Part shown: positions 1-64,000 of the stretch, piece after piece
Layout of the letters: the number at the start of each line of letters is the position of its first letter
Numbering within the stretch: the stretch's first letter is position 1
NCBI GenBank assembly: GCA_007693785.1
Contig: RECY01000024.1
Location: 124,001-188,000 of the forward strand
DNA length: 64,000 nucleotides
Reading direction: 5' to 3'
Source: Phycisphaerales bacterium
GTDB lineage: Bacteria > Planctomycetota > Phycisphaerae > Phycisphaerales > UBA1924
Notes under the pieces: generated by a model
What the model was told of the DNA's origin: nothing
Seen by the model: the letters and a program-made list of their open reading frames with translations, nothing else
The model's database searches: none
Made by a program: the position numbers and the translations under genes

Positions 1-203
1 CGTTGCTCTCCGGGCGGGCGATCGAGGTGGGGCACACTGTCCTGCTCCGGCTGCCCCGATCGATGAGCGGGGGCTCGGGCTGCGTCGCGGCCGTCGTACG
101 CCGGTGCGAGCAGACCGGCCCCGGCGAGTTCGACATCGGGCTGGCGTGCGTGGAGATGCCGAACACGCCGATCATCACGGCGTGGATCGCCAAAGCCGCC
201 TGA
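1..203 (+). CDS. C-terminal fragment of a PilZ-like protein (partial)
   Basis: The reading frame is open from the window edge to TGA at 201-203, so the true start lies upstream. The 66 visible residues contain a beta-rich stretch with V-A-A-V-V-R-R and, about a dozen residues later, F-D-I-G-L-A. This spacing resembles the middle of PilZ (cyclic-di-GMP-binding) domains, where a V-x-R strand is followed by an I-G-v-x-F strand. The N-terminal RxxxR ligand motif would be outside the window, so c-di-GMP binding cannot be judged. The assignment rests on weak pattern similarity only; a generic beta-barrel protein is equally possible. Confidence 0.45.
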   Translation, partial: LLSGRAIEVGHTVLLRLPRSMSGGSGCVAAVVRRCEQTGPGEFDIGLACVEMPNTPIITAWIAKAA

Positions 204-302
204 GTTCCGCTCGGCCGCGTCCATCGCAAACTGTGGCGGCACGCGGTGCGGGGGTGTACCGTGAAGGCCCGGCGCCATCCCGCGCCGCTCTGGAGGCCGC
301 AC

Positions 303-1436
303 GTGCACAAGAGCCCGCTCCGTTCGTTCCACGCCGACCACGGCGCGCAGATGGTCGAGTACGCCGGCTGGGAGATGCCCCTCCGATACCCCGCGGGCGT
401 CCTCGCCGAGCACCACCAGGTGCGGAACAGCGGCGGCATCTTCGACGTCTCGCACATGGGGCGTGTCGAGTTCAAGGGCCGTCACGCCCGCCGCCTCCTC
501 GAACGACTCTGCACACGGCGCGTCTACGACATGCAGGAAGGCCAGGCACGCTACAGCCTCGTCTGCAACGAGCAAGGCGGGGTGAAGGACGACGTGCTCG
601 TCTACCGCATGGACGACGACAAGTTCATGCTCGTGGTCAACGCCGCCAACCGTGAGAAGTTGCTGAAGCACTTCGAAGAGGTCCGTGCAGCGGGCGATCT
701 CTCCTGCTCCATCGACGACCAGACGCTCAAGACCGCGATGGTCGCGATCCAGGGCCCCAAGGTCATGGACCTGATCTCGCGCGTCTCCAGCGAGATCCCG
801 AACCTCAAGCGCTACCGCTTCACGGTCAAGAACCTGATGATCGTCAAGCTCATTGTGAGCCGCACCGGCTACACCGGTGAGGACGGCGTCGAGGTCATCC
901 TCCCCGCCAACGCGATCGGCATGGCCCTGAAGCTGCTGATGAAGGACATCGACCCCAACGCCGACGACGCCCTCATCAAGCCCGCCGGGCTCGCCGCCCG
1001 CGACTCCCTCCGCACCGAGGCCGGCATGCCCCTCTACGGGCACGAACTCGGCGAGGAGATCAACGCCCTTTCCTGCGGCATCAACTTCGCGATCAACATG
1101 GACAAGGCCGACGAAGAACGCGGCGAGGCCTTCATCGGCCTCGAAGCCCTCCAGAAAACCCAGGGCGAGGGCGGCTCCGCCCGCACCCTCGTCGGCCTCA
1201 AGCTCGACGGCAAGCGCAGCCCGCGACAGGGGCACGCCGTCTACGCCGGTGATCAGCAGATCGGCGAGGTCACCAGCGGCTGTCTCAGCCCCACGCTCGG
1301 CTACCCCATCGCGATGGCGATGGTCGCACGCGAGCACGCCGAGCCGGGGCGCACGCTGAGCGTCGACATCGGGCGTGTCCGCCTGGAGGGCGAGACGGTC
1401 CCGCTCCCGTTCTACAAGGCGCCGAAGAAAAGCTGA
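303..1436 (+). CDS. gcvT: Aminomethyltransferase (glycine cleavage T protein)
   Basis: T protein of the glycine cleavage system; it transfers the methylene group from the aminomethyl-lipoyl H protein to tetrahydrofolate and releases ammonia. The 377-residue product has the full-length family layout: an N-terminal folate-binding domain opening with the H-x-x-x-G-A-Q-M-V-E-Y-A-G-W-E-M-P block, the S-R-T-G-Y-T-G-E-D-G motif, the A-A-R-D-S-L-R-T-E-A-G-M-P-L-Y-G-H block, and a C-terminal barrel. The GTG at 303 is preferred over an in-frame start at 246 because GGAGG at 292-296 lies six bases before it and the protein family begins here. gcvH is on the opposite strand about 16 kb away and gcvP is not in the window, so the system is dispersed. 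Confidence 0.95.
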   Translation: MHKSPLRSFHADHGAQMVEYAGWEMPLRYPAGVLAEHHQVRNSGGIFDVSHMGRVEFKGRHARRLLERLCTRRVYDMQEGQARYSLVCNEQGGVKDDVLVYRMDDDKFMLVVNAANREKLLKHFEEVRAAGDLSCSIDDQTLKTAMVAIQGPKVMDLISRVSSEIPNLKRYRFTVKNLMIVKLIVSRTGYTGEDGVEVILPANAIGMALKLLMKDIDPNADDALIKPAGLAARDSLRTEAGMPLYGHELGEEINALSCGINFAINMDKADEERGEAFIGLEALQKTQGEGGSARTLVGLKLDGKRSPRQGHAVYAGDQQIGEVTSGCLSPTLGYPIAMAMVAREHAEPGRTLSVDIGRVRLEGETVPLPFYKAPKKS

Positions 1437-1502
1437 CGCCCGCCTCGGGGATGTTCACGCCGGGGGCGTTGACCCGGGGTCGCTCGGGGTCTTCACTCCG
1501 CC

Positions 1503-2732
1503 GTGCCCGGCAAACCCGCCAAGCTCGGTTCCCGTTCGACGCGTTCGGTGCGCCGTGAGAAGCCGTGGCTGCTCTTTACCGGCTTCGAGCCCAGCGGCGA
1601 CGACCACGCCGCCGCCGTCATCGCCGAGCTCAAACGACGCCACCCGGACCTGCCGATCCATGCCTGGGGCGGGCCCAAGATGGCCGCCGCCGGCGCGGAG
1701 ATCGTCGAACAAACCGGGCAATCGGCCGTCATGGGCATCCCGAGCCTCGGCAAGATCCTCGAGCACCAGCGCATCAACGCCCGCATCAAACACTGGCTCG
1801 ACACGCACGGCGCGACGGTGCACATCCCCGTCGATAGCCCGGCCGCCAACTTCCCCATCTGCAAGATGGCCCAGAAGCGCGGGCTGAAGGTCGTTCACCT
1901 CGTCGCCCCGCAGGTCTGGGCGTGGGGGACGTGGCGGATCCGCAAGCTCCGTCGCCTCAGCGACCTCGTGCTCTGCCTGCTCCCCTTCGAGGAGCCCTGG
2001 TTCCGACAGCGTGGGGTCAACGCGCGGTTCGTGGGGCACCCGCTGTTCGACCACGCGCCCGACGCCGCGGCCGTTGATGCTCAGGTCCAGGCCTTCCCCG
2101 CCGAGGCCCGCGAGGCGATCCCGCGCCTCGCCCTGCTCCCCGGCTCGCGCCCGGCCGAGTGGACCAAGAACTTTCCGCTGATCCTGGAGGCCTTCCGCGA
2201 ATTGCGCCGCGAGCGACCGACGGCGGCCGGCGTCGTCGCCGCCACCCATGCCCAGGCCGCCGCGAGGCTCCGCGAGATCGCCGAAGCCCACGGCGGCTGG
2301 CCGGACGGCATGCACATTGTGGAGCGTCAGACCGATGCCGTGATCGCCTGGTGCGACCTGGCGCTGGTGGTGAGCGGGACGGTGACGCTCCAGGTTGCGC
2401 GCCAGCGGAAGCCGATGGTGGTCTTTTACAAGTCCAACCCGCTGCTCTACGCGACGCTGGCGAGTTGGCTGGTCTCGACCGAGTTTTTCACGCTGCCGAA
2501 CCTGATCGCGGGTCGGGAGATCGTGCCCGAACTGGTGCCGCACTTTGACGGGGCGGACCCGATCGTGGAGGCGGCCCGGGAGCTGTTGAAGGATCCGGAA
2601 GCCGCCGCTCGTCAGCGGTCGGAGCTGGACGCGGTCGCGGGGCGGTTTGCCTCGACGAACGCGGCGATCGGGGCGGCCGACGCGATCGAGCGGATCGCCA
2701 ACCTCCGCCCTGAGCCGACGCCGAGCGCCTGA
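1503..2732 (+). CDS. lpxB: Lipid-A-disaccharide synthase
   Basis: GT19 glycosyltransferase that condenses UDP-2,3-diacylglucosamine with lipid X to make the lipid A disaccharide at the inner membrane. The 409 residues contain family landmarks: an S-G-D motif near residues 31-33, the V-A-P-Q-V-W-A-W block, V-G-H-P-L, the L-L-P-G-S-R motif and a C-terminal S-G-T-V-T-L block. The usual G-E-x-S-G-D reads F-E-P-S-G-D here, so the glycine is replaced. The first about 20 residues are basic and lack family similarity. The start is GTG without a clear ribosome-binding site. Presence of the gene implies a lipid A-containing outer membrane. No other lpx gene is in the window. Confidence 0.93.
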   Translation: MPGKPAKLGSRSTRSVRREKPWLLFTGFEPSGDDHAAAVIAELKRRHPDLPIHAWGGPKMAAAGAEIVEQTGQSAVMGIPSLGKILEHQRINARIKHWLDTHGATVHIPVDSPAANFPICKMAQKRGLKVVHLVAPQVWAWGTWRIRKLRRLSDLVLCLLPFEEPWFRQRGVNARFVGHPLFDHAPDAAAVDAQVQAFPAEAREAIPRLALLPGSRPAEWTKNFPLILEAFRELRRERPTAAGVVAATHAQAAARLREIAEAHGGWPDGMHIVERQTDAVIAWCDLALVVSGTVTLQVARQRKPMVVFYKSNPLLYATLASWLVSTEFFTLPNLIAGREIVPELVPHFDGADPIVEAARELLKDPEAAARQRSELDAVAGRFASTNAAIGAADAIERIANLRPEPTPSA

Positions 2733-2733
2733 T

Positions 2734-2774
2734 CCCCCCCCCCGCCCCCCGCGCCGCGGGGCCCCCCCCCCCCC
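2734..2774 (+). repeat. Poly-C tracts with hairpin after the lpxB stop
   Basis: Directly after the lpxB stop codon there are runs of 10 C (2734-2743), 6 C (2745-2750) and 13 C (2762-2774). Between them CCCCGCG (2747-2753) and CGCGGGG (2755-2761) can pair as a short stem. It may be a C-rich Rho-type termination zone or simply a slippage-prone low-complexity tract. No T-tract follows. Homopolymer length may also be affected by sequencing error. Confidence 0.6.
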
Positions 2775-2902
2775 GACTTGCATCCGGGGACGCATCCCTT
2801 CATAGTGTCGCCTTCACGATCCGGGGCGGCGTTCGGCCGAGCCCCCGTTCCGAGCCCATCGGCCGCCGGCCGCCCACCACGACCGAACGCGGAGAGCGAC
2901 AC

Positions 2903-4828
2903 GTGTCTCAACTCAACGATTTCATCGGCGCCCTCAACAACATCCTCTTCGCCGACTTCGTCGTCTATGCACTCCTTCTCGTCGGGCTCCTCTTCACCGT
3001 CTGGTCCGGCTTCGGGCAGTATCGCGCCCTGACCCACGGCGTCTCGGTCGTCCGAGGCAAATACGACAGCAAGAACGAGCCCGGCGCGATCAACCACTTC
3101 CAGGCTCTCTCCACCGCCCTCAGCGCCACCGTCGGGCTCGGCAACATCGCCGGCGTCGCGGTCGCGGTCGCGATCGGCGGGCCCGGGGCCATCCTCTGGA
3201 TGTGGGTCATCGGCGTCCTCGGCATGGGCCTCAAGATGACCGAGGTCACCCAGTCCATGCTCTACCGGAACACCGACGACCCCGACAACCCGCACGGCGG
3301 GCCGATGTTCGTCGCTGCCAAGGGCTTCCCAAGAATCTTCGAACGCTTCGGGCTCAAGCGGGTCGGGGCCGTCGTCGGAACGACCGTCGGCGGGATCTTC
3401 GTCATCACGCTCCTGACCTCCGCGATCACCGGCGGCAACATGTTCCAGGCGTGGAACGTCGCCGACGTCACCACGACCTACTTCGATATCCCCCAGCCCG
3501 TTACCGGCATCGTGCTCGCCCTGCTCGTGGGCATGGTCATCATCGGCGGGATCAAGCGCATCGGCGCGGTCGCGGGGCGCATCGTCCCGTTCATGTGCGG
3601 GCTCTACCTGCTCGCGGCGCTCTACGTGCTGATCCTCAACGCCGGCGCGATCCCGGAGATGATCTGGCTGATCATCCGCAGCGGGCTCCCGACCTGGCTC
3701 GGCGGGGCCAACCCCGAGCCGGCCGGCGCGTTCCTCGGCGCGACCTTCGGCTTCGCCGCCCTTTGGGGCGTGAAGCGAGCCCTGTTCAGCTCCGAAGCCG
3801 GTCAGGGCTCGGCCCCGATCGCCCACTCGGCCGCCAAGACCGACGAGCCCGTCCGCGAGGGCGTCGTCGCCGGGCTCGAACCCTTCATCGACACCATCGT
3901 CGTCTGCACGCTGACCGCGCTGGTGATCCTCGCAACCGGGACGTACAACCGCGACGCCGAGGCGCACTTTGAGGATCCCAACCAGATCCGTATCGTCGCG
4001 GCTCTGGACGACGGCGGGCAGCAGCGCGTCAACGACGCCGGCGTCCCGCTCTGGTTGCTCGAAACCCCCGAGCTCCCGCGCAAGTCCGCCGAGGCGCGAC
4101 GTGTGCTTCAGACCGCCGAGGGCGCCAGCGGCTGGCGGAACAGCGACAACGTGTTCATGGTCCTGGAGCGTGCGGAGGTTGACCGCGGCACCGGTTCGAG
4201 GGTCTTCAGGCACAACGCGCGCGTCAGCCGTGCCGATGACACCCAGCCGTGGATCGCCAACTGGCCCGAGATCGCCGCCGACGAGGCGCCGACGCTCCGG
4301 ACCAACCCGGACGGCTCCATCGACGTCGGCATTTATGCCGACTACGCCGGCGCGTCCCTCACGGCTCACGCCTTCGACCGCGTCACGCCGGGGCTTGGCA
4401 AGATCCTCATCGTCGTCGCCGCCTGGCTCTTCGCGATCAGCACCATGATCAGTTGGAGCTACTACGGCGAGCAGGGCATGTACTTCCTGTGCAACCGCCT
4501 CGGGCAGGCCGCGACTGACGCTGTGATTCTGATCTACAAGCTGGTCTATTGCCTGCTCATCCTGATGACGACCATCCTCGCGACGCCGATCTTCACCCGT
4601 CCCGACGGCACCAGCTACGCCGTCCTCGGCACCGATGCGCAGCTCGACAACTGGACCACACTCGGCCTCGGTGTCATGCTCTGGGCCAACATCCCGCTCA
4701 TGCTCATCTTCGGCGTCCAGGCGATGAAAGCCTACCACGAGTACATCGGCAAACTCAAGCGCGGCGAGTTCCACCCGCACGACGCGCCGAAAGTGACCGA
4801 CGTCGTCGAAGGCAAGGACGTGGAGTAA
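2903..4828 (+). CDS. Sodium:alanine/glycine symporter family (AGCS) protein with a large insertion
   Basis: Inner-membrane secondary transporter expected to import a small amino acid with Na+. The N-terminal half carries the family signature around G-L-G-N-I-A-G-V-A (residues 78-86) and many hydrophobic segments. The block A-L-F-S-S-E-A-G-Q-G-S-A-P-I-A-H is also typical, as is S-W-S-Y-Y-G-E-Q near residue 515. The protein is 641 residues, whereas family members usually have about 450-500. The excess is a hydrophilic block at about residues 345-495, between two membrane segments. GTG at 2903 follows GGAGAG at 2891-2896. The nearest other genes are unrelated, so the substrate cannot be narrowed. 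Confidence 0.9.
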   Translation: MSQLNDFIGALNNILFADFVVYALLLVGLLFTVWSGFGQYRALTHGVSVVRGKYDSKNEPGAINHFQALSTALSATVGLGNIAGVAVAVAIGGPGAILWMWVIGVLGMGLKMTEVTQSMLYRNTDDPDNPHGGPMFVAAKGFPRIFERFGLKRVGAVVGTTVGGIFVITLLTSAITGGNMFQAWNVADVTTTYFDIPQPVTGIVLALLVGMVIIGGIKRIGAVAGRIVPFMCGLYLLAALYVLILNAGAIPEMIWLIIRSGLPTWLGGANPEPAGAFLGATFGFAALWGVKRALFSSEAGQGSAPIAHSAAKTDEPVREGVVAGLEPFIDTIVVCTLTALVILATGTYNRDAEAHFEDPNQIRIVAALDDGGQQRVNDAGVPLWLLETPELPRKSAEARRVLQTAEGASGWRNSDNVFMVLERAEVDRGTGSRVFRHNARVSRADDTQPWIANWPEIAADEAPTLRTNPDGSIDVGIYADYAGASLTAHAFDRVTPGLGKILIVVAAWLFAISTMISWSYYGEQGMYFLCNRLGQAATDAVILIYKLVYCLLILMTTILATPIFTRPDGTSYAVLGTDAQLDNWTTLGLGVMLWANIPLMLIFGVQAMKAYHEYIGKLKRGEFHPHDAPKVTDVVEGKDVE

Positions 4829-4845
4829 GACCCGGAACGGCAAAG

Positions 4846-4935
4846 CTCGGAGCAGCAAAGCAGCGGATCGGACTGCACGAGGGTCGCCCATCCAAAGATT
4901 ACGATTCGGCGCGCGATCCGATCCGCTGCTCCGAG
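4846..4935. terminator. Imperfect inverted repeat between convergent genes
   Basis: Arms at 4846-4871 and 4918-4935 pair over CTCGGAGCAGC and GGATCGG, with an 8-nt bulge in the left arm. The repeat fills the gap between the symporter gene and the minus-strand gene that ends at 4952, so a bidirectional terminator is the likeliest role. No strong T-tract is present on either strand. Confidence 0.5.
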
Positions 4936-4951
4936 TTCCGTGATCCGAGCT

Positions 4952-5449
4952 TTATCGCAGCTCCTGCGCAATCTTCGCGATCATCTTCCGCGCGTCCGCC
5001 TCGGCGTCGAGACGGCTCTTCTTCCAGCTTGACCACATCCACGGCAGGCAGAGCACCCACATCGGCACGTACCACCACCACGTCTGCACGTTCGCCCGGT
5101 GCCACGCCCAATAGGTATCGATCATCGATTCGGTCAGCGGGAGCCCGGGCCACAGCGTGACGAGCAGGATCACCGCCGCGATGATCGGCATCTTGCGGCG
5201 TGCCCGCAACTCGAACGTGATCTCTCCCCCCTCGCCCGCGCCCGTCACCGTCCCGATCCCCGAATAGTCGAACGGCGTTGCGAACGCGTCGAACTCGAAC
5301 GATCGATCGCTGACACGTTTAAAACCGGCGAGCCGCCCCCGCTTGGAAGCGTTCGCCAGGCGTTCGAGCACGCCGTCGGGCGCGAGCGACGTGAAGACGC
5401 TCGGCAGTTCAGACCCCTCGGGCCTTGGCTGGGTTGATGCCTCGCTCAA
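4952..5449 (-). CDS. Hypothetical two-helix membrane protein
   Basis: A 165-residue protein without a recognised family. Residues 1-85 are soluble and mostly beta-like, and two hydrophobic segments follow at about 88-105 and 124-141, the second very tryptophan-rich. The C-terminal tail is charged (K-K-S-R-L-D-A-E-A-D-A-R-K) and probably cytoplasmic. The TTG start is supported by GGAGG eight bases upstream on the minus strand. It stands alone, convergent with the symporter gene. High third-position GC supports it being coding. Confidence 0.7.
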   Translation of the reverse strand: MSEASTQPRPEGSELPSVFTSLAPDGVLERLANASKRGRLAGFKRVSDRSFEFDAFATPFDYSGIGTVTGAGEGGEITFELRARRKMPIIAAVILLVTLWPGLPLTESMIDTYWAWHRANVQTWWWYVPMWVLCLPWMWSSWKKSRLDAEADARKMIAKIAQELR

Positions 5450-5633
5450 ACTGGCGGCCTCCGCTCAAAACCTGAACACAGTGGGGCCCCGAGACAGACG
5501 TCCCGGGCGTTCCGCACTGCACGACACCCGTGTGGTGCGCGTCCGGGCAGTCTATCGGTCCGATACCCGCCCGAATACCGCGGAGAACCGCTGCAAGACC
5601 TGTCGGTTCGCTGGCGTTGTCGCGGTTCGCCTG

Positions 5634-5639
5634 TAGGGT
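5634..5639 (+). promoter_or_regulatory. Possible -10 hexamer TAGGGT
   Basis: TAGGGT lies 6 nt before the ATG at 5646, and the interval contains no Shine-Dalgarno sequence, so transcription could begin at the start codon. Confidence 0.35.
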
Positions 5640-5645
5640 TCAGGC

Positions 5646-6218
5646 ATGTCCCCGGGCCGCGAACATCCCGAGCCGCGAACAGTCCTCCGCCTGGTGCGCC
5701 CCGGGCGCGAGGAGCCCGCCGAGCCCGCCCGTCACGCCGAGCCCGTGGCCGAGGCACCGATGGTCCCCGCCAGCCGGGCCCGGGTGACACGCGGGAAGCC
5801 GCCGCTCACGATCTCGCTCGACGAGGCCCTCGTCGCGGCGGAGAACCGCTCGGCTGCCGCCGTGACGGTCGGGGATGCGCGATGGGTCTTTGCCGCCCGC
5901 GTCGCGACCGCGCTCGAGGGCGGCAGGTCGGCCGTGCTCGCTCCGGAGCGGCGCGAGCGGCTGATCACCACTGCCCGCCACCTCGGCCTCCGCCCGTTCG
6001 ACGCCAACCTCATCGTCGCGATCGTTCAAGACACCGCGCGCACCACCGGTGCACCCCTCGGCCCGGCGACCGCCGAGCGCCTCGAACTCGTCCAGCCCGC
6101 CGATGCCCGGAGCGGGAAGGGCCCGTCGCCTGTCGGCGCGTGGATCTACCCCGCGCTCGCCAGTCTCACGCTCGCCGCCGCCTTGTTCGTCGTTCTGCTC
6201 GCCTGGCTCAATAGCTGA
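5646..6218 (+). CDS. Hypothetical protein with C-terminal membrane anchor
   Basis: A 190-residue product with no family I recognise. About the first 50 residues are proline/arginine/glutamate-rich and probably disordered. Residues 55-140 look like a compact helical domain (S-L-D-E-A-L near 57, then R-R-E-R-L-I-T-T-A-R-H-L-G). One hydrophobic segment at about 165-188 ends the chain, which suggests a tail-anchored protein. The flanking genes run in the opposite (4952-5449) and the same (peroxiredoxin) direction and give no functional hint. Confidence 0.65.
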   Translation: MSPGREHPEPRTVLRLVRPGREEPAEPARHAEPVAEAPMVPASRARVTRGKPPLTISLDEALVAAENRSAAAVTVGDARWVFAARVATALEGGRSAVLAPERRERLITTARHLGLRPFDANLIVAIVQDTARTTGAPLGPATAERLELVQPADARSGKGPSPVGAWIYPALASLTLAAALFVVLLAWLNS

Positions 6219-6301
6219 GGCTCGCGAACGCCGCACTGCGGGCGCCCGCACGTGAATCCGAGCTACCCTCCCGGCAGAACCAAGAGCCGAGGAGCGATCC
6301 C

Positions 6302-6907
6302 ATGCCCAAAAAAGCCGCAAGCAAAAAGACGTCCAAGAAATCGGTCACGAAGAAGACGCCGAGCGCAAAAACGCTCGCCAAGAAGACCTCGGGTGACGCC
6401 ACCTCGAACGCGACCCTCATCGGCGAGGGTAAGAAGGCCCCAGCGTTCACCCTGCAGGATCAGGACGGAAAGACCCACAAGCTCAGCGACTACGCCGGAC
6501 GGGCGGTCGTGCTGTTTTTCTACCCGAAGGACATGACCAGCGGCTGCACCGTCGAGGCGTGCGACTTCCGCGATTTGCTCCCGAAGTTCGACACGTCCAA
6601 AGCCGCGGTCCTCGGCATCAGCATCATGAACACCAAGAGCAAGGCCAAGTTCGCCGCCAAGGAGGGGCTGAACTACCCGCTGCTCGCCGACGACGCGACC
6701 GACGAGGACGGCAAGCCCGATCCCGTCGTCGCCAAGAAGTTCGGCGTCTGGGTCGAGAAGTCGATGTACGGCAACACCTACATGGGCATCGAGCGCACGA
6801 CCTACCTCATCGGGCCCGACGGGAAGATCGCGAAGCGCTGGGACAAAGTCAAAGTGCCCGGGCACGCCGAGGAAGTGCTTGAGGCGGCGCGGCGACTGGC
6901 GCAATAA
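6302..6907 (+). CDS. Peroxiredoxin (Bcp/PrxQ type) with Lys-rich N-terminal tail
   Basis: Thiol peroxidase of the AhpC/TSA superfamily that reduces hydroperoxides using thioredoxin. The catalytic region reads F-F-Y-P-K-D-M-T-S-G-C-T-V-E-A-C-D-F-R-D, with the peroxidatic Cys82 and a resolving-type Cys87 spaced as in Bcp/PrxQ enzymes. The usual proline of T-P-G-C-T is serine here. Residues 1-30 consist almost only of K, S, T, A and P, resembling histone H1/AlgP tails, which is unusual for this family. That tail could bind DNA or polyanions (inference). A GAGG element about seven bases upstream supports the ATG at 6302. Confidence 0.92.
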   Translation: MPKKAASKKTSKKSVTKKTPSAKTLAKKTSGDATSNATLIGEGKKAPAFTLQDQDGKTHKLSDYAGRAVVLFFYPKDMTSGCTVEACDFRDLLPKFDTSKAAVLGISIMNTKSKAKFAAKEGLNYPLLADDATDEDGKPDPVVAKKFGVWVEKSMYGNTYMGIERTTYLIGPDGKIAKRWDKVKVPGHAEEVLEAARRLAQ

Positions 6908-6986
6908 TCACATCTGCAAAGCGGGGCTGCTTATGCCGTGCGCGTGCGGCGCGCACAACACGCACTGTGAAAGCGCCCGCCCGCGG

Positions 6987-7259
6987 TTACGGGCCCCATT
7001 CGCTCACATAGCTCACGTCGCAGGCCGTCGGGCAGCCGCCGGCGGGCTCGGTGCGCCGAGCCGCGACCATCCGCCCGGGGAGGCGGGAAGCCGCGACGTC
7101 GATGTCGGGTTTGCCGGTCGAGGCCGGCGGGAGCGCCGACCCGTGTTCCGCTGGAAGCCCGACAAGGGCGCGCAGGACGTCATTCGCCGATGCTTGGCGT
7201 GTCGTCGCGAGCGAACGCAAGACCCGATCCACCTCGTCGTCGATCTGGACCGTTCTCAT
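6987..7259 (-). CDS. SeqA N-terminal-like ribbon-helix-helix protein
   Basis: A 90-residue protein. Its first about 35 residues (M-R-T-V-Q-I-D-D-E-V ... S-A-N-D-V-L-R-A-L-V) match the shape of the SeqA N-terminal domain: a beta strand with D-D-E followed by helices ending in S-A-S-D-I-L-R-R-M-L. This fold is a ribbon-helix-helix-like oligomerisation module. The SeqA C-terminal domain that binds hemimethylated GATC is absent; the remaining about 55 residues are low-complexity and basic. The start at 7259 is chosen over 7310 because GGAGG lies eight bases upstream. It is followed on its strand by the convergent peroxiredoxin end. A DNA-binding or regulatory role is inferred. Confidence 0.7.
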   Translation of the reverse strand: MRTVQIDDEVDRVLRSLATTRQASANDVLRALVGLPAEHGSALPPASTGKPDIDVAASRLPGRMVAARRTEPAGGCPTACDVSYVSEWGP

Positions 7260-7431
7260 GCCATCATCCTCCACGAGTACCGAGATCTGGTCAACGGTTT
7301 TGCGTGTCATCGGATGCAGAATCGGCGTTTTTACTCAGCAACATCACCCAACCCGTACGATCGGCACAACCTGTTTCAGGCAGGGCGAGGCCGCAGCTTT
7401 GAGCAGCACCTAAACCGGGCGGAGGACGCCC

Positions 7432-9423
7432 TTATTCCTCGGCGCGCTCGAGCCACTCGCCTTCGAGTTCTTCGAGCTCGGCCGCGAGCTTGCTCCGCGC
7501 TTCGGTCAGGCGTTGGCTGAGGGCGGTGTCGCCCCAGGTCGCGGGGGCAGCGAGGCGTTCGTCGAGTTCGGCGACGTCGGACTGAAGTTCGTGCAGGCGG
7601 ACCTCGATCTGATCGAGCTTCATCCAGCTGAAGCGGCTTTTTCGCTTCGGGGCCGGGGGTTTGGCGTCTGCCGACGGTGCGCGTGGCACCTGCGGCGGCG
7701 GGGTGCTCGAGGCCTTGCTCGCTCTTGTCGGTGCGCTCGTCGTGCTCGGGGCAGCTTCGCGCGCGAGCTCCTTCGCCCGCCATTCGGAGTAATTCCCGAG
7801 GAAGACCCGCACCCCGCCCTGCCCGTCGAAGACGAGCATGTGGTCGCACGTCGCGTCGATGAGTGCGCGGTCGTGGCTGATCAGGATCAGCGTGCCGTCG
7901 AACACGCCACCGCCCTCGTGCGGCGCGAGCGCCTGCTCCAGGCGCTCGGCCGCCGGGATGTCCAAGTGGTTCGTCGGCTCGTCGAGCACCAGCAGGTTCT
8001 TGCTGGAAGCGAGCAGCGCCGCCATCGCGACCCGCGCCCGCTCGCCGCCGGAGAGCACGCCCATCGGGCGTTCCTGCTCGCTCCCGCTGAAGAGAAACGC
8101 CCCGGCCAAGTCCCGCGCCTGCTGCTCGCTAAGGCGGGCCGCCGGGTTTTCCTTCAGGATCGTGTTCTGGATGTGCCGGTAGAGCGGCGTCTCCGGGTCC
8201 AAATCATCCCGCGTCTGCTTGAAGTGCCCGGGCTGCACGTTGCTCCCGATGCGGACCACGCCCTCATCCACCGGAATCTCGCCCAGCAGCGCGCGCACCA
8301 GCGTGGTCTTGCCGGCCCCGTTGGGCCCGAGGATCGCCCAGCGTTCCCCGCGTCCGATCTTGACATCCAGCTTCTCGAACAGCGTCAGCGTCGAGCCGTC
8401 CTCGCGCGGGTAGCGCTTGGTGATCTCCCGTGCGCTCACCACAACGTCGCCAGTCCGCTCGGCCTTGGGCAGCGAGATCGACAGCTCTTTCAGCTCCATC
8501 GGACGCTCGAGACGTTCGGTCGCCTTCTCCCGCTCCAGGCGCGTCTCCCGCCCGCGCGCCTGCTTGGACCGCTGCCCCGCCTTGAACTTGCGGATGAACG
8601 CTTCTTCCTTCTTGAACTTGTCCTGCTGCTTCTCGTACGCGCGGAGCTGCGTCACCCGTCGATCGGCCCGCAACTCGCGGAACTTCGCGTAGTTCCCCGG
8701 GTAATCGACCAGGCGCGCAAACTCCGTCTCGATGATCCGGTTCACCACCGCGTCGAGCAGGTACCGGTCGTGGCTGATCATCACCACCGCGCCCTTGTAC
8801 TCGTCGCGCAGGAACCGCTCCAGCCAGAGGCGCCCGTCGATGTCCAGGTGGTTCGTCGGCTCGTCGAGCAGCAGCACCTCGGGCTCATCGAGCAGCAGAC
8901 GCGCCAGCGCCACCCGCGCCCGCTGCCCGCCGCTGAGGCCGCGGACTTTCACCCCGAACTGCGCGCTTGTGAAGCCCAGCCCTTGCAGGACCTGCTCCAC
9001 CCGGTGCTCCACGGCGTACCCCCCCGCCGCCTCCACACGCTTTTCCAGGTCCGCCTGCTGGCGCAGCAGACGCTCCAGCGTGGCCCCATCGGCCCGGCCC
9101 ATCTGCTCGAACACGCCCTCCAGCTCCCGGTGCAGGTCGTGCAGCTCGGCAAACCCCGCCTCGGCCGCCCCCTTGAGCGTGTCGTCCGGGTCGAGCACCG
9201 GGTCCTGATGCAGATACCCGACCTTGCACCCCTTGCGGAGCACGACCTCCCCCGAGTCGGGCGTCATATCCCCCGCCAGCATCTTCAGCAGCGTGCTCTT
9301 GCCGGCCCCGTTCCGCCCCACGACCCCGATCCGCTCGTCGGGCTCGATCGACAGGCTAATACCGTCGAGAACGATGTTCTCGCCGTAGGCGTGCTTCAGG
9401 TTGGTCGCGGCAAGAATGGGCAT
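7432..9423 (-). CDS. ABC-F family ATP-binding protein (Uup/YheS-like)
   Basis: A soluble tandem ATPase of the ABC-F group, whose members act on ribosomes rather than in transport. The 663 residues hold two nucleotide-binding domains: the first with Walker A G-R-N-G-A-G-K-S-T near residue 36, signature L-S-G-G-Q-R-A-R and L-L-L-D-E-P-T-N-H-L-D; the second with G-P-N-G-A-G-K-T-T and L-S-G-G-E-R-A-R. A charged linker joins them. A proline-rich spacer then leads to a C-terminal coiled coil of about 70 residues, as in Uup. The start is M-P-I-L at 9423, where the family begins, although the frame stays open to 10017. Its exact substrate (translation factor or resistance type) cannot be told. Confidence 0.92.
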   Translation of the reverse strand: MPILAATNLKHAYGENIVLDGISLSIEPDERIGVVGRNGAGKSTLLKMLAGDMTPDSGEVVLRKGCKVGYLHQDPVLDPDDTLKGAAEAGFAELHDLHRELEGVFEQMGRADGATLERLLRQQADLEKRVEAAGGYAVEHRVEQVLQGLGFTSAQFGVKVRGLSGGQRARVALARLLLDEPEVLLLDEPTNHLDIDGRLWLERFLRDEYKGAVVMISHDRYLLDAVVNRIIETEFARLVDYPGNYAKFRELRADRRVTQLRAYEKQQDKFKKEEAFIRKFKAGQRSKQARGRETRLEREKATERLERPMELKELSISLPKAERTGDVVVSAREITKRYPREDGSTLTLFEKLDVKIGRGERWAILGPNGAGKTTLVRALLGEIPVDEGVVRIGSNVQPGHFKQTRDDLDPETPLYRHIQNTILKENPAARLSEQQARDLAGAFLFSGSEQERPMGVLSGGERARVAMAALLASSKNLLVLDEPTNHLDIPAAERLEQALAPHEGGGVFDGTLILISHDRALIDATCDHMLVFDGQGGVRVFLGNYSEWRAKELAREAAPSTTSAPTRASKASSTPPPQVPRAPSADAKPPAPKRKSRFSWMKLDQIEVRLHELQSDVAELDERLAAPATWGDTALSQRLTEARSKLAAELEELEGEWLERAEE

Positions 9424-9531
9424 GGCGGGCGGAAGTGTAGAAGCTCCGGATCCGGACACCGCCCGGAAGCTTGTATCCCCGAAAAAGGTGCGTCCACGAG
9501 CCGGCATCCCGGGTTTGACCTTGGGCGGCTG

Positions 9532-9537
9532 TATACT
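9532..9537 (+). promoter_or_regulatory. Possible -10 hexamer TATACT before panB
   Basis: TATACT is 6 nt from the GTG start of panB. TTGACC at 9515-9520 is too close (11-nt spacer) to be a normal -35 element. Confidence 0.45.
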
Positions 9538-9543
9538 TTCGAT

Positions 9544-10479
9544 GTGCCTGACTCCGCCGACGCGCCGAAACCCGAGCCCAAGCCCGGCCCCGTGACCCTG
9601 CGGACGCTGCACCGCATGGCCCGCGCCGGGCAGCCCTTCGCCTGCCTGACCTGCTACGACGCGACGACCGCGCGTTGGCTGGAGCGTGCGGGCGTGCCGG
9701 TCCTGCTCGTGGGGGATACGGCCGCCGAGATGGTCCTGGGCTTCAACCGCACCATCGACATCCCGCTCGACGTGCTGCTCGCGCTGACCGCCGGCGTGAA
9801 GCGGGGGGCGCACAGCACGCTGGTGATGGGGGACATGCCGTTCCTGAGCTACCAAGCCCACGAGGCATCGGCGATCCGCAACGCGGGGCGGTTTCTGACC
9901 GAAGGGCTCGCGGACGTGGTGAAGATCGAAGCCGACGCGAGCTTTGCGCCGCTGGTCGAGAAAATGGCTCGCGCGGGGATCCCGGTCTGCGGGCACGTGG
10001 GGAGCAAGCCGCAGCACGTGGCCCGGACGGGCGGGTACGCCTCGGCGGGGCGCTCAGCGGGCGACGCGATGCGTGTGCTCGCGGACGCGAAGGCTCTCGA
10101 AGAGGCCGGGTGCGTGCTGCTGCTGGTGGAAGCGGTGCCCGACGAGGTCGGCGAAGCGCTGGTCGAGGCGAGCGGCGTCCCGGTGATCGGCATCGGGGCC
10201 GGGCCTGCGCCGCACGGGCAGGTGCTTGTGTTGCAGGATCTTCTGGGCCTGACCGATCATCCCCCGCGGTTTGCCGAGCCCGTGGCCCAACTGGGCCAGG
10301 CGATCCAGGCGGCCGGGGCAGCGTGGGTCCGCAAGGTCGCCCAGCGGGGCGTGGGGGGGCAGCGGTACGAGATGCCCCCGGGCGAGGCGGAACGCTTCCG
10401 ATCGCAGCGAGCCGCGGAGCCGGCGACCGACCGCCCGCAAGCCCCCAACACTGCCGAATCCGAACAAAATCCTGCATGA
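9544..10479 (+). CDS. panB: 3-methyl-2-oxobutanoate hydroxymethyltransferase
   Basis: First committed step of pantothenate synthesis: adds a hydroxymethyl group from methylene-THF to 2-oxoisovalerate. Family blocks are clear: C-Y-D-A-T-T-A-R, V-L-L-V-G-D-T-A-A-E (metal-binding Asp), M-G-D-M-P-F-L-S-Y, K-I-E-A-D-A, V-C-G-H-V-G-S-K-P-Q, and L-L-V-E-A-V-P with the catalytic Glu, then V-I-G-I-G-A-G. The 311-residue chain is longer than the usual about 265-280 owing to a short N-terminal Pro/Lys segment and a polar C-terminal tail. The frame is open far upstream, but the coding start is the GTG at 9544, divergent from the ABC-F gene. Confidence 0.93.
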   Translation: MPDSADAPKPEPKPGPVTLRTLHRMARAGQPFACLTCYDATTARWLERAGVPVLLVGDTAAEMVLGFNRTIDIPLDVLLALTAGVKRGAHSTLVMGDMPFLSYQAHEASAIRNAGRFLTEGLADVVKIEADASFAPLVEKMARAGIPVCGHVGSKPQHVARTGGYASAGRSAGDAMRVLADAKALEEAGCVLLLVEAVPDEVGEALVEASGVPVIGIGAGPAPHGQVLVLQDLLGLTDHPPRFAEPVAQLGQAIQAAGAAWVRKVAQRGVGGQRYEMPPGEAERFRSQRAAEPATDRPQAPNTAESEQNPA

Positions 10480-10550
10480 TCGAACGCATCCTCGCCTGAT
10501 TCCGAGGCGAACCGGAATGGGCATTGACCGGTAAGACCAGCGTTCCGGAA

Positions 10551-10563
10551 TGACCTGGTCATC
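10551..10563. promoter_or_regulatory. Short palindrome upstream of the DegP-like gene
   Basis: ATGACC-T-GGTCAT is a perfect 6+1+6 inverted repeat in the 231-bp gap between panB and the protease gene. It could be an operator. Apart from it, no promoter is obvious in 10480-10710. Confidence 0.25.
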
Positions 10564-10710
10564 CCATAGTTGATGGGGTGCTGGTCGCCCTTGTGCGGGC
10601 GTCGGGTCGGCCCGATGATGGGGTGGCATCTCGGGCGCTCGCGTCATGGGGTGAAGCGTTTGTGGCTCGGGCGTTCCCGCTCGGGCCGGAGCGTGCGGGA
10701 AGGAGTCAGC

Positions 10711-12120
10711 ATGCGTCCATTCGTTCGATTCGCGCCGGCAGGGTTGGTCTTGTTGGTGGCATTGACGGTCCTCACGGGCACGCCGATGCTGGTTCGCTCG
10801 GTGGGGTACGCCTCGACGACCGCCCGGATCACCCTCGCCCAGCAGACGATCGCGAGCGACGACATTCTGGAACGGATCGATCGAGCGCAGGTCGCGATCG
10901 CGGAAGCCGTCACCCCGGGCGTGGTGCACATCGACGTGCGTTCATCGCGGAGCCAATGGAACATCGGCGGGTCGAGCGGGACCGGGTGGGTCTACGACGC
11001 CCTCGGGCACATCGTCACCAACGCGCACGTGGTCCGGGGCGAGGGGACGATCTCGATCGAGTTCGCGAGCGGCGTGAGCGCGTCGGCGCAGCTCGTCGCG
11101 GCCGACCCGTACACCGACATCGCCGTGCTCCGGGTCTCGGGCATGAACAGCGGGCTCTTCCCGCTGGATCGCGCGACCGGAGAGCCGGCCCGCCAGGGGC
11201 AGCAGGTCTTCGCTTTCGGCTCGCCGTTCGGCTTCAAGCACTCGATGAGCCAGGGCATCGTCAGCGGGCTCGGGCGCGACCCGCGCGGGGCCGTCACCGA
11301 CGGCGGGTTCACCAACTTCATCCAGACCGACGCCGCGGTCAACCCGGGGAACTCGGGCGGCCCGCTGGTGGACAGCCGCGGTCGCGTCATCGGCATGAAC
11401 ATCGCGATCGCGACCGGTCGCGACACCGACGGCACCATGGAAGGCCAATCCGCGGGCATCAGCTTCGCCATCCCCCTCAACGTCATTGAGAACGTCGTCG
11501 GGCAGCTCATCGAGAGCGGCCAAGTGCGGCGCGGGTTCCTCGGGATCCACCTCGGCAACACCGTGGTGGTGCAGGCCGAGGGCCCGAACACGCTCGCGGG
11601 CGTGCAGGTCGCGGGCGTGCAGGAAAACTCCGCCGCCGAGCGTGCGGGCCTTCGCCGGGGGGACATCATCACCGCCTTCGGCGGGCAGCCGACGCCGACA
11701 TTGCCGATCCTCCGCTCGCTGATCACCAGCTACGGGCCGGGGAGCAACGTCGAGGCCGAGTTCTACCGCGACAACCAACCCCAGACCGCGACGATCACGC
11801 TCGGCGAGTTCGCCGCCCTGACGCTCGCCTTCGAGCCCGTGATGCGCAGCCTCAGAAACCTCGGCATCGGCTTCGGGATGCGCCCCAACCAGGGGCAGGC
11901 GCCGCTGATCAACAGCGTGGAGCGATGGGCATCCGATTCCGGCATCGAGCCGGGCGACCGCATCATCCGAGTGAACGGGCAGAACGTCCGCAATCTCGGC
12001 GACCTGGCGTTGCACCTGGACCGCTCGGGGCTGCTGATGGGCTCGTCGATCGAGCTCACGGTCGAGAAAGCCGACGGCGGCACCAAGTCCGTCACCGTGC
12101 CGAGCGGACGCCGACGCTGA
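10711..12120 (+). CDS. DegP/HtrA-like serine protease with two PDZ domains
   Basis: Envelope quality-control protease of family S1C. Residues 8-30 form a hydrophobic signal peptide or anchor. The trypsin-like domain carries the complete triad: His106 in T-N-A-H-V-V, Asp136 in Y-T-D-I-A-V-L and Ser215 in G-N-S-G-G-P-L. A first PDZ domain covers about residues 270-370 (R-R-G-F-L-G-I onward) and a second about 385-465. AGGAG at 10701-10705, five bases before the ATG at 10711, decides this start over the upstream ATG at 10570. It is expected to act in the periplasm as protease or chaperone. Confidence 0.92.
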   Translation: MRPFVRFAPAGLVLLVALTVLTGTPMLVRSVGYASTTARITLAQQTIASDDILERIDRAQVAIAEAVTPGVVHIDVRSSRSQWNIGGSSGTGWVYDALGHIVTNAHVVRGEGTISIEFASGVSASAQLVAADPYTDIAVLRVSGMNSGLFPLDRATGEPARQGQQVFAFGSPFGFKHSMSQGIVSGLGRDPRGAVTDGGFTNFIQTDAAVNPGNSGGPLVDSRGRVIGMNIAIATGRDTDGTMEGQSAGISFAIPLNVIENVVGQLIESGQVRRGFLGIHLGNTVVVQAEGPNTLAGVQVAGVQENSAAERAGLRRGDIITAFGGQPTPTLPILRSLITSYGPGSNVEAEFYRDNQPQTATITLGEFAALTLAFEPVMRSLRNLGIGFGMRPNQGQAPLINSVERWASDSGIEPGDRIIRVNGQNVRNLGDLALHLDRSGLLMGSSIELTVEKADGGTKSVTVPSGRRR

Positions 12121-12141
12121 TCGCGGGCCCACTCCGCCGGC

Positions 12142-13026
12142 TCACTCGTCGATCCGGATCCGCACGCGGACCCTTGCGCCGAAGTCGGGCACCGCATCCA
12201 CGTTCGCGATCCACTCCGGCTCATCGACGCCGCTGTCGGGGCTGAGCACCGGCTCGAAACCCACGACCGCCGAGCCGAACGTGTGGAGGGCGATGACGAC
12301 GCCCTCGACGTCCGCCTCGTAGACCATGCGCCCGGCGCGATCCCGCTCGACCGAGCCGGCGAACCGCCACGCGACGCGTTCGTCGCGATCTTCGTAGTAG
12401 GCGCGCAGCGGGGTGCCGTCCTCGATGTTCACCACCCAGTCGAGCGGGTCGATCTCCTTGGTCTCGCCGCTCGGATCGCTCACGAGCACGCGGACATGCA
12501 CGCGCGGGCCGGTCGGCCCCTCCCGCACGAACTCGCCCTCCGGCGTGAACCCGATCCGCCCGGGCCGTCCCGCCTCGAGCCCGATCGCGAGCAGGGCGCC
12601 GTGGATTGCCGAGGGGCGTACGCCGGTCGCGACCAGGGACTCGTGCTCCTTGCTGTCGGTTTTGCAAACGATCGCTTCGAGAAACGTGATCGGCTGCTCG
12701 GGCTCCTTGAACTGCCACGGCACAAACCCGTCGAACTCGACGATCCGTCGCTCGCGGTCGATCCGCAGCCCTGGTGAGAGTTCGACCCACGCCGGAACGC
12801 TCGGTGGCTCGGCCGCGGATGGCGTCGCGGGCTCGCGGGTCGCCCGGGGCGGCTCGGGCGTCGGGCGGGGCTGAGAGGGGGGAGGCGGCGACAGGACCGG
12901 CTGCCCCCCCTCCGGTTGCTCGGGGGCCCCGGTCGTCGAGGCGCAGGCGCCGAGCCCGCCCGCGAGCAGCAGGGCCGAGAGGAGGACGAACGGGCGGGCG
13001 GCGAGGCGTCGGGTGTGCAGGGTCAT
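12142..13026 (-). CDS. Lipoprotein with YdjY-type domain
   Basis: A 294-residue predicted lipoprotein. The signal peptide ends in L-G-A-C, placing the lipidated Cys at residue 28. A proline-rich linker spans about residues 38-80. The rest has the pattern of YdjY-domain proteins, which are numerous in planctomycetes: G-L-R-I-D-R-E-R-R-I-V-E-F-D-G near the start, then a K-E-H-E-S-L-V-A-T block and G-A-L-L-A-I-G-L-E-A-G. The function of this domain is unknown. GGGGAG nine bases upstream supports the ATG at 13026. The gene is divergent from the ArsR-type gene. Confidence 0.75.
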   Translation of the reverse strand: MTLHTRRLAARPFVLLSALLLAGGLGACASTTGAPEQPEGGQPVLSPPPPSQPRPTPEPPRATREPATPSAAEPPSVPAWVELSPGLRIDRERRIVEFDGFVPWQFKEPEQPITFLEAIVCKTDSKEHESLVATGVRPSAIHGALLAIGLEAGRPGRIGFTPEGEFVREGPTGPRVHVRVLVSDPSGETKEIDPLDWVVNIEDGTPLRAYYEDRDERVAWRFAGSVERDRAGRMVYEADVEGVVIALHTFGSAVVGFEPVLSPDSGVDEPEWIANVDAVPDFGARVRVRIRIDE

Positions 13027-13094
13027 GATGGCAGTCTCCCCGCTGACCGGACCCGCGGCAAGGGGATCACGCCGAGGGCGTTGAGGCCCGGACC

Positions 13095-13129
13095 TTGACA
13101 CCTCAAAAATGTGACTATATAGTCACATT
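13095..13129 (+). promoter_or_regulatory. Consensus sigma-70 promoter with embedded 22-bp palindromic operator
   Basis: TTGACA (13095-13100) and TATAGT (13118-13123) are separated by exactly 17 nt. A perfect 22-bp palindrome at 13108-13129, half-site AATGTGACTAT, covers the spacer end and the whole -10. Binding there would block RNA polymerase, so repression by the downstream ArsR-type protein is the natural reading (inference). Confidence 0.8.
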
Positions 13130-13171
13130 ATAAAGCTCACGCCAGGATGACGCGGGCGAGACGGGCGGCGC

Positions 13172-13969
13172 GTGGACGAGGCGATGGACGAGGTCTGGAA
13201 AGCGCTGAGCGACGCGACGCGTCGGGCGATCGTCGACCGTCTGCGTGACGGGCCCCGCACCACTGGTGAGCTCGCGAGCGGATTCCAGTCTCTCACGCGC
13301 TACGCGGTGATGAAGCACCTCGGCGTGCTTGAGTCGGCGGGGCTGGTCATCGCGGAGCGACGCGGGCGAGAGCGGTGGAACCACCTGAACGCCGTCCCGC
13401 TGCGCCGGGTCTACGAGCGGTGGGTCAGCAGGCACGAGGACCGATGGGCCGGCTCGTTGCTCCGGCTCAAGGACGCGATGGAAACTACAGGACAAGGAGA
13501 ACGGGCGATGGGTGTCAAGCTTCTGGATCAGCCGGCGCGGGTGGCGTGGGCGCAGTGCGAGGTCGTGATCAACGCGCCCCGCGAGGCGGTCTACCGCGCG
13601 TGGTTCGAGCGCACGCAGGACTGGTTCTTTGACAGCCCCGAAGGGGTCGCGACCAAGCCCTTCCTCTGCGAGGAGCGGATGGGCGGGCGGTTCTATCAGC
13701 AACTCCCGGACGGCGGCTTCAACGTGCTCGGCGAGATCACGATGCTCAAGCCCGGGCACAAGATCCGCCTCCGCGGGGATTGCACGATGCCAGAGGCCGT
13801 GCTGATGAACATGACCATCAGCTTCGAAGACGACGGGCAGGGCACGCGTGTCCGCGTGGACCACCGGATGGTGGGAGAATTCGGCGACGAACTGCCCGCG
13901 GGCTTTGAAGAGGGCTGGATGGACGGGCTGACCAAGCTCAAGGCGTTGCTCGAATCCGGCAACGCATAG
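13172..13969 (+). CDS. ArsR-type winged-helix regulator fused to an SRPBCC (AHSA1-like) domain
   Basis: A 265-residue fusion. Residues 5-90 form an ArsR-type winged helix (V-W-K-A-L-S-D-A-T-R-R-A-I-V, then A-V-M-K-H-L-G-V-L-E-S-A-G-L-V). No conserved metal-binding cysteine pair is visible. Residues 120-260 match SRPBCC/AHSA1 proteins (V-I-N-A-P-R-E-A-V-Y-R-A-W; G-G-R-F; F-E-E-G-W-M-D-G-L), a ligand-binding fold. In many bacteria these are two adjacent genes; here one chain could sense a hydrophobic ligand and release DNA directly (inference). The start is uncertain: GTG at 13172 or ATG at 13184. The palindromic promoter lies about 50 bp upstream. Confidence 0.85.
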   Translation: MDEAMDEVWKALSDATRRAIVDRLRDGPRTTGELASGFQSLTRYAVMKHLGVLESAGLVIAERRGRERWNHLNAVPLRRVYERWVSRHEDRWAGSLLRLKDAMETTGQGERAMGVKLLDQPARVAWAQCEVVINAPREAVYRAWFERTQDWFFDSPEGVATKPFLCEERMGGRFYQQLPDGGFNVLGEITMLKPGHKIRLRGDCTMPEAVLMNMTISFEDDGQGTRVRVDHRMVGEFGDELPAGFEEGWMDGLTKLKALLESGNA

Positions 13970-14021
13970 GCATGTCGTGAACACTTCGCGAGCCGCGGCT
14001 GTGAGGGCGCGGCCTTTGTGC

Positions 14022-16796
14022 TTACGCATCCCCCGCAAGCAGTTCGCGCGTCGGGCGTCGCCCGAGGGCGATGATCGCCGGGGCGGCGGCCCCAAGAGTC
14101 AGCACGATCACGATCCCCCACCCGGCGAGGATCGCCAGCGGCGGGGGGCGCAGCTCCAGCAGCAGCCCCAGCAGGGCGGCGTACATCCGCTGCCCCGCCC
14201 AGCTCCCCTGCACGCCCATGAGCGTCCCGAGCAGGCAGGCCGCAAGGGCGATCACGAGCGCCTCGCCCAGCACCAGGCGCGTGAGCAGCCCGCGCTGCGC
14301 GCCGACCGCGCGCAGCACGCCGAACTCGAAGCGGCGGACCTCGATCCCCGCGACGATCAGGTTCGCGACGCCGAAGCACGCGACGAGCATCGAGACCAGC
14401 GCGATCGCGCTGAAAACGAGCAGCGAACCGCCGACGAACAGGCGGATCTCAGCCTTGATCGCCCGCCCGCTCCCGACGTCGAGGATGCCGGCCGTGAACA
14501 GCGTCTCGCGGATTGTCTCGACCGCCTCGCGGTCGTCCACGCCCTCGGCCAGCGCGATCTGGATCAGCTGGATCTGGTCGCTCCCGAAGCGTTCTTTGAG
14601 GTCCGCCCGCGAGCCGAAGACGGCGTGCACTGCCTGCTCGGTGTACTCCTCGCCGATGTTGAAAAACTTGCTCACGATATCGAGCCCGGGGCTGGTCACG
14701 ACGCCGACGATCTCGAACTCGTGCGCTTCCCCGTTGCTCTCGCACCGGAACGTGTCGCCAAGCCCGAGGCCCTGGGCGACAAGGAACTCCCGCGCCACGA
14801 TCACCGCGCCGCCCTCGATGAGGCGCCGCTTGGCGTGCTGCGCGTCGCCCTGCACCCACTGGAGCGTGGTCATGCGGAAGAACGCCTCGGGCTCGAAGGC
14901 GATGAACGTCGTGCGGTAACGCTGGAGCGCGCGCACGCCGAAGGCGTCGGTCTCGACGAAGTGCAGCGTGATCGCGCACGTGTCGGTGACGAAGGGGAGC
15001 GCCTCGAGCGTGCGCTGGCTTTCTTCGGTGAGCGCGAGCCCGCTGACAAAGGCGTCGGGGAAGCTGATCTGGTCAATCCAGTCGCGCAGCACGGCCCCGC
15101 CCTGGGTCCAGATCGCAACCATCAGCCCGAGCCCCGCCATCATCGCCCCGGCCGTGAACCCGTGCCGGAACGGCGTCGCCTCGATCGTCCGGCGCAGGAT
15201 CCGCGGCGGGAGGCGCAGGCCGCGCGAGATCACGCCGCCGAACACGAGCGCGACCAGCAGCACCGTCGGCACGCCGAGGAGGAAGTAGCCGATGAACATC
15301 GCCGGGAGGCCGACGGTCGCGTATCCCCAGAACATCGTCTGCCCGTCGCTGGGGAGCCCGACGGTCGCGAGCATGATCGCGACGCCGAGCAGCCCGGCGA
15401 CGAGCGTCCACGTCACGGCCCCGCGCCGGGGGGCCCGACCGCGCAGGCTCAGGCCCTCCAGCGGCGAGAGCTTCGCCACCCGCCACGCCGGCCACGCCGC
15501 CCCGCCCAGGCCGCAGATCACCGAGCCAAGCGCCGCGAGCGCCAGGTGCCACCACGGGATCACGAGCCCCGCCGGCACCTGCTCGGCAAACACCACCGTC
15601 ATCAACCACGCGAACCCCACGCCCAAAGGCACGCCGACGAGCGCCCCCGCGCCGCCCACCAGCAGCCCGATCAGCAGCTGCGACTCGACGAGCTGTCGCT
15701 TCCGCGCCCCGACGCACCGGAGCACGCTGAGCTCGCGTTGGCGCTGCGTGACGTCGGTGGTCAGACCGGTCGTGATGATGAAGGCGGCCGCGAGGAACGC
15801 CATCACCGTCGCGAGCACGAAGCCGAGCTGCGAGCTCGCCAGATTCTGCTCCACGTTGCTCGTGACGCGCGAGGTCGTCCGCAGGATCAGCTCCGGCGGG
15901 AGCGCCCCGCCCCGGTCCTTCGCGAACGCCTCGGCGTCCACGCCCTCGCGCAGCACCAAGTCGATCGAGGTGTACCGCCCGGCCTCCCCGCTCGCTTCGC
16001 TCAGCGTCGCGAGCCTGACATACGCCTGCGGACGCCCGCCCAGCGGCGGCTGCTCGGCGATCCCCACGATCCGCAGCGTCATCGGGCGTCGGAACAGCCC
16101 GCGCACGAGCTGCACCTCGTCGTCGATGCGCACGCGTTGGTTTAGGTTCAGCCGCTCGGCCTCGCGCTCGCTCGTCACGCGCTCCGGCAGCGGTGGGGCG
16201 GCTTCCGCGTCGCGTCGCGTCATGCGCCCCGCGACGCCGAACCCGCGGTCGGCACGCCCCTCGGCCGCACGGCGCGCCCGATCGCGGTTCTGGTGGGCCC
16301 ACCCGAGCCGCTCCGCGAGCAACTGATCGATCACGACCTCGCCCGAATCGCGCGGCATCCGCCCCGCGACCAGGCGCAGCGGGCGGAGCTCATACGCCCG
16401 CGGATCGTCGGCCGCGTTGATCAGCACGCTGCTCGCGTACATCGCCGTCGTCGGCGCGAACGATCCGTCCCCCTGGCTTTCGAGCACCGCGACGCTCGCG
16501 CTCAGGCCCATCGCGGCCTGGCGACGCGCGACCGCCGCCCGCACCTCGGGCCACGACTCCGCCTCAACGAGCACCGAGGCGTCAAACGTCGCACCGGTCG
16601 AGACCGGGTCGATCGTCGCGTCGGCCGTGCCCACGGTCGCGTCGAGGCGGTCGCGCACGGCGTCGTTGACCGATCGCATCGCGGTCGCGACGGCCGCGAT
16701 CAGCGCAGCCGACAACGCGACCGCGCCGACGAGCAGCAGCGTCCGGCTACGACGCGCGGACAGTGTCTTGGTAGCGAGCCGCCACGCCGGCCGCAT
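14022..16796 (-). CDS. ABC transporter permease (MacB/FtsX type)
   Basis: A 924-residue inner-membrane protein with the layout of type VII ABC permeases: an N-terminal membrane helix (about residues 18-40), a large periplasmic domain, three helices, a further helix and second periplasmic domain, and three C-terminal helices. This is the duplicated FtsX arrangement. The motif V-L-R-C-V-G-A-R-K-R-Q-L follows the first periplasmic domain, and V-L-R-A-V-G-A-Q-R-G-L-L marks the repeat. It overlaps the upstream ATPase gene by 50 nt, so the two are translated together. Such pairs move lipids, lipoproteins or peptides across the envelope. No lolA or macA homologue is nearby. Confidence 0.9.
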   Translation of the reverse strand: MRPAWRLATKTLSARRSRTLLLVGAVALSAALIAAVATAMRSVNDAVRDRLDATVGTADATIDPVSTGATFDASVLVEAESWPEVRAAVARRQAAMGLSASVAVLESQGDGSFAPTTAMYASSVLINAADDPRAYELRPLRLVAGRMPRDSGEVVIDQLLAERLGWAHQNRDRARRAAEGRADRGFGVAGRMTRRDAEAAPPLPERVTSEREAERLNLNQRVRIDDEVQLVRGLFRRPMTLRIVGIAEQPPLGGRPQAYVRLATLSEASGEAGRYTSIDLVLREGVDAEAFAKDRGGALPPELILRTTSRVTSNVEQNLASSQLGFVLATVMAFLAAAFIITTGLTTDVTQRQRELSVLRCVGARKRQLVESQLLIGLLVGGAGALVGVPLGVGFAWLMTVVFAEQVPAGLVIPWWHLALAALGSVICGLGGAAWPAWRVAKLSPLEGLSLRGRAPRRGAVTWTLVAGLLGVAIMLATVGLPSDGQTMFWGYATVGLPAMFIGYFLLGVPTVLLVALVFGGVISRGLRLPPRILRRTIEATPFRHGFTAGAMMAGLGLMVAIWTQGGAVLRDWIDQISFPDAFVSGLALTEESQRTLEALPFVTDTCAITLHFVETDAFGVRALQRYRTTFIAFEPEAFFRMTTLQWVQGDAQHAKRRLIEGGAVIVAREFLVAQGLGLGDTFRCESNGEAHEFEIVGVVTSPGLDIVSKFFNIGEEYTEQAVHAVFGSRADLKERFGSDQIQLIQIALAEGVDDREAVETIRETLFTAGILDVGSGRAIKAEIRLFVGGSLLVFSAIALVSMLVACFGVANLIVAGIEVRRFEFGVLRAVGAQRGLLTRLVLGEALVIALAACLLGTLMGVQGSWAGQRMYAALLGLLLELRPPPLAILAGWGIVIVLTLGAAAPAIIALGRRPTRELLAGDA

Positions 16797-17481
16797 CGAG
16801 ACCCTCCGATTCGAAAGCCCCCTGCACGCGACCGTCGCGGATCACAAACACCCGTCGGCAGTGGGCCGCGGCCGCGGGCTCGTGCGTCACCATCAGCACC
16901 GTTGTCCCACGCTCGCTCGCCACCCGCGCCAGCAACCCCCACAGCTTCTCCGCGCTCGCCGAGTCGAGCGCTCCCGTCGGCTCGTCGGCCAGCACGATCG
17001 GCGGCTCATACAGCAACGCCCGCGCGATCGCCACACGCTGCTGCTCCCCGCCCGACATCGCCTCCGGGCGGTGGCGGGCGCGAGCGCCGACGCCGAGCTC
17101 ATCGAGCAGCGACGACGACCGCTCCCGCAGCCACTTCGCGTCCTCGCCCGCGAGCATGCCGGGGAGCTCGACGTTTTCCGAGGCCGTCAGCGTGGGGACG
17201 AGATTGAACTGCTGAAAGACGATCCCAAGGCGTGTGCGTCGGAAGCTGGTCGCCTCGCGGTCAGACAGCTCATGCACGGCCTCCCCGGCAAGGTGGATCT
17301 CGCCCTCATCGGGCTTGTCGAGGGCCGCGAGGAGGTGGAGAAGCGTGGACTTCCCGCTCCCGGACTGCCCCATGATCGCGTAGAACCCGGGCTCGGGCAC
17401 TTCGAGGTCCAGCCCGCGGAGCGCTTCGACTGTGCCCTCGCCGGAGCGGTAGCTCTTGCGCACCCCTCGGACGCGAACCAC
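16747..17481 (-). CDS. ABC transporter ATP-binding protein (LolD/MacB type)
   Basis: ATPase partner of the following permease. The 244 residues contain Walker A G-Q-S-G-S-G-K-S-T, the Q loop F-Q-Q-F-N-L-V-P, signature M-S-G-G-E-Q-Q-R-V-A-I-A-R and Walker B V-L-A-D-E-P-T-G-A-L-D, then the switch His in M-V-T-H-E. The Q-F-N-L-x-P-x-L-T-x-x-E-N-V segment is typical of the LolD/MacB/FtsE group. The GTG at 17481 is the first in-frame start; a GGGGGAGG element lies rather far upstream (about 13 nt). It lies 58 nt after gcvH on the same strand, possibly co-transcribed. Confidence 0.92.
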   Translation of the reverse strand: MVRVRGVRKSYRSGEGTVEALRGLDLEVPEPGFYAIMGQSGSGKSTLLHLLAALDKPDEGEIHLAGEAVHELSDREATSFRRTRLGIVFQQFNLVPTLTASENVELPGMLAGEDAKWLRERSSSLLDELGVGARARHRPEAMSGGEQQRVAIARALLYEPPIVLADEPTGALDSASAEKLWGLLARVASERGTTVLMVTHEPAAAAHCRRVFVIRDGRVQGAFESEGLDAAGVAARYQDTVRAS

Positions 17482-17539
17482 GGGCGCGCTGGTGCCTCCC
17501 CCGACGGGCGGAGCGGGTTCGACGCCCGGGATGGCCTGA

Positions 17540-17920
17540 TCAGTGCTGATGATTCTTCTCGTACGTCGCGGCGTCGACGCACGTGTCGAGCCCGCTCTTA
17601 TCGGTCACCTTGAGCTTCAGCAGCCACCCCTCGCCGAACGGGTCGCTGTTCAGCACGCCCGGGTCTTCCCCGAGCTTACTGTTGACTTCGACGATTTCGC
17701 CGGCGACGGCGCAGTAGATGTCGCTGGTGGTTTTGACGCTCTCGACCTCGCCGACGACGTCGCCGGGCTCGACGGTGGTGCCGGGCTCGCGCATCTCGGC
17801 GAAGGTGACGTCGGTGAGCTGGTCGACGGCGAACTGGGTCAGGCCGAGTGTGAGCGTGTCGCCCTCGAGCTTGTGCCACTCGTGGCTCTCGCTGTAGACG
17901 CGGTCGTTGGGCACGGGCAT
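17540..17920 (-). CDS. gcvH: Glycine cleavage system H protein
   Basis: Lipoyl carrier that shuttles the aminomethyl intermediate between GcvP and GcvT. The 126 residues show the full H protein: S-E-S-H-E-W near the start, the lipoylation site G-E-V-E-S-V-K-T-T-S with Lys63, and E-V-N-S-K-L then L-N-S-D-P-F-G-E-G-W-L-L-K. AAGGAG eight bases before the ATG at 17920 supports the start. It lies apart from gcvT, next to an exporter pair. Confidence 0.96.
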   Translation of the reverse strand: MPVPNDRVYSESHEWHKLEGDTLTLGLTQFAVDQLTDVTFAEMREPGTTVEPGDVVGEVESVKTTSDIYCAVAGEIVEVNSKLGEDPGVLNSDPFGEGWLLKLKVTDKSGLDTCVDAATYEKNHQH

Positions 17921-18049
17921 GCGCGGGTCTCCTTACGGTCGTGCGAGGGCGATCGGTCGAAACCCCGCCGGGCGGCGGGCGGGCGATGCTACCGCGGCTC
18001 CGGGGCCTCGGCTAGCCCGGATGCCCGTCCCAAGCACGCCCCCCGGGGC

Positions 18050-18055
18050 TACAGT
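18050..18055 (+). promoter_or_regulatory. Possible -10 hexamer TACAGT
   Basis: TACAGT is 9 nt before the ATG at 18065, with no Shine-Dalgarno between them. Confidence 0.35.
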
Positions 18056-18064
18056 CCGCCACTC

Positions 18065-18958
18065 ATGCTGCTGACCTGCAACGCCTCGTCGCTCAAATCC
18101 CTCATCAAGCCCCCGCGCGGGGCCAAGCCCAAGCTCGCCCTCGCCGACCTCCCCGCGTTCGTGCGCACCGAACTCGAGCTCCACGGCGTCAACCTCTCGA
18201 CCGACCTGCTGGTCGGCGCGACACGCTCGGACCTGACCGCGATCCGCGACCGGGCCGACAAGGCCGGGTGCGCCTGCCTGACGCTCATCGAGCCCGACGC
18301 GCTGGACCTGGCGACCGAGAGCGACAAGGCCCGCGAGGCCGCGATCGCCCGAGGGAAGCGCGTGATCGAGGCCGCCCACATCCTGGGCTGCTCCGCCGCG
18401 GTCGTGAGCCTGAAGGACGCCAAGGGCGAGGACGTCGTCGAGTACGCGATCGACAGCCTCCGCCAGCTCATGGGCGGGGCCGAGAAGCGCGACCTGAACC
18501 TCCTGCTCGCCCCGACCGACGGCATGACCGCGGATCCTGAGGCCCTGACCGAGTTGGTCAAAAAAACCGGCGGCTTCCGCGTTGGCACCTACCCGGACCT
18601 CGCCGTCGCCGCCGAAGCGAACGACCCGGAGGCCTACCTCCGCCGGATCACGCCTTACGCCTCGGCCCTCCGAGCCGGGCTCTTCGAGTTCAGCGTGGAG
18701 AAGATCGAGATCCCCGACGAGCCCGGGATGGACGACGAGGACGACGACGAACTCCTCGACGACATCGACCTCGGCCCGACCGAGATCGTCACCCACACGA
18801 CCTACAGCCTCGACCCGCTGATCGCCGCGATCACCGCGGTCGGCTACGACCAGACCATCGGGATCGAGTACCGCGGCAAGGGCGATCCGGTGGAAGGCAT
18901 CCGCAACGCCCGCGCTGCTTTGGAAGATACGTTGCTCCGAGCCCAGTCGGCCGGGTAA
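18065..18958 (+). CDS. Sugar phosphate isomerase/epimerase-like TIM-barrel protein
   Basis: A 297-residue protein with the pattern of the xylose isomerase-like (AP endonuclease 2) TIM-barrel superfamily: alternating strands and helices, R-V-I-E-A-A-H-I-L-G-C-S-A-A-V-V, L-L-L-A-P-T, F-R-V-G-T-Y-P-D and a final Y-D-Q-T-I-G-I-E-Y-R-G-K-G-D-P-V-E-G-I. The usual metal-binding Glu/His/Asp set is only partly visible, so catalysis is uncertain. A very acidic insertion with many D and E residues (about 220-237) interrupts the barrel near its C-terminal side. The ATG at 18065 is chosen because similarity starts there. cmk follows 52 nt later on the same strand. Confidence 0.75.
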   Translation: MLLTCNASSLKSLIKPPRGAKPKLALADLPAFVRTELELHGVNLSTDLLVGATRSDLTAIRDRADKAGCACLTLIEPDALDLATESDKAREAAIARGKRVIEAAHILGCSAAVVSLKDAKGEDVVEYAIDSLRQLMGGAEKRDLNLLLAPTDGMTADPEALTELVKKTGGFRVGTYPDLAVAAEANDPEAYLRRITPYASALRAGLFEFSVEKIEIPDEPGMDDEDDDELLDDIDLGPTEIVTHTTYSLDPLIAAITAVGYDQTIGIEYRGKGDPVEGIRNARAALEDTLLRAQSAG

Positions 18959-19010
18959 GCTGCACGTGCCGACCCGTCGCGTGCGGTCCCGGCACAACGC
19001 GGGAGCCCCG

Positions 19011-19784
19011 ATGCCCGATGCCGCCACCACCGAACACGCCCAGCGGGCCTCCCAGACCGCTGTTCGAGCCCCCAGCCGACCACGGAGCCGCGACGTGATC
19101 CCGCTCGATCAGCCGGTCATCGTCGCGATCGACGGCCCCGCGGGCACCGGAAAATCCTCCGTCGCCCGCGAGCTCGCCCACCGCTTGGGCCTGGATTTTC
19201 TCGACACCGGCGCGATGTATCGCGCCGCGGCCGCCATCATGCTCGACAAGGGCCTCCGCCCCGACGACGCCCAGCGACTGGTGGACGAGGTCGTCTCGGC
19301 CGACCTGCACTTCGACTGGACCGCCGACCCCCCGACCATCCTCGCCTGGATGGAGCCGATCGATCACCGCATCCGTGATGAGGACGTGACCGGCGTCGTG
19401 AGCCGCGTCGCGGGGATCGGGCTGCTCCGTCGCCATATGGTCGCCAAGCAGCGGATCATCGCGCGTCAGCACCCGCGCCTCGTCACCGAGGGGCGCGATC
19501 AGGGCTCGGTGGTCTTCCCGGACGCGGAGGCGAAGTTCTTTTTGGATGCCCGCCCCGAAGTCCGCGCCGCACGACGGGCCGACCAGCTCCGCGAGGCGGG
19601 GCACGAGGTGGACGAGGGCGCGCTGCTGCGCGAGATCATCGAGCGGGATCGCTCCGACGCCTGCCGCACCGACGGCCCGCTCATCCGCCCACACGACGCC
19701 GAACTGGTCGACACCAGCGACCTGAGCTTCGACGAGGTCGTGGACCATCTCTACGAGCGCGTGCTCGCGATCATCCCGGGCTAG
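19011..19784 (+). CDS. cmk: Cytidylate kinase
   Basis: Phosphorylates CMP/dCMP with ATP. The P-loop D-G-P-A-G-T-G-K-S-S lies near residue 40, followed by L-D-T-G-A-M-Y-R-A, the typical CMP-binding block. Later blocks are V-T-E-G-R-D-Q-G-S-V-V-F-P and F-F-L-D-A, equivalent to the G-R-D-I-G-T-V-V-F-P region of Cmk; the usual Ile-Gly-Thr reads Gln-Gly-Ser. The C-terminal L-V-D-T-S motif is conserved. GGGAG at 19001-19005 selects the ATG at 19011 over an upstream start at 18966. The first about 30 residues are a nonconserved extension. plsC follows downstream. Confidence 0.92.
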   Translation: MPDAATTEHAQRASQTAVRAPSRPRSRDVIPLDQPVIVAIDGPAGTGKSSVARELAHRLGLDFLDTGAMYRAAAAIMLDKGLRPDDAQRLVDEVVSADLHFDWTADPPTILAWMEPIDHRIRDEDVTGVVSRVAGIGLLRRHMVAKQRIIARQHPRLVTEGRDQGSVVFPDAEAKFFLDARPEVRAARRADQLREAGHEVDEGALLREIIERDRSDACRTDGPLIRPHDAELVDTSDLSFDEVVDHLYERVLAIIPG

Positions 19785-19891
19785 GGTTCGCCTTCTGAAG
19801 CTTGGTGGGATGGGCCTCTGGCCCGTCTCTCCCGACGCTCCAAGAGGGGCAACGCGTCCGTTCCACCGATCCGTCACGCATCGCTTCGATA

Positions 19892-19897
19892 TACCAT
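19892..19897 (+). promoter_or_regulatory. Possible -10 hexamer TACCAT before plsC
   Basis: TACCAT (overlapping TATACC at 19890) lies 7 nt before the ATG at 19905, with no Shine-Dalgarno between. Confidence 0.4.
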
Positions 19898-19904
19898 CCG
19901 TCGC

Positions 19905-20687
19905 ATGCTGAATCTCCGCGCCCGACGCCCGCACTCCACCCTCTTCGGCCTCGTCGTCTACGCCGTCGCCTGCGGGATGCTGCGGGTGTTTCTGAAAGTC
20001 TTCTACCGCCTCCGCACGGAGGGGACCGAACGCGTCCCCGCGAGCGGGCCCGCGCTGATCGCCGCCAATCATCAGTCGTTCCTCGACCCGCCCGCGATCG
20101 GCGTGGACGTCCGCCACCGTCAGCTCGATTTCGTCGCCCGCGGCGGGCTGTTTCGCTTCAAGCCTTTCGGCTGGGCGATCAGCCAGGTCAACTCCATCCC
20201 GCTCCGCGAGGACGCGCCGGACACGGCCGCGATCAAAGAAATCATCCGCCGCCTCGAGCAGGGCTCGGTCGTCATGATCTTTCCCGAGGGCAGCCGGACC
20301 GAGGACGGCGCGATGACCTCGTTCAGCCGCGGCGTCGCGGTGCTGGTCAAGCGGGCCAAGTGCCCGGTCATCCCCGCGGCGATCGAGGGCGCCTACGACG
20401 TCTGGCCGCGTTCGCGGAAGTTCCCGAAGCTCTTTGGCAGGGGACGGATCGCCGTGCGATACGGCAACCTGATCCCGCACGACGAGCTCTTCGCCGACGG
20501 GCCCGACGCGGCCCTGCGCCGACTGGAGCGCGAGATCGACGCGATGCGGATCCAGCTCCGGGCCGAGCTCCGCGAACGCACCGGCGGGCGTCTCCCCGCA
20601 CCCGGCCCGGGCGACCGCGCTCTGCGGGCGAGCGATGAAGACCAGAACGATCCGGCGGCGGGGGTCGATCAGCCCGCCGCGTCCTGA
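19905..20687 (+). CDS. plsC: 1-acyl-sn-glycerol-3-phosphate acyltransferase
   Basis: Acylates lysophosphatidic acid to phosphatidic acid at the inner membrane. Motif I is N-H-Q-S-F-L-D, the HX4D catalytic pair; motif III is F-P-E-G-S-R-T; the V-I-P-A-A-I-E-G block follows. A hydrophobic segment at about residues 13-32 anchors the protein. The 260-residue length is normal, with a polar tail after about residue 215. The last 19 bases overlap the end of the convergent DUF4112 gene. Confidence 0.92.
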   Translation: MLNLRARRPHSTLFGLVVYAVACGMLRVFLKVFYRLRTEGTERVPASGPALIAANHQSFLDPPAIGVDVRHRQLDFVARGGLFRFKPFGWAISQVNSIPLREDAPDTAAIKEIIRRLEQGSVVMIFPEGSRTEDGAMTSFSRGVAVLVKRAKCPVIPAAIEGAYDVWPRSRKFPKLFGRGRIAVRYGNLIPHDELFADGPDAALRRLEREIDAMRIQLRAELRERTGGRLPAPGPGDRALRASDEDQNDPAAGVDQPAAS

Positions 20688-21013
20688 GCGGCAGCTTTGG
20701 CGAGCAACGCTTCGCGCAGGATCCTGGCGTTCCGAGCGTTCGACTTGAACATCGCGTCCGGAATGATCCCGACCACCGGGATCACGCCAACCAGCCAGTT
20801 GATCCCGATGTTCGCCAGCATCCGGCGCACCACGCGCCAGCCGAGCCGATGCATCACCGCCTCGCGGACGAAGTACATGCTGATCGCGGCCGCGACGGTG
20901 TCGCCCGCGACCGGGATCACGCTGATGATCGGGTCGAGCCCGAACCGAAACTTCGTCCCCGGCACGCGGAGGCTGTAGTCCAGCAACCGGGCGAGCGCGT
21001 CGGCCCGACGCAA
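20669..21013 (-). CDS. DUF4112 family membrane protein
   Basis: A 114-residue protein matching DUF4112: L-A-R-L-L-D-Y-S-L-R-V-P-G-T-K-F-R-F-G-L-D followed by I-P-V-A-G-D, then two hydrophobic stretches with G-V-I-P-V-V-G-I-I-P-D. Function is unknown. The TTG at 21013 is the family-consistent start; the Shine-Dalgarno (GAGG) is distant, so the start is uncertain. Its stop lies inside the plsC coding end on the opposite strand. Confidence 0.8.
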   Translation of the reverse strand: MRRADALARLLDYSLRVPGTKFRFGLDPIISVIPVAGDTVAAAISMYFVREAVMHRLGWRVVRRMLANIGINWLVGVIPVVGIIPDAMFKSNARNARILREALLAKAAAQDAAG

Positions 21014-21047
21014 CGAGTTTTGTACGCCTCGGGATGGAATCGCACGC

Positions 21048-21206
21048 TCACTTGCTCGAAACGACCCACACCGCGTGGATAAGCCCGGGGATATAGCCCA
21101 GCAGCGTGAGCAGGATATTCAGCCAAAAGTGCCCACCGATCCCCACCTTCAGAAACACGCCCAGCGGCGGGATGATCACGGAAAGAATAATGCGGATGAT
21201 GTCCAT
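21048..21206 (-). CDS. Pmp3/YqaE family small membrane protein
   Basis: A 52-residue proteolipid with two hydrophobic helices and the family motif I-I-P-P-L-G-V-F-L, then a central G-x-x-F-W-L-N-I-L-L-T-L-L-G-Y-I-P-G-L-I-H-A. Pmp3 relatives are linked to membrane potential and salt or stress tolerance. ATG at 21206 is chosen; the open frame upstream to 21275 has no family similarity. It lies 34 nt before the DUF4112 gene on the same strand, so the pair is probably co-transcribed. Confidence 0.9.
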   Translation of the reverse strand: MDIIRIILSVIIPPLGVFLKVGIGGHFWLNILLTLLGYIPGLIHAVWVVSSK

Positions 21207-21543
21207 GGTCTTCAAGGCTCCGTTCGCAGGCGGTCCGGCCGCGTTGTCCGAGCGTGAGGCCAACGCCGGGCTCACGGACGGTGATGAAGCGTCCCGTGGT
21301 GCGGGTTTGTTCCCGGAACCCGAGGATCAACCCGTGTTCATGCCGCCTCTGTCTCCCTGCATCAGGTGGTCGAAGGGTGTTGTCCCGGATGTGCGTCCGC
21401 CGTACGCGCGGCAAGGCCCACGGGGCTGAAACCGGCGGGCCGCAAACAGTCCACCAAAGCCGAAGGCTTGGATGTCGTACTGGCTGGGCAGGCCGGTGAG
21501 CGCCTCACGATCGACTGGTCCCACGCGCAGACGTGCCGGTCGG
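21207..21543. other. 337-bp intergenic stretch, no gene supported
   Basis: This gap separates the murD stop from the start of the Pmp3 gene. Short frames exist on both strands, but none has a ribosome-binding site or recognisable motif. It should hold the promoter of the Pmp3-DUF4112 pair; none could be picked out. Confidence 0.5.
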
Positions 21544-22902
21544 TCACGCCTCGCCGAGCGCAAGCGATCGGAACGCGGCCCCGCGGTGCTCGTAGTTCGG
21601 GAACTGATCCCAGCTCGCGCACCCCGGGCTGAGGAGAACGACCTCGCCCGCGCGCGCGTCCCGTGCAGCCGCGTCGAACGCCGCCGCCAGCGTCGCGTGG
21701 ACGCGGACGCGTCCGCCGGACGCGATCGCGGGGGCGGTGGTGCCGAACGCGTCGACGGAAGCGACACGAGTCGCGAGCCGCCCGATCGGGGTCAGGTCTG
21801 CGCCCTTGTCCGCGCCGCCGACGAGCAGGCGGAGGCTTTCGGGGCGCTCGAACGCGCTCGCCGCGACGAGCGTCGCCTCGGGCGTGGTGGATTTGCTGTC
21901 GTTCACGAAGCGGACGCCGCCCCGCTCGCAGACGAGCTCGAGCCGATGGGGGAGCCCCGGAAACGCACCGATGCCGTCGGCTGCGAGCGTCGTGCGGGTC
22001 GCGTCGAGCCGGAGGGAAGCCGAGAGCGCCCCGAGCGCGAGCCGAGCGTTGACACGGTTGTGCGCACCGATCGCGCGCAGCGCGGGGATCGACTCGTCCG
22101 GCGCGGGCGGGCGGCGCTCGACCCCGGGCGCGATCGCCCAGCGGTGGGCGTCATCATCGAGCCCCGGGGCGAGCACCGCGGCGTCGCCGGGCTGCTGCAG
22201 GTCGAGCAGTCGCTGCTTGCTGGCGAGGTAGTGCTGGATCCCGTCGTGCCAGTCGAGATGGTTGGGCGCGAAGGCGGTAACGACCGCGACCCCCGTCGCT
22301 CGCTCGCACCAGTGCAGCATGAAGCTGGAAAGCTCGAGCACCACGACCGCCTCGGGCTCGATCGCGTCGAGTTGCGGGAGGAGCGAGCCCCCGATGTTCC
22401 CGCCGAGCACGGAGGGAAGCCCGATCGCCCTTGCCCCGGCGTGGATCATGGCGCACGTCGTGCTTTTTCCGGCCGATCCGGTCACGCCGATCACCCGTCG
22501 CCGGTCGCCCCCCGCCCGGAGCTGCGGAAGACGCTCCATGACCAGGCCGATCTCGGTGACCGTGCGCACGCCGGCGGCTTTCGCGGCTCGCAGGAACCGA
22601 TTCTCCCAAGGCCGCGCCACCGCGGGGTTGGCCACCACCACGTCCGCCGTCGTGAAATCGCTGACGTTGTGCGTCCCGAGGCGAAGTTCCACATCCCCGC
22701 ACTCGACCAGGTCCGCGATCGACGCCAAGCCCTCTTGAAGCTTCTCGGGCGCGTCCAAGTCGGTCACGAGCACGTCCGCCCCCTGCTCGACGCAGAAGCG
22801 AGCGACCCCGGCGCCCCCGCCGAACCGCCCGAGCCCCATGATCACGACTCGGCAACCATCGAGCGGCGTGGGAGCACTCTCTGCGATCGGCGGCGAAGGC
22901 AC
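21544..22902 (-). CDS. murD: UDP-N-acetylmuramoylalanine-D-glutamate ligase
   Basis: Adds D-glutamate to UDP-MurNAc-L-Ala in the cytoplasmic phase of peptidoglycan synthesis. The 452 residues show the Mur ligase layout: an N-terminal Rossmann domain ([11 protein letters not shown]), the ATP loop [10 protein letters not shown] (normally G-T-N-G-K-S-T), [18 protein letters not shown], and the C-terminal [11 protein letters not shown] block. It is the last gene of a minus-strand series, 9 nt after the aminotransferase gene. A complete MurD shows that the organism makes peptidoglycan precursors. Confidence 0.93.
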
Positions 22903-22911
22903 GGCTCGCGC

Positions 22912-23805
22912 TCAGACCGTCGCGACGGCCGAGCGGGAGACCTCGCCCCGCATCTCGGCCCGTGTCGCGCTCACAAGGCGATGGAGCAGGCGACGCGCCT
23001 CCGGCCCCGGCGTCCCGTCGCCCACAGGGCGCCCGTCGAGTTCGATCGCGGAGGTCACCATGGAGTTCGTCCCGACGAGGATAATCTCGCTCGCCTCGTC
23101 CAGTTCTTCAGCCAGAACCGCGCGGGTTTCGATCGTCGGGTCGAGGTCGAGGATCAGGCGTCGCGTGACGCCGGCGAGGATCGAGACACTCTCGAGGCTC
23201 GGGGTGACCAGCCGCGTCCCGCCGAGCCCGTCGGGGACCGCGAGCACCACGTTGGACGCGCACGCCTCGCTCACGAGCCCGTCGCGAATCATGACCGTCT
23301 CCGTCGCGCCGTGCTCGCTCGCCTCCATCGCGGCCAAGATGTTTCCGTGCAGGCTGATGCTCTTGATCGTGCCCCGGTGCCAACGCAGGTCGGGCACGCG
23401 GGCGACCCGGCACGTCGGGGGGGTGGTGTACGCCGAGAGCGCCGGCATCGGCGTCGCGAAGCCGAACACCGTCGCCGCCATCGCGCCCGCGGGCAGGCGC
23501 GAGCGTCGCGGCTGCCCGTCACCGGGCGTCCCGCGCGTCACCTGCCAATAGACAAACGCGTCCGGCGTGCCGTTCGCGATCAGCAAATCCTCGGTCAGCG
23601 GGATCAGCCGCTCGGCGTCGAAATCGATCCCCGAGGCCGCCAGCCCCTCGCGGAACCGCTCCACGTGCATCGCCCCGGCTCGGACCTGTCCCTCGAAGGC
23701 GCGGAGGCCCTCGTAGACGCCGTCGCCGAAAAGGAAACCCCGGTCGAACGGGCTGACCCGGGCTTCGTGTGCGGACAGGATGTGGCCGTTGAGGTGAACA
23801 AGCAT
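22912..23805 (-). CDS. Class IV aminotransferase, D-amino-acid transaminase-like
   Basis: A 297-residue PLP enzyme of fold type IV. The probable Schiff-base lysine is Lys148 in R-W-H-R-G-T-I-K-S-I-S-L, close to the D-alanine aminotransferase pattern (R-C-D-I-K-S-L-N-L-L) and less like branched-chain transaminases. The E-A-C-A-S-N-V block fits the E-x-S-x-S-N-V region. It sits 9 nt before murD, whose product uses D-glutamate, so conversion of D-alanine plus 2-oxoglutarate to D-glutamate is a reasonable inference. Branched-chain or aminodeoxychorismate-type activity remains possible. The priA gene is upstream on the same strand. Confidence 0.8.
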   Translation of the reverse strand: MLVHLNGHILSAHEARVSPFDRGFLFGDGVYEGLRAFEGQVRAGAMHVERFREGLAASGIDFDAERLIPLTEDLLIANGTPDAFVYWQVTRGTPGDGQPRRSRLPAGAMAATVFGFATPMPALSAYTTPPTCRVARVPDLRWHRGTIKSISLHGNILAAMEASEHGATETVMIRDGLVSEACASNVVLAVPDGLGGTRLVTPSLESVSILAGVTRRLILDLDPTIETRAVLAEELDEASEIILVGTNSMVTSAIELDGRPVGDGTPGPEARRLLHRLVSATRAEMRGEVSRSAVATV

Positions 23806-23810
23806 GGATG

Positions 23811-23816
23811 ATCATA
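23811..23816 (-). promoter_or_regulatory. Possible -10 hexamer TATGAT before the class IV aminotransferase
   Basis: TATGAT on the minus strand lies 5 nt before the ATG at 23805. It would allow separate transcription of the aminotransferase-murD pair. Confidence 0.35.
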
Positions 23817-23874
23817 TCGGCGGTCGGATCGCGTCCACTGGAGCGGATCGCTGGCGCCGCGCTCCGCCGCCGGT

Positions 23875-26358
23875 TCAGAGCAGGCTCAGCGGGTCGACGT
23901 CCACTGCCGTGCTCGCGTCGCTGAGGAGTTCCCCTCGCCCCCGCAGCGCGCCGAGGGCCGCCTGAAGGCGCACCGGGTCCGGCGCGTAAATCTGCACCTC
24001 GAAGCGGTAGTGATCATGCAAGCGCGCCAACGGGCAGGGCGAAGGCCCCAAGACGCGTAGCCCGGGCACCGTCCGCTCCCGGCGCAGGGCCTCCGCAAGC
24101 GATCTCGCTGAACGCTCGGCCTTGCCCTCGTCCACGTCCCGGCAGACCACCCGCGCCATCCGCGTCGCCGGCGGCAGGCTGTACCGCTGCCGATCGCTCA
24201 GTTCCGCCCGGGCAAAGCCGAGGTAGTCGTGCCGGGCCGCGAGCTGGATTGGCATGGCGTCGGGGTCGAGTGTTTGCACGATCACGAGCCCCCGCCGGGT
24301 CGCCTGCCCGGGCGTCGGGGCCGCCCGACCGGCCCGCCCGGCGACCTGACTGACCAGTTGAAACGCGCGTTCGTGCGCACGGAAATCGGGGATCGCCAGC
24401 GCCGTATCGGCGCTGACCACGCCCACGAGTTCCACCCCCGGCACGTCGAGGCCCTTCGCGATCATCTGCGTGCCCACGAGCAGGCGCAGCTCGCCCCGCG
24501 CGAAGCGCCCGAGCGTCTCGAAATAGTCCCGGGCCGACCGCATCGTGTCCGCGTCCACCCGCGCGAAGCTCTCCCCGGAGATCAGCTCGCCCGGGAACAG
24601 ACGCTCCAGTTCGTCCTCGGCCCGTTGCGTCCCGACGCCGATCCGCGCCAACGCGCCCCCGCACGTCGGGCACGCGACCGGCGTCAGACGCTCGGCCAGG
24701 CAGTGATGACAACGCAGCGGCGTGCGCGCGCCCGGGCGCACCGCCCGGTGCGCGATCATCGCCGCGTCGCACGAATCGCACCGAAGCGTCCAGTCGCATT
24801 TGCTGCAACGCACCGCCGACGCCAGACCCCGACGGTCCACCAGCAGGATCACCTGCGCCCCCCGGTCCAGCGTCTCCCGGATCGCCCCTTCCAGCGTCGG
24901 CCCGATCGAACGCTCCGGCGAGCGCCGCTCACGCGGCAGTCGCCGACGGTCCACGCTCAGGTCCACGACCCGCACCGTCGGCAGCTCCGCCCCGGTCGCT
25001 CGACGCGACAGCGTGTGCAGGCGGATCCGCCCCGAGCTCGCGAGCGACCACGTTTCCAGCGCCGGCGTCGCCGAGCCCAGCACCACGGGGCAGCTCTCGA
25101 GCTGCGCCCGCTTGATCGCGACCGCCCGCGCGTGATACCGCGGGAGCTGGTCCTGCTTGTACGACCCGTCGTGCTCCTCGTCGATGACGATGATCGCGGT
25201 CCGCGCCATCGGGGCGAAGACCGCGGATCTCGCACCCACGACCACACGCGCCTCGCCGCGGGCGACCCGGGCCCACTCGCTGTGCCGCCGCGACGCGGTC
25301 AGCCCCGAGTGCAGCACCGCGACGCCGAGATGATCGAAACGTGCGAGGAACCGCTCCGACGTCTGCGGCGTCAGCGCGATCTCCGGCACCATCACGATCG
25401 CACCGCCTGCCGGATCGACCGCGAGCGCGCGCTCGATCGTTCGCAAGTAGACCTCGGTCTTCCCGCTCCCGGTGATGCCGTGGACAAGGTGGACCGCGAA
25501 CCGCCCGGCGTCGCGCACGATCGCGTCGATCGACGCCGCCTGCTCCTCGTTTGGCTCGGGCGGCGCGTGCGCCCGCCCCGTGCGCACGGTCGCGGCCTTG
25601 AGCGACTCCCACGCCTGCTCGTCGCGAGCGACCACCACCGTCCGCTCGACTTTCCGCAACAGACCGAGTTCCAGCAGCGCGTTCAGCGGGCGTACCGAAG
25701 CCAGTTCGAGCGTGCGCCGGAGCGCCTTCGCCGGCGCGGGGAGCGCGTCCGCGTCGAGCGCGAGCAGGGAGGCCCACGCCGAGCGCACGCCGGGGGTCAT
25801 CTGGAGAGATCCCGCGTCCGGGCGCTCCTCGGTCGGCGTGAGGACGAGCTCTTCGCGGGTGCGTTTGCCGACGTCGCGCTTGACGGCCGCGGGGAGCATG
25901 GAAGCCGCCGTCATCCCGAGCGGGGCGAGGTAGTACCCGCTGATCCACTTCGCGAGTTCCAACAGCGTCGGGCTCAGGGCGGCCCCGGTCCGGGCGGCGA
26001 TCGGGCGGATGCGTGTCAGGTCGAGCCCGGCGGCGAAGGACGTGTCGCCACCCTCCGCGATCTCGATCACCAGCCCGAAGGCGTGCTTCCGCCCGATCGG
26101 GACCTCGACCCGCTCGCCGGGCACGGCTTCGGCGGGGACGCGGTAGGTCAGCGGCTCATCGAGCGAACGCTCGATCGCGATGCGAGCGAGGCGTTCGTTG
26201 TCGGCTAATGTCGCCGGCGCGGGGTCGCGCGGAGCGGCGGGCGCCGCGGGGTCCGGGCGGATGGTCTGCCCGAACAGGCCCTGGGCGGTTTTCGAGCGTT
26301 TGACGCGTTTTTGGTGCGCGCCGGGGTCGCTTGCGGGCTCTTCGGGTCGTTCGGGCAC
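23875..26358 (-). CDS. priA: Primosomal protein N' (replication restart helicase)
   Basis: 3'-5' DNA helicase that reloads the replisome at stalled forks. The 827-residue chain has an N-terminal 3'-DNA-binding domain, Walker A G-S-G-K-T with Lys300, the D-E-E-H box near 393-396, and G-S-A-T-P-A-L-E-T. A zinc-binding insert follows with paired cysteines (C-S-K-C, C-D-S-C, C-H-H-C, C-P-T-C), then the helicase C-terminal domain (G-T-Q-M-I-A-K-G-L-D). The first about 45 residues are a polar extension. The start is GTG at 26358; only 17 bp separate it from the carA ATG on the other strand. Confidence 0.95.
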   Translation of the reverse strand: MPERPEEPASDPGAHQKRVKRSKTAQGLFGQTIRPDPAAPAAPRDPAPATLADNERLARIAIERSLDEPLTYRVPAEAVPGERVEVPIGRKHAFGLVIEIAEGGDTSFAAGLDLTRIRPIAARTGAALSPTLLELAKWISGYYLAPLGMTAASMLPAAVKRDVGKRTREELVLTPTEERPDAGSLQMTPGVRSAWASLLALDADALPAPAKALRRTLELASVRPLNALLELGLLRKVERTVVVARDEQAWESLKAATVRTGRAHAPPEPNEEQAASIDAIVRDAGRFAVHLVHGITGSGKTEVYLRTIERALAVDPAGGAIVMVPEIALTPQTSERFLARFDHLGVAVLHSGLTASRRHSEWARVARGEARVVVGARSAVFAPMARTAIIVIDEEHDGSYKQDQLPRYHARAVAIKRAQLESCPVVLGSATPALETWSLASSGRIRLHTLSRRATGAELPTVRVVDLSVDRRRLPRERRSPERSIGPTLEGAIRETLDRGAQVILLVDRRGLASAVRCSKCDWTLRCDSCDAAMIAHRAVRPGARTPLRCHHCLAERLTPVACPTCGGALARIGVGTQRAEDELERLFPGELISGESFARVDADTMRSARDYFETLGRFARGELRLLVGTQMIAKGLDVPGVELVGVVSADTALAIPDFRAHERAFQLVSQVAGRAGRAAPTPGQATRRGLVIVQTLDPDAMPIQLAARHDYLGFARAELSDRQRYSLPPATRMARVVCRDVDEGKAERSARSLAEALRRERTVPGLRVLGPSPCPLARLHDHYRFEVQIYAPDPVRLQAALGALRGRGELLSDASTAVDVDPLSLL

Positions 26359-26375
26359 GTCTAGACTTTATCTTG
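26359..26375. promoter_or_regulatory. 17-bp divergent promoter region priA/carA
   Basis: The whole gap between the two start codons is 17 bp. On the plus strand TAGACT (26362-26367) lies 8 nt before the carA ATG. On the minus strand TAAAGT (26370-26365) lies 6 nt before the priA GTG. The two hexamers overlap around a TCTAGA palindrome. There is no room for a 5' leader or Shine-Dalgarno; any -35 element must lie inside the opposite gene. Confidence 0.5.
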
Positions 26376-27599
26376 ATGACCGACCACACCCCGACGGACA
26401 CGGACAAGACGCCCAACCCCGCCGCCCTCCCGTCCGCCCGCCTCGCGCTGGCCGACGGCTCGATCTTCCGAGGCACGCCCTTCGGCGCGACCGGTCGCGG
26501 GATCGTGAGCGTCGCCGAGGTTGTCTTCAACACCGCGATGGGCGGGTATCAGGAATCCCTGACCGACCCGAGCTACAGCGGGCAGATCCTCGTCCAGACC
26601 GCGCCGATGATGGGCAACACCGGCGTGAACGCTGACGACGTGGAGTCCGCGAAGGTGCAGGTCGCGGGCATGGTCGTCCGCGAGCTCGCCCGCCTGCACA
26701 GCAACTACCGCGCGAACCAGTCCCTAAGTGATTACCTCGCCGACCATGGCGTGCTCGGGCTCACGGGCGTCGACACCCGCGCGATCACCCGCCGCCTACG
26801 CACAACCGGTGCGATGGCGGGGGCGCTGACCGACGACGCGACCATCACCGACGCCGAGCTGGTCCAACGCGCACAAGCGGCCCCGAGTATGGCCGGGGCG
26901 AATCTGGTGCCCGGCGTCGGGTGCACCAGCGGGCAGACGTGGTCCGAAACGCTCGGCGACTGGTCGCCGGCGCACGAGCGGGGCGATCGCGCGTTCCGCG
27001 TCCTCGCGATCGACTGCGGGGCGAAGCGGAACATCCTGCGGCACCTGGCCGATCGCGGGTGCGCGGTCGAGGTGATCCCGCACGACACACCGGCCTCCGA
27101 GATCCTCCGCCGGTTCGAGACGGGCGAGGCCGATGGGCTGTTCGTGAGCAACGGGCCCGGCGACCCCGCGGCCGTCGAGGCGACGATCGTCACGCTCCGC
27201 GAGCTGCTGACCACGAACGAGCGCACGATCCCGACCTTCGGGATCTGCCTCGGACATCAGTTGCTTTCGCTGGCGGCAGGGGCCGAGACGTTCAAGCTCA
27301 AGTTCGGGCACCGCGGGGCGAACCAGCCGGTGAAGAACACGCTGACGGGCGCGGTCGAGATCACGAGTCAGAACCACGGCTTCGCCGTCACGCCCGAGAG
27401 CGTCGAGCGGGCCGGGGGCGAGGTGACGCACATCAACCTGAACGACGGCACCGTCGCCGGCTTCCGCCTGAAGGACAAGCCCGTCTTCGCGGTGCAGCAC
27501 CACCCCGAGGCGAGCCCGGGCCCGCACGACGCGGGATACCTGTTCGACGCGTTTGTGCGCATGATGGCGGACGGGCGTGCCGAGCCTGTGAAGGCGTAA
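26376..27599 (+). CDS. carA: Carbamoyl-phosphate synthase small (glutaminase) subunit
   Basis: Hydrolyses glutamine and passes ammonia to CarB for carbamoyl phosphate, feeding pyrimidine and arginine synthesis. The 407 residues contain the N-terminal CPSase domain (F-N-T-A-M-G-G-Y-Q-E, S-Y-S-G-Q-I) and a class I amidotransferase domain with the catalytic Cys291 in G-I-C-L-G-H-Q and the His/Glu pair in Q-H-H-P-E-A. carB is not adjacent. The last codons (D-G-R-A-E-P-V-K-A-stop) belong to a 33-bp direct repeat whose second copy lies about 1 kb downstream. Confidence 0.96.
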   Translation: MTDHTPTDTDKTPNPAALPSARLALADGSIFRGTPFGATGRGIVSVAEVVFNTAMGGYQESLTDPSYSGQILVQTAPMMGNTGVNADDVESAKVQVAGMVVRELARLHSNYRANQSLSDYLADHGVLGLTGVDTRAITRRLRTTGAMAGALTDDATITDAELVQRAQAAPSMAGANLVPGVGCTSGQTWSETLGDWSPAHERGDRAFRVLAIDCGAKRNILRHLADRGCAVEVIPHDTPASEILRRFETGEADGLFVSNGPGDPAAVEATIVTLRELLTTNERTIPTFGICLGHQLLSLAAGAETFKLKFGHRGANQPVKNTLTGAVEITSQNHGFAVTPESVERAGGEVTHINLNDGTVAGFRLKDKPVFAVQHHPEASPGPHDAGYLFDAFVRMMADGRAEPVKA

Positions 27600-27602
27600 G
27601 GC
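27570..27602 (+). repeat. 33-bp direct repeat, copy 1 (end of carA)
   Basis: It covers the last ten carA codons including TAA plus three bases. It is identical to 28572-28604 except T at 27587 versus C at 28589, a synonymous change. Confidence 0.95.
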
Positions 27603-27672
27603 CGCTGTCACGGGAATCTCGCTGTATCCTATACGCTTGATACCATAACCACCTTGGCCAATATCTAAGGCA

Positions 27673-27703
27673 AGCGGTGGGCCACCTATGGGGCCCAACC
27701 GCT
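27673..27703. repeat. Hairpin with one bulged base inside the inserted segment
   Basis: AGCGGT+GGGCC (27673-27683) pairs with GGCCC+ACCGCT (27692-27703), leaving a single unpaired A at 27697 and an 8-nt loop. It lies between carA and the end of the lipoprotein gene. It may be a terminator or a recombination-site-like structure. Confidence 0.5.
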
Positions 27704-27737
27704 GCTGAATCCCGTTAAAATACGTGATTACTACATT

Positions 27738-28232
27738 CTATCTAGCGGGGGCAGCATTGAGTGTCCCGATCTTTTGCCACGACGTATCGGGTTGAAGTGT
27801 GATAGCGACATATATAGCATCTTTTTCGTACAACAGGCTGGCCCCATCCCTCGACATTTCAGCGTGAAGTTGCTCAGGACTTAATTTGTAAAGTCCTCCA
27901 GAAACTGCATCAACGGCAAGTCCGATTAGCCCCCCGAACAAGATGTTGCCCCACACCCATCCGCTTACGCTGCGAGTGAGTGTGGCTTCAAACGGCTGAT
28001 ATCCTGGAAGCTCAATCTTTATGATGTGAGTATCCTTGCGGTTAAGATTCACAATTGAGGGGGTTACTCCGATCTTCTCGCTATTAACAATGATTGATGC
28101 GCCTGAAGGCGTACTAGAAAATCCGATTCCTTGGGTCGTTCCGTTAACGATGGTCCCACAACCAAATAGGCTAAATGGTATCCAGACCCCGATTCCAGAT
28201 TTCAGATATTTTGTATAGTGATTTTTTTTCAT
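27738..28232 (-). CDS. PEGA-domain lipoprotein (foreign base composition)
   Basis: A 164-residue predicted lipoprotein. The lipobox L-F-G-C gives Cys25. The next residues (G-T-I-V-N-G-T-T-Q) begin a PEGA-type beta domain (S-S-T-P-S-G-A, then I-G-V-T-P-S, L-P-G-Y-Q-P-F). A hydrophobic glycine-rich stretch follows (I-L-F-G-G-L-I-G-L-A-V-D) and a Y-K-L-S-P-E-Q block. Similar lipoproteins are scattered across Gram-negative bacteria; their function is unknown. The ATG at 28232 has a strong AAGGAAGG Shine-Dalgarno. Codons end in A/T far more often than in neighbouring genes and the stop is TAG, which argues for recent transfer. Confidence 0.85.
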   Translation of the reverse strand: MKKNHYTKYLKSGIGVWIPFSLFGCGTIVNGTTQGIGFSSTPSGASIIVNSEKIGVTPSIVNLNRKDTHIIKIELPGYQPFEATLTRSVSGWVWGNILFGGLIGLAVDAVSGGLYKLSPEQLHAEMSRDGASLLYEKDAIYVAITLQPDTSWQKIGTLNAAPAR

Positions 28233-28571
28233 GCACCTTCCTTTCGTATTTGCTTTACACTCTGACAGCATCTCAACAATCTGGTCAGAAGCCTCCGGGT
28301 ATCCGTATTGATGCGCCGTCTCTGAATTTGGGTATTATCGGCAGCTATTTGTTCGACTTGCGGATTGCTGGATATCGAATAGAGGATGGGTCGTTTGACT
28401 ATACCACAAGCATCCGGTGAGCGAGGAGGCGGTCCAGGAACTATACAGCACATTCGCAATTGCCGCAAGAGGGCGATTGGCATGGACGGCGTGCAGCCTT
28501 GGCTCAACGGTAGTGCCCCACATGCCCGAGCTCATAAATGGCTTCGGCTCATTGACGTCCGGGGCTATCTC
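28233..28571. other. Non-coding remainder of the inserted segment
   Basis: This 339-bp stretch of intermediate base composition lies upstream of the lipoprotein gene. A plus-strand frame, 28386-28601, runs into the second carA-tail repeat but has no Shine-Dalgarno or known motif. The lipoprotein promoter should lie here; none is convincing. Confidence 0.5.
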
Positions 28572-28604
28572 GACGGGCGTGCCGAGCCCGTGAAGGCGTA
28601 AGGC
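28572..28604 (+). repeat. 33-bp direct repeat, copy 2
   Basis: Second copy of the carA tail, 32 of 33 bases identical to 27570-27602. It still encodes D-G-R-A-E-P-V-K-A-stop in an unrelated frame and abuts the SDR gene's stop codon at 28606. Confidence 0.95.
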
Positions 28605-28605
28605 T

Positions 28606-30087
28606 TCAGGCCGACCGGGGTTTCGCGTCCCGCGTCGCCGCGTTCTCGGCCGTGCGCTGGATGCCGCGGAGCATCCCGCTGAAGACGATGTGGTGCAGCG
28701 GGAGCACGCTGTACCAGTATGCGAGCCCGAGCAGCCCTTTGGGTCGGAAGCGTGCGGTCATGGTGAGGGTTGTGCGCTCGGGATCGGGCTGAGGCGTCAG
28801 GTCGAAGTGCAGCATCGCGACGCCCGGAAGCCGCATCTCGGCGCGGAGCTTGAGGCTGCGGTCGCGTTCGATCCCGACGACGCGCCAGAAGTCGAGGGCT
28901 TCGCCGAACTCGACGAGTTCCGGGTGACGCCTCCCGCGCCGGAGCCCGGGGCCGCCGACGAGCGTGTCCATCCAGCCGCGGATGCGCCAGAGAAAATCGG
29001 CGGCGTACCACCCGTTCCCGCCGCCGATGCGGCAGACGGCCGCGAAGACCGCCGGCGCGGGCGCGTCGATCTCGACCGTGCGTTCGTCCTTGAACACGGT
29101 CCCGCCGGCCCACTCCGGGTCGCCGGGGATCGTGCCCGCGGCGGACCAACGCGTCTCGACGTCGCTCCGTCCGATGCGCTCTAGCGCTCTGCGGATCGAG
29201 TCGCGGACGCCGAACGCGTTGTGCGGCATCAGATCCTGGGCGAGGCTGTTCGTCACGACGACGCGGTTGCGGAGGCCCTCGGTCAGCGGGCGGGCGATGC
29301 GGTAGGAGACGGGCGTGACGAGGCTGATCCAGCCGGAGCTGAGCCGCGGCGTCATGACCGGGACCGGCACGATGATGCGCCTGGGGAGCTTGAGCTCCTC
29401 GGCCATGATGCGCATGAGTTCGAGGTACGGCACGGCGTCGGGGCCGCCGATCTCGAGGGTCTGCCCCGTCGTCTCGGGCACATCGAGGCACCGCACGAGC
29501 CAGTGCAGGACGTCGGCGATCGCGACCGGCTGGGATTCGGTCTTGACCCACGCCGGGGTGATCATGACGGGCAGGCGCTCGACGAGGTAGCGGAGGATCT
29601 CGAAGGAGGCGGAGCCGGAGCCGATGATCATCGCGGCTCGGAACGCCGTGACGGGCACGCCGGTGGAGGCGAGGCACGTCTCCACGTCGCGCCGGGATTG
29701 CAGGTGTTCGCTGAGCCCTTCGCGCGTCTCGCCGAGCCCGCCGAGATAGATGATGCGCCCGAGTTCCGCTTCCGCGGCGGCCTTGGCAAAGCTCTCCGAA
29801 AGCGCCCGGTCCCGCTCGGCGTACGCCTTGCCCGTGGCGTCCATCGAGTGGACGAGGTAGTACGCGGCCGAGCACCCGCGGAGGTGCTCGGCGAGCCCGT
29901 CCGGCTCGGCGAGGTCGGCCTGGACAACATCCACGCGGCTATCGCGACGCCACGTGCGGGCGTCGAGCTTACGCACGTCCCGCGCGAGACATCGAACGTG
30001 CCGCCCCGCGTTCAGCAGGGCGGGCACGAGGCGACCGCCCACATACCCCGTCACGCCGGTGACTAGAACCCGGTCAGGAGCGGGCAT
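28606..30087 (-). CDS. SDR-type NAD(P)-binding protein with C-terminal DUF2867 domain
   Basis: A 493-residue two-domain protein. Residues 1-290 are an atypical short-chain dehydrogenase with the nucleotide loop T-G-V-T-G-Y-V-G-G and Y-Y-L-V-H-S-M near residue 80. Residues 310-480 match DUF2867, an SRPBCC-like domain (G-N-G-W-Y-A-A-D-F-L-W-R-I-R-G-W-M-D). The catalytic Tyr-x3-Lys is not obvious, as in other members of this fused family. Start and preceding stop overlap as TGATG, so translation is coupled to the small upstream gene. The gene ends two bases from the inserted element's repeat. Confidence 0.88.
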   Translation of the reverse strand: MPAPDRVLVTGVTGYVGGRLVPALLNAGRHVRCLARDVRKLDARTWRRDSRVDVVQADLAEPDGLAEHLRGCSAAYYLVHSMDATGKAYAERDRALSESFAKAAAEAELGRIIYLGGLGETREGLSEHLQSRRDVETCLASTGVPVTAFRAAMIIGSGSASFEILRYLVERLPVMITPAWVKTESQPVAIADVLHWLVRCLDVPETTGQTLEIGGPDAVPYLELMRIMAEELKLPRRIIVPVPVMTPRLSSGWISLVTPVSYRIARPLTEGLRNRVVVTNSLAQDLMPHNAFGVRDSIRRALERIGRSDVETRWSAAGTIPGDPEWAGGTVFKDERTVEIDAPAPAVFAAVCRIGGGNGWYAADFLWRIRGWMDTLVGGPGLRRGRRHPELVEFGEALDFWRVVGIERDRSLKLRAEMRLPGVAMLHFDLTPQPDPERTTLTMTARFRPKGLLGLAYWYSVLPLHHIVFSGMLRGIQRTAENAATRDAKPRSA

Positions 30088-30407
30088 CAGAGATTCCCGC
30101 CCATCGCGAGCCGGGCCCACCAGGGCGCGTTCGGGAAGAGCTCAAACGGGCGTCGCCCGCCGATCTGGCAGAAGACGGGCGGACCGAACATTGAAGCTCG
30201 GCGGAGCAGCTTCGGCGCGAGCCCTGCGGCTCGCCCACCCCGCCACGCGGCTTTGAGGCTCTCGGCGTGGATGACCATGCGGTGATCGTCCGCTTCAATT
30301 CGGAAGGTGTCGCGGCCGGTGGCGGCGGTGAGGCTGCCGGCCGCGATTATTTTGGGGCGTTGGCGTTGTCCTGTGTGCGGATCTTCATGGAACCGTTGAG
30401 CACCCAC
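30087..30407 (-). CDS. Small unknown protein coupled to the SDR gene
   Basis: No family recognised. The frame ends in TGA overlapping the ATG of the SDR gene, which supports it being real. The C-terminal part is rich in aromatic and glycine residues (G-P-P-V-F-C-Q-I-G-G-R-R-P-F-E-L-F-P-N-A-P-W-W-A-R-L-A-M-G-G). The start is unclear: the longest frame begins at 30407 and overlaps the next gene by 61 nt, and an internal ATG lies at 30278. It could be a degenerated remnant of a longer gene. Confidence 0.5.
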   Translation of the reverse strand: MGAQRFHEDPHTGQRQRPKIIAAGSLTAATGRDTFRIEADDHRMVIHAESLKAAWRGGRAAGLAPKLLRRASMFGPPVFCQIGGRRPFELFPNAPWWARLAMGGNL

Positions 30408-30559
30408 TCGGCGTGCTCGGCGTTCGGGCCGGTGCCGCTGGGGATCTTGATGTGCAGGTTATCGAAATCGTAGATGATCTCGGCGTTCCGCCCGGTCAGG
30501 CGGTCGTAGAGCCCGATTGCCAGATCGGGCCATGTCTTGGTGTGCGTATCGGTGGTCAT
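30347..30559 (-). CDS. Conserved-looking small protein, 70 residues
   Basis: The ATG at 30559 has a strong AGGAGGG Shine-Dalgarno seven bases upstream. The sequence is compact: W-P-D-L-A-I-G-L-Y-D-R-L-T-G-R near residue 10, then I-Y-D-F-D-N-L-H-I-K-I-P-S-G-T-G and W-V-L-N-G-S-M-K-I-R-T. It has no signal peptide or membrane segment. I recall similar short proteins in other bacteria but know no function. It is followed on the same strand by the small coupled gene and the SDR gene. Confidence 0.75.
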   Translation of the reverse strand: MTTDTHTKTWPDLAIGLYDRLTGRNAEIIYDFDNLHIKIPSGTGPNAEHAEWVLNGSMKIRTQDNANAPK

Positions 30560-30703
30560 GGGTCGTCCCTCCTGAGAAAGCCAGATGTTTGAACCAGAGC
30601 GATGTGTTCCTGGACGACATGTATTCGCGCCGAGCGCGCGCGCGGATTCGATCACTCGCCCGGTTGTTCCGAGCGACACACTTGATATGGGTGGTTAAAT
30701 GGG

Positions 30704-31129
30704 TCAGTACCGCGGGACGGCCGCATCGACGCTGAGCGACCACGCCTCGATGCCGCCGGCGACGCTCATCGCGTTCTCGAAGCCCATCTGGCGGAGCATC
30801 AGGCTCGCGCGGAGCGAGCGGTTGCCGTGGTGACAGATGACGGCGAGGTCGATCTCGCTCGCGTCGTCCGCGTCGGCTTCGTCGACGATCTCTTCCCACC
30901 GTTGCTGGAGTTCCTGCAGCGGGATGAGCGTGACGCCCTCGATGCGGGCGGTCTGCAGCTCTTCGGGCGTGCGACAGTCGAGCAGGAAGAAGGTGCGACC
31001 GCCCTCGCCGCCCTCGCGCAGGCGGCGTGCGGTTTCGCGCGGCGTGATCTCGTACTCGGGCTTGAAGAGGTATCCCTCGGGCAGGCCGAGGTCGTCGATC
31101 GGGGGCGTGGGGGGGGCGCTGTCGCTCAC
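30704..31129 (-). CDS. Rhodanese-like domain protein
   Basis: A 141-residue single-domain rhodanese. The active-site loop is C-H-H-G-N-R-S with Cys99, preceded by F-F-L-L-D-C-R-T-P-E-E. Rhodaneses of this class move sulfane sulfur or act in sulfur relay. GTG at 31129 overlaps the stop of the upstream lipoprotein gene (GTGA), so the two are coupled. The first about 20 residues are a proline-rich extension. Confidence 0.9.
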   Translation of the reverse strand: MSDSAPPTPPIDDLGLPEGYLFKPEYEITPRETARRLREGGEGGRTFFLLDCRTPEELQTARIEGVTLIPLQELQQRWEEIVDEADADDASEIDLAVICHHGNRSLRASLMLRQMGFENAMSVAGGIEAWSLSVDAAVPRY

Positions 31130-31926
31130 GACGCACCCCCGGCGTCCGGCGTCGCGGGCTCGGGCTCGATCTCCGGCACCGGGGGCGTCGCGGGCTCGGT
31201 CGGCACGGGCTCGACGCGGTCGATCGCACGCGGCTGCACGCGACCGGCGGGCCGCGGCTCGATCGGCACGAACCGGTCCGTGTCGGGGACGTCGCGTGCC
31301 GAGCCCGCCTGGCCGGCGGGTTCCGGTGGCGTCGTGAGCTCCTGCTCGGGGATCGGCGAATAGACCGCGGTGTGCAGGCGATCGGGCGTGCGGGCGTAAC
31401 TGGTCGGGCTGTGACGCGTGACGCACGGGGGCGAGAGGAAGACGCGGACGGGCATCGCGACCGCCTCGATGAGACCCCAGCCCGGGCCTTCGGGGGCTTC
31501 GCGCCACTCGCGGTCCGGGTGGAGCGCATAGGGCAGGAGCGCGTCGGCGGTGGTGGGATACTCGCCGCGCTCACGCGCCGTGAAGGACGGCGTGCCGAAC
31601 GGCCAGCGGTAGTGCGGCGCGTGGAGCACGGTATCGACCGGGACCAGAAAGGCCTGCGGGGCCCAGTTGTCCCGGTTGAGGCCGACCACGGTCGGGGGCT
31701 CGGCGTGGTGCGTCGCGATCGCCGGCTCGGCGTAGGCGAGGGCGGCGAGTTCTGGCGGGGTGACATAGGGGTCGAACACGGTCAACGCGACGCTCGGGGC
31801 GTCTTCGGGCCCGATCGTCAGGCGGCTGTTCCCATCGTTGATGCACCCGGCGAGCGGGGCGATCGCGACGGCGAGCGTAAGCGCGGGCAGGCCGCGGCGA
31901 GTGAACGGGGTCGCGTGCGTGGTCAT
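31126..31926 (-). CDS. Hypothetical lipoprotein, Pro-rich C-terminus
   Basis: A 266-residue predicted lipoprotein: the signal peptide ends in L-A-G-C with Cys28. The middle part (about 45-190) is a soluble domain with several aromatic and histidine residues and no family I know. From about residue 200 the chain is rich in P, E and T and probably disordered. The ATG at 31926 has no Shine-Dalgarno; TACCCT lies 7 nt upstream. The longer frame starting at 32052 would begin inside a palindromic repeat and is rejected. Coupled to the rhodanese gene. Confidence 0.7.
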   Translation of the reverse strand: MTTHATPFTRRGLPALTLAVAIAPLAGCINDGNSRLTIGPEDAPSVALTVFDPYVTPPELAALAYAEPAIATHHAEPPTVVGLNRDNWAPQAFLVPVDTVLHAPHYRWPFGTPSFTARERGEYPTTADALLPYALHPDREWREAPEGPGWGLIEAVAMPVRVFLSPPCVTRHSPTSYARTPDRLHTAVYSPIPEQELTTPPEPAGQAGSARDVPDTDRFVPIEPRPAGRVQPRAIDRVEPVPTEPATPPVPEIEPEPATPDAGGAS

Positions 31927-31933
31927 CAAAACA

Positions 31934-31939
31934 AGGGTA
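31934..31939 (-). promoter_or_regulatory. Possible -10 hexamer TACCCT
   Basis: The minus-strand hexamer TACCCT is 7 nt before the lipoprotein ATG at 31926. Confidence 0.35.
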
Positions 31940-31980
31940 GCGAGCCCGGGCCCCGGTGGCACTCCCGGCGGCACAGCTGG

Positions 31981-32052
31981 TGGCACAGCTCTGGGAGCTG
32001 TATCCGGCTGCACGGACAAGACCCAGAAACACAGCTCGGAGAGCTGTGCCAC
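31981..32052. repeat. REP-like inverted pair, locus 1
   Basis: Unit A (31981-32001) reads TGGCACAGCTCTGGGAGCTGT. Unit B (32030-32052) is the family palindrome in reverse orientation, CACAGCTCGGAGAGC onward to GTGCCAC. The units face each other across 28 bp. A further partial unit precedes A at about 31956-31980. Located between recX and the lipoprotein gene. Confidence 0.85.
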
Positions 32053-32059
32053 TGGGTGG

Positions 32060-32752
32060 TCACTTCAGCACGGTTTCCACGGCCCGGCGGGTGACGTCCG
32101 GGTCGAACCCTCGCCGGGCGAGGGCGGCGGCCAAGCGTCGGCGTACGGCGGTCACGTCCTTCGCGTTGATCTGGGCGGTGCGCAGCTTGCGACGGGCAAG
32201 CCGGAGCGCGTCCGCCATCGGGTCGTGCTCGGCGAGGGCGGCCTTGGCGGCCCGAGACGCCAGATCACCGGGGATGCCCTTGGCGCGGAGCTTGGCCTCG
32301 ACCAGGCGCACCCCTGCGGGCGGGCCGAGGCAGATCGTCCGGGCCGCCGCGTGCGCAAACGCCTCGTCATCGATCAGCCCGAGCTCGCTCATGCGGTCGG
32401 CGACGGCGGCCGCGGTCCCGGGCGTGTGGTTGCGACGTCGGAGCTTCTGGAGGAGCTGGTGTCGGCTGACGGCTCGCGCAGTGAGCAGGTTCATCGCGTA
32501 GCTCTGGGCCGCGGCTCGGTCGGCGATCGCGAGCAGCTCGCGGACGTGGCGCGGCTCGAGCACGGCGCCAGCGGCGAGCGCGTGCGCACGGGCGGCGTCG
32601 GCGGGGATCCGCAGCGTCGCGCCAGAGTCGAACGTGCAGACGAGCTGTCCGGGGTGCTTGCGGCTCGGGCTCAGACGCGTCAGCGTCGCGGGCTCGTCGG
32701 GGTCGAGCGGGATGCGCTCGGGGCTGGGTTTGCGCGTCCGCGGGCGGTTCAC
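32060..32752 (-). CDS. recX: Regulatory protein RecX
   Basis: RecX modulates RecA filaments. The 230 residues have the three-helix repeats of the family: A-M-N-L-L-T-A-R-A-V-S-R-H-Q-L-L-Q-K-L, then L-G-L-I-D-D-E-A-F-A-H, and a final R-R-R-L-A-A-A-L-A-R-R-G-F-D-P-D. The N-terminal about 75 residues form the variable domain seen in longer RecX proteins. GTG at 32752 overlaps the stop of the TPR gene (GTGA). recA is not in the window. Confidence 0.88.
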   Translation of the reverse strand: MNRPRTRKPSPERIPLDPDEPATLTRLSPSRKHPGQLVCTFDSGATLRIPADAARAHALAAGAVLEPRHVRELLAIADRAAAQSYAMNLLTARAVSRHQLLQKLRRRNHTPGTAAAVADRMSELGLIDDEAFAHAAARTICLGPPAGVRLVEAKLRAKGIPGDLASRAAKAALAEHDPMADALRLARRKLRTAQINAKDVTAVRRRLAAALARRGFDPDVTRRAVETVLK

Positions 32753-33057
32753 GTCAATTCGTCCAGGAACTGCGCGATCTCCGCGGTGGCTTTGGCGTCG
32801 TTCGCCTGTTTGGAGGCCGCGAGGCCCTGCTTGAGGACGGCGATCGCCTCGTCCGTGCGCGTGTCCTCTTCGAGGGTTTTGGCTTTATGGAAATAGGCGT
32901 AGCAATAGTGGGGGTCGAGGGCGAGGACGCGGTCGTAGTGCTGGATCGCGGCTTCGGTCTCGCCGGCTTTGGCGTGCTCCTGCGCGAGCCCGTAGAGGAC
33001 GAAGGTGTCGTTCGGGTCGGCTTCGAGGAGCTTCTGGAGCTGCTGGATCGAGGGCAT
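32749..33057 (-). CDS. Small TPR-repeat protein
   Basis: A 102-residue soluble protein with two to three tetratricopeptide repeats (F-V-L-Y-G-L-A-Q-E-H-A-K-A-G, A-I-Q-H-Y-D-R-V-L-A-L-D-P, Y-A-Y-F-H-K-A-K-T-L-E-E). Such repeats mediate protein contacts. The ATG has GGAGG five bases upstream. Translation is coupled to recX by a 4-nt overlap. No signal peptide. Confidence 0.88.
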   Translation of the reverse strand: MPSIQQLQKLLEADPNDTFVLYGLAQEHAKAGETEAAIQHYDRVLALDPHYCYAYFHKAKTLEEDTRTDEAIAVLKQGLAASKQANDAKATAEIAQFLDELT

Positions 33058-33211
33058 GGGCGCCTCCGGGTCGGGCGAGGGTCGGGCTGGCGTTCGGGGC
33101 TAGGGTCGAGGACTATCGTACCAACCCCTCCCGGGGCGTCGGCGTGCAGTGGTATATGGGGATGGGCAAAGCCGGTTTTCGCAGGGTTTTTGAGCAGGAG
33201 CGAGGTCAAGC

Positions 33212-34078
<867 letters not shown>

Positions 34079-34087
34079 GGCTTCCCG

Positions 34088-34308
34088 GTGGCACAGCTCT
34101 CCGAGCTGTGTGCTGTGTTCTTTGTCCGGTGCCATGGAAATGCGGAGGCCCAAAGGGCCGGAGCTTTTCCATGCCGATCGGCGGACGGGCTCGATCAGGC
34201 TGGAGACTCAGGAAGATACGGAGCCCGGAAAAGCTCTGCCGAAGACGGCTGCGCGTTTCCGGGGCACCGGAGTCGTGGCAGAAGACACAGCTCGGAGAGC
34301 TGTGCCAC
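34088..34308. repeat. REP-like inverted pair, locus 2
   Basis: Units at 34088-34110 (GTGGCACAGCTCTCC onward) and 34286-34308 are exact reverse complements of each other over 23 bp. Each is itself a near-palindrome. The 175-bp interval holds no supported gene. The pair fills the gap between the convergent hbd-like and pepP genes. Confidence 0.9.
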
Positions 34309-34316
34309 CATCGGGA

Positions 34317-35642
34317 TCAGAGTTGCTTGCTGATCTCGGCCGTCAGCACGTCGGGCTCGGCGTCGGTCACGAGCACGTCGTCCTCGATGCGCACGCCCTG
34401 GATCTCTTTTCGGACCTTGTCGATCTCGCTCCACCGGACGGCGTCGACGAATCGTTCCCGTGTGGCGGGGTCGTCGATGAGGGCGGGGACGAGGTAGAGC
34501 CCGGGCTCGATGGTGACGCAGTAGCCGGGCTGGAGGGGGAGGTCGAGTCGGATGTTGGTGCCGCCGGGGCCGGGGCGGTGGACGCGTCCGGGGAGGCGTC
34601 CGCTCGCGTCGCGGACGCCGAGCCCGACGAGGTGCCCGAGCCCGTGGGGGAAGAAGAGACGCATGACGCCGTGGTCAACCAGTTCAGGCGGATCACCCTT
34701 GAGCAGGCCCATCGCGACGAGCCCCGCGCCTATCGCCTCGGCGGCCTGTCGGTGCAGGTCGTGGAACTCGACGCCGGGCTTGCAGTTCGCGACCGCCTGC
34801 GCTTGTGCGCTCAGCACCGTGTTGTAGAAGTCGCGCTGCACGGTGGAGACGTTGCCCGGCGTCACCGGGAAGGTCCGGGTGACGTCGGCGGTGTAGCGGG
34901 CCTGCTCCGCGCCGGCGTCGATGAGGATGAAGTCTCGTTCGCCGGCTGCCTTGCTGCCGGGCGTGAAATGGAGGACGGCGGCGTTGGCGCCGACGCCGAC
35001 GATGGTGTCGTACCCCTCGCCGTCCGCGCCCGCGCCGATGAACCCGCTGAGGATGCGGTTCCGAAGCTCGCGCTCGGTGACGCCGGGGCGGATGTGGTTC
35101 GGCAGGTCCGCGAACGTGCGCGCGGTGATCGCGGCCGCGCGCCGGATGCGGGCGACTTCCGCGTCGTCCTTGACACGGCGCGCGTGCCAGACGAGGTCGG
35201 CGAGCCTGCGGGTTTGTGCGTCGTCCGCGCGCACACCCGGCAGAGGGCAGCCGAGCATCGCGACGGGGCGACCGCGTCGGGCGGCGAGCCAGGCGCTGAG
35301 CTCCGCGATGGGCACGCCCGGGACGTCGGCCTCACCCTCCCACGTGCGCTCGGCGGCGGACTGGGGGACGCTGAAGGCGGTCCATGCGTCGGCCGGGGTG
35401 GCGGCGGGGGCGCTCTGAGGGTCGTAGGCGATGACGCCGCCGGGGCGGTGCTCGCCCGTGAGGAACCAGTAGTCGGGGTGCGTGTTGAAGCGGTGGACGC
35501 GGTCGAGCCCGCCGGGGACGGGGATTGGCTCGCCCGCGCCGATGAGGACGATCGCGTCCCCGGCGGCTTGCTGGATCGCGCGGGCGATGCGGTCGCGGCG
35601 GGCGGCGAAGTCCGGCTCGGGGAGGGCGTGGGTTTCCTGCAT
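34317..35642 (-). CDS. pepP: Xaa-Pro aminopeptidase (aminopeptidase P, M24B)
   Basis: Removes the N-terminal residue before proline. The 441 residues have an N-terminal creatinase-type domain (about 1-170) and a pita-bread catalytic domain with the dinuclear metal ligands: Asp in I-L-I-D-A-G-A-E, Asp in Y-T-A-D-V-T-R-T-F-P-V, His in F-F-P-H-G-L-G-H, Glu in T-I-E-P-G-L-Y and Glu in R-I-E-D-D-V. The ATG at 35642 begins the conserved domain; TACCAT lies 6 nt upstream. The much longer frame to 36338 is antisense to the nudix gene and is rejected. Confidence 0.92.
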   Translation of the reverse strand: MQETHALPEPDFAARRDRIARAIQQAAGDAIVLIGAGEPIPVPGGLDRVHRFNTHPDYWFLTGEHRPGGVIAYDPQSAPAATPADAWTAFSVPQSAAERTWEGEADVPGVPIAELSAWLAARRGRPVAMLGCPLPGVRADDAQTRRLADLVWHARRVKDDAEVARIRRAAAITARTFADLPNHIRPGVTERELRNRILSGFIGAGADGEGYDTIVGVGANAAVLHFTPGSKAAGERDFILIDAGAEQARYTADVTRTFPVTPGNVSTVQRDFYNTVLSAQAQAVANCKPGVEFHDLHRQAAEAIGAGLVAMGLLKGDPPELVDHGVMRLFFPHGLGHLVGLGVRDASGRLPGRVHRPGPGGTNIRLDLPLQPGYCVTIEPGLYLVPALIDDPATRERFVDAVRWSEIDKVRKEIQGVRIEDDVLVTDAEPDVLTAEISKQL

Positions 35643-35739
35643 GGGGCGATGGTACGGGCGTGATTGGCAAGAGGGGCTTGGGAGGATCACGGGCGGGACG
35701 CCCGTGCCACGGGGGTCGGGAGGGAGGTAGGCTGCGGGC
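35643..35739. promoter_or_regulatory. Divergent promoter region pepP/nudix
   Basis: TACCAT on the minus strand (35654-35649) is 6 nt from the pepP ATG. TAGGCT on the plus strand (35728-35733) is 6 nt from the nudix ATG. A hairpin sits between them. Confidence 0.4.
35688..35706. repeat. Perfect 8-bp stem hairpin in the divergent gap
   Basis: CACGGGCG-GGA-CGCCCGTG. It lies within the pepP/nudix gap; the bases after it (CCAC) complete a GTGCCAC module shared with the REP-like units. Confidence 0.7.
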
Positions 35740-36309
35740 ATGGATGCATCTGATGAAGCGGCGTTGTCGTTCCGGGAGGTTTCGCGCGAGGTGCTGCACC
35801 GGGGGCGGAAGTTTGATTTCGAGCGTGTGACGCTGCGCGACGGCACGCGTGAGATCGAGCGGGAGATGGTGCGCCATCCCGGGGCGGTGTGTGTCCTGCC
35901 GCTGCTGGAGACGCCCGAGGGGGTGCGGGTGGTGTTTGTGCGGAACGAGCGGTTCACGGTGGGGCGTCGCCTGCTGGAACTGCCGGCCGGGACGATCGAG
36001 CCGGGGGAAGCGCCGCTGGTGTGCGCTGGTCGGGAGCTGATCGAGGAAACGGGGTACGAGGCGTTGCGGCTCGAGCCGATGGGGAGTTTTCTGACGACGC
36101 CGGGGATGACCGATGAGCGGATGCACGCGTTCGTGGCGACGGGGCTGCGCCACGTGGGGCAGCGTCTGGAGGAAGACGAGCGGATGACGGTGGAGTTGCT
36201 GGGTGTGGAGGCGGCGCTCGAGCGCGCGGGCGGGGGCGCGATCGAAGACGGGAAAACCGTCTGCACGCTGCTGCTCGCGGCGCGGCGTGGGCTGCTGGGG
36301 CGTGTCTGA
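35740..36309 (+). CDS. Nudix hydrolase, ADP-ribose pyrophosphatase-like
   Basis: A 189-residue enzyme cleaving a nucleoside diphosphate-linked substrate. The Nudix box is intact: G-T-I-E-P-G-E-A ... R-E-L-I-E-E-T-G-Y, fitting GX5EX7REUXEEXGU. The preceding R-R-L-L-E-L-P-A-G motif and the following G-S-F-L-T-T-P-G-M-T-D-E motif are typical of ADP-ribose pyrophosphatases. Substrate is inferred from those flanking motifs. Confidence 0.9.
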   Translation: MDASDEAALSFREVSREVLHRGRKFDFERVTLRDGTREIEREMVRHPGAVCVLPLLETPEGVRVVFVRNERFTVGRRLLELPAGTIEPGEAPLVCAGRELIEETGYEALRLEPMGSFLTTPGMTDERMHAFVATGLRHVGQRLEEDERMTVELLGVEAALERAGGGAIEDGKTVCTLLLAARRGLLGRV

Positions 36310-36399
36310 GCCGCAACCGCGACCGGGGGGGCGGGCAAGAATGCAGCGGGGTCTGGTTCTCAGGTGCTGGTGGTCGGTTGAAGTGGTGGTGACGCGTCG

Positions 36400-37464
36400 A
36401 TGAGTTGGCAGGATCGTCCATCCGGTGGCGGGCTGGGTCGCGGGGGCGGCGAGGGCGGTCGGTTTCGCGCCGCCGTGCGTCGCGTTTTTGGGGATGGAGA
36501 AAACCCGCTGTCGTGGGCGGTGCCGCTGTACTCGGCGTGGGGGATCCGGGTCAAGGCGCACTTGTTTTTCATCGTGTACGTGATCGCGATGTTGCTGTGG
36601 TCGATCCCGCAGAGCGGGATCGGGCCGGGGTACATGGCGCTCGGGATGCTGGCGTTGTTCGGAACGGTGCTGCTGCACGAGTACGGGCACTGCTTCGCGT
36701 GCCGGTGGGTCGGCGGCGAGGCGGACGAGGTCCTGATGTGGCCTTTGGGCGGGCTGGCGACGGTGCTGCCGCCGGAGGACTGGAAGAGTCACCTGTGGAC
36801 GGTGCTGGGCGGTCCGGCTGTGAACGCGGTGCTGTGGCCGGTGTTCGCGGTGCTTGTGCTCGCGATGACGGGCGTGACGTGGTCGGCGGTGCTGTTTAAC
36901 CCGTTCGCGCCCGGGCTGGGGCTCGGGGCGGCTCAGACGGCGGCCACAACGCCGGTCTGGCTGGTGACCGGCGCGTGGTGGTTGATGTACATCAACCTGA
37001 TCCTGCTCGCGTTCAACATGCTCGTGCCGATGTACCCGATGGACGCGGGGCGCACGATCCAGGCGCTGCTCTGGCGCTCGATGGGGCAGCGCCGGGCGAC
37101 GGAGATCACGGTCACGATCGGGCTGGTCGCGGCCGGCGTGATGGCGGTCGCGGGGATTGTCTTCTCCGAAACGCTGCTGCTCGCGCTGGCGATCTTCGGC
37201 GGGCTCACCTGCTGGCTGGAGCGGCGACGCCTGCGGTTTGAAGGCGGGGATGACTTCGGGGCGGTCTACGCGGGCGGCGCTGCGTCGATTGACGAGGACG
37301 AGCCTCCGGGCCCGAGCAAGCGGGAGCTGCGCGAGCAGGAGCGGGTGGCGGCCGAGCGTGAGGAGGTCGATCGCATCCTCGCCAAGATCTCGCAGCAGGG
37401 CATGGCGAGCCTGACGCCAAAGGAACGCAAAGCGCTCGAAAAGGCGTCGGCGAAAAAAGGCTGA
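36400..37464 (+). CDS. Site-2 protease family (M50) membrane metalloprotease
   Basis: A 354-residue intramembrane zinc protease. The zinc motif H-E-Y-G-H (His93, Glu94, His97) lies in a membrane helix, and the third ligand is Asp215 in M-Y-P-M-D-A-G-R. About six hydrophobic segments are visible. The C-terminal tail (K-R-E-L-R-E-Q-E-R ... V-D-R-I-L-A-K-I-S-Q-Q-G-M-A-S-L-T-P-K-E-R) is a charged helical module also found at the ends of some rhomboid proteases. No PDZ domain is present. No Shine-Dalgarno is evident before the ATG. Confidence 0.9.
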   Translation: MSWQDRPSGGGLGRGGGEGGRFRAAVRRVFGDGENPLSWAVPLYSAWGIRVKAHLFFIVYVIAMLLWSIPQSGIGPGYMALGMLALFGTVLLHEYGHCFACRWVGGEADEVLMWPLGGLATVLPPEDWKSHLWTVLGGPAVNAVLWPVFAVLVLAMTGVTWSAVLFNPFAPGLGLGAAQTAATTPVWLVTGAWWLMYINLILLAFNMLVPMYPMDAGRTIQALLWRSMGQRRATEITVTIGLVAAGVMAVAGIVFSETLLLALAIFGGLTCWLERRRLRFEGGDDFGAVYAGGAASIDEDEPPGPSKRELREQERVAAEREEVDRILAKISQQGMASLTPKERKALEKASAKKG

Positions 37465-37492
37465 TCGGGCGGATCGCGCTCACCTGCATCCA

Positions 37493-38524
37493 TCAGAACT
37501 GGATCGGGACGCCCTCGGCTTTGAACTTCTCGACCAGGAGTTGGAACTCGACGAGCGCGGCGTCGAGGCGGGCGGCGGCGCTGCTGAGGTTGTTGTAGAG
37601 ATCCGGATGGCGGAGCATGCGCCCGACGGTGCCGTCGGTATCGGTGACGGCTGCGGCGATGCTGCGGACCTCGTCGGCCGCGCCGCCGATGCGGGCGAGG
37701 GCGCCCTCGGCGCGGCTGGAGAGCACGCGGATCTCGTCCTGAGCGGTCTCGACCACCCCATCGAAGCGCGCACGCGTCCGGTCGATCCCGGCGAGGGCGT
37801 TCTCCGCTCGGTCGATCAGGCGTGCGGCCCGGTCGGCGGCGCCCGTCGCCCGCTCCAGCAGCCCCCGCGTTTCCTCTCGCAGAGACTCGTCGCCTGTCCA
37901 TGCTTCCACACCCGCGAGCGTCCGGTCGAGGCGCGCGAGCGTGGTGGCGATATTCGGCTCTCCGCCATTCGCCATTGCCTCGGACGAACGCGGCGCGAGC
38001 AGGTCGTCGATGCGACGCCCGACGCGGTCGTAGGTCTCGGCGAGCGTCGCGATGCGCTCGGCGGCGTCGGCGACGTTCGCGACCGGGCCGGCGAGCTGAT
38101 CCTGCACGGTGCGGATCAGGCTGCGTGACTTGCGTGTGTAACGGTCGCCCGGACGGACGGGCTCGCCCGAGGCTTGAGGGGGGATGGAGAGCTCGAGCGC
38201 CGCCTGCCCGAGGAGGGAAGCGTCGATGAAGACCTCGAAGTCGCTCGGGATGACGGTGCCCTCACGGACGGCGAGGGTCGCGACGACGCCGTCGCGCGGG
38301 TCCTCGGTGGGAGTGAGAGACTTCATCGAGCCGACGCGGACGCCGTTGACGGTCACGACGCTGCTGCCGCTGAGCCCTCGCGCGGTATCAAGCTGGACTT
38401 CGAAGGTGTAGTCGCGTTCGGTGAGCTTGCTGAGCTCGCCGAAGAGGGCGAGCATGACGACCAGGCCGACGAAGCCGGCGATGACGGTCAGGCCGATGAG
38501 TACGTCGCGTCCGGTGCGTGTCAT
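37493..38524 (-). CDS. MlaD-like MCE-domain lipid transport protein
   Basis: Periplasmic substrate-binding part of an MCE (Mla) lipid transporter. A single N-terminal helix (about residues 8-28) anchors it, and the MCE domain follows (L-D-T-A-R-G-L-S-G-S-S-V-V-T-V-N-G-V-R-V-G, about 35-115). The remaining about 220 residues are helical with heptad-like spacing, probably a long coiled-coil needle or trimer stalk. The ATG at 38524 overlaps the stop of the ATPase gene (ATGA). Length (343) exceeds E. coli MlaD (183) because of that C-terminal region. Confidence 0.9.
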   Translation of the reverse strand: MTRTGRDVLIGLTVIAGFVGLVVMLALFGELSKLTERDYTFEVQLDTARGLSGSSVVTVNGVRVGSMKSLTPTEDPRDGVVATLAVREGTVIPSDFEVFIDASLLGQAALELSIPPQASGEPVRPGDRYTRKSRSLIRTVQDQLAGPVANVADAAERIATLAETYDRVGRRIDDLLAPRSSEAMANGGEPNIATTLARLDRTLAGVEAWTGDESLREETRGLLERATGAADRAARLIDRAENALAGIDRTRARFDGVVETAQDEIRVLSSRAEGALARIGGAADEVRSIAAAVTDTDGTVGRMLRHPDLYNNLSSAAARLDAALVEFQLLVEKFKAEGVPIQF

Positions 38525-39357
38525 GCGGCGCCGGTCCTTTCGCGTTGGGTCGGTGCGGGGGCGCGTTCGCCCTGTGCGGCCGGTGCGTCGTCCTCGGCGT
38601 GGTACTCGCCTCGCATGAACCGCTGGATGCGCGGGTCCTCGGATCGGAGCATGTCGTCGTAGCTGCCCTCGGCGATGATCTCGCCGTGGAACATGACGAC
38701 GACGCGGTCGGCGACTTTTTTGGCGCTGGTCAGGTCGTGGGTGACGACGAGGCTCGTGACGCCGAGGGTCTGCTTGAGCTTGACGACGAGCTTGTCGATG
38801 CCGTCGGCGCGGATGGGGTCGAGGCCGGTGGTCGGCTCGTCGTAGAGCATGACGCGCGGGCGGACGACGATGGCTCGGGCGAGGGCGACGCGTTTGCGTT
38901 GCCCGCCGGAGAGCTCGGCCGGGAGGCGCCGCTCGTACCCGTGCATGCCGACGGTGTCGAGCGCTTCCTGGACGCGCTGTGCGCGATCTTGTGGGGTGCC
39001 CTCGTCGGCTTCGAGGAGGGGGAATTCGACGTTCTCGGCGACGGTCATGCTGTCGAACAGCGCCGAGAGCTGGAAGAGCAGGCCGATCTGGCGCCGGATG
39101 GGCCCGAGCTTGTGTTCGGGGGTCTGATCGACGCGGGTGTTCTCGAACCAGATCTCGCCCTCGTCGGGGGTGAGCAGGCCGACGATGTGTTTGAGGGTCA
39201 CGCTCTTGCCGCACCCGCTGGGGCCGAGGATGACGGTGGTCTCGCCGGTGGGGAGGTCGAGATCGACGCCGCGGAGGATCGGGGTGGCGTTGAACGCCTT
39301 GCGGACGGCGCGGAGGCGGACGATCGGTTGGGGTGTCGCGTCGTCCGTGGGCGGCAT
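38521..39357 (-). CDS. MlaF-like ABC transporter ATP-binding protein
   Basis: ATPase of an MCE lipid transporter. The 278 residues contain Walker A G-P-S-G-C-G-K-S (45-52), L-F-Q-L-S-A-L-F-D-S-M-T-V (the Q loop typical of MlaF), signature L-S-G-G-Q-R-K-R and Walker B V-M-L-Y-D-E-P-T-T-G-L-D-P. The C-terminal about 25 residues are polar and nonconserved. It overlaps mlaD downstream (ATGA) and the membrane gene upstream (TGATG). The permease partner, mlaE, is not here but near 47 kb. Confidence 0.93.
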   Translation of the reverse strand: MPPTDDATPQPIVRLRAVRKAFNATPILRGVDLDLPTGETTVILGPSGCGKSVTLKHIVGLLTPDEGEIWFENTRVDQTPEHKLGPIRRQIGLLFQLSALFDSMTVAENVEFPLLEADEGTPQDRAQRVQEALDTVGMHGYERRLPAELSGGQRKRVALARAIVVRPRVMLYDEPTTGLDPIRADGIDKLVVKLKQTLGVTSLVVTHDLTSAKKVADRVVVMFHGEIIAEGSYDDMLRSEDPRIQRFMRGEYHAEDDAPAAQGERAPAPTQRERTGAA

Positions 39358-40358
39358 CAGGCGAGTGTAGGTGGCGCGGGTGCGCCGGTGGGATTCGCGA
39401 TGAGTTCGGCTCGCCCGTAGAGGTCGCTCCCATCGTCCGCATCGCCCGTGTCCTCGGCATCGACATAGGTCGCGAGCGCGACCGCACCGGCGGCCGCCGT
39501 CGCGAGCAGGCCCGCGGTGATCCCAAACTGGGCGAGGGGTTTCATGGTGCGCACTCGGGGCAGTCGCGGCGTGAGCAGGAGGAGCGGGGCGAGGGCGAGC
39601 AGGCCGACGCCCCATCGCGGGCCGTGCGGCCAAACACCGGTGTAGGTCAGCACCAGGAGCCCGCCCGCGCCGAGCCCGAAGACCGTCGCGGCGCCGCGGG
39701 TGAGGTCGAGTTTCTTCCAGATCAACGCGAGGATAAAGACGCCGTGCATCCAGGCGACGAGCAGGCCGGCGAGTTGGCTGAAGCTGGCGGCCCCGGCTTT
39801 GTACGCGGTGAGGCTGAGCCCGAGGGCGAGGATGGAGAGCAGCAGGGGCCAGGCCGGGCCGGGGCGTCGCGAGGCGATGTTGTTGGCGCACGTCGTCCAG
39901 AGCATGACGATGGCGCTCCAGAGAGCGGTCCAGATCCAGATGTCGGCGCCCGACCAGTCGCCGTTGCGTCGCCGGTGGGCGGTGAGCATCCAGACGACCG
40001 CGATCGAGGCGACGAGACGGAGCGCGTGGCGCGCGGGGTTCGGGAGCTTGGGCCAGGACTCGAAGGCCGCGATCGCGATCGCGAGCACACCGGCGTAGAC
40101 GATGCGCCGGGTGGTGTCGCCGGGGTACCACCCGTGCCACCCGTGGGCGATGAACTGGGCGGCGATGAACGCGGCGCCAAGGCTGATCGCGGTCACGATC
40201 GGCAGCGGGGCGGGCGCCTGCTTTCGCCACGGTCGCCAGAGGAGCAGGAGCAGGACAATCGCCCCAACCTGCGGCGCGACGACCGAGCGGAGCGTCTCGA
40301 GCACCATCGGGTTCTCGCGGAGCCCTGCGAACAGGCCCGCGAACGGGACATCGGGCAT
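39357..40358 (-). CDS. Polytopic membrane protein upstream of mlaFD
   Basis: A 333-residue protein with about nine to ten hydrophobic segments and no family I recognise. Its stop overlaps the mlaF ATG (TGATG), so it is the first gene of a three-gene unit. An AAAGG element lies about nine bases upstream. The C-terminal tail after the last helix is acidic. It occupies the place of a permease but does not look like MlaE, which lacks this many helices. A role with the lipid transporter is inferred from the coupling only. Confidence 0.75.
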   Translation of the reverse strand: MPDVPFAGLFAGLRENPMVLETLRSVVAPQVGAIVLLLLLWRPWRKQAPAPLPIVTAISLGAAFIAAQFIAHGWHGWYPGDTTRRIVYAGVLAIAIAAFESWPKLPNPARHALRLVASIAVVWMLTAHRRRNGDWSGADIWIWTALWSAIVMLWTTCANNIASRRPGPAWPLLLSILALGLSLTAYKAGAASFSQLAGLLVAWMHGVFILALIWKKLDLTRGAATVFGLGAGGLLVLTYTGVWPHGPRWGVGLLALAPLLLLTPRLPRVRTMKPLAQFGITAGLLATAAAGAVALATYVDAEDTGDADDGSDLYGRAELIANPTGAPAPPTLA

Positions 40359-40490
40359 GAGCGACGCCTTTCGGGTGTGGGTGCAGGCGTGGGAAGAGCG
40401 AGCGAAAACCGGGGCGGCCGCGGGGTGCGGCCGCTCCGATCAAGAGAGGGTGCGTGGGAGGATGGCGAGCGGATCAGGGTCGGGGCGCGC

Positions 40491-41141
40491 TCAGCGCGCG
40501 ATGCCCTGGATCGAGATCATGAGCTTGACGTCGTTGCTGAGCCCGTCGGGCATGTAGCTGACGCCGAAGGCCTGCCGCTGGATGACCGGCTCGGCGTAGA
40601 ACCCGCCGCGGTAGCCGAAGTTCCCGCCGCGATCGCCCTCGCCGGTGTGCTGGAGATCGAAGGAGATGCTGCGGGTAGTGCCGCGGATGGTCAGGTCGCC
40701 GGTGACGCGGAGGGTGTCGTCGCTTGTGCGCTCGTAGGCGGTGCCCTTGAAGGTGGCGTTGGGGTACTGGGGGGCGTTGAAGAAGTCGGGGCCCTTGAGG
40801 TGCCGGTCGCGCCCGGCGTTGTTGCTGTCGACGCTGTTGACGTCGATGGTGATGTCGATCATGGAGTTGTCGGGGTTGTCGAAGTCGAGGCGGTAGGAGC
40901 CGCTGATGGTGTTGAAGCGCCCGATGAAGTTGGTGACGCCGAGGTGGACGACGCTGAAGTGCGCGCTGGAGTGGACGGCATCGATGTTGAACGTCCGGGC
41001 CTCGTTCTGCTGGGCGACGGTCGTGATCGCCGACGCCTGCGCGCCGGGCTCGGCCTGCGGTCCGGCCGCGGTCAAGAGCACGCCAGCGGGGACCGCGGCG
41101 AGGCCAACGGCGGCGAGAGTCAGCTTGGTCATGCGGTGCAT
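40491..41141 (-). CDS. YceI family periplasmic protein
   Basis: A 216-residue exported lipocalin-like protein that binds long isoprenoid or lipid molecules in characterised members. Residues 1-30 form a signal peptide. The YceI domain begins at F-N-I-D-A-V-H-S-S-A-H-F-S-V and shows G-R-F-N-T-I-S-G, I-D-V-N-S-V-D-S and H-L-K-G-P-D-F-F-N. GAGGAG nine bases upstream selects the ATG at 41141 among three nearby ATGs. Confidence 0.92.
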   Translation of the reverse strand: MHRMTKLTLAAVGLAAVPAGVLLTAAGPQAEPGAQASAITTVAQQNEARTFNIDAVHSSAHFSVVHLGVTNFIGRFNTISGSYRLDFDNPDNSMIDITIDVNSVDSNNAGRDRHLKGPDFFNAPQYPNATFKGTAYERTSDDTLRVTGDLTIRGTTRSISFDLQHTGEGDRGGNFGYRGGFYAEPVIQRQAFGVSYMPDGLSNDVKLMISIQGIAR

Positions 41142-41467
41142 CGGTGTCATCTCCTCATGATTCATGCGGCCCTTCGTGGGCCTCGGATGCGTGCGACGAA
41201 GGGGGCGTCCGGCCGCCCTCCCAACCTGCGATGAGCCCCGAAAACGTCGAGCGACGATCTCTGTTCGGGAAGCGGGCGCTCTCGGATGATGCCCGCTGAC
41301 AGGCATTAAAGCCCAGGGCAAACAGGGTATTCGCCTGTTCCAACAATTATTCTTCATGAAACCCTGCCGGGTTGCGAAAGCCGGGTTTTGAAAGGGTTCT
41401 CGGACTCTCAAGGGGGCCAGAGGATGTACAGTGTATCGTTCGGGGGGTTGTGCAAAGGAGATCCGGA

Positions 41468-42058
41468 ATGGCGCGGACACCGTCCACCATGCTCGACCTC
41501 GGGACCGAAGCCCCGGATTTTGAACTCGAATGCGCGGCGACGGGCAAGGTCGCCCGCCGGGGGGACTTCGCCGGCAAGCCGCTGCTGGTCATGTTCCTCT
41601 GCAACCACTGCCCGTTCGTGAAGCACGTCGCCGACGAGCTCGCGACGCTGGGGCGGGACTATCAGGGACGCGGCGTCGGCGTGGTCGCGATCAGCAGCAA
41701 CGACGCGGCGAACTACCCGGACGATGCGCCGGCAAAGATGCGCGAGGAGGCCGAGAGCCGCGGGTACACCTTTGCGTACTGCCACGACGAGAGCCAGGGC
41801 GTGGCGAAGGCGTACAAGGCGGCCTGCACGCCGGACTTCTACGTCTTCGACAGCGCGCACAAACTGGTCTATCGAGGGCAACTCGACGACGCCCGCCCGG
41901 GCTCGCCCGAACCGGTGACGGGCAAAGACCTGCGCGCGGCGCTGGACGCCGTGCTGGCGGGGAAGACGCCGAGCGAGGACCAGCGGCCGAGCATCGGGTG
42001 CAATATCAAGTGGAAGAAATCGGGGAATGAGCCGGGGTATTTTTTGAATCCGGCGTGA
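41468..42058 (+). CDS. Thioredoxin-family (redoxin) protein with CNHC motif
   Basis: A 197-residue cytoplasmic thioredoxin-fold protein. The active site C-N-H-C-P-F-V-K-H (Cys45, Cys48) is characteristic of a widespread AhpC/TSA-like group. The G-x-x-A-P-D-F-E-L opening, V-V-A-I-S-S-N-D and C-T-P-D-F-Y-V-F blocks agree. AAAGGAG at 41454-41460 gives an ideal ribosome-binding site. No signal peptide. Substrate unknown. Confidence 0.9.
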   Translation: MARTPSTMLDLGTEAPDFELECAATGKVARRGDFAGKPLLVMFLCNHCPFVKHVADELATLGRDYQGRGVGVVAISSNDAANYPDDAPAKMREEAESRGYTFAYCHDESQGVAKAYKAACTPDFYVFDSAHKLVYRGQLDDARPGSPEPVTGKDLRAALDAVLAGKTPSEDQRPSIGCNIKWKKSGNEPGYFLNPA

Positions 42059-42063
42059 AAGTA

Positions 42064-42087
42064 GTGACAGGCTCAGGCACCTGTCAC
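42064..42087. terminator. Inverted repeat between convergent genes
   Basis: GTGACAGG (42064-42071) and CCTGTCAC (42080-42087) form an 8-bp stem with an 8-nt loop. It starts six bases after the thioredoxin-like gene and includes the stop codon and final codons of yjbQ, so it could terminate both. Confidence 0.5.
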
Positions 42088-42486
42088 GCTGATGACCACG
42101 TGACGTTCGTGCGCACGCTTTCGGTGCTCCCAAAGATAGATCCCCTGCCACGTGCCGAGGGCGAGTTCGGCGTCCATGATGGGGATGGTGAGCGACGTCT
42201 GGGTGAGGATCGCCTTGATGTGGCTCGGCATGTCGTCCGGGCCTTCGCTGGTGTGGGTGTAGAGGGGGTCGTGCTCGGGGACGAGGCGGTTGAGCCAGGC
42301 CTCGAGGTCGCGCCGGGCCGAGGGGTCGGCGTTCTCCTGGATCGTCAGGCTGCACGAGGTGTGGCGGACAAAGATGACGCAGAGCCCCTCCCGCACGCCG
42401 GCGTCGCGGACGACGGCGCGGACGCGATCGGTGATCTCGTGCAGCCCTTGGGCGGGGGTGGGGATGGTGAGTTGGGTTGTGGGCAT
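42073..42486 (-). CDS. YjbQ/UPF0047 family protein
   Basis: A 137-residue member of UPF0047, annotated as secondary thiamine-phosphate synthase from E. coli YjbQ work. Family features: G-L-C-V-I-F-V-R-H-T-S-C-S-L-T-I-Q-E-N, H-T-S-E-G-P-D-D-M-P-S-H-I-K, and L-G-T-W-Q-G-I-Y-L-W-E-H-R. It lies 10 nt downstream of the TlpA-like gene on the same strand. Confidence 0.92.
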   Translation of the reverse strand: MPTTQLTIPTPAQGLHEITDRVRAVVRDAGVREGLCVIFVRHTSCSLTIQENADPSARRDLEAWLNRLVPEHDPLYTHTSEGPDDMPSHIKAILTQTSLTIPIMDAELALGTWQGIYLWEHRKRAHERHVVISVTGA

Positions 42487-42496
42487 GGGGGCGGGT

Positions 42497-43798
42497 TCAG
42501 TCCGCGGCCGCGTGCTTCGGGACGGGGCGCACGATCAGAACCTCGCGCCGCACGGTCTTGGCTTCGAGGCGGAGGCCGAACTGTTCACGGAACGCCTTGG
42601 CGAGTTCTTCGGGCGAATAGCCGCGTTCGATGTCCAACGAGATCTCGAAGCGGCCGACGATGTCGGTGTTGTTCTCGATCGGACTGTCAATCCATCTCCC
42701 CACGGCCGAGGCGAGGGCGTCCATCGTGACGCCGGTCATTGTGATGTTCTCGCCCGAATGCCGGTAGGAGGTTCCCGCGAAATCATTCTCCGCGTCGGGC
42801 TCGCCGAGCTTGTGCCCGGCGGGGTCGAGTGTGAGTGTGTACGCGGGGATGGTGCGTTGCTCGCGCGTGACCTCGGCTCCCACATGCTCTAGAACGATGT
42901 TCTGCAGGATCTCTGAGATGTTGCTCTGGTGTGATTGCGGGGTGTGGCGGACGATGAGGTCGTAGCGTTTTTCATCGTCTTCGCCGAGTTCGCTCAGATC
43001 GAGCTGACCGGGGCCGGTGGAGAACAGCCGTTCGAGCAGCGCCCGCCTCGATGCGCCGATGATGGCCAGATCGTGCCCTCCTGAAGCGGACATGCCGCCG
43101 CCTTTGGTCGGCGATTCTCGGAAGATCACCTGGAAGACGGGGCGTGCCTGGTTCGGCGTATAGGGATCCAGGCCCGGCGAGACGCTTTGCGGGGCTTCGA
43201 GTTCTTGCGTTTGTGCCTTTGCTCCGGCATCGACGGCTGCGGGTGTGGCGATCGGCGTTGCACGCCAGCCGCTCATGTAGCGTTGGATCCGCTCGGCGGT
43301 CAGAAGTCGTGGGCTGGTGATGTCGGCGATGCGGCCGTAGCGATCGACAACCACGGTGTACGGGATATAGCGCACGCCGTAGTCGCGGAGCATGTTGCGC
43401 TCCGTGTTCATCGCGACAATGCCGTGAATCGGGCGTCGCTCAAGAAAACGCTCGACGACGTCTCGACGTTCGTCCGTCACCGCTAAGAAGACGACGTCTT
43501 CATCGGCGAATTGCTCCGTGAGCTCGTTCAGGTGCGGGATCGCTGCGATGCACGGGCCGCACCAGGTGGCCCAGAACTCGAGGATCACGACCTTGCCGCG
43601 GAGGCTTTCCCAGTTGAGGTTTTCAGCGGTCATACCGTCGGGGGCGTTGATGAGGTCCTGCACGCGGAGCTCGGGGGCGAGGCGTCCGACCTCGGCGGCC
43701 GGGGTGTCGTCGCTCGCGAGGGCGGGGGGCGCTGGGAAGGCGAGCAGCGTCGCGGCGAGGATCGCGGCGCACAGCGAGCAGGTGAGGCGACTGGGCAT
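42497..43798 (-). CDS. Exported TlpA-like thioredoxin fused to a DUF3738 (Soli_cterm) domain
   Basis: A 433-residue protein. Residues 1-29 are a signal peptide. A TlpA/ResA-type thioredoxin domain spans about 38-180 with W-A-T-W-C-G-P-C (Cys80, Cys83). The C-terminal part (about 220-430) fits the DUF3738/TIGR03435 domain known from acidobacteria and planctomycetes (L-L-E-R-L-F, Y-D-L-I-V-R, T-Y-T-L-type strand, F-R-E-Q-F-G-L-R-L-E). The domain's role is unknown. AGGAG seven bases upstream supports ATG 43798. It probably performs disulfide reduction in the periplasm (inference). Confidence 0.88.
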   Translation of the reverse strand: MPSRLTCSLCAAILAATLLAFPAPPALASDDTPAAEVGRLAPELRVQDLINAPDGMTAENLNWESLRGKVVILEFWATWCGPCIAAIPHLNELTEQFADEDVVFLAVTDERRDVVERFLERRPIHGIVAMNTERNMLRDYGVRYIPYTVVVDRYGRIADITSPRLLTAERIQRYMSGWRATPIATPAAVDAGAKAQTQELEAPQSVSPGLDPYTPNQARPVFQVIFRESPTKGGGMSASGGHDLAIIGASRRALLERLFSTGPGQLDLSELGEDDEKRYDLIVRHTPQSHQSNISEILQNIVLEHVGAEVTREQRTIPAYTLTLDPAGHKLGEPDAENDFAGTSYRHSGENITMTGVTMDALASAVGRWIDSPIENNTDIVGRFEISLDIERGYSPEELAKAFREQFGLRLEAKTVRREVLIVRPVPKHAAAD

Positions 43799-43986
43799 AT
43801 GTGGGCTCCTGGTCTGCGTCTGGCGCGACGCCCGGCCGACCATCCCGAGCCGCGGCGGCTGCGCCCTTCCGCGGCGCAGCATAACACAGGACGCCCTCAC
43901 GCCGGCGTTCGGTCACCAATCGCGCAAAAATTCTTGTATCGCGCGGGAGGGGCGCACAAACGATGGGTTTTGCCCCCTTCGGGCGC

Positions 43987-43997
43987 GGGGGGGGGGG
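43987..43997 (-). repeat. 11-base C tract directly after the guaA stop
   Basis: On the coding (minus) strand the guaA stop TAG is followed at once by 11 C, then GCGCCC-GAAG-GGGGC and AAAA. This mirrors the arrangement after lpxB. Confidence 0.7.
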
Positions 43998-45587
43998 CTA
44001 TTCCCACTCGATCGTCGCGGGGGGCTTGGAGCTGATGTCGTAGACGACTCGGTTGACGCCGCGGACTTCGTTGATGATGCGGCTCGAGATCGTCGCGAGG
44101 ACGTCGTAGGGGATGCGGGCCCAGTCGGCGGTCATGAAATCCTGTGTTTCCACGGCTCGGACCGCGACGACGTTCTCGTACGTCCGCCCGTCGCCCATGA
44201 CGCCGACGGACTGGACGGGGAGGAGGACGGCGAAGACCTGGCTGGTCTTGCGGTAAAGCTCGGCCGCGATGATTTCTTCGAGGAGGATCTCGTCGCAATC
44301 GCGGAGGATGCGGAGCTTGGGCTCGGTGATCTCGCCGAGGACGCGGACGGCGAGGCCCGGCCCCGGGAAGGGGTGTCGCCAGACGATCTGTTCGGGCACA
44401 CCGAGGACTTCGCCGAGGCGTCGGACTTCGTCTTTGAAGAGGTCTCGGAGGGGCTCGACGAGCTCGAAGGCGAGGTCTTCGGGCAGGCCGCCGACGTTGT
44501 GGTGGAGCTTGATGTTGGCGCTCTTGCCGGCGTGCCCGTGCCCGGACTCGATGACGTCGGGGTAAAGGGTGCCCTGGGCGAGGAACTTCACGTCGCCGTG
44601 GGTCTTGGCGATGTCCGCGGCGGCGTTGTTGAAAACATCGATGAAGCGGTTGCCGATCCGCTTTCGTTTCTCCTGCGGGTCGGTGACGCCGGCGAGGTCG
44701 CGGAGGAAGTCCTCGGCGGCGTCCACCGTGCGGAGGTCGAGCTTGAAGTGATCGCGGAAGGTGGTTTCGACGAGGGCGCGTTCGTTTTTGCGGAGGAGCC
44801 CGTTGTCGACGAAGACGCAGTGGAGTTGGTCGCCGATCGCGTTATGTAAAAGCGCGGCCGCGACGGAGGAATCGACCCCGCCGCTGAGCCCGCAGATGAC
44901 GTGCCCGTCGCCGACCTGTTCGCGGACGCGCTCGGTGGCGGTCTCGGCGAAGCTGGACATCTTCCACCCGCCGTCGCACTTGCAGACCTCGTAGAGGAAG
45001 CTGCTGAGGATATCGACGCCGTGGGGCGTGTGGGTGACCTCGGGATGGAACTGGACGCCGAGGAAGTTGTGCCCGGGCTCGCCGGGGGCGGCGGTGGATC
45101 GGACGGCGGCATAGCCGCAGGTCGGCGTCGTCGCGAGGACCTGGAGCTGGGCGGCGGCGAGGTCGGCGATCTGGTCGCCGTGGCTCATCCAGACGGTGGT
45201 GCGTTTCGGGACTGCGTGGAAAAGCCCGTGGGCCTGGTCTTCGAGGACCTGGAGGTTGGCGCGCCCGAACTCGCGGTGGCTCGCCTGGCTGACGGCCGCG
45301 CCGAGGGTCTTGCACGCGAGCTGCATGCCGTAGCAGATGCCGAGGATGGGGATGCCCAGGTTGAAGATCTCGGGGTCGCACCGGGGTGCGTCCTCGGCGT
45401 AGACGCTCGCGGGCCCGCCGGAGAGGATGATGCCGCGTGGCTTCATCGCGGCGATTTCAGCGGCTGGGGTCGCGGGGTCGATGAGCAGGCTGAAGACGCC
45501 GGCGTCGCGGACGCGCCGGGCGATGAGCTGAGCCGTCTGCGAGCCGAAGTCCAGGATCGGCACGACCTCGTCGTGGGGGAGTTCCAT
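43998..45587 (-). CDS. guaA: GMP synthase (glutamine-hydrolysing)
   Basis: Converts XMP to GMP using glutamine and ATP. The 529 residues show the full two-domain enzyme: class I amidotransferase with Cys85 in G-I-C-Y-G-M-Q and H-P-E in the F-H-P-E-V-T-H block, then the ATP pyrophosphatase loop L-S-G-G-V-D-S-S and the C-terminal dimerisation domain ending in P-P-A-T-I-E-W-E, the invariant GuaA terminus. TACACT lies 5 nt before the ATG with no Shine-Dalgarno. Confidence 0.97.
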
Positions 45588-45592
45588 ATCGG

Positions 45593-45598
45593 AGTGTA
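45593..45598 (-). promoter_or_regulatory. Possible -10 hexamer TACACT before guaA
   Basis: The minus-strand TACACT is 5 nt before the guaA ATG at 45587. Confidence 0.35.
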
Positions 45599-45754
45599 CC
45601 TCGTGGCGTGCGGGGTTCCGGCGCTCGCCGGGGGCGGCGGGGCGCGGGGTTCAAGGGGGGGATGGAAGGTGGGCCGGGGGCGTGGGTCCAGTCGTCCGGT
45701 GGTGTGTTCGGGCGTGCGAGCACCCGGGACGATGCCCGGGGGTGGGGCGAGCCG

Positions 45755-45760
45755 TAGGAT
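45755..45760 (+). promoter_or_regulatory. Possible -10 hexamer TAGGAT
   Basis: TAGGAT lies 7 nt before GTG 45768 and 10 nt before ATG 45771 of the HEAT lipoprotein gene, the first gene of the rsb-mlaE operon. Confidence 0.35.
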
Positions 45761-45770
45761 TCGTCCTGTG

Positions 45771-46133
45771 ATGCGGATCGTGGTCTTGATGTTGCTGGCG
45801 GTTTGGCTCGGCGTGCCGACGGGGTGCGGCGCGCGGGTGCGTCCGGCGTTTGAGTCGCCGGATCCTTCTTCGCGACTGGCGGCGATGGTTCAGGCGGCCG
45901 ATCGCGGGGACCAGCGGGCCGTGCCGAGGCTGATCGAGGCCCTGGACAGCGACGACCCGGCGGTGCGTCTGGTCGCGATCGCGGCGTTGGATCGTCTGAC
46001 GGGTCAGACGCACGGGTACGCGGCTTACGCGCCCGAACGCGAGCGACAGGCCGCGGTGGACCGATGGGTGGCGTGGCACGCCGGCTCGGACGCGACGAGC
46101 GCAGGGCGGCCCGAAGCGGAGGACCCCCGATGA
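45771..46133 (+). CDS. Small HEAT-repeat lipoprotein
   Basis: A 120-residue predicted lipoprotein: a short hydrophobic signal (M-R-I-V-V-L-M-L-L) ends near P-T-G-C, a weak lipobox. One HEAT/PBS-type repeat is visible (A-V-P-R-L-I-E-A-L-D-S-D-D-P-A-V-R-L-V-A), then W-V-A-W-H-A-G. GTG at 45768 is an alternative start. It overlaps the RsbW-like gene by ATGA and heads the operon. Confidence 0.7.
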   Translation: MRIVVLMLLAVWLGVPTGCGARVRPAFESPDPSSRLAAMVQAADRGDQRAVPRLIEALDSDDPAVRLVAIAALDRLTGQTHGYAAYAPERERQAAVDRWVAWHAGSDATSAGRPEAEDPR

Positions 46134-46624
46134 TCCGCCCCGAGACCGAGCCCGAACTCCGCCTGGAGCTGCGCAGCAACCCGCTGTATCTGAGCGGGGC
46201 GCGCGAGCTGATCAGCTCCCTCGCCAAGCGGCTGGGGTTCGACGATATCTCGTGCTGCCAGATCGCGCTGGCGGTCGACGAGGCGCTGAGCAACATCATC
46301 CGGCACGGGTACGACCGGCGACCGGACGGGCGGATCTGGGTGAGCCTCTGGCCGCGTGTGGGGGGCGACGGGCGTCGGAGCGATGACCGCACGCCGGCCG
46401 CGCTGACACTGGTCATCGAAGACGAGGCGAAGCAGGTCGATCCCGAGCAGATCAAAGGGCGTGAGCTGGAGAACGTCCGCCCCGGCGGGCTGGGCGTCCA
46501 CATCATGCGCGAGATCATGGACGAGGTCCGCTTCGAGAAACGCGACGGCGTCGGGATGCGTTTGACGATGCACAAGACGGCTTCGGGCCCCGGAGCGACC
46601 CAAGGGTGCGGCGGGTGCGGGTGA
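46130..46624 (+). CDS. RsbW/SpoIIAB-like anti-sigma factor (HATPase)
   Basis: A 164-residue GHKL-fold protein. The N box is A-L-A-V-D-E-A-L-S-N-I-I-R-H-G-Y and the lid/G2 region is G-G-L-G-V-H-I-M-R-E-I-M-D, as in anti-sigma kinases. The G1 box reads I-E-D-E-A-K-Q-V-D-P, lacking the glycines of the usual D-x-G-x-G-F, so ATP binding may be altered. Such proteins hold a sigma factor or other partner and phosphorylate a STAS antagonist; the STAS gene follows 60 nt later. A cysteine/glycine-rich tail ends the chain. GGAGG seven bases upstream. Confidence 0.87.
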   Translation: MIRPETEPELRLELRSNPLYLSGARELISSLAKRLGFDDISCCQIALAVDEALSNIIRHGYDRRPDGRIWVSLWPRVGGDGRRSDDRTPAALTLVIEDEAKQVDPEQIKGRELENVRPGGLGVHIMREIMDEVRFEKRDGVGMRLTMHKTASGPGATQGCGGCG

Positions 46625-46684
46625 GCGTGGCGGACGATCGCCCCGCGGTGAGCAGGACGCGAACGGAGAGAGAGAGGCCAGTCG

Positions 46685-47011
46685 GTGGAAGTGCAGTCAG
46701 AACGTACCGGTGAAACCGCGGTCATTCGCCCGCTCGGCGACGTGGACATGTCGGGCTCGCCCGAGCTGCGCGCCTCGATCCGAGCGGCGCAGAACGAAGG
46801 CCCGCGACGGGTCGTGGTGGACCTGGCGGAAGTCGCGTACATGGACAGCTCCGGGCTCGCGACGCTCGTCGAGGCGATGAAGAACGCCAAGGCCAGCGGC
46901 TCGGAACTGATCCTCGCCTCCATGGGCGAGAAGGTCCGCGCGATTTTCGAGATCGCGCGTCTGGACGCGTATTTTCGCATCGTGGGTTCGGTGGATGAGG
47001 TCGCCGGGTGA
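46685..47011 (+). CDS. STAS-domain protein (RsbV/SpoIIAA-like; MlaB also possible)
   Basis: A 108-residue single STAS domain. The phosphorylation loop Y-M-D-S-S-G-L-A-T-L carries the expected Ser55, preceded by V-V-V-D-L-A-E-V, and G-D-V-D-M-S near the N-terminus is typical of anti-sigma antagonists. The RsbW-like gene is directly upstream, giving the classic antagonist/kinase pair. Equally notable, mlaE follows 39 nt downstream, and MlaB of E. coli is also a small STAS protein. The conserved phospho-serine favours RsbV. GTG start. Confidence 0.88.
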   Translation: MEVQSERTGETAVIRPLGDVDMSGSPELRASIRAAQNEGPRRVVVDLAEVAYMDSSGLATLVEAMKNAKASGSELILASMGEKVRAIFEIARLDAYFRIVGSVDEVAG

Positions 47012-47050
47012 GGCGTTCCGCGCCCGACGGGCGGGCGAAAGGGGGGCGAC

Positions 47051-47887
47051 GTGGCCGATGACCAGCCGGACCGCCTCCCGGCGCTGCTGACGCCCCTGCA
47101 CTTTGTCGGCGCCCGCGCGCGGGGCCTGGCGGAGCACGTCGGCAGCCTGTTCGGGCTCCTGCTCGAGGCCGCCCGCTGGATGCTCCGCTCCTGCGGGCCG
47201 CGGCGCGTCCGGATCGGGCGGGCGGCGATCGCGAGCCAGATGGTCCGCGTCGGCGTGCGCTCGATCTTCATCGTCTGCCTGGTGTCGTCGGCTGTGGGGC
47301 TGATCCTGGCGCTCCAACTCGCCCCGCCGCTGGACGAGTTCGGGTCCAAGGAACTCGTCGCGAACATCATCGCGGTCGCGGTGCTGCGCGAGCTGGGGCC
47401 CTTGATCGGGGCGATCGTGCTAACGGGCTTCGCCGGCGCGGCGATCGCGGCCGAGATCGGGACGATGGTGGTGAGCGAGGAGATCGAGGCGCTCGAGGCG
47501 CACGCGCTCAACCCGGTGCGGTTTTTGGTGGTGCCGCGGGTCGTGGCGACTGTCCTGAGCATGACGGCGCTGGCGGTGTTCAGCTCGGTCGTCGCGGTTC
47601 TGGCGGCGCTGACGATCTCGGTGATCGCGCTCGAGATCCCGGTTTCGGTCTACATCGAGAACACGCTCACGCAGGCGAAGATGGTCGACTTTCTGACCGG
47701 TGTCGCCAAGGGGGGCGTGTTCGGCCTGCTGATCGGGGTCATCGCCTGCGGGAACGGGCTGAAAGTCACCGGCGGGGCGGCCGGCGTCGGGCGGGCGACC
47801 ACGCAGACGGTTGTGCAATGCATCGTGGCGATCATCATGGCCGACCTGGCCTTCACGGCGATCTTCTACGCCCTCCGACTGTTCTGA
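47051..47887 (+). CDS. MlaE-like permease of an MCE lipid transporter
   Basis: Inner-membrane permease for phospholipid traffic. The 278 residues show the MlaE pattern: G-V-R-S-I-F-I-V, a central L-R-E-L-G-P-L-I-G-A-I-V-L-T-G-F-A-G-A-A-I-A-A-E-I-G block (family hallmark), E-E-I-E-A-L-E-A-H, N-P-V-R-F-L-V-V-P-R, and about five helices. Its ATPase and MCE partners are probably the genes at 37493-39357, which is an inference from family logic. Confidence 0.92.
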   Translation: MADDQPDRLPALLTPLHFVGARARGLAEHVGSLFGLLLEAARWMLRSCGPRRVRIGRAAIASQMVRVGVRSIFIVCLVSSAVGLILALQLAPPLDEFGSKELVANIIAVAVLRELGPLIGAIVLTGFAGAAIAAEIGTMVVSEEIEALEAHALNPVRFLVVPRVVATVLSMTALAVFSSVVAVLAALTISVIALEIPVSVYIENTLTQAKMVDFLTGVAKGGVFGLLIGVIACGNGLKVTGGAAGVGRATTQTVVQCIVAIIMADLAFTAIFYALRLF

Positions 47888-47916
47888 ACGCCCGCCCCCG
47901 GCGTTTGTGCGCTCGC

Positions 47917-48915
47917 TCAGCGTCGGAAGCCGAGCGGCTGATCGACGAGGCTGTACGCCTCGCGGAGCAGGGTCATCCCGACGAATCCCGCCGAGGCGAG
48001 GGCGAGCAGGACCAGCCCGCCACCGGCGTGCCCGATCGCGAACAGCCACGCGGCGGCGTAGAGCGTCAGCCAGAGCGAGCCGTAGCGCCAGACCTTGTCC
48101 GCCGCCCGCGTCCCCGGCCCGAGCAGGCGGGTTTTCCGCCAGGCGACGAGCACGAAGAGCGCCGCAAGGGCCGCGATCCAGACCGCCGCACTGATCGGCA
48201 CGCGTGCGGGCCAGCCCATCGCGCCGCTCTCGACGCGCGACGCGCCGAGCCAGAGCAGCACACCCGACCAGAGCGCCCACCCGGCAACGCCCGCGACCCA
48301 GCCCCGTCGGGTGAGGCGTGGCACCTTGCGCCCGAGCGTGTGAGCCGCACAGGCGACCGCGAGAGCGTGCGTCATCACGAGCCAGACGGGCCAGAGAAAA
48401 CGGAGCCCGACATGGGGCGCGAGCATGTGTCCCGCGTAGATCAGCCCGAGCAGCACCAGCCCGAAGCCGGGCACGAACCGCCCGGCGGCGTTGAAGATCA
48501 GCAGCGCCGCCGCGACCAGACAGGTCAGGATGACCGCCGACGTCCCGAACACGCTCGCGCCGAGCACCGCGATGAGCAGGGCGATCGTGACGACGGCGAC
48601 GCTGGCGTCGACCGAGACGCCGCCGGAGGGGAGCGGGCGGTCGGGGCTGATGGTCCGGTCGCGTTTGAGGTCCAGGACGTCGTTGAGCGCGGCGCCATAG
48701 GCGAACAGGGCGACGGACCCGACGGCCGACGCCAAGAGCAGGAGCGGGAGGGGGAGAGCCAGGATCGGGGCGTCCGGGTGGACGGCCCGGATCGCGTCTC
48801 CCTCGATCGCGCGGCTCCACAGGATGACGAACCAGACGTTGCCCACCACGCCGAACGCGGTGGTCACGCGCGTGAGCTTCACCAGGGGCACGGCCTGTCC
48901 GAGGAGGCGATCCAC
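47917..48915 (-). CDS. UbiA-like prenyltransferase family membrane protein
   Basis: A 332-residue polytopic protein with about eight to nine helices. The first Asp-rich motif is present as N-D-V-L-D-L-K-R-D-R (the N-D-x-x-D Mg-pyrophosphate site). The second Asp motif of active UbiA enzymes is not seen; the equivalent loop reads L-G-R-K-V-P-R-L. It may use a different acceptor or be a divergent, possibly inactive member. It starts with GTG, divergent from ribH. Confidence 0.75.
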   Translation of the reverse strand: MDRLLGQAVPLVKLTRVTTAFGVVGNVWFVILWSRAIEGDAIRAVHPDAPILALPLPLLLLASAVGSVALFAYGAALNDVLDLKRDRTISPDRPLPSGGVSVDASVAVVTIALLIAVLGASVFGTSAVILTCLVAAALLIFNAAGRFVPGFGLVLLGLIYAGHMLAPHVGLRFLWPVWLVMTHALAVACAAHTLGRKVPRLTRRGWVAGVAGWALWSGVLLWLGASRVESGAMGWPARVPISAAVWIAALAALFVLVAWRKTRLLGPGTRAADKVWRYGSLWLTLYAAAWLFAIGHAGGGLVLLALASAGFVGMTLLREAYSLVDQPLGFRR

Positions 48916-48964
48916 GGGCGGATCGTACGGGCGGGCGGACGCCCGACGCCTACGATCGGGCCGA
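48916..48964. promoter_or_regulatory. 49-bp divergent promoter region ubiA-like/ribH
   Basis: TACGAT occurs on both strands: minus strand 48927-48922, 6 nt from the GTG of the UbiA-like gene; plus strand 48951-48956, 8 nt from the ribH ATG. Identical hexamers at matching offsets suggest a shared promoter type. Confidence 0.45.
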
Positions 48965-49510
48965 ATGTCAAGCGATGCACAGGTGCCACAACTCGCGATC
49001 GTCCTGAGCCGCTACAACGCGTCGATCACCGACGCCCTGCTGGAAGGGGCGCGGGCCGCCTATGCCTCGGCCGGGGGAGCCCCCGCGTCGCTCGCGGTGC
49101 TGCCCGCGCCGGGGACGTACGAGCTCCCGATCGTCGCTCTGGCGGCGGCCGAGAGCGGGCTGTTCCAGGGCGTCGTCGCGCTCGGGTGCGTCATCCGGGG
49201 GGAGACGGATCACGACAAGTACATCAGCCAGAGCGTGGCCGACGGGCTGATGCGGGCCTCGCTGGAAACCGGTGTGCCGATCGCGTTCGGCGTGCTGACG
49301 GTCCACGACGCGTCGCAGGCGCAGGCCCGGGCGGGCGGGGTGCACGGGAACAAGGGCGCGGAAGCGGTGGAAGCCGTACTGGACACGCTGCGGACGCTGG
49401 ACGCGCTCGACGCGGCTGCGGAGGGCGGGGACGCGTCGTCGCTGGACGATCTCGGGCGTCGCGCCCACGACAAAGCGGCGTCGTCCGGCCCCGCCGAGGC
49501 GGGGCGCTGA
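48965..49510 (+). CDS. ribH: 6,7-dimethyl-8-ribityllumazine synthase
   Basis: Penultimate riboflavin enzyme. The core has R-Y-N near residue 17, V-P-G-T-Y-E-L-P-like P-A-P-G-T-Y-E-L-P, the catalytic loop G-E-T-D-H-D-K-Y with His83, and F-G-V-L-T then G-N-K-G-A-E-A. At 181 residues it has an extra polar tail of about 25. It overlaps nusB by TGATG, the common ribH-nusB linkage. No FMN riboswitch is seen upstream. Confidence 0.95.
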   Translation: MSSDAQVPQLAIVLSRYNASITDALLEGARAAYASAGGAPASLAVLPAPGTYELPIVALAAAESGLFQGVVALGCVIRGETDHDKYISQSVADGLMRASLETGVPIAFGVLTVHDASQAQARAGGVHGNKGAEAVEAVLDTLRTLDALDAAAEGGDASSLDDLGRRAHDKAASSGPAEAGR

Positions 49511-50004
49511 TGGCCGGAGTGAAGGACATCCGTCGTTTGGCGTTCCAGACGCTCTATCAACTCGACGCCCGTCACGGCGACGAGTCGGGCGTGGTGCGTG
49601 ATTCGCTGGAAGGGGCCGAGGGGTTCACGAGCGGGGAGCGGGCCAAGGCGTTCGAGATGGCCGAGGCCGCCTACGCCCGGCGGAAGGACGCAGACCGCGA
49701 GCTGGAAGCGATCGCCCCCGACTGGCCCCCGTCGCGTCAGGCGGCGGTGGACCGCTCGATCCTGCGTCTGGCGTGGCACGAGATGACCGGCGGGAAGACG
49801 CCGCCCAAGGTGGTCATCAATGAAGCCATTGAACTCGCGAAGACCTTCAGCACCGACAAGAGCCCGGCGTTCATCAACGGCGTGCTCGACAAGCTCTTCA
49901 AGCGTCTGCCGACGACCATTCAGTCGGCGGACGCGAACGAGCCGGCGATCGCCCCGGCCCCCGCTGCGCCCTTGCCGCCGACGGTCTCCGAGGGGGAGGG
50001 CTGA
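49510..50004 (+). CDS. nusB: Transcription antitermination factor NusB
   Basis: RNA-binding partner of NusE in rRNA antitermination. The 164 residues are helical with the opening R-R-L-A-F-Q-T-L-Y-Q-L-D-A, the D-R-S-I-L-R-L-A-W-H-E-M block and V-V-I-N-E-A-I-E-L-A-K-T-F, ending F-I-N-G-V-L-D-K-L. A Pro/Ala-rich tail of about 28 residues follows. The ATG overlaps the ribH stop. Confidence 0.95.
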   Translation: MAGVKDIRRLAFQTLYQLDARHGDESGVVRDSLEGAEGFTSGERAKAFEMAEAAYARRKDADRELEAIAPDWPPSRQAAVDRSILRLAWHEMTGGKTPPKVVINEAIELAKTFSTDKSPAFINGVLDKLFKRLPTTIQSADANEPAIAPAPAAPLPPTVSEGEG

Positions 50005-50008
50005 GCGC

Positions 50009-50938
50009 GTGGGGCTGTTCAAGTCCGCAATCGGGAAGCTGAAGCAGGGGCTTGAGCGGACGCGCGAGTCCTTCGCGGCCCAGATCCGCTCGATGCTCGT
50101 CGGGAAAAATCTCGACGAGGCGCTGATCAAGGAACTGGAGGCCCGCCTGATCCAGTCCGACGTCGGCGTCCACGCGACGCGACGCCTGATCGAGGGCATC
50201 CGCGCCGACTACCGCGCCGGCAAGCAGACCCGCGGCGAGCACGCGCTGGCCTACCTGAAACGCGAGCTGAAAGCGATGTGGCCCGAGGCCGATCGTCGCC
50301 TCAAGTTCAACGAAACCCCGGGCGAGCCGACGGTCATTCTCGTCACCGGCATCAACGGCGTTGGCAAGACGACCTCCATCGCCAAGCTCTGCAAAGCCCT
50401 TCGCGATGAGGGTAAGACGGTGCTGCTCGGCGCGTGCGACACGTTCCGCGCCGGCGCCGTGCGGCAGCTCGAGATCTGGGCCGACCGGCTCGGGGTCGAG
50501 GTCGTAAAGGGGCAGCAGGGTGGCGACCCGGCGGCGGTGGCGTTCGACGCGACGGCCGCCGCGCTCAGCCGCGGCGTGGACGTGCTCATCCTCGACACCG
50601 CAGGACGCCTGCACACGCAAGACCCGCTGATGCGTCAACTGGAAAAGATCCGCGCGGTGACCGCGAAGAAGATCCCGACCGCGCCGCACGAGGTGCTGCT
50701 GGTGCTGGACGCGACGAGCGGCCAGAACGCGATCCGCCAGGCGGAGGAGTTCGGCAAGGCCGCGGGCGTGACCGGGATCTTCCTTTCCAAGCTCGACGGG
50801 ACGGCGCGGGGCGGGATCGTGATCGCCGTGCGTGAGGCGACGGACATCCCCGTCAAGTTCGTCGGCGTCGGCGAGACGCCGGACGACGTGCAGCCGTTCG
50901 ATCCCGAGAGCTTTATCGAGGCGATGTTCGAGGAGTAA
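50009..50938 (+). CDS. ftsY: Signal recognition particle receptor FtsY
   Basis: GTPase receptor for SRP at the inner membrane. The 309 residues comprise the N helical domain and the G domain: G1 G-I-N-G-V-G-K-T-T (114-122), D-T-F-R-A-G-A, D-T-A-G-R, and the T-K-L-D-equivalent [10 protein letters not shown]. The acidic A domain of E. coli FtsY is absent, as in many bacteria. GTG at 50009 follows GGAGG (49995-49999) five bases after the nusB stop. Confidence 0.95.
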
Positions 50939-50962
50939 AGCGGCCCACCCGCCGCGACGCAC

Positions 50963-52576
50963 ATGACCGCACCAGAGTTCGTCATCGAGTCGGTCGAAGG
51001 CCCGGAGCGGGTGACGTATCGCGCCTCGGGGCGTACGGCCGTGGGCATCGGGCGACAGGCCGACTGCACCCTGCGACTGGATCACTCGGCCGTCAGCCGC
51101 AACCACGCTCTGCTGACGCGTCACGCCGAGCAATGGTTCGTGAGCGACCTGAACAGCCGTCACGGCACGATGCTCAACGGGCGACGCCTCGACCCCGGCG
51201 CGAGCCGCCCGGTGTTCGACGGCGACCTGCTGACTGTCCGCCCCTGGACGCTGCGGTGCACGATCGGGAGCCAGACGAGCCTGGAACGCCGGGTTGCGAT
51301 GCGCGACGACGGCGCGAGGGCCGACGTGACGGTCGCGGTCTTCGATCGCTCGATCGCCCGGGCCCCGACCGGGCGGCTCTTGCACCTGCTCTCGCAGGCG
51401 ACCGAGCACATCGGCGCGGCGGTCAGCGAAGCGGACGTGCGCGAGCTGATCCTCGCGACGGTGCTGGAAGGCTCGGCGCTGGAGCGCGCGGCGCTGATCC
51501 GCGTCCCGCCGGAGGCCGACTCGGCCGCCGTCCTCGCCTGCCGCCCGGAGCGTGAAACCGACCGACTCCCGCTCTCGCGCACGCTCCTACACGCGGCGAG
51601 GGGTGGCCGCGTCGCGACGCTCAGCGCGGCTTCGACCGTCGCCCCGCTCGGGGAGAGCCTCCTGGACGCCGGCGTCCATACCGCCGTCTGCGCCCCCGCG
51701 GGGGAGGGTGTGTTTCTGTATCTGGACGCCCAGTCGGCGCGGAAGCCCGTTGACGACGAGACGGCCGCGTTCTGCGGCTCGCTCGGGAGCCTGTACGCGC
51801 TCGCGGACTCGAACCTCCGGCGCGCGGGCGCCGAGCGTCGGAGCGCCCGGCTGAATGCGCAGCTCGACGCCGCCCGCGAGGTGCAGCGCCGCCTGGTGCC
51901 GCGCGACGCCGGGCGGTGCGGGCCGGCTCTCTACGCGTCGGTGATGGTGCCGGGCATCGTGGTCGCCGGCGACTTGTTCGACATCATCGAACTCGACGAC
52001 GGGCAGGTCGGTTTTTTCTTGGGCGACGTGACGGGCAAGGGCGTCGGCCCCAGCCTCACCATGGCCGCCGCGCAGGCCTCGCTCCACCTCGCCCTCCGCG
52101 AGCACCGCGACCCCGCCCAGGCCGCGACCGCCGTCAACCGCTTCCTCGCGGAACGATCCGAGACCGGCGCGTTCGTCACCTGCTGGATCGGCGTGATCGA
52201 CCCGCGAGCCGGCGAGGTCCGGTGCGTGGACGCCGGGCACGGGTACGCGCTGCTCAAGCGGGCCAATACGGATCAAGAACCCGAGCCGCTTCGCATCGGA
52301 CGCGGCATCCCGCTCGGCATCGACCCCGAAGGCGAGTACGAGGTCGAATCCCGCCCGATCGCCCCGGGCGACCGCGTCGTCCTCTTCAGCGACGGCGTCG
52401 TGGAGCAGACCAACACCCTCGGCGAGCAGTTCACCTGGGCACGCGCCCTGGCGGCCCTCGTCGGCTCGCCCAGCGCCGAAGCGGACGTCCACGCCCTCCA
52501 AGCCGCCGTGCGCACCTTCTCCGCCGGCGTTGCCCAAGGCGACGACCTGACCATCGGCTCGATTCAGCTCACCTGA
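50963..52576 (+). CDS. FHA-GAF-like-SpoIIE phosphatase (PP2C-type)
   Basis: A 537-residue signalling protein. An FHA domain (about 22-100; G-I-G-R-Q-A-D-C ... S-A-V-S-R-N-H-A ... N-S-R-H-G-T) reads phospho-threonine. The middle (about 130-290) resembles a GAF-type sensor. A short coiled coil (Q-L-D-A-A-R-E-V-Q-R-R-L) leads to the SpoIIE PP2C domain with G-D-L-F-D, G-D-V-T-G-K-G and F-S-D-G-V-V-E, then D-D-L-T-I. It is the expected phosphatase for a phosphorylated STAS antagonist, and such a gene lies 4 kb upstream. Confidence 0.9.
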   Translation: MTAPEFVIESVEGPERVTYRASGRTAVGIGRQADCTLRLDHSAVSRNHALLTRHAEQWFVSDLNSRHGTMLNGRRLDPGASRPVFDGDLLTVRPWTLRCTIGSQTSLERRVAMRDDGARADVTVAVFDRSIARAPTGRLLHLLSQATEHIGAAVSEADVRELILATVLEGSALERAALIRVPPEADSAAVLACRPERETDRLPLSRTLLHAARGGRVATLSAASTVAPLGESLLDAGVHTAVCAPAGEGVFLYLDAQSARKPVDDETAAFCGSLGSLYALADSNLRRAGAERRSARLNAQLDAAREVQRRLVPRDAGRCGPALYASVMVPGIVVAGDLFDIIELDDGQVGFFLGDVTGKGVGPSLTMAAAQASLHLALREHRDPAQAATAVNRFLAERSETGAFVTCWIGVIDPRAGEVRCVDAGHGYALLKRANTDQEPEPLRIGRGIPLGIDPEGEYEVESRPIAPGDRVVLFSDGVVEQTNTLGEQFTWARALAALVGSPSAEADVHALQAAVRTFSAGVAQGDDLTIGSIQLT

Positions 52577-52604
52577 ACCGGAAGCCGCGACATCCAGAAG
52601 GCAA

Positions 52605-52677
52605 TAGCCCCGCCCGGATTCGAACCGGGGACCTGGCGATTATGAGTCGCTTGCTCTAACCGCTGAGCTACGGGGCC
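52605..52677 (-). tRNA. tRNA with CAT anticodon (elongator Met or Ile2)
   Basis: A 73-nt cloverleaf on the minus strand. Acceptor GGCCCCG pairs with CGGGGCT; the D arm is GTAGCTCAGCGGTTAGAGC; the anticodon loop CTCATAA has CAT; the T arm contains GGTTCGAATCC. The 3' CCA is not encoded. The G1-U72 pair and GCTA end resemble elongator tRNA-Met. The GGCCCC acceptor and short D loop resemble tRNA-Ile2, whose C34 is lysidine-modified. Convergent with the FHA-SpoIIE gene, 28 nt away. Confidence 0.9.
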
Positions 52678-52684
52678 GAGGAGG

Positions 52685-52706
52685 CCGGCGGGACCGCTCC
52701 CGCCGG
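52685..52706. repeat. Perfect 9-bp stem hairpin upstream of the tRNA
   Basis: CCGGCGGGA-CCGC-TCCCGCCGG lies 7 bp before the tRNA 5' end on its strand. No T-tract follows; the role is unknown. Confidence 0.6.
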
Positions 52707-52739
52707 GTGCGAGATGGTACATCCAAACGCCTCGAGATG

Positions 52740-52769
52740 AAAAACAACGCCGCGGGTTTCCACGGCGTT
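52740..52769 (-). terminator. Rho-independent terminator, probably of glnA
   Basis: On the minus strand AACGCCG (52769-52763) pairs with CGGCGTT (52752-52746), followed by G and TTTTT. It lies about 100 bp after the glutamine synthetase stop and before the tRNA. A second hairpin, ACGTGTC-ATTC-GACACGT, is at 52777-52794. Confidence 0.8.
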
Positions 52770-52867
52770 GATCGGCACGTGTCATTCGACACGTTTCACT
52801 TGGTGCCGCCGCCTGCCAAGGGTCAGCCCGGCCCGGCGGCGACGCCTCAGCCCGGCGGCGGGCTGCC

Positions 52868-55066
52868 TCAGTGCAGCTTCATCAGCTCCCGATACGTCGG
52901 CACGGGCCAGAGATCGAAAGCGACGCCGGCTTCCAGTTCATCCACCAGTTCCCGCACGTCGTCCATCAGCGGGATAACCACTTCGCGGATCTGCTTGGCG
53001 TGCTTCAGGTCCTCCGCATGGGCGCCGCTGGAGGCCTTGGCGAGTTCGGCCGTCTTCGCCCGGAGGCGGGAAACCAAATCCGCGTGGTCCTCGAGCGCGC
53101 CGCGAAGCTCGCCCGGCTCGACGTCGGCCGCCTCGCTCGCGGCGACCGCCTCGGCCAGCTCCGACTGGTGACGCGTCACCGCGGGCAGGATCCGCGTCCG
53201 CACCATCGAGACCAGCGTCTCCGCCTCGATCAGCACCTGCTTGCAGTACGTCTCGACGAAGATCGCCAGGCGGCTGTCCAGCTCCGGCTTGGTCAGCACC
53301 TTGTGCTTGCGGAACAGCGCCGCGTTCTTCTTGTCCTTATAAATCGGCAGCGCGTCGACCGTGGTGCGGAGGTTGAGCAGCCCGCGCTTCTCGGCCTCGA
53401 GCTGCCACGACTCGTCGTAGCCGTCGCCGTCGAACAGCACGCGCTTGTGTTTGCTGATGATCCCCTGCAGGACCTTGCGAACCGTCGCCTCCAGCTTGTC
53501 CGGCGTCGGGGGCTTGGTCCCCAGTTCTGCCTCGAGCTGGTCCGCGACATCGCTCAGGCTGTCGGCGACGATGCTGTTGATCACCGTCACGGGCCAGGCG
53601 ATCGTCGCCGAAGCGCCGACCGCGCGGAACTCGAACTTGTTACCGGTGAACGCGAACGGGCTGGTCCGGTTGCGGTCGCCCGAGTGGCGGGGGATCTGCG
53701 GGAGCGTCGTCGCGCCGAGGTCCATGCTCCCGCCGCGCTTGGTGCGGCTCGGCTTGCCGCTTTCGAGCTGCTCGATGATGTCCATCAGCATGTCGCCCAG
53801 GAAAATACTGATGATCGCCGGCGGGGCCTCGTTCGCGCCCAGGCGGTGATCGTTTGCGGCGCTGGCGATCGACGCCCGGAGCAGGTCCGAGTGCAGGTCC
53901 ACCGCGCGGATGACCGCGCACAGAAAGACGAGGAACTGCATGTTCGTGTGCGTCTCGTCACGCGGGTCCAGCAGGTTCACCCCCGTGTTGGTCGCCATCG
54001 ACCAGTTCACGTGCTTGCCCGAACCGTTCACGCCCGCGAACGGCTTCTCGTGCAGCAGGCACTGCAGCCCGTGACGCACCGCGACCGTTCGCAGCGTCTC
54101 CATCACGATCATCTGGTGATCGCACGCCACGTTCGCGGACTCGAAGTGGCACGCCAGCTCGTACTGCGACGGTGCCACCTCGTTGTGACGCGTTTTCACC
54201 GGCACGCCCAGGCGGTACAGCTCGTTCTCGGCCTCCGCCATGAACGCGAGCACCCGCGGCGGGATCGATCCGAAGTAGTGATCGTCGAGCTGCTGCCCCT
54301 TGGGCGGCGCGGCACCGATCAGCGTCCGGTTGCACGTCGAGAGGTCCTCGCGCTGGAAGTAGTCCTCGCGATCGACCAAGAAGTACTCCTGCTCCGCGCC
54401 CACGGTCGAGGTCACCCGGCGCACGCCGGCGTCGGTACCGAAGATCTTCAGCACGCGGATCGCCTGCGCGCTCAGCGCGTCCATCGAGCGCAGCAGCGGC
54501 GTCTTTTTATCGAGCGCCTCGCCGGTCCAGCTCACAAAGGCCGTGGGGATGCACAACGTCGTGTGGTTGAGCCCGCGTCGGAGGAAGACCGGGCTGGTCG
54601 GATCCCACGCGGTGTACCCGCGCGCCTCGAACGTCGCCCGAAGGCCGCCCGAGGGGAAACTCGACGCGTCCGGCTCGCCCTGCACGAGGCTGAGCCCGGT
54701 GAACTCGCTCACCGCGCCGCCGGTGCCGTCGGGGACCATGAACGCGTCGTGCTTCTCGGCGGTCAGCCCGGTCAGGGGCTGGAACCAGTGGCAATAGTGG
54801 CTCGCCCCGTTCTCAACGGCCCAGTCCTTCATGGAGGCCGCCACGATGTCCGCGACGTCCGGATCGAGGCGAACGCCATCGTTAATGGTGCGTTGGAGGC
54901 GCTTGAAGACGTCCTTCGGCAGGCGCTGCTGCATGACCCGCTCGGTGAAGACGTCGGTGCCGAAGGCCTGCTCGACGCTGTAGCGGGCACTGATGTTCTG
55001 CGCGAGCCGCCCCGCGTGATCGCCGGGCAGAGTTGTGCGCATGCCGTTAGGGTGGGTGCCGTCCAT
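52868..55066 (-). CDS. Glutamine synthetase type III
   Basis: ATP-dependent synthesis of glutamine from glutamate and ammonia. At 732 residues it is the large GSIII class found in Bacteroidetes, cyanobacteria and planctomycetes, not GSI (about 470). GSIII features: [40 protein letters not shown], and [16 protein letters not shown]. The ATG at 55066 gives the family-standard length; the frame remains open to 55198. No other nitrogen-control gene lies nearby. Confidence 0.95.
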
Positions 55067-55231
55067 TTTCGCAATCCGTCCTCTCGCGGGCCGGCACGGA
55101 CGCAGCGCCCACGTTTGACGAGGGACCGCGCCGGCTCCTCCGAACAGACGAATCATCGCGGGCTCCGGCGAACCTTCAAGCCCCCCGCCCAACTTCAACC
55201 CATGTTTTTCCCCGATTTGACCGCAAGCAGG

Positions 55232-56173
55232 TTATCCGTCTGTGGACACGCGCTCGCCCGCCGACCCGTCCTCGCTCGAGAGCGGCGGCGTCGCATCCTC
55301 CGCGATCGACGCGGAACGGGCGGGCTCATCGCGGACGCCGCCCACGCCGGAAGACTTCGCGTCGGTGCGCGGCCCGCTCCGCAGCCCACCCGCGAGCTCT
55401 CGGGCCATCGCCTCGCCTTCGGCCGGCGCGTCGCGACCGGCGCTGGCCGCCTCTCCGAGGCGGCGCACCATCGCGCTGCCCACGATCGCCGCGTCGGCCT
55501 CGCCTGTCACCGCCGCCACGTGCTCCGCCCGCGAGATCCCGAACCCGCACGCGATCGGCAGATCGCTCGCCGCCCGGAGCACCCCCGCCGGCCCGCTGAT
55601 CTCCGGGGCGTCGCTCCGCTCGCCCGTGATCCCCGCCCGAGCCAGCAGGTAGACAAACCCGGTCGAGGCCTGCGCGATCGCCGCCGCCCGGTCGGGGGGC
55701 GTCGACGGGCTCACCAGCAGGCTCAGCGTCAGCCCGGCCGCCGCCGCTGCCGCACGCAGATCCCCCGAGGCTTCCAGCGGCGCGTCGGGCACGATCAGGC
55801 CGTCGAACCCCGCTCCCGCCGCCCGCTCGCAGAACCCTTTCGCCCCGCCGAGGCGGTGGACCACCGAGACGCTCACCATCGCGACCAGCCCCAGCGACAC
55901 GCGCCCCCGGGCCGCCCGGACCTCCTCGAACACCGCCGTCGGCCCGCACCCGGCCCGCAACGCCTCGTCCATCGCCGCCGAGATCACCGGCCCGTCCGCG
56001 ATCGGATCGCTGAACGGGATCCCGACCTCCACGATGCTCGCCCCGCCACGCTCTAGACCCGCTAGCAGATCGCCCAGCATCCCCGGGCGCGGGTGCCCGC
56101 CGACCACAAACGGCATCAACGCCGTCTTCCCCTCGGCCCGCAATCCCGCGAAGATCGATTCGATCCGGTTCAA
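55232..56173 (-). CDS. trpA: Tryptophan synthase alpha subunit
   Basis: Cleaves indole-glycerol phosphate to indole and G3P for TrpB. The TIM-barrel blocks are clear: catalytic Glu in I-V-E-V-G-I-P-F-S-D-P-I-A-D-G-P, catalytic Asp in G-L-I-V-P-D-A-P-L-E, and V-Y-L-L-A-R-A-G-I-T-G and C-G-F-G-I-S. A TTG start at 56173 with GGGGAG nine bases upstream fits best. The C-terminal about 50 residues are a polar extension absent from typical TrpA (about 265). trpB is not in the window. Confidence 0.93.
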   Translation of the reverse strand: MNRIESIFAGLRAEGKTALMPFVVGGHPRPGMLGDLLAGLERGGASIVEVGIPFSDPIADGPVISAAMDEALRAGCGPTAVFEEVRAARGRVSLGLVAMVSVSVVHRLGGAKGFCERAAGAGFDGLIVPDAPLEASGDLRAAAAAAGLTLSLLVSPSTPPDRAAAIAQASTGFVYLLARAGITGERSDAPEISGPAGVLRAASDLPIACGFGISRAEHVAAVTGEADAAIVGSAMVRRLGEAASAGRDAPAEGEAMARELAGGLRSGPRTDAKSSGVGGVRDEPARSASIAEDATPPLSSEDGSAGERVSTDG

Positions 56174-56233
56174 CCCGACACTCTCCCCGTGCAAACCTGT
56201 CCCCCTGCGCCCCGTCAACCAGCCGCCCAACCA

Positions 56234-57058
56234 TCACCGCAGGATCACGTCCTCAACGGATTCCAGCCCGCCCGTCAGCACCCGAGGCCCCTCCTCGGTC
56301 ACCAGCACGTCGTGCTCGTAGTGCACCGTCATCGAGCCGTCCGCCGACCAGATCGGCCACTGCTTCCGCTGCTGGCGCACCTCCCCGGTGCCCACCGCGA
56401 TCATCGGCTCCACCGCGATCAGCGTTCCCGCCTCCCACCGACGACCCGCGTCCGCCCACTCCCCCGGGAACGTCGGCACCGTGTTGCTCAGGAACGGCGG
56501 CGCGTGCAGCGAACGACCGTACCCGTGCCCGCCCAGCCCGCGCACCAGATGAAACCCGCACTCGTCCTCCACGTGGCGCTGCACCGTCCGCGCCCAGTCC
56601 ATCAGCGGCGCCCCGGCCCGCAGCGTCTCCACCCCCAGCTCGATCGATCGCTTGCCGCAAGCCATCAGCCGCCGAACCTCGTCGCTCGGCTCGCCGATCG
56701 AATACGTCCACGCCGCGTCGCCGATCCAGCCTTTATAGCTCACGCCGATGTCGATTTTGAGCAGGTCGCCCTCGCCCAAAGGCTCCAGGCGATACCCCGC
56801 CGTTCCGTGGACCACGCAGTCGTTCACGCTCAGGCACGCATACGAAGGAAACGGCGGCAGCCCCCCCGTGCGATAGCCCAGAAAGCAGCTCTTGCACCGC
56901 AGCTCTTGCAGCGTCTCGGCGACGAAGCGGTCGATCTCCGCCAGCGTCTGCCCCGCGCGCAGGAACCCGCTGAGACGCTTGTGCGTCTCCACCACACGCT
57001 GAGCCGCCTCAAAGGCCAGCTCCGCGTCCACACCTTGAACCGTCGGCACACGCTGCAT
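56234..57058 (-). CDS. map: Methionine aminopeptidase type I
   Basis: Removes the initiator Met. The 274 residues have the M24A fold with all metal ligands: K-I-D-I-G-V, G-D-A-A-W-T, G-G-H-G-Y-G-R-S-L-H, A-V-E-P-M-I and H-Y-E-H-D-V. The N-terminal zinc-finger extension of some type I enzymes is absent. TAGGAT lies 8 nt before the ATG without a Shine-Dalgarno. trpA follows 60 nt downstream on the same strand. Confidence 0.95.
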   Translation of the reverse strand: MQRVPTVQGVDAELAFEAAQRVVETHKRLSGFLRAGQTLAEIDRFVAETLQELRCKSCFLGYRTGGLPPFPSYACLSVNDCVVHGTAGYRLEPLGEGDLLKIDIGVSYKGWIGDAAWTYSIGEPSDEVRRLMACGKRSIELGVETLRAGAPLMDWARTVQRHVEDECGFHLVRGLGGHGYGRSLHAPPFLSNTVPTFPGEWADAGRRWEAGTLIAVEPMIAVGTGEVRQQRKQWPIWSADGSMTVHYEHDVLVTEEGPRVLTGGLESVEDVILR

Positions 57059-57184
57059 CAGGGGCGATCCTAGGGCCCATCGGTGGCACGGCTCTCCGAC
57101 CTGCCTTTCTGCATCTGCCCGATGCCTTGGAGATCAGCCACAGCTCGGAGAGCGTGCCACCGGGATCCGCTACCATCTCGCTCC
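57059..57184. promoter_or_regulatory. Divergent promoter region map/diacylglycerol kinase-like
   Basis: TAGGAT on the minus strand (57072-57067) is 8 nt from the map ATG. TACCAT on the plus strand (57171-57176) is 8 nt from the kinase GTG. A REP-like pair occupies the space between the two hexamers. Confidence 0.4.
57083..57160. repeat. REP-like inverted pair, locus 3
   Basis: Units GTGGCACGGCTCTCCGACC onward (57083-57104) and CACAGCTCGGAGAGC onward to GTGCCAC (57139-57160) face each other across 34 bp. Both carry small differences from the locus 2 units. Confidence 0.8.
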
Positions 57185-58201
57185 GTGCGTGTGATGCTGC
57201 TTGTCAACCCGCGATCCGGCGTCGGCCGGGGGCAGAGGTTCGCGGCCCAACTGGCCGACGACCTCCGCGCCCGCGGGCTGAGCGTGAACATCCTGACCGT
57301 GGGCGAGGAGGCCGACCGCCTGCTCCGCCACGGCGCCCTCGCCCGGGCCGACGCGCTGGTCGTCGCGGGGGGCGACGGCACGCTCTGCCGCGTCGCCGAG
57401 CTCGCCGCGGCCGCCGACCGCCCCGTCTGGCACTGCCCGCTGGGCAACGAGAACCTCTTCGCCCGCGAGTTCGGCATGACCCGCGACGCGGACCAGATCG
57501 CCGACGCCGTGCGCGCGCAACGCGTCCGACGCATCGACCGCGGGCTCGCGAACGGCCAGACGTTCACGATCATGGCCTCGGTCGGCTTCGATGCCGCGAT
57601 CGTCCACCGCCTCGCCCGCGTCCGCGTCAAGGCGATCGGGCACCGGAGCTACGCCCTCCCGGCCTTGGCCGAGATCGTCCATCACCGCGTCCCCGCCCTC
57701 ACCATCACCGTCGAAGGGCAGCCGATCGTCGAGCGACAGCGCGGGCTCGCGGTCATCGCCAACAGCCCGCTCTACGGCGTCGACCTCAACCCCGCCGCGA
57801 CCGCCGTCGTTGACGACGGCTTGCTCGACGTCGCTTTCCTGCCCGCGAGCAACGTGCTCAGCCTTGGGCGGTGGTTCGTCTCTTGCCGCCTCGGGCGGCA
57901 GGGGACGCGGCACGACTACCTGACCGCGCGAGGTCGCGAGATCCGCGTTGAGGCGTTCGGACGCTGGGCCCCGGTCCAGATCGACGGCGAGGCCCCCGGC
58001 ATCGACCCCGAGACCCCCGTCGGCCAGCCGCCCGTGCACGCCCGAACGCCGCTGGTCGCGACGGTCGAGCCCGGGGCGATCCCCGTCTTGGAGCCGGTCG
58101 AGCCGATCCGCTCCAAACGCGCCGCTCGGCTTCGCCCGCACGATCGCCACACGCCGACCCCCGAATACGCTGGCACCGCGCCCGTCGGCGTGGCAGATTA
58201 A
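57185..58201 (+). CDS. Diacylglycerol kinase-catalytic-domain lipid kinase
   Basis: A 338-residue soluble lipid kinase of the DagK/YegS group. The N-terminus L-L-V-N-P-R-S-G and the G-G-D-G-T-L loop (62-66) are the nucleotide-binding signatures. C-G-L-type L-G-N-E-N-L-F-A-R-E-F-G and a C-terminal V-Q-I-D-G-E motif follow. Product could be phosphatidic acid or a related lipid phosphate. The tail after about residue 290 is proline/arginine-rich. Two GTG codons (57185, 57191) and ATG 57194 are possible starts. Confidence 0.88.
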   Translation: MRVMLLVNPRSGVGRGQRFAAQLADDLRARGLSVNILTVGEEADRLLRHGALARADALVVAGGDGTLCRVAELAAAADRPVWHCPLGNENLFAREFGMTRDADQIADAVRAQRVRRIDRGLANGQTFTIMASVGFDAAIVHRLARVRVKAIGHRSYALPALAEIVHHRVPALTITVEGQPIVERQRGLAVIANSPLYGVDLNPAATAVVDDGLLDVAFLPASNVLSLGRWFVSCRLGRQGTRHDYLTARGREIRVEAFGRWAPVQIDGEAPGIDPETPVGQPPVHARTPLVATVEPGAIPVLEPVEPIRSKRAARLRPHDRHTPTPEYAGTAPVGVAD

Positions 58202-58206
58202 AGATA

Positions 58207-58863
58207 GTGATCCGCCTCCGCTCCAGCGACGACGACGGCCGGGCGTGTGAGTTGTTCCCGATCGCGCGGGCCGCGTGGCTCGGGCAGGACGAGGCCCGCC
58301 TGACCCCTCCCGAGCGCCGGCGACTCCGCTTCACCACCCTCGGTGCCGTCCTCGGGCCGGAGGGGCTCGCGCCGATCCTGACTTCGGGCGTGCTCGCGAT
58401 CGCCGGCTACGTCCTCTGGCGGTTCGAGCTCCGCATGATCGGGCTCTGGGTCCACAGCCCGATCATCCTCGCCTCGCTCGCGCTCACGCTCGGGCTCGTG
58501 CAGCTCTGGATCTCCGCGTTCCGCTGGTACGCACGTCGCACGACGGGCGCGCTGCTCGCCCTCCGCCGATGCCCGGCCTGCGCCTACGACCTCGCCCAGG
58601 CCCCGGAGCCCGACGACCACGAGCCGGCGCACAAGCAGCGTGTCTGCTGCCCGGAGTGCGGGCTGTGCTGGGAGGCCGCCCGCCTCGGGCTGCGACCCGG
58701 TCAGTACCCGGGCGCGGTCACGATCCGGCGACGTGCACCGGAACCCGCGGGATCGCGTGTCAGCCTGCGCCGCCGCGTTCAGCCCGCGCCGCCACCGAAG
58801 ACGATCCGCCCGTTGCAGACGACCAGGTCGACCGGCGAGCCACCGAACTCGAAGGCGAGCTGA
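58207..58863 (+). CDS. Membrane protein with cysteine-rich (zinc-ribbon-like) domain
   Basis: A 218-residue protein without a known family. Two hydrophobic segments (about 56-72, 84-104) are followed by a possible zinc ribbon: C-P-A-C (122-125) and C-C-P-E-C-G-L-C (147-154). The tail is arginine/proline-rich. It starts with GTG five bases after the lipid kinase stop, so the two are probably co-transcribed. Its last 85 bases run antisense over the end of hutI. Confidence 0.65.
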   Translation: MIRLRSSDDDGRACELFPIARAAWLGQDEARLTPPERRRLRFTTLGAVLGPEGLAPILTSGVLAIAGYVLWRFELRMIGLWVHSPIILASLALTLGLVQLWISAFRWYARRTTGALLALRRCPACAYDLAQAPEPDDHEPAHKQRVCCPECGLCWEAARLGLRPGQYPGAVTIRRRAPEPAGSRVSLRRRVQPAPPPKTIRPLQTTRSTGEPPNSKAS

Positions 58864-60014
58864 CGCTCGTCGCGGTGTCGGAGCAGGACCAAATCCGCCC
58901 GGAGCCCCGGCTCGATCCGCCCGCGGTCGCGGAAGCCGAGGAGCGCTGCCGCGTTGGTCGTGACGCCCGCGATCGCCTCGCCCGCCGTCAGCCCGAGGTG
59001 GCGGACGCCGAGCGCGACCGCCATCGGCACGCTCGCGCACGGGGCGCTCCCCGGGTTGACGTTGGTCGCGATCGCCAGCTTCCCCCCGGCGTCCACGAAC
59101 GCCCGCCCGTCGGCGTAGCGCCCGTCGAGGTGAAACCCGGCGCAGGGGAGCATGACGCCGAACGTGTCGCTCACGGCCAAGCGTCGGAGCGACTCATCGC
59201 CCGTCGCTTCGAGGTGATCCACACTGACCGCGCCAAGGCGGATTGCCTCCTCGACCATGCCGAGCGCGTGAAACTGGTCGGCGTGCACGCGCACCGGGTG
59301 CCCGAGCTCCTGCGCTCGCTCGAACAGGCGCACGGTGTCGGCGAGCGACCATGCGCCCTGCTCGCAGTACGCGTCGATCGCGACCCCGGGGAACAACTCG
59401 TGGACCGCGGGCAGCGTCTCCGCGATCGTGCTCTCAACGAAAACGTTCGAGTCTCCCGCGTGGGGATCGATCGCGTGCCCGATGCAGGCGGTGGGAACGA
59501 CCGTCCCCGCCCAGGCCTCGCCGGCCCGCGCGATCGCGCGGAGCATCTTCAGCTCTGCTTCCGTCTCCAGCCCGTACCCGCTCTTGACCTCGACCGTGCA
59601 CGTCCCATCGCGGAGCATCCACGCGAGGCGCTCAAGCAGGCGCTCGACGAGTTCATCCTCGCTCGCCGCACGCACGGCCCGCACGGTGGACATAATCCCG
59701 CCGCCGCGTTCGAGGATCTCCAGGTAGCTCGCGCCGCGTTGCTTCTGCTCCCACTCGTCGAGCCGCTCCCCGGCCCAGCAGGCGTGCGTATGGCAATCGA
59801 CAAACCCCGGCATCAGCACTCGCCCGCGGGCGTCGATCGTGCGCACGTCCGTCGCTTGTGGAATTTCTGGCTCAACGCGCTCGATCCGCCCTTCGCGAAC
59901 AAGCACGTCGCACGCCTCGCGCACGCCGAGCTCGGCAAGCGCCGCCCCGCGCCGGGGCGTCTCGCCGGCGAGCGTGAGCACGCGAGCGTTCTGCACGAGC
60001 ACCCCCTCGCTCAC
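58779..60014 (-). CDS. hutI: Imidazolonepropionase
   Basis: Third step of histidine degradation: opens 4-imidazolone-5-propionate to formiminoglutamate. The 411 residues show the amidohydrolase metal site D-C-H-T-H, the E-V-K-S-G-Y-G-L block, H-A-D-Q-F-H, H-L-E-A-T, and the C-terminal A-T-N-V-N-P-G-S motif. GTG at 60014 overlaps the hutG stop (GTGA). Last gene of the hut operon. Confidence 0.95.
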   Translation of the reverse strand: MSEGVLVQNARVLTLAGETPRRGAALAELGVREACDVLVREGRIERVEPEIPQATDVRTIDARGRVLMPGFVDCHTHACWAGERLDEWEQKQRGASYLEILERGGGIMSTVRAVRAASEDELVERLLERLAWMLRDGTCTVEVKSGYGLETEAELKMLRAIARAGEAWAGTVVPTACIGHAIDPHAGDSNVFVESTIAETLPAVHELFPGVAIDAYCEQGAWSLADTVRLFERAQELGHPVRVHADQFHALGMVEEAIRLGAVSVDHLEATGDESLRRLAVSDTFGVMLPCAGFHLDGRYADGRAFVDAGGKLAIATNVNPGSAPCASVPMAVALGVRHLGLTAGEAIAGVTTNAAALLGFRDRGRIEPGLRADLVLLRHRDERQLAFEFGGSPVDLVVCNGRIVFGGGAG

Positions 60015-60883
60015 GCCCGGCGCTCCGCGAAGCCGGCGAGGAAGGAGAGGAACAGGCGTGCCGCGAGGCGTGCGGTGCGCCCGCCCTCGTCGTGGGCGGG
60101 GTTGAGCTCCATGATGTCGAACGCGCGCACGCTGGGGCGTTTCCCCGCGGCCCGCGCCCACGCGTCAAGCTCCCGCGGCGACCACCCGCACGGGTTGGGC
60201 GCGCTCACGCCCGGGGCGTACGCCATATCGAGCACGTCCAGGTCGAGGCTGACAAACGCCTCGCCCTCGGGCCACGCATCGTTGGGGCCGAACGGGTCGA
60301 GGTGCCCGGCGTGGGACTGGAACCACTGCACGTGCTCGCCCGTCGCGGTGTGCAGGTCGATCCCGTGGGCGTGGAGCGCGCGCACGCCGCAGGTTTCCAC
60401 GAGCGAGCGGAACGGCATCCCGCTCCCGGGCTGGTCGCGGACGTCGAGGTGCGCGTCGCAGTAGATGCCGATGAGCCCATTGTGCCGCTCGGCGGCCGCG
60501 CGCACAAAGGGGAACGTCAGGTCGTGCCCGCCCCCGATCGCGACGGGGAAAAGCCCCGCGTCGTGGAGCGTTCGGGCGGCTTCGGTCACGCGCGTGTGGG
60601 TTTCGTCGAGCGAGTCCCCGGGCGCGACGTCGCCCGCGTCGAACACGCTCGGCCAGGGCGTCGCGGTGCTCGCGGCGCCGTAACGAGCGAGCGCGGCTCG
60701 AAAGGCGGTCGGGCCGTCCCGAGCGCCCGCGCGACCCCCGTTCAGGCGCACGCCCTCGTCGTCGGCGAGGCCCAGGATCGCGACGCGGCACCCTTCGGCA
60801 TCGCCCGTGCGCACGGTGGCGGCGAAGCGGGACGGGGTGATGTCCTTCGCCCAGCGAGGCGGAACGCAGTGGGGAACTTCCAT
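60011..60883 (-). CDS. hutG: Formimidoylglutamase (arginase/ureohydrolase family)
   Basis: Hydrolyses formiminoglutamate to glutamate and formamide. The 290 residues have the binuclear Mn motifs G-G-G-H-D, D-A-H-L-D-V-R and S-L-D-L-D-V-L-D. The assignment as HutG rather than arginase or agmatinase rests on its position between hutU and hutI. TACACT lies 6 nt before the ATG; there is no Shine-Dalgarno. Confidence 0.9.
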   Translation of the reverse strand: MEVPHCVPPRWAKDITPSRFAATVRTGDAEGCRVAILGLADDEGVRLNGGRAGARDGPTAFRAALARYGAASTATPWPSVFDAGDVAPGDSLDETHTRVTEAARTLHDAGLFPVAIGGGHDLTFPFVRAAAERHNGLIGIYCDAHLDVRDQPGSGMPFRSLVETCGVRALHAHGIDLHTATGEHVQWFQSHAGHLDPFGPNDAWPEGEAFVSLDLDVLDMAYAPGVSAPNPCGWSPRELDAWARAAGKRPSVRAFDIMELNPAHDEGGRTARLAARLFLSFLAGFAERRA

Positions 60884-60889
60884 GAACCC

Positions 60890-60895
60890 AGTGTA
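60890..60895 (-). promoter_or_regulatory. Possible -10 hexamer TACACT before hutG
   Basis: The minus-strand TACACT is 6 nt before the hutG ATG. It would give hutG-hutI an internal promoter. Confidence 0.35.
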
Positions 60896-60924
60896 CCGCG
60901 CCCTCCGCGTGGCACGGGCCACCA

Positions 60925-62679
60925 TCAGCGCATCGGGATGTCGAGGTCCAGACGGTCGGCGCACGCCCGGGCGTCCTCGTACCCGGCGTCGGCGTGCCGG
61001 AAGACGCCCATCGCCGGGTCGTTGGTCAGCACGCGGTCGATCCGTGTCGCGGCCTCGGGCGTGCCGTCGGCGACGACGACCTGCCCGGCGTGCTGGCTGA
61101 ACCCGATGCCGACGCCCCCGCCGTGGTGGAAGCTGACCCAACTCGCCCCGCTCGCGGTCGAGACGAGCGCGTTCAGGATCGCCCAGTCGCTGATCGCGTC
61201 GGAGCCGTCGAGCATCGCTTCGGTCTCGCGGTTGGGGCTGGCGACCGAGCCGCAGTCGAGGTGGTCGCGCCCGATCGCGAGCGGCGCGGAGACCTCGCCC
61301 TTGGCGACCAGGTCATTGAGAATCTGCCCGGCCCGCGCCCGCTCGCCGAGCCCGAACCAGCAGATCCGTGCGGGCAGGCCCTGGAACGCGAACCGCGGGG
61401 CGCAGCGATCGAAGTCGCCCGCCATCAGCGCGTCCGGGTCCGCGTGGCACGAGCGCACCCACTGGTGCAGGCGCTCGTTGTACCCGCCTGCTTCACGCGG
61501 GAAGGCGTCGAGCAGCGCCTTGTCGGTCTTGTAGATATCGACCGGGTCGCCCGAGAGCGCCGCCCAGCGGAACGGCCCGCGACCCAGGCAGAACTGCGGG
61601 CGGATGTACGCCGGCACAAAGCCCGGGAACGCGAACGCGTCCTCCACGCCCTCATCGAGCGCACGCTGGCGGATGTTGTTCCCGTAGTCAAACGTTATGG
61701 CCCCGCGCCGCTGCAACGCCACCATCGCGCGCACGTGGCGCGCCATCGTCCGCAGGCTCAGGCGCTGGTACTCCGCGGGGTAGAGCTTGCGGTAGTTTCT
61801 CGCCTCGCCGCAGGTCATCTCCGCGGGAACGTACCCCTCCAGCGGGTCGTGGGCGCTGGTTTGGTCGGTCAGGATATCTGGGGTGATGCCGCGTTCGAGC
61901 ATCCGCTCCAGCAGTTCCACCGCGTTGCAATCGACGCCAACGCTGACCGCCCGTTTCGCCGCGGCGTGCTCGAGCGCGCGGTCGATTGCGCCGTCCATGT
62001 CGGCGATGACTTGGTCGAGGTAGCGGTCGCGGAGGCGTCGCTCGAGGCGATCTGGATCGACGTCGGCGATCAGGCAGACGCCCCCGTTGAGCGTGACGCT
62101 CAGCGGCTGCGCCCCGCCCATCCCGCCGCACCCGGCGGTGACGCAGAGCCTGCCGGCGAGCGAGCCCCCAAAGTGCGTGCGCGCACACTCCGCGAAGGTC
62201 TCGTATGTCCCCTGCAGGATGCCTTGGGTGCCGATGTAGATCCACGAGCCGGCCGTCATCTGCCCGTACATGATCAGGCCTTTGGCGGCGAGCTTGTCGA
62301 AGTTTTCCTGCGTCGCCCAGTGCGGGACGAGGTTGCTGTTGGCGATGAGCACGCGCGGCGCGTCGACGTGCGTGCGGACGATGCCGACGGGCTTGCCGGA
62401 CTGCACGAGGAGGGTCTCGTCGTGCCCGAGGCGTTGGAGGGTCTCGACGATCGCGTCGAACGCGGGCCACGAGCGGGCGGCCTGCCCGCGCCCGCCGTAG
62501 ACGATCAGACGCGCGGGGTCCTCCGCGACGTCCGGGTCGAGGTTGTTCATGAGCATGCGAAGGGCGGCCTCGGCCTGCCATGTTTTGCACGTTTTGGTCC
62601 GCCCGCGCGGGGCGCGCACCTCACGAGCCTGCGTGGTCTTGGAAGAAGAAACGGAACGCCGGACTGTCGCCGTCGCCAT
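60925..62679 (-). CDS. hutU: Urocanate hydratase
   Basis: NAD-dependent hydration of urocanate. The 584 residues include [38 protein letters not shown], the catalytic-region Cys in R-P-Q-F-C, and [10 protein letters not shown]. The first about 20 residues are a serine/arginine-rich extension. A purine-rich AAAGGGG element eight bases upstream supports ATG 62679. Confidence 0.96.
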
Positions 62680-62800
62680 CGTGCGTGCCCCTTTCGCGTA
62701 TCCCTCTCGACTACACGCTATCGCGCGGGGAACGCGCGTACAAGGGGGGTCTCCACCCCGTGCGTCGATCTCGGCGTGCTTTTGCGGGCTGTTCGCGGGC

Positions 62801-64000
62801 TCAGGCGAGCGAGCCGTCCTGAATCAGACGCTCGATCGCCGCGATGTCGGGCGACGGCGTGCGGTCTCCGTCCAAGCGGGGCACAACGGATCGCACCGCC
62901 GCGTGCGCACGCTCGACGCCCACGCCGGATTTCAGCGGTCGGTGGTGCTCGATCGCCTCGGCGGCGCAGAGCAGCTCGATCGCGACGACGTGGCGGGCGA
63001 GCTCGATCGCGCGACGGGCCTTGGCCGCCGCTCGCGGCCCGAAGCTGTTGTAGTCCTCGATCCCGGCGCTGGTCGGGATATTGCTGACCGTCGCGGGGGT
63101 GCAGAGCCCGATGATCTCGTTGCAGCAGGCGGCGGCGGTGTACTGGGCGATCATGAGCCCGGACTGCACGCCGGGCTCGCGCGTCAGATAGGGCGTCAGG
63201 CGGTAGTCCGGGTCCATCGCCGAGAGCATGAGGTAGGTCCGTCGCTCGCTGATCCCCGCGGCGTGGGCCGCGACGAGCGCGAGCGTGTCCAGCGGGAGGG
63301 CGATGGGCATCCCGTGGAAATTGCCGGCGCTGATGACGTCGCCGTTGTCGAAGACCAGCGGGTTGTCGGTGACCGCGCCGAGCTCGCGACCGGTCGCCAT
63401 GCGCACAAACTCCAGCAGTTCCGATGCCGCCCCCAGGACGTACACCGCGCACCGGATCGAGTACGGGTCCTGCACGCGGGCGTCGTCGAAGCGGTGGCTC
63501 GGGATGATCTCGCTCCCGGTGAGGGCCTCGCGGAGTCGCTCGGCAACGCGTTCACCCGCCGGGTGCGCACGGACCGCGTGGACGCGGGCGTCGAGGAAGC
63601 TGTCGGTCGCTCGGCAGGCGTCGAGGCTCATCGCGGTCGCGATCACGGCGGCTTCGAGCAGGCGGTCGGCGTCGCGGACGAGCAGCGCCGCCTGGGCCGC
63701 CATCAGGTGCGTGCCGTTGATCAGGGCCAGCCCTTCTTTCGCCTCCAGGTCGATCGGGGCGAGCCCCGCGCGTCGCAGGGCCTCGTCGCCCGGAAGCGTC
63801 GCGCCCTGCATGATCGCCGAACCCTCGCCGATCATGACCAGGGCCGCGTGGGCGAGCGGCGCGAGGTCGCCGGACGCACCGACCGAGCCGAGTTCGGGCA
63901 CCACCGGCGTCACCCCGGCGTTCAACATCCCGAGGATCAACTCCACAAGCTCCGGACGCACGCCCGACTGCCCGCGCGCCAGGCTCGCGCCGAGCAGCAG
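62801..64000 (-). CDS. hutH: Histidine ammonia-lyase (N-terminus outside the window)
   Basis: First step of histidine degradation: non-oxidative deamination to urocanate. The visible 399 codons include the MIO cofactor motif [21 protein letters not shown] type block, and D-N-P-L-V-F. The open frame continues past the window edge, so about 100 residues are missing. It precedes hutU by 121 nt on the same strand. Confidence 0.95.

Follow-up and report, generated by a model that had tools for sequence, protein, structure and literature searches.

What does a bacterium gain from a gene that fuses an ArsR-type winged helix to an AHSA1/SRPBCC domain, behind a promoter whose -10 element lies within a perfect palindrome? 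We asked this of one locus in a 64,000-nt stretch of DNA from a Phycisphaerales bacterium (hereafter, the window). In our reading, to which we assign a probability of about two in three, the gene is an autorepressed ArsR-COG3832 (ArsR-SRPBCC) module in which one fused gene would yield a sensor-repressor and probably a free SRPBCC protein as well. This kind of module is already known (ArsR-COG3832), and the form in the window is a fused, dual-start variant of it. The features needed to begin with are:

13095-13123, plus strand: sigma-70-type promoter TTGACA-N17-TATAGT (TTGACA at 13095-13100, 17-bp spacer, TATAGT at 13118-13123)
13108-13129, no strand assigned: putative operator, a 22-bp palindrome with half-site TGTGAC and a 6-bp centre, lying over the -10 element
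13172-13969, plus strand: gene fusing an ArsR-type winged helix to an AHSA1/SRPBCC domain, 265 codons (Pfam HTH_20 and AHSA1)

The presence of both domains in one gene, as given in the initial annotation, is borne out by Pfam: HTH_20 covers residues 12-59 (E 1.1e-11), with HTH_5 also above its cut-off, and AHSA1 (PF08327) covers residues 134-261 (E 4.5e-14). The gene is likely to start at GTG 13172, with ATG 13184 as the alternative, because its nearest relative (L088 in our numbering of homologous loci) aligns from residue 1 and has Met there. AlphaFold2 predicts two confident domains (mean pLDDT 88.1) and a linker, residues 107-117, with pLDDT below 50; given that linker and a pTM of 0.55, the model does not fix the placement of the two domains relative to one another. 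Foldseek returned SRPBCC-type PDB matches (best 3otl, E 6.7e-09; also human Aha1, 7dme, and TcmN ARO/CYC, 2rez) and, on the ArsR side, a match to the ArsR protein 3f6o. Set beside the ArsR-COG3832 module, the gene thus has the ArsR-type winged helix lacking a metal site (HTH_20 and HTH_5, with zero cysteine in residues 1-105) and the partner AHSA1/SRPBCC domain (PF08327 plus the PDB fold matches), with one open reading frame in the window in place of two separate genes. The curated model for SdpR-family autorepressors (NF033789) scored 51.7 bits, below its cut-off of 100.

The product had been described as a single chain. The fused frame is present, but that description is probably incomplete, because a conserved internal start with a Shine-Dalgarno (SD) sequence at the domain joint predicts a free SRPBCC protein too:

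13494-13499, plus strand: internal Shine-Dalgarno AAGGAG, 8 nt before the internal ATG at 13508
13508-13969, plus strand: nested in-frame reading frame starting at ATG 13508-13510, predicted free SRPBCC protein of 153 residues from M113

The alternative that survives best is a purely single-chain, one-component sensor in which the joint Met and SD are remnants of a two-gene operon and are being lost. We regard it as unlikely, largely because of how the joint behaves across the family. M113 falls inside the low-confidence linker of the AlphaFold2 model, and in the alignment the linker stretch preceding it shows 23% identity among fused family members, yet the start codon has been retained. We picked the joint start of each fused gene by alignment, allowing shifts of -2 to +5 residues, and found an ATG or GTG in 36 of 38 genes, 27 of them in the exact alignment column; the two in which no start lies within the allowed shifts (L122 and L019) are outside the SD counts. 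Where the joint codon is not ATG (L101, L105 and L109), it is GTG, still a start codon, which again speaks against decay.

The SD sequences tell a similar story. At the proper distance from the 36 joint starts, a match to AAGGAGGT of at least 4 bases is found in 33 and of at least 5 bases in 23 (only 3 bases match in L102, L104 and L015), versus 12.2% and 2.4% for 580 other in-frame start codons, and the SD four-mers peak 6-9 nt before the joint start. In 300 synonymous-codon shuffles encoding the same peptides, the means were 20.6 (maximum 27) for at least 4 bases and 11.2 (maximum 18) for at least 5. Since 33 and 23 exceed all 300 shuffles, the SD bases appear to be kept beyond amino-acid need, as would not be expected of a remnant. 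The internal SD is also stronger than the best SD of the first start in 21 of 26 family genes, although the first starts themselves are uncertain.

With the prediction fixed beforehand, we then turned to seven further fused genes with an N-terminus, leaving out of the count L214 (a copy of L019) and L211 (no N-terminal match). Five of the seven have a start at the joint with a 6-base SD; none was found in the other two, L209 and L210, which are related. The joint windows of the seven hold 15 ATG/GTG codons in total; elsewhere in these genes plus L214, an SD of at least 4 bases accompanies 11 of 71 ATG/GTG codons. In L214, whose linker and operator match those of L019, an ATG with AGGAG lies farther along. 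Finally, the joint start with its SD is common to fused genes of Myxococcota, Chloroflexota, Acidobacteriota and an alphaproteobacterium, a distribution that also argues against a feature on its way out. From these observations, we infer that the SRPBCC domain is probably also made alone from the fused gene.

What favours the remnant explanation is the existence of split homologues, with overlapping or adjacent genes and in most cases an SD before the SRPBCC start. On a tree, 6 changes between the fused and split forms are required, with starred branches forcing 5 of these; some of the fusions may therefore be recent. This tree was made without L093, whose SRPBCC part was mispicked, and L157, which aligned poorly; L126 and L128, having no adjacent SRPBCC gene by our rule, are outside the fused/split set, yet among the operator loci discussed below.

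In the usual toxin-antitoxin logic, the antitoxin is unstable and separate, whereas the fused gene comes without a separate antitoxin. This is one reason why we consider it very improbable that the gene is a toxin-antitoxin module with COG3832 as toxin and ArsR as antitoxin, the role predicted for the two-gene version. ArsR-COG3832 does appear among the TA-like pairs of Makarova et al. 2009 (PMC2701414), but for a COG3832-ArsR pair of S. maltophilia the COG3832 gene is reported, in the text available, to be toxic neither in E. coli nor in S. maltophilia (PMC7650669).

How would such a gene be controlled? The promoter had been called the best sigma-70-like one in the window, and by our scan rule (whole window, both strands, spacers 16-18, -35 matching at least 4/6, total at least 10/12) this holds, because it is the only site returned, with a score of 11/12. 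The palindrome at 13108-13129, AATGTGACTATATAGTCACATT, is perfect over 22 bp and covers TATAGT at 13118-13123, as had been noticed. No other perfect palindrome in the window is as long; the next, GGTTGATGTACATCAACC at 36980-36997, has 18 bp. Length cannot serve as proof of an operator, because a palindrome of at least 22 bp is present in 11 of 100 first-order Markov simulated windows. At up to 3 mismatches, the 22-mer occurs once in the window (0 expected) and once in the organism's own genome (3.06 Mb, 45 contigs, 95% complete), in which no further site was found; a search of the same contigs for the half-site AATGTGACTAT found it solely as the palindrome's two arms.

We read the palindrome as a putative operator because of comparison. 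We selected 47 homologue loci by protein similarity (L126 and L128 by their HTH part only) and scored the DNA upstream of them. Of these loci, 37 are from the same family of genomes as the window, and 10 from elsewhere (3 Chloroflexi, 3 Acidobacteria including a Thermoanaerobaculia bin, and one each from Myxococcales, Armatimonadetes, Alphaproteobacteria and another planctomycete). TGTGAC-N6-GTCACA is found upstream with at least 10 of 12 letters in 44 loci, at least 11 in 39, and all 12 in 19, compared with means of 2.0 (maximum 11), 0.25 (maximum 4) and 0 for 40 permuted half-sites in the same loci. Many of these loci are close kin, so that they do not represent 47 independent events, and in three (L101, L017 and L018) no site of at least 10/12 lies upstream. 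Together with the helix covariation described below, this comparison supports the earlier proposal that the palindrome is the operator of the gene's own protein, acting over the -10, and we consider the autorepressor reading well supported at the sequence level. In four loci (L013, L014, L015 and L206), an ATG lies in or directly at the operator's right arm (GTCACATATG), a sign that messages in Chloroflexota may have little or no leader.

The target set appears to be small. The exact motif occurs in 21 of 163 genomes of the window's family, with 15 of these sites no more than 1.5 kb from a homologue and 6 elsewhere, and the reversed-pattern control in 5 of 163; with so few sites elsewhere, there is no sign of a wider regulon among these genomes. 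The initial annotation had named as targets the gene itself and perhaps the divergent YdjY lipoprotein gene. On this survey the gene's own transcript is the sole supported target. The YdjY gene is not supported: tblastn (E 1e-3) found no YdjY relative in the other loci up to L197, with flanks of about 1.5 kb, and the best minus-strand promoter-like site in 13027-13200 scores 7/12.

If the protein reads this palindrome, its recognition helix should vary together with the operator letters:

13295-13321, plus strand: recognition helix TRYAVMKHL, residues 42-50, in which K48 is predicted to read operator base 6

For this comparison, each ArsR-type gene was paired with its best upstream palindrome, which had to be nearly symmetrical and to carry G2, T3 and A5 in each arm; letters 4 and 6 were left free. 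The count covers 122 loci in which both helix and palindrome could be read, roughly half belonging to the set L022-L087, whose members are close relatives; 13 loci without a palindrome by this rule and 6 without a parsed helix are outside the count. All 59 loci with Lys at residue 48 (VMKHL) carry C as base 6 of each arm, whereas with Gln, Met or Leu at that residue base 6 is T, on both arms in 59 loci and with one arm off in 3. Helices of the xRT type have C at base 4 in 9 of 9 loci. Arg at residue 48 goes with G at base 6 in one locus, a pairing that does not generalise because two related further genes with Arg have a T/C site. All seven of the further genes have a palindrome by the rule, and C occupies base 6 of each arm in all five that have Lys. 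In a 75-row tree, with L022-L087 thinned to about every fifth locus, K48 and C6 change 4 times each and agree in every row; counting only independent switches on starred branches leaves 3 pairs (sign test p 0.25). These pairings suggest that K48 may contact operator base 6.

Among the 44 operator loci, 22 share the promoter arrangement of the window, with TTG 17 bp ahead of the TATAGT column. In another 12 the TTG is displaced upstream by five bases and in 5 by four, and there it faces letters resembling TAC[C/T]AT in the left half. Judged by the -35 hexamer alone, the second register is better in 12 of the 13 loci with T as operator letter 4 (one tie), and among the 31 with G the first register is better in 19 and the second in 7 (five ties). 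This covariation of -35 position with letter 4 (Fisher p 3.7e-5, kinship uncorrected) is the pattern due from a site that would be read by both polymerase and repressor.

CRP sites are spaced TGTGA-N6-TCACA, and the arms of the palindrome, TGTGA and TCACA, do look CRP-like. That the site belongs to another regulator of, for example, the CRP/FNR type and not to the gene's own product nevertheless strikes us as hardly credible, given that the arms are 8 bp apart rather than 6, that the motif stands beside ArsR-SRPBCC genes and is otherwise at control level in the 163 family genomes, and that its letters shift with the gene's own recognition helix. A metal-sensing ArsR/SmtB repressor is the least likely of all: the NCBIfam metalloregulator model (NF033788, HTH_metalloreg) scores 53.7 bits, just below its curated cut-off of 55, but the ArsR half has no cysteine, the flanking genes encode a YdjY-domain protein and an FtsX-type permease and no known metal transporters, and COG3832-linked ArsR proteins are described, in the accessible text, as being without the metal motif (PMC2701414).

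The operator geometry serves three architectures: fused genes like that of the window, two-gene operons whose frames adjoin or overlap (L117-L120, L124 and L125), and divergent pairs (L022-L087, from Sphingopyxis, Mesorhizobium and relatives and one Acidimicrobiales bin). All 66 divergent loci have the centre of the palindrome 27 bp ahead of the aligned ArsR-type start, and a long divergent ORF lies upstream that in 63 of the 66 resembles the AHSA1 ORF of L030 (those of L030 and L036 are AHSA1 by Pfam); downstream of the separate ArsR gene, 56 of the 66 have no long ORF.

In some relatives the operator heads a longer set of genes. The operator is likewise distant in L120, L121, L122, L126 and L128, which are not among the 15 loci whose operator-to-gene interval we inspected. 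In 14 family loci the operator lies about 300-1040 bp upstream, and in 12 of these we read a DinB-type gene in between (L092, L094, L095, L100, L102, L104-L107, L109, L111 and L115), two of which were scanned and matched DinB_2 (E 7.4e-17 and 1.1e-17); none was seen in L096, and no such ORF is listed in L103. In L094, L095 and L115, all among the 14, the interval holds an SRPBCC-like gene as well. The one in L115 proved to be AHSA1 (E 2.3e-10); the one in L095 gave no Pfam family but a tblastn match to the window protein at 29% (L135). An operator at the head of DinB-family and further AHSA1 genes would fit a small-molecule stress module. The window's own genome carries a second, unlinked ArsR gene beside SRPBCC-like and DinB_2 genes (L007, contig C21:3500-5502); its helix is QPTVSKHL, the TGTGAC operator was not found there, and by eye another AT-rich inverted repeat lies upstream.

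We propose the following mechanism. The winged helix, presumably as a dimer, would bind the 22-bp palindrome over the -10 and block RNA polymerase, so that the gene would repress itself, and little else. A compound, probably hydrophobic, may bind in the Bet v 1-like pocket of the SRPBCC domain and loosen the repressor. The message would be translated from two starts: the first would give the 265-residue sensor-repressor, and the second, with its own SD at the joint, the 153-residue SRPBCC domain alone, a step for which sequence conservation provides strong support. The free domain, in excess over the repressor, could then bind or inactivate the same compound.

On balance, it seems probable to us that this extends to the fused ArsR-SRPBCC genes of several phyla. 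They would be dual-product genes, in which a ribosome-binding site at the joint yields free SRPBCC protein, likely in excess, beside the sensor-repressor, thus combining ligand sensing and scavenging in one autoregulated frame. Because the internal start is already present, one mutation could convert the fused to the split form, and the helix-operator pairs would amount to a readable recognition code for this branch of ArsR proteins. An operator common to several phyla, combined with such a code, would give the targets of ArsR-COG3832 modules from sequence alone. The conserved internal start suggests a route from operon to fused gene with the separate protein retained, and gene calls taken as single-chain fusions may conceal a second product.

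ArsR-COG3832 modules are widespread and are carried in lists of possible toxin-antitoxin pairs; Makarova, Wolf and Koonin (2009; PMC2701414) listed them as TA-like modules and, in the text available, gave antibiotic resistance as their most plausible function. Those two-gene modules resemble the window's gene in having the same two domains, no metal site and the form of a small autonomous module, and differ in that the latter is one fused frame with a conserved internal start. Several domain fusions are described among the systems of that paper, in whose accessible text we found neither an ArsR-COG3832 fusion by name nor an operator or internal start for these modules. A survey of Bet v 1 proteins mentions AHSA1 domains among ArsR family members (PMC2577659), the same domain combination as in the window protein; in the parts consulted, the mention comes with no description of regulation or of a second product. 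The literature searched, mostly outside subscription journals, contained no report of an operator of, or an internal start in, fused ArsR-SRPBCC proteins and gave no ligand for ArsR-COG3832 modules.

Two systems come closest in their control regions. The divergent pairs L022-L087 have the same palindrome geometry, placed between the regulator and the AHSA1-like ORF, but are not fused; their half-site is TGTTAT or one letter off where scored, and their helix is mostly DRCTVM[Q/M/L]HL. Rv2034 of Mycobacterium tuberculosis represses its own gene and forms dimers in vitro, according to the accessible text; footprinting placed it on the palindrome CCGTAAGT-N4-ACTTACGG, and it shares an operon with Rv2035, which has an SRPBCC-like Polyketide_cyc2 domain (PMC3338718). 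Unlike the window's gene, these are separate genes, the half-site has other letters, and action on dosR and phoP has been reported. What they share is an ArsR-type autorepressor acting at a palindrome in its own promoter and a linked SRPBCC-like partner, and when written as CGTAAG-N6-CTTACG, the Rv2034 site fits, by our reading, the xGTxAx-N6 scaffold of the window's relatives.
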